Shown: piece after piece, positions 1 through 11,131 of the stretch
Position numbering within the stretch: the stretch's first letter is position 1
Layout: each line of letters opens with the position of its first letter
NCBI GenBank assembly: GCA_900319885.1
Contig: ONQH01000018.1
Span: forward strand, 1 to 11,131
From: Candidatus Avelusimicrobium ruminicola
GTDB lineage: Bacteria > Elusimicrobiota > Elusimicrobia > Elusimicrobiales > Elusimicrobiaceae
Direction of reading: 5' to 3'
Length of the DNA: 11,131 bases
Program-made: the position numbers and the translations under genes
Notes under the pieces: model-generated
What the model was told of the DNA's origin: nothing
What the model saw: only the letters and a program-made list of their open reading frames with translations
Database searches by the model: none

Positions 1-406
1 ATACGCAGAATTTGACAACTACCGCAAACGCACCGAACGTGAAAAAGCAGCCTTGATCGCTTATGGCAAAAAAGATTTCGCCTTAAAAATGCTCCCGATG
101 TACGAAGTATTACTTCGTCAGCAACAGCAGTTGCAAACTGGCAAAGAGGACGCCAAGGCTTTGCAAGATGGGATGCGTATGATTTTAACAGAACTGGATA
201 AGGCCTTTCGTGCCGAAGGCATTACCAAAATGGAGGTTAAAGGCAAACCGTATAACCCGGACACGCAAGAAGTAGTAGCGATGATTCCGGCAGAAAAAAA
301 ACAAGACGGCCTTGTCATAGACGAAGTGAAAATGGGGTTTATGATGCAAGACCAAGTATTGCGCCCGGCTAGTGTAGTAGTAGGCCAGGCCAAAGAAGAA
401 AACTAA
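1..406 (+). CDS. grpE: GrpE nucleotide exchange factor, 3' part
   Basis: GrpE is the cytoplasmic exchange factor that releases ADP from DnaK. The gene is cut by the left edge: the frame is open from base 2, so about 134 C-terminal residues are present and the true start lies outside. The TTG at 53 is an internal Leu codon, not a start. The visible part begins with the GrpE coiled-coil signature YAEFDNYRKRTEREK. A second helical stretch rich in Gln, Lys and Glu follows, then the C-terminal beta domain with GKPYNPDTQEVV, the GLVIDEVKMGF strand and the ending VLRPASVVV, all typical of the family. The usual Phe and His of the G-x-x-F-x-P-x-x-H-E-A motif are Tyr and Gln here. It ends 30 bp before dnaK with no terminator between, so the two are co-transcribed. 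Identification is firm from the motifs and the dnaK neighbour. Confidence 0.95.
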   Translation, partial: YAEFDNYRKRTEREKAALIAYGKKDFALKMLPMYEVLLRQQQQLQTGKEDAKALQDGMRMILTELDKAFRAEGITKMEVKGKPYNPDTQEVVAMIPAEKKQDGLVIDEVKMGFMMQDQVLRPASVVVGQAKEEN

Positions 407-436
407 TTTAAAAATTTCAACAAAAGGAGAAGTATT

Positions 437-2305
437 ATGGCTAAAATTATTGGTATTGACTTAGGAACTTCTAACACAGCAGCGGCTGTGATGGAAGGCG
501 GCAGAGGGACGATTATCCCGTCTGCGGAAGGTAGTTCCATCGGCGGGAAAGCGTTTCCGTCTTATGTGGCGTTTACCAAAGATGGACAAAGACTCGTGGG
601 CGAACCTGCTCGCCGTCAGGCCATCGCCAACCCCGAAGGTACCGTAACCGCCTTCAAACGCAAAATGGGGGAAAACTATAAATTTAATTTGCGCGGTCAA
701 GAATTTACCCCGCAACAACTGTCGGCCTTCGTCTTGCAGAAAGTAAAAAAAGATGCCGAAGCCTTCTTAGGTGAACCCGTGGAAAAAGCCGTTATCACCG
801 TGCCGGCGTATTTTAACGATAACCAACGCCAGGCCACCAAAGACGCAGGCCGCATTGCCGGATTGGACGTAGTGCGCTTGGTAAACGAACCGACGGCGGC
901 TGCCTTGGCTTTTGGGATTGATAAAACAGGTAAAGAACAAAAAATTATGGTCTTTGACCTTGGCGGCGGAACGCTGGATGTAACCATTATGGAAATGGGC
1001 AAAGAAGGTACGTTTGACGTGCTTTCCACCTCTGGCGACACCCAACTGGGTGGTACGGATATGGATAACGCCATCATCAAATGGATGACGGATGACTTCC
1101 GCAAACAAACCGGCATTGATTTGTCTAAAGATAAACAAGCGGCCCAACGTTTAAAAGACGCGGCCGAAAAAGCAAAAATTGAACTTTCCACCACCATGGA
1201 AACGGATATCAACTTGCCGTATATTACTGCCGGCGCCGACGGGGCTAAACACTTGGAAATGACGCTATCTCGCGCAAAACTGGAAAGCCTGGTAGACGAC
1301 ATTGTAAAACGCTGCGGTAAATCTGTAAACCAAGCGTTAAGCGACGCCGGTTTAACGACCAGCCAAATCGACCGCATTATTTTGGTCGGTGGTCCTACCC
1401 GTATGCCGATTGTGCAAAAATACGTGGAAGACCTCGTGGGTAAAAAAATTGAACGCGGCATTGACCCGATGGAATGTGTGGCCATTGGTGCTAGCGTACA
1501 AGCCGGTATTTTAACGGGTGAAGTAAAAGACGTGCTCTTGCTAGACGTTACTCCCTTGTCTTTGGGCTTGGAAACCTTGGGCGGTGTATGCACGCGCTTA
1601 ATTGAACGCAACACCACCATCCCGGTGCGCAAAACGCAAGTGTTCTCTACGGCCTCTGACAATCAACCGGCTGTAACCATTAACGTGTTGCAGGGTGAAC
1701 GTCCTATGGCCAAGGACAACGTGCCGCTGGGGAAATTTGACCTGGACGGAATTCCGCCAGCTCCGCGCGGTGTGCCGCAAATTGAAGTAACCTTTGATAT
1801 TGACGCGAACGGTATTTTGAACGTAACCGCCAAAGACTTAGGTACGCAAAAAGAACAGCACATTACGATTACTTCTTCCAACAAATTAAGTGATGCGGAA
1901 GTAGATAAATTCGTAAAAGAAGCGGAGAAATTTGCGGAAGAAGACAAAAAGCAAAAAGAAATCATTGAAGCCAAAAACCAAGGCGACAGTGTAGTCTTCC
2001 AAACTGAAAAAGCCATGAAGGAATACGGCGATAAAGTCAGCCAAGAAGAACGCGGCAAAATTGAGCAAGCCTTAAGCGACCTCAAAGAAGCCCTCAAAGG
2101 TGATGATGCCGCCAAGATTAAATCGGCTACTGATGCGGCTTTACAGGCCAGCCAAAAATTGGGCGAAGCCATGTACAAAGCGCAACAAGGCGCGGCCGCC
2201 GGAGCGCAAGCAGCGGGTGCTCAACCTAATGCGGGTGCTCAGGCCCAAGCCAATGCCACAGGTGCAAAAGACGACGTGGTAGAAGCCGAAGTAGTAGATA
2301 AATAA
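437..2305 (+). CDS. dnaK: Molecular chaperone DnaK (Hsp70)
   Basis: This is the ATP-driven cytoplasmic chaperone that works with GrpE and DnaJ on unfolded proteins. The 622 residues compare with 638 in E. coli. The ATPase domain (about 1-362) shows the phosphate-1 loop [13 protein letters not shown], the conserved Lys near 74, [18 protein letters not shown] (126-143), [11 protein letters not shown] (150-160), [14 protein letters not shown] (173-186), Thr202 in GDTQLGGTD and VGGPTRMP (317-324). The hydrophobic linker [11 protein letters not shown] (366-376) leads to the substrate-binding beta domain with [18 protein letters not shown] and NVLQGER. A helical lid covers about 485-583. The tail from about 584 is low-complexity Ala/Gly/Gln and ends [11 protein letters not shown], a variant of the usual acidic DnaK tail. 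The start ATG follows AAAGGAGAA (423-431). Small departures are GTSNT where GTTNS is usual and LGGTD where LGGED is usual. No dnaJ follows; a terminator closes the unit. Confidence 0.98.
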
Positions 2306-2320
2306 GTTTCGTTGAAACTA

Positions 2321-2351
2321 AAAAAGCCCGGTCATAGGACCGGGCTTTTTT
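2321..2351 (+). terminator. Intrinsic terminator after dnaK
   Basis: The arms GCCCGGTC (2326-2333) and GACCGGGC (2338-2345) are perfectly complementary around the 4-nt loop ATAG. Six T follow (2346-2351). Five A before the stem can pair with the T run, so the hairpin could also work on the opposite strand. It lies 15 bp after the dnaK stop and ends the grpE-dnaK transcript. Confidence 0.93.
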
Positions 2352-2360
2352 GTGCCGCCC

Positions 2361-2389
2361 CTGACAGCAAAATTATAAAAATATATAAT
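2361..2389 (+). promoter_or_regulatory. Sigma-70-type promoter for the SPFH gene
   Basis: The -35 box is CTGACA (2361-2366, 5 of 6 to TTGACA), the spacer is exactly 17 bp, and the -10 box is a perfect TATAAT (2384-2389). Transcription would start near 2396 and give a leader of about 19 nt. The promoter lies between the dnaK terminator and the SPFH gene, so that gene is its own unit. This is inferred from consensus match and position. Confidence 0.7.
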
Positions 2390-2414
2390 AAATTATCTTA
2401 CTTAGGAGGTAATT

Positions 2415-3224
2415 ATGAGAGACGTGACCCCTACAAAAATAAATGGGTTTATGATTTTTATCCCGGTAGTGCTGTTCTTTTTGGCATTAGCGGCATTTAG
2501 TTCTTACTTCACGGTTTCTGCCGGTACGGTAGCAGTGAAACTGCGCTTTGGTAAATTGGTCGGCGCATATGGCGAAGGCATCCACTTCAAAATGCCGTTT
2601 ATTGATAGCGTGGAAAAATTTTCGGTACGAATTAAAAAAGATTCATTTAATACAGAGGCGTTTTCAAAAGATTTGCAGACGGTGGGCCTGACGTTGGCAG
2701 TCAATCACCGCATTTTGCCCAAAACGGTAGAATCTATTTACCGTAACTTGGGGCCGGAATATACCAATACTATCTTAAAACCGATGGTAGAAGAGTGGAC
2801 AAAGGCGGTGATTGCTAAATATTCCGCCGATAGTTTAATTGCCAACCGTGTGGAAGTAGCGCGCGAATTAAACGAAATTCTAAAAGAAAAAATGGCTGAA
2901 AAAGAAGTTATTGTATCGGACGTAGCCATTACAAATTTTGAATTTTCCAAGCAATTTTTACGGGCGGTAGAAGAAAAACAAATCGCCGAACAAGAAGCCA
3001 AACGCGCCACCAACTTGGTTGAAAAAGTAAAGAAGGAAGCCGAACAGAAAATTCTGCAGGCGGAAGCGGAAGCCAAATCTTTACGCTTACAGCGTGAGGT
3101 AGTGTCTGACAATTTAATTAAACTGCGTCAAGTGGAAGCGCAACTGAAAGCCATTGATAAATGGGACGGACGTATGCCGACGTATATGGCCGGAGACCAG
3201 ATGCCCTTTGTGATGGCAAAATAA
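2415..3224 (+). CDS. SPFH/prohibitin-family membrane protein
   Basis: The 269-residue protein is built like a bacterial prohibitin/HflC-type protein. It has a short polar N-terminus, one membrane segment at about 12-32, an SPFH (band 7) domain at about 33-185 (VSAGTVAVKLRFGKLVG, GIHFKMPFIDSVEKF), and a long charged coiled coil at about 183-245. The ending AIDKWDGRMPTYMAG resembles the end of bacterial prohibitin homologues. Such proteins form large membrane-bound rings or scaffolds and often modulate membrane proteases such as FtsH; that partner is known for the family but not shown here. The start is supported by a near-perfect Shine-Dalgarno TAGGAGGT (2403-2410) 4 bp before the ATG. There is only one SPFH gene here, not an adjacent hflK-hflC pair, so I give no symbol. 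It has its own promoter and terminator. Confidence 0.9.
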   Translation: MRDVTPTKINGFMIFIPVVLFFLALAAFSSYFTVSAGTVAVKLRFGKLVGAYGEGIHFKMPFIDSVEKFSVRIKKDSFNTEAFSKDLQTVGLTLAVNHRILPKTVESIYRNLGPEYTNTILKPMVEEWTKAVIAKYSADSLIANRVEVARELNEILKEKMAEKEVIVSDVAITNFEFSKQFLRAVEEKQIAEQEAKRATNLVEKVKKEAEQKILQAEAEAKSLRLQREVVSDNLIKLRQVEAQLKAIDKWDGRMPTYMAGDQMPFVMAK

Positions 3225-3238
3225 CCCACTTAAAAAAG

Positions 3239-3244
3239 TATAAT
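3239..3244 (+). promoter_or_regulatory. Possible -10 box for the Sel1-repeat gene
   Basis: A perfect TATAAT sits just upstream of the terminator hairpin. It would place the start of transcription around 3250, inside the left arm of that hairpin, so a transcript beginning there could not form the full terminator. I see no convincing -35 box: at a 17-bp spacing the sequence is GCAAAA. The call rests on the -10 match and on the need for some promoter downstream of a strong terminator. Confidence 0.35.
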
Positions 3245-3276
3245 AAAAGGGAGGAGTGTAAACTCTTCCCTTTTTT
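3245..3276 (+). terminator. Intrinsic terminator after the SPFH gene
   Basis: The arms GGGAGGAGT (3249-3257) and ACTCTTCCC (3262-3270) pair fully with one G-U wobble around the loop GTAA. Six T follow (3271-3276), and four A precede the stem and can pair with them. It ends only 17 bp before the ATG of the next gene. Confidence 0.88.
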
Positions 3277-3285
3277 ATTTGCACC

Positions 3286-3290
3286 GAGGG
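3286..3290 (+). promoter_or_regulatory. Ribosome binding site that sets the Sel1 gene start
   Basis: GAGGG lies 3 bp before the ATG at 3294, a short spacing. An in-frame TTG at 3279 upstream of it lies next to the terminator T run with no Shine-Dalgarno of its own. Starting at 3294 also gives a clean MKKFF membrane segment. Confidence 0.55.
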
Positions 3291-3293
3291 TTT

Positions 3294-4418
3294 ATGAAAA
3301 AATTTTTTACTGCCTTATTAGGTATTTTATTAACGGTAGGATTGTTTACGTTTGCTTTTTACCGCACGCCGGCCGAGCGTGCTTTTACGCAAAATTTCAA
3401 ATTAGCGCAAACGGGGGACGCGGCGGCCTCGCTGGCGGTGGCACACGCGTATGAAAAAGGAGAAGGCACTAAACTCAATAAAGCACAAGCGTTGGAATGG
3501 TACCAGCAAGCCGCGGCACAAGGGTCCAGCCAAGCCGCGTGGGAACTTTTTAATATTTACAGCAAAGGGGAACTAACACCGGCCGATTTGCCGGCGGCGC
3601 TTACGTATTTACAAGCCGCCGCGCAGGCAAATTTTCCGCAGGCTCAATATGAACTGGGCAATCAATATATGCAAGGGACGAATTTGCCGCAACATACAGG
3701 CCAAGCGTATTATTGGTATATGCAAGCCGCCGCGGCCGATTTTCGCCCGGCCAAAGCCAAGGTGGAGGCGCTGAGCACCGAAGACCCCACCCTCTACAAG
3801 GAACTCACCCGTTTTATGCAAGCGTTACAAACCGCCGAACCGGATCCGCAAACGCAATTAGAAATCGGCCAAAGTTACCGCTACGGAACACCCATTATGC
3901 AAGAGGATGCTACTGCGTTTAGTTGGTTCAAAAAAGCGTGGGAAAATTCCAATGAAGAACTTTCGCAGGCGGCGTATGAAATGGCTGACCAATATGCCAA
4001 AGGCGAAGGAGTAGATAAAGATGAAGCGATGGCCGCCCATTTATTTGCCAAAGCGGCTGAACTTAAAAATCCGGCGGCCCAATATCAAATGGGCATTGCG
4101 GCGTATACGGAAAATCCCGCCCGGTTTGAAGATGCCTTTGCCTGGTTTTCAAATGCCGCGGCCCAAGGCCATGCACAAGCGCAATATATGACAGGTTTTA
4201 TGCTGCTGCAAGGCCAAGGGACCCGTAAATCCGTGCCGCTGGCGATTCGCTTTTTTGAACAAGCCGCCGCACAAAATGATGCTTCTGCCCAATATGTATT
4301 GGGCCAAATCTATACGAAAGGATTGGGTGTAAAACGTAACGAATCGCAAGGCCGCGCCTGGTTGGAGAAAGCGGCAGAAAACGGAAATACAGCCGCCCAA
4401 GCCTTGTTAAACAATTAA
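3294..4418 (+). CDS. Membrane-anchored Sel1-repeat (TPR-like) protein
   Basis: The 374-residue protein starts with a signal anchor (about 4-23, MKKFFTALLGILLTVGLF). No clear signal-peptidase site follows, so it is probably held in the inner membrane with the rest outside the cytoplasm. From about 44 to the end it consists of roughly eight Sel1-like repeats of about 36 residues, plus a degenerate one near 153-185. Typical units are AHAYEKGEGTKLNKAQALEWY, YEMADQYAKGEGVDKDEA and YVLGQIYTKGLGVKRN, each continuing into an A-x-x-W-[YF]-x-x-A-A-x-x-G helix pair. Sel1 repeats form alpha-solenoids that serve as protein-protein scaffolds; they have no catalytic residues, and the partner cannot be told from sequence. 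The gene converges on the protease operon, with stop codons only 4 bp apart. Confidence 0.9.
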   Translation: MKKFFTALLGILLTVGLFTFAFYRTPAERAFTQNFKLAQTGDAAASLAVAHAYEKGEGTKLNKAQALEWYQQAAAQGSSQAAWELFNIYSKGELTPADLPAALTYLQAAAQANFPQAQYELGNQYMQGTNLPQHTGQAYYWYMQAAAADFRPAKAKVEALSTEDPTLYKELTRFMQALQTAEPDPQTQLEIGQSYRYGTPIMQEDATAFSWFKKAWENSNEELSQAAYEMADQYAKGEGVDKDEAMAAHLFAKAAELKNPAAQYQMGIAAYTENPARFEDAFAWFSNAAAQGHAQAQYMTGFMLLQGQGTRKSVPLAIRFFEQAAAQNDASAQYVLGQIYTKGLGVKRNESQGRAWLEKAAENGNTAAQALLNN

Positions 4419-4422
4419 AGAA

Positions 4423-5610
4423 TTATTTGTTTGAGTGCCGCCAATCGGGCAGAGGACCAAAAAGGTCTTTTTCGCTCAGTTCCGTTACTTCACCGGTAGA
4501 TACGTTAATGTCGTACGCTTTATAGGCGGTGGGTGTTTCGCGGGTCTGCGGACGGCGGATGGTTACGCGTAAAATATCGTTTTGTTCCAATTCAAAAAAC
4601 TGTTCCAAATGTTCCGGGTCTACGAGAGGATGTTTGTGTATACGCCCCAGTTTTTCCCCATTACGGAATTGCTCTACCGATATAATATACTCGTTAGGAT
4701 GTAAAAGGGCCACCGGCTTATTGAGCACGTGCATCCATTTCCCGGCCTGTGGCGAAGAATTTTTTTCGGCCCAGTTGGCCATCGTTTGCAAAATTTGCAC
4801 AGGGATAGCATAGTGCAGGTTGGGCATTTCCAATTGCACGTTCATTGGTAAATCGGCAAACCAGTCGTACATATGCAATTCCATGGCACTGTCATACCCC
4901 ACATAAATAGCATGCACCTTGCTGTCTTTGCCTAAAAGTGGGGAACCGCAAAAACCGCGTAATTCTTTTTCGGAAGTGTTTTGCAAGAATAATTTGAGCG
5001 GAGTGGCATACAAAACTTTCTGTTGCTGGGCCAGTAGAGGTTGGCCGCCCGTAAAGCCGGGGATATTAAGTTTTTCGCCGGCGGTGGGGGCGTGCTCTGC
5101 GGGTTTTAATACGTTCACAAACGGGAGAACTTCCTGTGGAATTTCAAATAGCGCAATATCCATGCCTTCGGGGTTTCCTCTAAAAACGGTTTTGATAGGT
5201 GCCAGGTGGAAAGTGTGCGGGGCGCTTTGTACTTTTACATAAGGGTCAAAGGAAATATTTTTCATCACATGGGAGGCTGTTACTCCCCACGTTTTTCCGT
5301 TGAGTTCAATGGCAAAGGCCGAGGCAGTTTCCGGCCGGACTACCGCGGTGGAACTTTGTACTTGGAAGGTAGAAGTAAAAGGGTGCCCTTGGCGGAGCGG
5401 GCGCGCGGGGAAGCGTTCTTTTACGTGTGTAATTTGCGTAAGTTTGCGGTCCAAATGCGTTTGTGCCAAGCGTGAAAGTTGTGCCACGCTGGGTTGACGG
5501 ACCACCCGGGTGGAAGGGGCTTTGCGCACGCGTTTTATTTTAGGCAGGGCATACACGCTGCTGCCCAAATGGCTTAAAATAAGTACAGAAAATAATAATT
5601 TTTTCATCAT
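4423..5610 (-). CDS. Exported trypsin-fold protease with Cys nucleophile, copy 3
   Basis: The 395-residue protein opens with a Sec signal peptide (about 1-21, MMKKLLFSVLILSHLGSSVYA), so it acts in the periplasm or outside. A basic segment rich in Arg and Lys follows (about 24-70). A chymotrypsin-like (PA clan, Trypsin_2-type) domain covers about 80-275: catalytic His114 in WGVTASHVM, Asp151 in GMDIALFEIP, and RGFCGSPLLG with Cys221 where serine proteases have Ser (G-x-S-G-S-P). Tyr236 lies in HAIYVGY after the Cys. A C-terminal module (about 295-380) is shared with the two upstream copies: SVEQFRNGEKLG, LEQFFELEQNDILRVTI, YDINVSTGEVTE. This copy has about 20 extra C-terminal residues. It lies 25 bp after copy 2, with only a weak AAGAGA ribosome site, and is last in the operon. 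The fold call is firm; Cys-protease activity is inferred, and an inactive or pure binding role is possible. Confidence 0.85.
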   Translation of the reverse strand: MMKKLLFSVLILSHLGSSVYALPKIKRVRKAPSTRVVRQPSVAQLSRLAQTHLDRKLTQITHVKERFPARPLRQGHPFTSTFQVQSSTAVVRPETASAFAIELNGKTWGVTASHVMKNISFDPYVKVQSAPHTFHLAPIKTVFRGNPEGMDIALFEIPQEVLPFVNVLKPAEHAPTAGEKLNIPGFTGGQPLLAQQQKVLYATPLKLFLQNTSEKELRGFCGSPLLGKDSKVHAIYVGYDSAMELHMYDWFADLPMNVQLEMPNLHYAIPVQILQTMANWAEKNSSPQAGKWMHVLNKPVALLHPNEYIISVEQFRNGEKLGRIHKHPLVDPEHLEQFFELEQNDILRVTIRRPQTRETPTAYKAYDINVSTGEVTELSEKDLFGPLPDWRHSNK

Positions 5611-5635
5611 ACGTTTTTCTCTTAAGTAAAAATAG

Positions 5636-6757
5636 TTAGGGCGTAACAGTGGTTACATCCCCCGTAGATACGTTTACCTCATACAGCACGGTTTGTGTTT
5701 GCTGGGTAAAGGGTTTAGACTGATTGATGGTAAGGCGCAAGACATCATTTTCTTGTAGTTCAAAAAATTGTTCCAAACGCCCCGGATCAATGAGCGGATT
5801 GTATTGAATAAAGCCTATTCTTTCCCCTTGGCGAAGCAATTCAATAGACTCAATAAATTCGGTAGGTTTAAGGAGCCCCACCGGATGCCCCAGGACAGAC
5901 ATCATTCTTCCTGTTTTTGATGCTGCGCCGGCTTCTGCCAGTTCCACCAGATCACTTAGTGCTTGGACAGGAATAGCCATATGAAAAGTCGGCATATTGG
6001 CAGTTACATCGCGGGGCAAATCTTGTAACCATCTTAAATGAGGCAATATCTCTTTGTTAACAAAGCCGATATATATGGCTTGTACTTTGTTGTTTTTTCC
6101 TAAAATGGGCGAACCGCAAAAACCGCGTAACCCCGCTGTGTCCGTTTTTTGAAGTAGTAATTTGGTGGGGGTGGTAATAAGCACTCTTTCTTGCGGGACA
6201 AAGAGGGCCTCCCCATTGGCAAAGCCGGGGATACTTAAAAATTCGCCGGTTATGGGCGCTCGTGCGGACGGTTCCAAAACCGTTACATGGGGGAGAATTT
6301 CAGGCGGAATTTCAAAGATAGCCAAATCTAACCCGTTGCTGTTGGAATTGCCGATGAGAAATTTTTGGATAGGGGCAAACACGGTTTGTGCGCCCGCTTG
6401 TATTTTGATATAAGGGGCTTGGCGAATACTGCTCATTACATGCCCGGCGGTAACCCCTATCGGTTTGCCGAATAACCGGATGGCAAACGCGCTGGCGGTT
6501 TCGGACTCCAAATCGTTAAAGCGTTGTATTTGAAAGGTGTACGGGAGCGGGTGGCCAGGTTTGGGATGTTTTGTAAATCCCGGGGTTGATAATTGGGTGA
6601 TGCGCCGAAGTTTTTGTTCAAATCGGCGTTTTGCTATTTGGGATATACGCGTTACGTTTTTGGGATGAATTTGCTTAAGCGCAGGACGCTTAATACCTCC
6701 CGCATCTAGCGGTATAAGTAAATTCGTAAACAGTATAAGCAAGAGAAATTTTTTCAT
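5636..6757 (-). CDS. Exported trypsin-fold protease with Cys nucleophile, copy 2
   Basis: The 373-residue paralogue sits in the middle of the three-gene operon. A signal peptide (about 1-19, ending LDA) is followed by a strongly basic stretch (about 23-52, with KRRFEQKLRRI). The protease domain shows His106 in GVTAGHVM, Asp144 in GLDLAIFEIP and Cys214 in RGFCGSPILG, with Tyr229 in QAIYIGF. The C-terminal module at about 295-370 has ESIELLRQGERIGF, FFELQENDVLRLTIN and LYEVNVSTGDV. Its last quarter is much closer to copy 1 than the rest, also at DNA level. The start codon comes 2 bp after the stop of copy 1 with no good Shine-Dalgarno (only GGGATAG), so translation is probably coupled. As in the other copies, the nucleophile position is Cys, not Ser. 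Natural substrate unknown. Confidence 0.85.
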   Translation of the reverse strand: MKKFLLLILFTNLLIPLDAGGIKRPALKQIHPKNVTRISQIAKRRFEQKLRRITQLSTPGFTKHPKPGHPLPYTFQIQRFNDLESETASAFAIRLFGKPIGVTAGHVMSSIRQAPYIKIQAGAQTVFAPIQKFLIGNSNSNGLDLAIFEIPPEILPHVTVLEPSARAPITGEFLSIPGFANGEALFVPQERVLITTPTKLLLQKTDTAGLRGFCGSPILGKNNKVQAIYIGFVNKEILPHLRWLQDLPRDVTANMPTFHMAIPVQALSDLVELAEAGAASKTGRMMSVLGHPVGLLKPTEFIESIELLRQGERIGFIQYNPLIDPGRLEQFFELQENDVLRLTINQSKPFTQQTQTVLYEVNVSTGDVTTVTP

Positions 6758-6759
6758 AA

Positions 6760-7887
6760 TTATCTATCCCATTTTTTTATTTCGCCGGTGGATACGTTTA
6801 CGTCATACAGTACGGTTTGTACCCGCTGGGAATAGGGTTTGGGTTGATTGATGGTAAGGCGTAAGACGTCATTTTCTTGCAGTTCAAAAAATTCTTCCAA
6901 TTTATCAAAATTCATAAACGGGTGGGCGTGAATTTCCTGTTGGAAAACCCCATTTCTTAATAACGCAACAGAAACTAATTGTTCCCGCGCGGCTAAAGGA
7001 CGAACAGTATGCCCTAATACTTTAAGCAGGGTAGGCGCGGGGGATACTGCGGCAGGTTCCACCTCGTGGGCCAGTTGCAGTACATGGGAAATGGGGGAGG
7101 CCGTATGCAGCGGAGATTGAATAGAAAGCCGTTCTTTGTTTAAAAGATCACTCCACGCGCTAGTGCGTATTTGTTCCAGGGAATATACGCCCACGTGCAA
7201 CCCCACCACTTCGCCATTGACTAATACCGGCGAGCCGCAATAGCCGGTGGCTTCGCGCCGCAGTTGGTCTCTAAGAAAGATACGGTGCGGCCCCACAAAT
7301 AACACGTCTTCGGAAGGCAAGAAAGTATAGTTTCCTCGTACAAAGGCCGGAGATTGCGTTTGCGTAGCGGGCAGCAGTGCTTGCTTGGAAGGAGACAGCA
7401 CTTCAATATGCGGTAAAATTTCTTGCGGAATTTCAAAGATGGCTACGTCGTTGCCGATTTTGTTACCAATATGCCACGACGGGATAGGGGCCAAAATGGT
7501 TTCTGTTCCCTTTTTAATTTTAATAAAAGGGTTTGAACTGATATTATGCATTACGTGTGCGGCGGTTACTCCCCACACGCGTCCCTGTATGTTGAGCGCA
7601 AAAGCAGAGGCGGTATGTCGTCCGTCTGTCGCAATTTGCACTTCAAACACTTTTTTGCGGTAGCGGAAGGCGTTTTTCAAAAAAGCAGTATTGATCTCGC
7701 GCATTTGGGCCGCGCGGGAAGCAAAATCGTGTAGCCGGGCAGTAGCCGCACGGTTGGCTAAAGCGGAACCGGAAACCACAGAGCGTGCCTTTGAAACGGC
7801 TCGTTGCACCCGAATCGGCTTAATGGCCTGAACGGGCAACGCAAAAATAACCAGCAAGGCTACCAGAAATAATTTTTTGTTTCTCAT
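6760..7887 (-). CDS. Exported trypsin-fold protease with Cys nucleophile, copy 1
   Basis: This is the first gene of the protease operon, 375 residues. The signal peptide (about 1-21, MRNKKLFLVALLVIFALPVQA) has a good VQA cleavage site, followed by a basic Arg/Ser/Ala stretch to about 65. The protease domain has His111 in WGVTAAHVM, Asp147 in GNDVAIFEIP and Cys217 in TGYCGSPVLV. His231 lies in VVGLHVGV, exactly 14 residues after the Cys; picornaviral 3C proteases carry a His in a similar G-[IM]-H-V-G-G strand that reads P1 Gln. The C-terminal module (about 295-370) contains FFELQENDVLRLTIN and LYDVNVSTGEI. No Shine-Dalgarno precedes the ATG, and the upstream promoter would start the RNA at or next to the ATG. 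Fold and export are well supported; catalysis and specificity are inference. Confidence 0.85.
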   Translation of the reverse strand: MRNKKLFLVALLVIFALPVQAIKPIRVQRAVSKARSVVSGSALANRAATARLHDFASRAAQMREINTAFLKNAFRYRKKVFEVQIATDGRHTASAFALNIQGRVWGVTAAHVMHNISSNPFIKIKKGTETILAPIPSWHIGNKIGNDVAIFEIPQEILPHIEVLSPSKQALLPATQTQSPAFVRGNYTFLPSEDVLFVGPHRIFLRDQLRREATGYCGSPVLVNGEVVGLHVGVYSLEQIRTSAWSDLLNKERLSIQSPLHTASPISHVLQLAHEVEPAAVSPAPTLLKVLGHTVRPLAAREQLVSVALLRNGVFQQEIHAHPFMNFDKLEEFFELQENDVLRLTINQPKPYSQRVQTVLYDVNVSTGEIKKWDR

Positions 7888-7894
7888 TACTTAT

Positions 7895-7923
7895 ACTATA
7901 GGGTTTTAGAAGAAAACTCACAA
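7895..7923 (-). promoter_or_regulatory. Promoter of the protease operon, probably leaderless
   Basis: On the minus strand the -35 is TTGTGA (7923-7918), the spacer is 17 bp, and the -10 is TATAGT (7900-7895). The expected transcription start, about 7 nt after the -10, falls at 7888-7889, one or two bases before the ATG at 7887. No Shine-Dalgarno is present, which fits a leaderless mRNA. Inferred from consensus and spacing. Confidence 0.6.
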
Positions 7924-7927
7924 GGGT

Positions 7928-7961
7928 CCAAAGGCCTATAAAGGCTCGGCCAAAAGGCCTA
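7928..7961 (-). repeat. Two direct repeats TAGGCCTTT(T)GG upstream of the protease promoter
   Basis: Read on the minus strand, TAGGCCTTTTGG (7961-7950) and TAGGCCTTTGG (7938-7928) lie with their AGGCCT cores 23 bp apart, and the second ends 4 bp before the -35 box. Between them is GCCGAGCC. The position and helical spacing suit a regulator binding site. Because AGGCCT is self-complementary, the region could also fold weakly. Function not established. Confidence 0.5.
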
Positions 7962-7972
7962 GTGTTTTGAAC

Positions 7973-7997
7973 AAAAAACCCGGCTATTAAGCCGGGT
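7973..7997 (-). terminator. Intrinsic terminator of glyA
   Basis: On the minus strand ACCCGGCT (7997-7990) pairs perfectly with AGCCGGGT (7985-7978) around loop TAAT, followed by a T run (complement of the A run at 7973-7978). It lies 24 bp beyond the glyA stop and separates glyA from the protease operon. Confidence 0.9.
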
Positions 7998-8021
7998 GTT
8001 TGTTTGGTAAAAATACCTCTT

Positions 8022-9266
8022 TTACAGTTCTGGGTACAACGGGAATTTTTGCAAAAACTCCTTTACTTGTTTGGCAATCCCCGCTAAATAATTCTCATCC
8101 GCCGCGTGCGTAAGTGCGTCATCAATAAACGCGGCTACTTGCACCATATCATTTTCTTTCATCCCGCGCGTAGTGATAGCAGGCGTGCCAATACGTAACC
8201 CACTAGTGACAAACGGTTTTTCCGGGTCAAAGGGAATGGTGTTTTTGTTGGCGGTAATGCCGGCTTTATCCAGTGCGGCTTCTGCCACTTTTCCCGTCAT
8301 TTTTTTACTACGCAAATCTACGCACATTACGTGACAATCTGTGCCGCCGGCTACTAGGCGGTAGCCGCGTTTTTTTAGTTCGTTAGCCAACGCTTGCGCG
8401 TTAAGTTTAATTTGATGTTGATACGTCTTAAACTGCGGTTTTAACGCTTCGCCGAAACAAACCGCTTTGCCGGCAATCACGTGCATAAGTGGGCCGCCTT
8501 GCGTGCCCGGGAACACGGCCGAGTTAATGGCTTTGGCTAAACTTTCTTTGCACAAAATAAGTCCACCGCGTGGCCCGCGAAGCGTTTTGTGCGTGGTGGT
8601 GGTCACTACGTCGGCATACGGGACGGGAGACGGATATTCGCCCGCCGCTACCAGGCCTGCGTAGTGGGCAATATCGCACGCTAAATACGCGCCGCACGAG
8701 TCGGCAATTTCGCGCAGTTTTTTCCAATCAAAAATACGGGAATAGTTGGATGCCCCGGCCATAATGAGTTTGGGTTTGTGTTCCCGCGCCAATTTAGCGG
8801 CTTCTTCGTAATCAATTTCTTCCGTGTCGGGGCGGACGTTCATAGCAATAATGTTGTAGAGTTTGCCCGAAAAATTTAGTGGATGTCCGTGCGTTAAGTG
8901 CCCGCCGTGGGAAAGGTTTAACCCCAGCACGGTGTCACCGGGTTTTAACAGTGCAAAATAAACCGCCATATTGGCTTGTGCGCCGGAGTGCGGCTGCACG
9001 TTGGCGTGCTCGGCCCCAAAGAGTTTTTTGGCGCGTTCAATGGCTAACGTTTCCACTTGGTCTACAAATTCGCACCCGCCATAGTAGCGTTTGGACGGGT
9101 AGCCTTCCGCATATTTATTGGTTAAAATAGAGCCTTGTGCTTGCATAACCGCCAGAGAAGTAAAATTTTCTGAAGCGATTAGTTCCAGTTTTTCGCGTTG
9201 GCGGTTTAATTCTTTAGAGACGGCGGCAAAAACTTCCGGATCGGTTTGGGCTAATTGGGGGTACAT
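8022..9266 (-). CDS. glyA: Serine hydroxymethyltransferase
   Basis: This PLP enzyme interconverts serine and glycine while loading one-carbon units on tetrahydrofolate in the cytoplasm. The 414 residues match the bacterial family (E. coli 417). Landmarks are LIASENFTS (29-37), [15 protein letters not shown] (50-64), [11 protein letters not shown] (89-99), the SHGGHLTHG loop (119-127), DIAHYAGL (198-205) with the Asp that contacts the PLP ring, and [15 protein letters not shown] with Lys227 as the Schiff-base lysine. [14 protein letters not shown] lies near the C-terminus. All key residues are present. The start is set by a strong AAGGAGA (9278-9272) 5 bp before the ATG. It is a single-gene unit with its own terminator, divergent from the DHS-family gene. 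Confidence 0.98.
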
Positions 9267-9285
9267 AAAAATCTCCTTAAAAATC

Positions 9286-9314
9286 TTTAATTTTACGTTA
9301 CGATTTAATATAAT
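9286..9314 (+). promoter_or_regulatory. Possible promoter of the DHS-family gene
   Basis: A perfect TATAAT (9309-9314) would start RNA near 9321, about 40 nt before the ATG. The -35 at 17 bp spacing is a weak TTTAAT (9286-9291). The -10 is convincing and the -35 is not. Confidence 0.45.
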
Positions 9315-9333
9315 TTACTAAATAGCAGTACAA
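9305..9333 (-). promoter_or_regulatory. Possible glyA promoter
   Basis: On the minus strand TTGTAC (9333-9328), a 17-bp spacer and TATTAA (9310-9305) give a moderate match, with a start near 9298 and a leader of about 32 nt. It overlaps the -10 box proposed for the divergent gene. Consensus match is only partial. Confidence 0.35.
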
Positions 9334-9344
9334 AAATCCAGTAC

Positions 9345-9350
9345 GAGGTG
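9345..9350 (+). promoter_or_regulatory. Ribosome binding site that sets the DHS-family gene start
   Basis: GAGGTG lies 9 bp before the ATG at 9360. An in-frame GTG at 9348 overlaps this site and has no Shine-Dalgarno of its own, so ATG 9360 is preferred. Confidence 0.65.
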
Positions 9351-9359
9351 AAATCAAAA

Positions 9360-10433
9360 ATGGCAAAACTAACAAAGAAAGACTTTCTCAAAAACACAAT
9401 CAAACACATTGATATGAAAAAGTACAATGTGGTGCCGATGGTGGAAGCGTTTGAGAATATGGCCTACGCCTCCCGCGAAGTGGCCCGGGCAAGTAAAATT
9501 TACAACATGATGCTTAACGATAAAAATTGCTCCGTTATCTTGTGTATTGCGGGCTCTTTGATTTCGGCCGGTATGAAAAAAATCATCGTAGATATGATTC
9601 AAAATCACATGGTAGATGCCATCGTATCCAACGGGGCCAACATTGTAGACCAAGACTTTTTTGAAGCGCTCGGTTTCAAACACTACATTGGTACTCCGTA
9701 CAATCAAGACGATAACCTCTTGCGCGACTTACACATTGACCGCATCTACGATACGTATATTGATGAAGATCAACTCAAAGTATGCGATGAAACCATCTAC
9801 AAAATTTGCAACGCTTTAGAGCCGCGCCCGTATTCTTCCCGCGAATTTATTTGGGAAATGGGTAAATGGCTTGAGAAAAAAGGCAAAGGCAAAGATTCTG
9901 TAGTTTACAACGCCTACAAATACGGGGTACCGATATTTGTGCCGGCTTTTAGCGATTGCTCTGCCGGGTTTGGTTTTGTCATGCACCAGGCTGAAAATCC
10001 TGCCGCGCATATTTCCATTGACAGCGCCAAAGACTTCTTGGAACTGACCAAAATCAAAATGAAAGCCAAAGAAACCGGGCTTATGATGTGGTCCGGCGGC
10101 GTGCCGAAAAACTTTGCGCAAGATACCGTAGTAGCGGCCGAAGCGTTAGGGGCCGAAATCCCCATGCACAAATACGCGGTACAAATTACTGTGGCTGACG
10201 TGCGCGACGGGGCATTATCCGGCTCTACCTTAAAAGAAGCTTCCAGCTGGGGCAAAGTATCTACCGCGCTGGAACAAATGGTTTACGGCGAATGCACCAC
10301 GCTTATCCCGCTCATCATTGGTTACGGATACCACAAAGGTGCTTGGAAAAAACGCAAAGCCACCAACTACGTTAAATTCTTACAAGAAGAAGACGCCAAG
10401 GCGGCTAAAGCCAAAACCAAAAAAACCAAATAA
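9360..10433 (+). CDS. Deoxyhypusine synthase-family protein (bacterial DHS-like)
   Basis: From ATG 9360 the protein has 357 residues with the deoxyhypusine synthase fold throughout. SLISAGMKKIIVDMIQNHMVDAIV (66-89) matches the family's N-terminal nucleotide-binding segment. PIFVPAFSDCSAGFGF lies at 191-206, and GGVPKNF (246-252) matches the family's G-G-G-V-x-K-H. KEASSWGKVS (292-301) carries the active-site Lys299, equivalent by motif to Lys329 of human DHS, and Glu293 matches human Glu323. By my hand alignment human His288 corresponds to Asn251 and human Asp316 to Leu286, so the polyamine pocket differs. True DHS modifies eIF5A, which bacteria lack; bacterial relatives are thought to act in polyamine synthesis such as homospermidine formation, so substrate is open. 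The C-terminus is a Lys-rich tail (KAKTKKTK). The next gene starts 8 bp later and is probably co-transcribed. Confidence 0.88.
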   Translation: MAKLTKKDFLKNTIKHIDMKKYNVVPMVEAFENMAYASREVARASKIYNMMLNDKNCSVILCIAGSLISAGMKKIIVDMIQNHMVDAIVSNGANIVDQDFFEALGFKHYIGTPYNQDDNLLRDLHIDRIYDTYIDEDQLKVCDETIYKICNALEPRPYSSREFIWEMGKWLEKKGKGKDSVVYNAYKYGVPIFVPAFSDCSAGFGFVMHQAENPAAHISIDSAKDFLELTKIKMKAKETGLMMWSGGVPKNFAQDTVVAAEALGAEIPMHKYAVQITVADVRDGALSGSTLKEASSWGKVSTALEQMVYGECTTLIPLIIGYGYHKGAWKKRKATNYVKFLQEEDAKAAKAKTKKTK

Positions 10434-10441
10434 TGTAGTTC

Positions 10442-11131
10442 ATGCGTTTACAAACTGCGCTTGTTAGTTTATTCTTACTGCTCTGCCCGTGTGCTTTATG
10501 CTACGGGCAGTTGCGTTTTGCAAGCGTAGGTGGCGAAAAAGGATATTCTGCCATGCGCGCCAGTTACGAGGCCAACCTGGATAACGGCTGGATTTTAACC
10601 CCTAAATACGGTTATTACCGCATGAGCGATAAAGAAATTGATGAGGCGGGGTCCACGTCTCGTTTTGAATTGCAGGTTCGTTATGAACTGAGTGATTCTT
10701 TTGACGTGTTGGGGGAAATCGGCCTTCAACCGCAGGCGCTGGGGTACGAGTCCGTAATGTATCAAGCGGGGGTGCGCTGGTTGCCTTTTTATTATTTTGC
10801 CGGTATTAAGAACCCGGTGCTTTTGATTAAAGGGGGCCAGGAACGCTACCGCACGTACGTCAATGCGGAAGGAAAAGATTTGCCGTACGGGGCCTTCCGC
10901 CAGGTAGGGACGCGCGGGCAAATTGAGGCGCAGGCCGACGTAGGTTTCCTCCATTTGCAAGGAACCTGGCAGAAAGTGATAAAATATAATAGCCGGGTAC
11001 CGGAAGATATTACTTTTAGTTGGGCAGATGTGCCCTACATGACCGCGGTTCTTCAAGGGTTCTTGAAAGACGCATACGCCTTGCGTATAAGTTATCCTTC
11101 CCGGTATATAACCCCGTATGTTTCTTGGGCG
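10442..11131 (+). CDS. Secreted, probably outer-membrane beta-barrel protein, 5' part
   Basis: The frame is open from ATG 10442 to the right edge (230 codons, no stop), so the C-terminus is missing. Residues 1-22 form a signal peptide (MRLQTALVSLFLLLCPCALC, then YG before Gln23). There is no proper lipobox around the cysteines, so I do not call it a lipoprotein. The rest is rich in short alternating polar/aromatic stretches with Gly, Tyr and Arg, for example WILTPKYGYYRMSD, FELQVRYELSDSFDVLGEIG and YQAGVRWLPFYYFAGI. These suggest antiparallel strands of an outer-membrane barrel. I recognise no specific family. It follows the DHS-family gene by 8 bp with no clear Shine-Dalgarno, so it may depend on translational coupling. 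That the reading frame is real is well supported; barrel topology is inference. Confidence 0.75.
   Translation, partial: MRLQTALVSLFLLLCPCALCYGQLRFASVGGEKGYSAMRASYEANLDNGWILTPKYGYYRMSDKEIDEAGSTSRFELQVRYELSDSFDVLGEIGLQPQALGYESVMYQAGVRWLPFYYFAGIKNPVLLIKGGQERYRTYVNAEGKDLPYGAFRQVGTRGQIEAQADVGFLHLQGTWQKVIKYNSRVPEDITFSWADVPYMTAVLQGFLKDAYALRISYPSRYITPYVSWA

What the first reader, a model, noticed from the sequence alone, without database searches (positions are those of the whole stretch)
4423..7887. Three tandem exported trypsin-fold proteases with Cys in place of the catalytic Ser
In all three paralogues the nucleophile motif is G-[FY]-C-G-S-P where bacterial Trypsin_2-type proteases have G-x-S-G-S-P (Cys217, Cys214 and Cys221 in transcription order). 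His (TA[SAG]HVM) and Asp (D-[IVL]-A-[IL]-F-E-I-P) are retained at normal spacing. Conservation of Cys in copies that have diverged elsewhere argues for selection rather than decay. Cys nucleophiles in this fold are best known from viral 3C-type proteases; a bacterial exported three-gene set is unusual. Activity is inferred. The Cys could instead mark binding proteins, and an exported Cys nucleophile would need a suitable redox environment.
Basis: partly seen in the sequence, partly recalled or inferred. Interest (0 to 1): 0.78.

Follow-up and report, generated by a model that had tools for sequence, protein, structure and literature searches.

The report
Bacterial cysteine-type trypsin-fold protease family
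A group of gut bacteria carries families of exported, trypsin-shaped proteins in which the usual active-site serine is replaced by cysteine, a swap otherwise known mainly from RNA virus proteases.

Summary
The window holds three same-strand genes for exported trypsin-fold proteins with His, Asp and Cys at the triad positions; that Cys is the only Cys in each protein. An AlphaFold model of the middle copy is confident and matches solved trypsin-fold proteases.

The three belong to a family of the same genus (Elusimicrobiaceae, probably Candidatus Avelusimicrobium). Of 143 members read, 138 have Cys at the nucleophile position and none has Ser, at 21% mean column identity. Among 140 aligned rows, His is lost only in members without the Cys. 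Outside the genus, 12 of 28 related domains have Cys, all within very long reading frames, and 15 have Ser. In one 5,734-residue frame, 5 of 6 cysteines are nucleophiles. The tree needs one Ser/Cys change.

Genes lie in head-to-tail runs of up to 7, most often between glyA and a Sel1 gene.

Best reading: active exported cysteine peptidases derived from a bacterial serine protease. Activity, substrate and active-site distances are untested. The PA-clan classification paper I saw in passages lists cysteine families only from positive-strand RNA viruses.

The parts
6760..7887 (-). Copy 1 (first transcribed, P0001, 375 aa): signal peptide, trypsin-fold domain, C-terminal beta domain; triad H111 (7555-7557), D147 (7447-7449), C217 (7237-7239); His231 at the S1-pocket position
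   Evidence: fold by homology to copy 2; not modelled itself
5636..6757 (-). Copy 2 (P0002, 373 aa): triad H106 (6440-6442), D144 (6326-6328), C214 (6116-6118); Tyr229 at the S1-pocket position
4423..5610 (-). Copy 3 (P0003, 395 aa, start at 5610 or 5607): triad H114 (5269-5271), D151 (5158-5160), C221 (4948-4950); Tyr236 at the S1-pocket position
   Evidence: fold by homology to copy 2; not modelled itself
7978..7997 (-). Intrinsic-terminator-like hairpin with T run after glyA: would separate the array from the upstream gene
   Evidence: consensus match; 9 found in the region against a mean of 6.6 in shuffles, so weak as statistics; 8-pair stem with 6 GC pairs
7895..7923 (-). Sigma-70-like promoter TTGTGA-17-TATAGT, ending 7 nt before the first ATG
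   Evidence: 5 found in the region against a mean of 4.8 in shuffles; only its position is suggestive
5639..5920 (-). C-terminal all-beta domain of copy 2 (residues 280-373), no match to a solved structure at E<=0.001
8022..9266 (-). glyA (serine hydroxymethyltransferase), one border of the most frequent array site in the genus
3279..4418 (+). Sel1-repeat protein, other border of that site; convergent, 4 nt from the end of copy 3

Best explanation
The three genes form one transcription unit of exported PA-clan (trypsin-fold) peptidases that use Cys instead of Ser as nucleophile. They belong to a family that arose once from a bacterial HtrA-like serine protease in Elusimicrobiota and then multiplied at recurrent chromosomal sites. 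Shown: the sequence features, the family-wide conservation, the predicted fold of copy 2, the single Ser/Cys change on the tree, the synteny. Inferred: His activates the Cys thiolate, which attacks peptide bonds outside the cytoplasm, where the anoxic gut or rumen and the scarcity of other cysteines keep it reduced and free of disulphides. Also inferred: copies with His in the G-I-H-x-G motif after the Cys (copy 1) prefer Gln or Glu before the cut, as 3C-type and sobemovirus proteases do; copies with Tyr, Phe or Glu there (copies 2 and 3 have Tyr) cut elsewhere, so that an array yields several specificities. Least certain: whether they digest food protein or process envelope proteins. I lean to envelope or surface-protein processing, because HtrA-type proteases exist beside them in nearly all genus genomes.
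For: Cys in 82 of 85 members, Ser 0, from 20 genomes. In a second set not used to build the 82-row profile, Cys 56 of 58, Ser 0. Mean column identity is 21%, yet His, Asp and Cys are among the 11 nearly invariant positions. His is lost in 3 of 5 Cys-less rows and 0 of 135 Cys-bearing ones (Fisher p 2e-5, not corrected for shared ancestry). 77 of 140 mature proteins have no other Cys; Cys elsewhere is 0.18% against 1.06% in 320 other frames of the same loci. In a 5,734-residue relative, 5 of 6 cysteines are nucleophiles. AlphaFold pLDDT 82.8, pTM 0.82; Foldseek best match 2.8e-8, a sobemovirus serine protease. Profile against PDB: Deg2 1.8e-8, with the Cys column on the Deg2 Ser. One Ser/Cys change on the tree, in 92% of 200 bootstrap trees. 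dN/dS 0.19 and 0.16 for copies 1 and 2 against their orthologues. S1 position: His 81, Tyr 21, Phe 15, Glu 13 of 140. HtrA-type matches in 64 of 66 genus genomes; the four whose nucleophile I read have Ser.
Against: No activity data. Triad geometry not measured, and only one copy was modelled. Ten of 140 rows keep His and Cys but have Asn for Asp, and five lack the Cys, so part of the family may be inactive. The branch that separates Ser from Cys has modest support (94/59). dS values of 2.5 and 1.8 are near saturation, and the third pair gave no dS. Exported proteins tend to be Cys-poor anyway (general knowledge), so the comparison with 320 frames that include cytoplasmic proteins overstates the contrast. 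Promoter and terminator signals are hardly more frequent than in shuffles.
Confidence: 0.74

Rival explanations
1. Inactive trypsin-fold binding proteins (pseudoproteases) that kept the fold and use the cleft to bind peptides or partners; the Cys is structural.
For: Five of 140 rows lack the Cys; a clade with Asn for Asp holds the three Cys-less genus members put on the tree. No activity known.
Against: Triad kept in a family of 21% mean column identity and in 12 domains of giant proteins outside the genus. Loss of His is seen only together with loss of Cys. A structural Cys would not be expected to sit exactly at the nucleophile position while other cysteines are scarce.
Confidence: 0.12
2. 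Acyl-enzyme transferases rather than hydrolases: the thioester intermediate is passed to an amine, so the enzymes attach or cyclise exported proteins (a sortase-like or ligase role on a trypsin fold).
For: A Cys nucleophile favours aminolysis over hydrolysis (known for engineered Ser-to-Cys subtilisins; recalled, not looked up). Export, many paralogues and recurrent genomic arrays would fit surface-protein modification.
Against: Nothing specific points to an acceptor site; viral 3C-type Cys enzymes of the same fold are hydrolases (passages).
Confidence: 0.1
3. The domain was captured from an RNA virus 3C-type cysteine protease, not evolved from a bacterial serine protease.
For: G-x-C-G and G-I-H-x-G motifs and frequent Arg at Cys-4, 91 of 140 (the 3C side of the motif comparison is recalled). 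Pfam Peptidase_C3 matches 10 of 82 members, best 9e-4. A viral trypsin-fold protease ranks first in Foldseek against the PDB, and the viral library gives lower E-values than the PDB (libraries differ in size).
Against: Trypsin_2 matches 68 of 82 members, best 1.1e-11. HtrA-type chains lead the profile search. The best-ranked viral structures with a name telling the type are serine proteases (sobemovirus, barnavirus). Ser relatives occur in the same family of bacteria and in the window's own genome.
Confidence: 0.03

Closest known systems
HtrA/Deg and Trypsin_2 serine proteases (MEROPS S1C; Pfam PF13365, NCBIfam TIGR02037)
   Same: Predicted fold, order and spacing of the triad, export; best profile match in the PDB is Deg2; 68 of 82 members match Trypsin_2 at E<=0.1.
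   Different: Cys in place of Ser; no PDZ domain recognised (all-beta C-terminal domain without a PDB match at E<=0.001); window copies below the Pfam cut-off; often arranged in arrays.
Viral 3C/3C-like cysteine proteases (MEROPS C3, C4, C30)
   Same: Trypsin fold with His-Asp-Cys; His at the S1-pocket position in 81 of 140 rows, which in viral enzymes reads Gln/Glu at P1 (PMC6357015, passages seen).
   Different: Cellular, exported, own genes, no polyprotein in the window; Peptidase_C3 below cut-off in the window copies; the tree links them to bacterial Ser proteases, though no viral sequence was on that tree.
Glutamyl endopeptidase / V8-type, Spl and sobemovirus S39 proteases
   Same: Similar structures to the model; Glu-reading S1 pocket suggested by the same His position (recalled for V8; passages for sobemovirus).
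   Different: Ser nucleophile; other hosts; single genes or viral polyproteins (recalled).

Membership tests
PA clan (trypsin/chymotrypsin fold) | Double beta-barrel fold | tested here: met
   AlphaFold pLDDT 82.8; Foldseek PDB 268 matches at E<=0.001, the 50 listed being trypsin-fold proteases or zymogens; only copy 2 was modelled
PA clan (trypsin/chymotrypsin fold) | His, Asp, nucleophile in that order at the fold's active-site positions | tested here: met
   Sequence order and profile alignment to Deg2; secondary-structure positions
PA clan (trypsin/chymotrypsin fold) | Triad side chains within hydrogen-bond distance | not testable with these tools
   No model coordinates in the Python box
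HtrA / S1C serine proteases | Ser nucleophile | tested here: not met
   Cys in the three window copies; Cys 138 of 143, Ser 0 of 143 in the genus family
HtrA / S1C serine proteases | C-terminal PDZ domain | tested here: not met
   No Pfam PDZ match in window copies at E<=1 or among the 12 families hit by 82 members at E<=0.1; C-terminal model has no PDB match at E<=0.001. A very diverged PDZ is not excluded
Pfam Trypsin_2 (PF13365) | Score above gathering cut-off 27.6 bits | tested here: not met
   Window copies 1, 2, 3: no match, 16.8 and 18.3 bits; best of 82 relatives 1.1e-11
Viral 3C cysteine protease (C3, PF00548) | Cys at the nucleophile position of a trypsin fold | tested here: met
Viral 3C cysteine protease (C3, PF00548) | Sequence family score above cut-off (22 bits) | tested here: not met
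   12.4 bits for copy 1, no match at E<=1 for copies 2 and 3
Viral 3C cysteine protease (C3, PF00548) | Encoded in an RNA virus polyprotein | tested here: not met
   Separate bacterial genes; no relative of copy 2 in phage records or viral contigs
Any peptidase family | Peptide-bond hydrolysis through the Cys | not testable with these tools
   Needs purified protein

The most novel reading that the evidence does not exclude
A cellular lineage of PA-clan cysteine peptidases, independent of RNA viruses, made by one Ser-to-Cys switch in Elusimicrobiota. It comes in two genetic forms: tandem exported single-domain genes at recurrent sites (this window's genus) and giant polypeptides with three or more intact Cys-protease domains (sister genus). 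The giant form would cut itself into separate enzymes after export, a bacterial counterpart of the viral 3C polyprotein.
Probability: 0.22. Interest if true: 0.88.

Novelty: new variant of a known kind. Interest (0 to 1): 0.73.

Why it matters
The PA clan holds some of the best-studied enzymes. Its Cys forms are listed from positive-strand RNA viruses only in the classification paper I saw (PMC6524800, abstract and passages: nine cysteine families, all viral). A cellular Cys branch with Ser relatives, one of them in the same genome, makes it possible to test directly what a Ser-to-Cys switch costs and gains, and whether it needs an anoxic extracellular space. It would also add exported thiol peptidases, with predicted and varied cleavage preferences, to little-known gut and rumen bacteria.

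Tried and rejected
Mobile-element or phage origin: no relative of copy 2 in 50,697 phage records or in viral contigs (two stretches matched a pattern, neither a relative); no relative of copy 3 in 72,556 plasmid records. PHROGs gives one weak match of copy 1 to a protease family (0.015). Neighbours at the recurrent sites look like housekeeping genes (most identified by eye from sequence only). Rejected.

Anti-phage defence: PADLOC gives a fold-level match of copy 2 (RT-Protease_XI, 0.0013), a Sel1-repeat match of the neighbour to PtuA (4.2e-7) and a weak Csn2 match of the Band_7 protein (0.0093). I take these as shared folds or repeats. Rejected.

PDZ-type C-terminal domain: the Foldseek matches to Deg2-Deg9 and Deg9 entries that span it have rmsd above 11; modelled alone it has no match at E<=0.001. 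Left as an unassigned all-beta domain.

Cys as disulphide partner: the window copies have no second Cys. Rejected for them, as an intramolecular bond.

Decay: dN/dS 0.16-0.19 for two copies and kept triads speak against it for the window. It does apply to a minority elsewhere.

Not done: a profile search beyond the phylum (340 genomes, at most five candidates scored per genome); the single genome-contig scan used one protein and found two loci. Absence from other phyla is not claimed. Literature: ten searches, of which seven asked about Cys in this fold or in these bacteria and three about the organisms. None of the titles and abstract starts listed described a cellular PA-clan cysteine family, but I opened only three papers, in passages (PMC6524800, PMC6357015, PMC8035907). 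MEROPS and most subscription journals could not be searched.
Full report
What was checked. The triads are H111/D147/C217, H106/D144/C214 and H114/D151/C221. Each window protein contains one Cys in its whole length, the one at the nucleophile position. Signal peptides were read by eye.

Where it comes from. The window is contig C105 of a 1.2-Mb genome in 176 contigs, 83% complete. The named relatives found are two metagenome genomes filed as uncultured Elusimicrobium sp., RUG486 and RUG14410 (RUG for rumen genome is recalled). Their contig lengths, 46,374 and 66,993, equal those of G009:C74 and G063:C8. The genus is probably Candidatus Avelusimicrobium (my inference; NCBI places that genus in Elusimicrobiaceae, and passages of its description were seen in PMC8035907). 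Genome G102 has 1,643,562 bases in one contig, which I recall as the size of E. minutum Pei191.

Family extent. With one protein as query, 20 of 37 genus genomes and 0 of 24 genomes of another family in the order match at E<=0.001. With the 82-row profile at E<=1e-12, 57 of 340 phylum genomes match: 44 of the genus (of the 66 genus genomes), 3 of genus g12, 7 of genus g15, 2 of the class and 1 further off. At E<=1e-6, 56 of 66 genus genomes match; the extra ones are weak hits that may be HtrA-type proteases, which I did not read. The window's genome has seven profile matches: the three window copies, three more Cys members and one Ser protein of 275 aa.

Conservation. The first set has 85 frames from the window plus 40 fetched stretches of 20 genomes: His 81 (2 gaps, 1 Ser, 1 Gln), Asp 78 (6 Asn, 1 gap), Cys 82 (1 each His, Met, Tyr), Ser 0. 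Three fragments were then dropped, leaving 82 rows. The second set, not used for that profile, came from 20 stretches of 13 other genomes and loci of five further contigs of the window genome, two of which (C156 and C101, weak Trypsin_2 hits) gave no family frame. It has 58 family frames: His-Asp-Cys 51, His-Asn-Cys 5, His-Asn-Ala 1, Gln-Asp-Trp 1 (the Ser protein of contig C162, present there twice, is not counted). Over the 140 rows (82 + 58), His and Cys are both kept in 135; of the five without Cys, three have also lost His. Fisher p is 2e-5, uncorrected for ancestry: the three Cys-less genus members placed on the tree sit in one clade with the Asn variants. This pattern is what a catalytic pair predicts.

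Cysteine avoidance. 77 of 140 mature proteins have no Cys besides the nucleophile. Elsewhere Cys makes up 0.18% of residues against 1.06% in 320 other frames over 200 aa from the same stretches. The control includes cytoplasmic proteins, so part of the gap may be a general feature of exported proteins.

Structure. The AlphaFold model of copy 2, from eight sequences, has mean pLDDT 82.8 and pTM 0.82. Foldseek finds solved trypsin-fold proteases, first a sobemovirus serine protease (2.8e-8), then exfoliative-toxin, Esp, trypsin, Spl and V8 entries. In the viral library barnavirus proteins and sobemo-like serine proteases lead. The family profile matches Deg2 at 1.8e-8, and the printed alignment puts the Cys on the Deg2 Ser. 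Residues 280-373 form an all-beta domain (pLDDT 86.7) without a PDB match at E<=0.001. Triad distances were not measured.

Origin of the Cys. I read 28 relatives of the protease domain from 13 genomes outside the genus: 12 with His-Asp-Cys, 15 with His-Asp-Ser, one with Ala at the nucleophile position, whose His and Asp positions also look lost by eye. One weaker domain was dropped by the E-value cut of 1e-6, and two hits (G191:C60, G209:C59) were not read. The Cys domains lie in genus g12 and in G296, all within frames of 1,077 to 5,734 residues. One g12 frame, in L139, holds both a Cys and a Ser domain, and G102 also has a separate Ser protein (L154). On a tree of 71 domains (42 that I chose for spread from the 82 genus rows, the 28, and the window genome's Ser protein), with the nucleophile column removed, Cys and Ser are separated by one change. 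92% of 200 bootstrap trees agree; the branch has support 94/59. The tree is unrooted; that Ser is ancestral follows from its generality in the clan. No viral sequence was included.

Giant relatives. G102 has a frame of about 3,965 residues with a signal-peptide-like start and four domains in its C-terminal part, three with Cys and the degenerate one; 3 of its 9 cysteines are nucleophiles. G103 has a 5,734-residue frame with five domains; 5 of its 6 cysteines are nucleophiles. Where the G103 protein starts, and whether it is exported, I did not settle. At E<=0.01 Pfam finds only Trypsin_2 in the two G102 proteins and one G101 protein, and also a phosphatase domain in G296.

Genome arrangement. 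Over the window plus 60 fetched stretches there are 63 runs of family genes: 28 of one gene, 11 of two, 9 of three, 13 of four, 1 of five, 1 of seven. The 35 runs of two or more are all head-to-tail. 19 runs lie exactly between glyA and the Sel1 gene, 7 more touch one of these. Other recurrent sites are visible. These stretches were fetched because they hold the family, so the figures describe its surroundings, not its frequency. In 12 genus genomes without a match at E<=1e-12, no family gene follows glyA in the stretch fetched; 4 of 12 have Sel1 and Band_7 there, 4 have Band_7 only, 4 neither. In the window a terminator-like hairpin follows glyA and a promoter-like pair ends 7 nt before the first ATG; copies are 2 and 25 nt apart. 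The counts of such signals are near chance, so only their positions speak.

Selection. Against the RUG486 orthologues, copies 1 and 2 show dN/dS 0.19 and 0.16 (dS 2.5 and 1.8, near saturation); copy 3, paired with the remaining gene, gave no dS. Protein identity of copies 1 and 2 is 51% and 63% while DnaK is 99.5%, the part of SHMT held 94.0%, Band_7 92.9% and Sel1 81.0%. They evolve fast but under constraint.

Specificity. The position that carries the S1-pocket His in viral enzymes (Cys+14/15, G-I-H-x-G) is His in 81, Tyr in 21, Phe in 15 and Glu in 13 of 140. In viral trypsin-fold proteases that His reads Gln or Glu at P1, and is replaced in viruses with other specificities (PMC6357015, passages). 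Copy 1 has His, copies 2 and 3 Tyr. Equivalence to the viral position rests on motif, spacing (recalled for 3C) and the sub-threshold C3 match that spans 214-233 of copy 1.

Other proteases. TIGR02037 (DegP type) matches in 64 of 66 genus genomes at E<=1e-10, in none above its cut-off. The nucleophile was read in four of these loci and is Ser in all four.

Compared with what is known. [quoted passage not shown] Ten literature searches showed no cellular example in the titles and abstract starts listed. NCBIfam shows no model for the family: at E<=0.1 the 82 members hit serine-protease models (at most 23 members for one model) or single unrelated ones. It is not a member of HtrA (Ser not met, PDZ not found) nor of C3 (score and host not met), but should work most like the latter on a chassis like the former.

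Verdict. A real, conserved and, as far as these searches show, undescribed bacterial family of trypsin-fold proteins with Cys at the nucleophile position, very probably active peptidases. Function in the cell is open.

Noticed in passing
L155:3766-15660; L157:1990-19191: Sister-genus genomes carry frames of about 3,965 and 5,734 residues with four and five trypsin-fold domains; 5 of the 6 cysteines of the second are nucleophiles.
   Followed up: partly
L048:8420-9646, L052:8196-9422, L044:7993-9207, L069:5796-7022, L050:7457-8611: One paralogue line has Asn for Asp in several members and includes members without Cys: a pseudoprotease-leaning clade, kept mostly inside arrays whose other genes have full triads.
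   Followed up: partly
window 7887-7923 (-): A TATAGT box ends 7 nt before the first ATG, so the array mRNA may be leaderless.
   Followed up: no
window 9348-10433 (+): Deoxyhypusine-synthase family protein (Pfam DS, 9.4e-93) in a bacterium, next to glyA in many of the fetched genus stretches (cluster c3).
   Followed up: no
L056-L061, L067, L071: A single family gene sits beside a protein of about 1,500-1,800 aa with a signal-peptide-like start; the one member scanned has no Pfam match at E<=0.01 (cluster c13).
   Followed up: no
L064:528-1560: A family copy split over two frames, apparently broken.
   Followed up: no
A2 alignment, position 20 of copy 2: Gln directly after the likely signal-peptide site in 114 of 140 rows, though not in the three window copies; meaning unknown.
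   Followed up: no
G000:C162 (L188): The window's genome also has a 275-aa Ser protease of the same fold; DegP-type matches occur in 64 of 66 genus genomes, none above the cut-off.
   Followed up: partly
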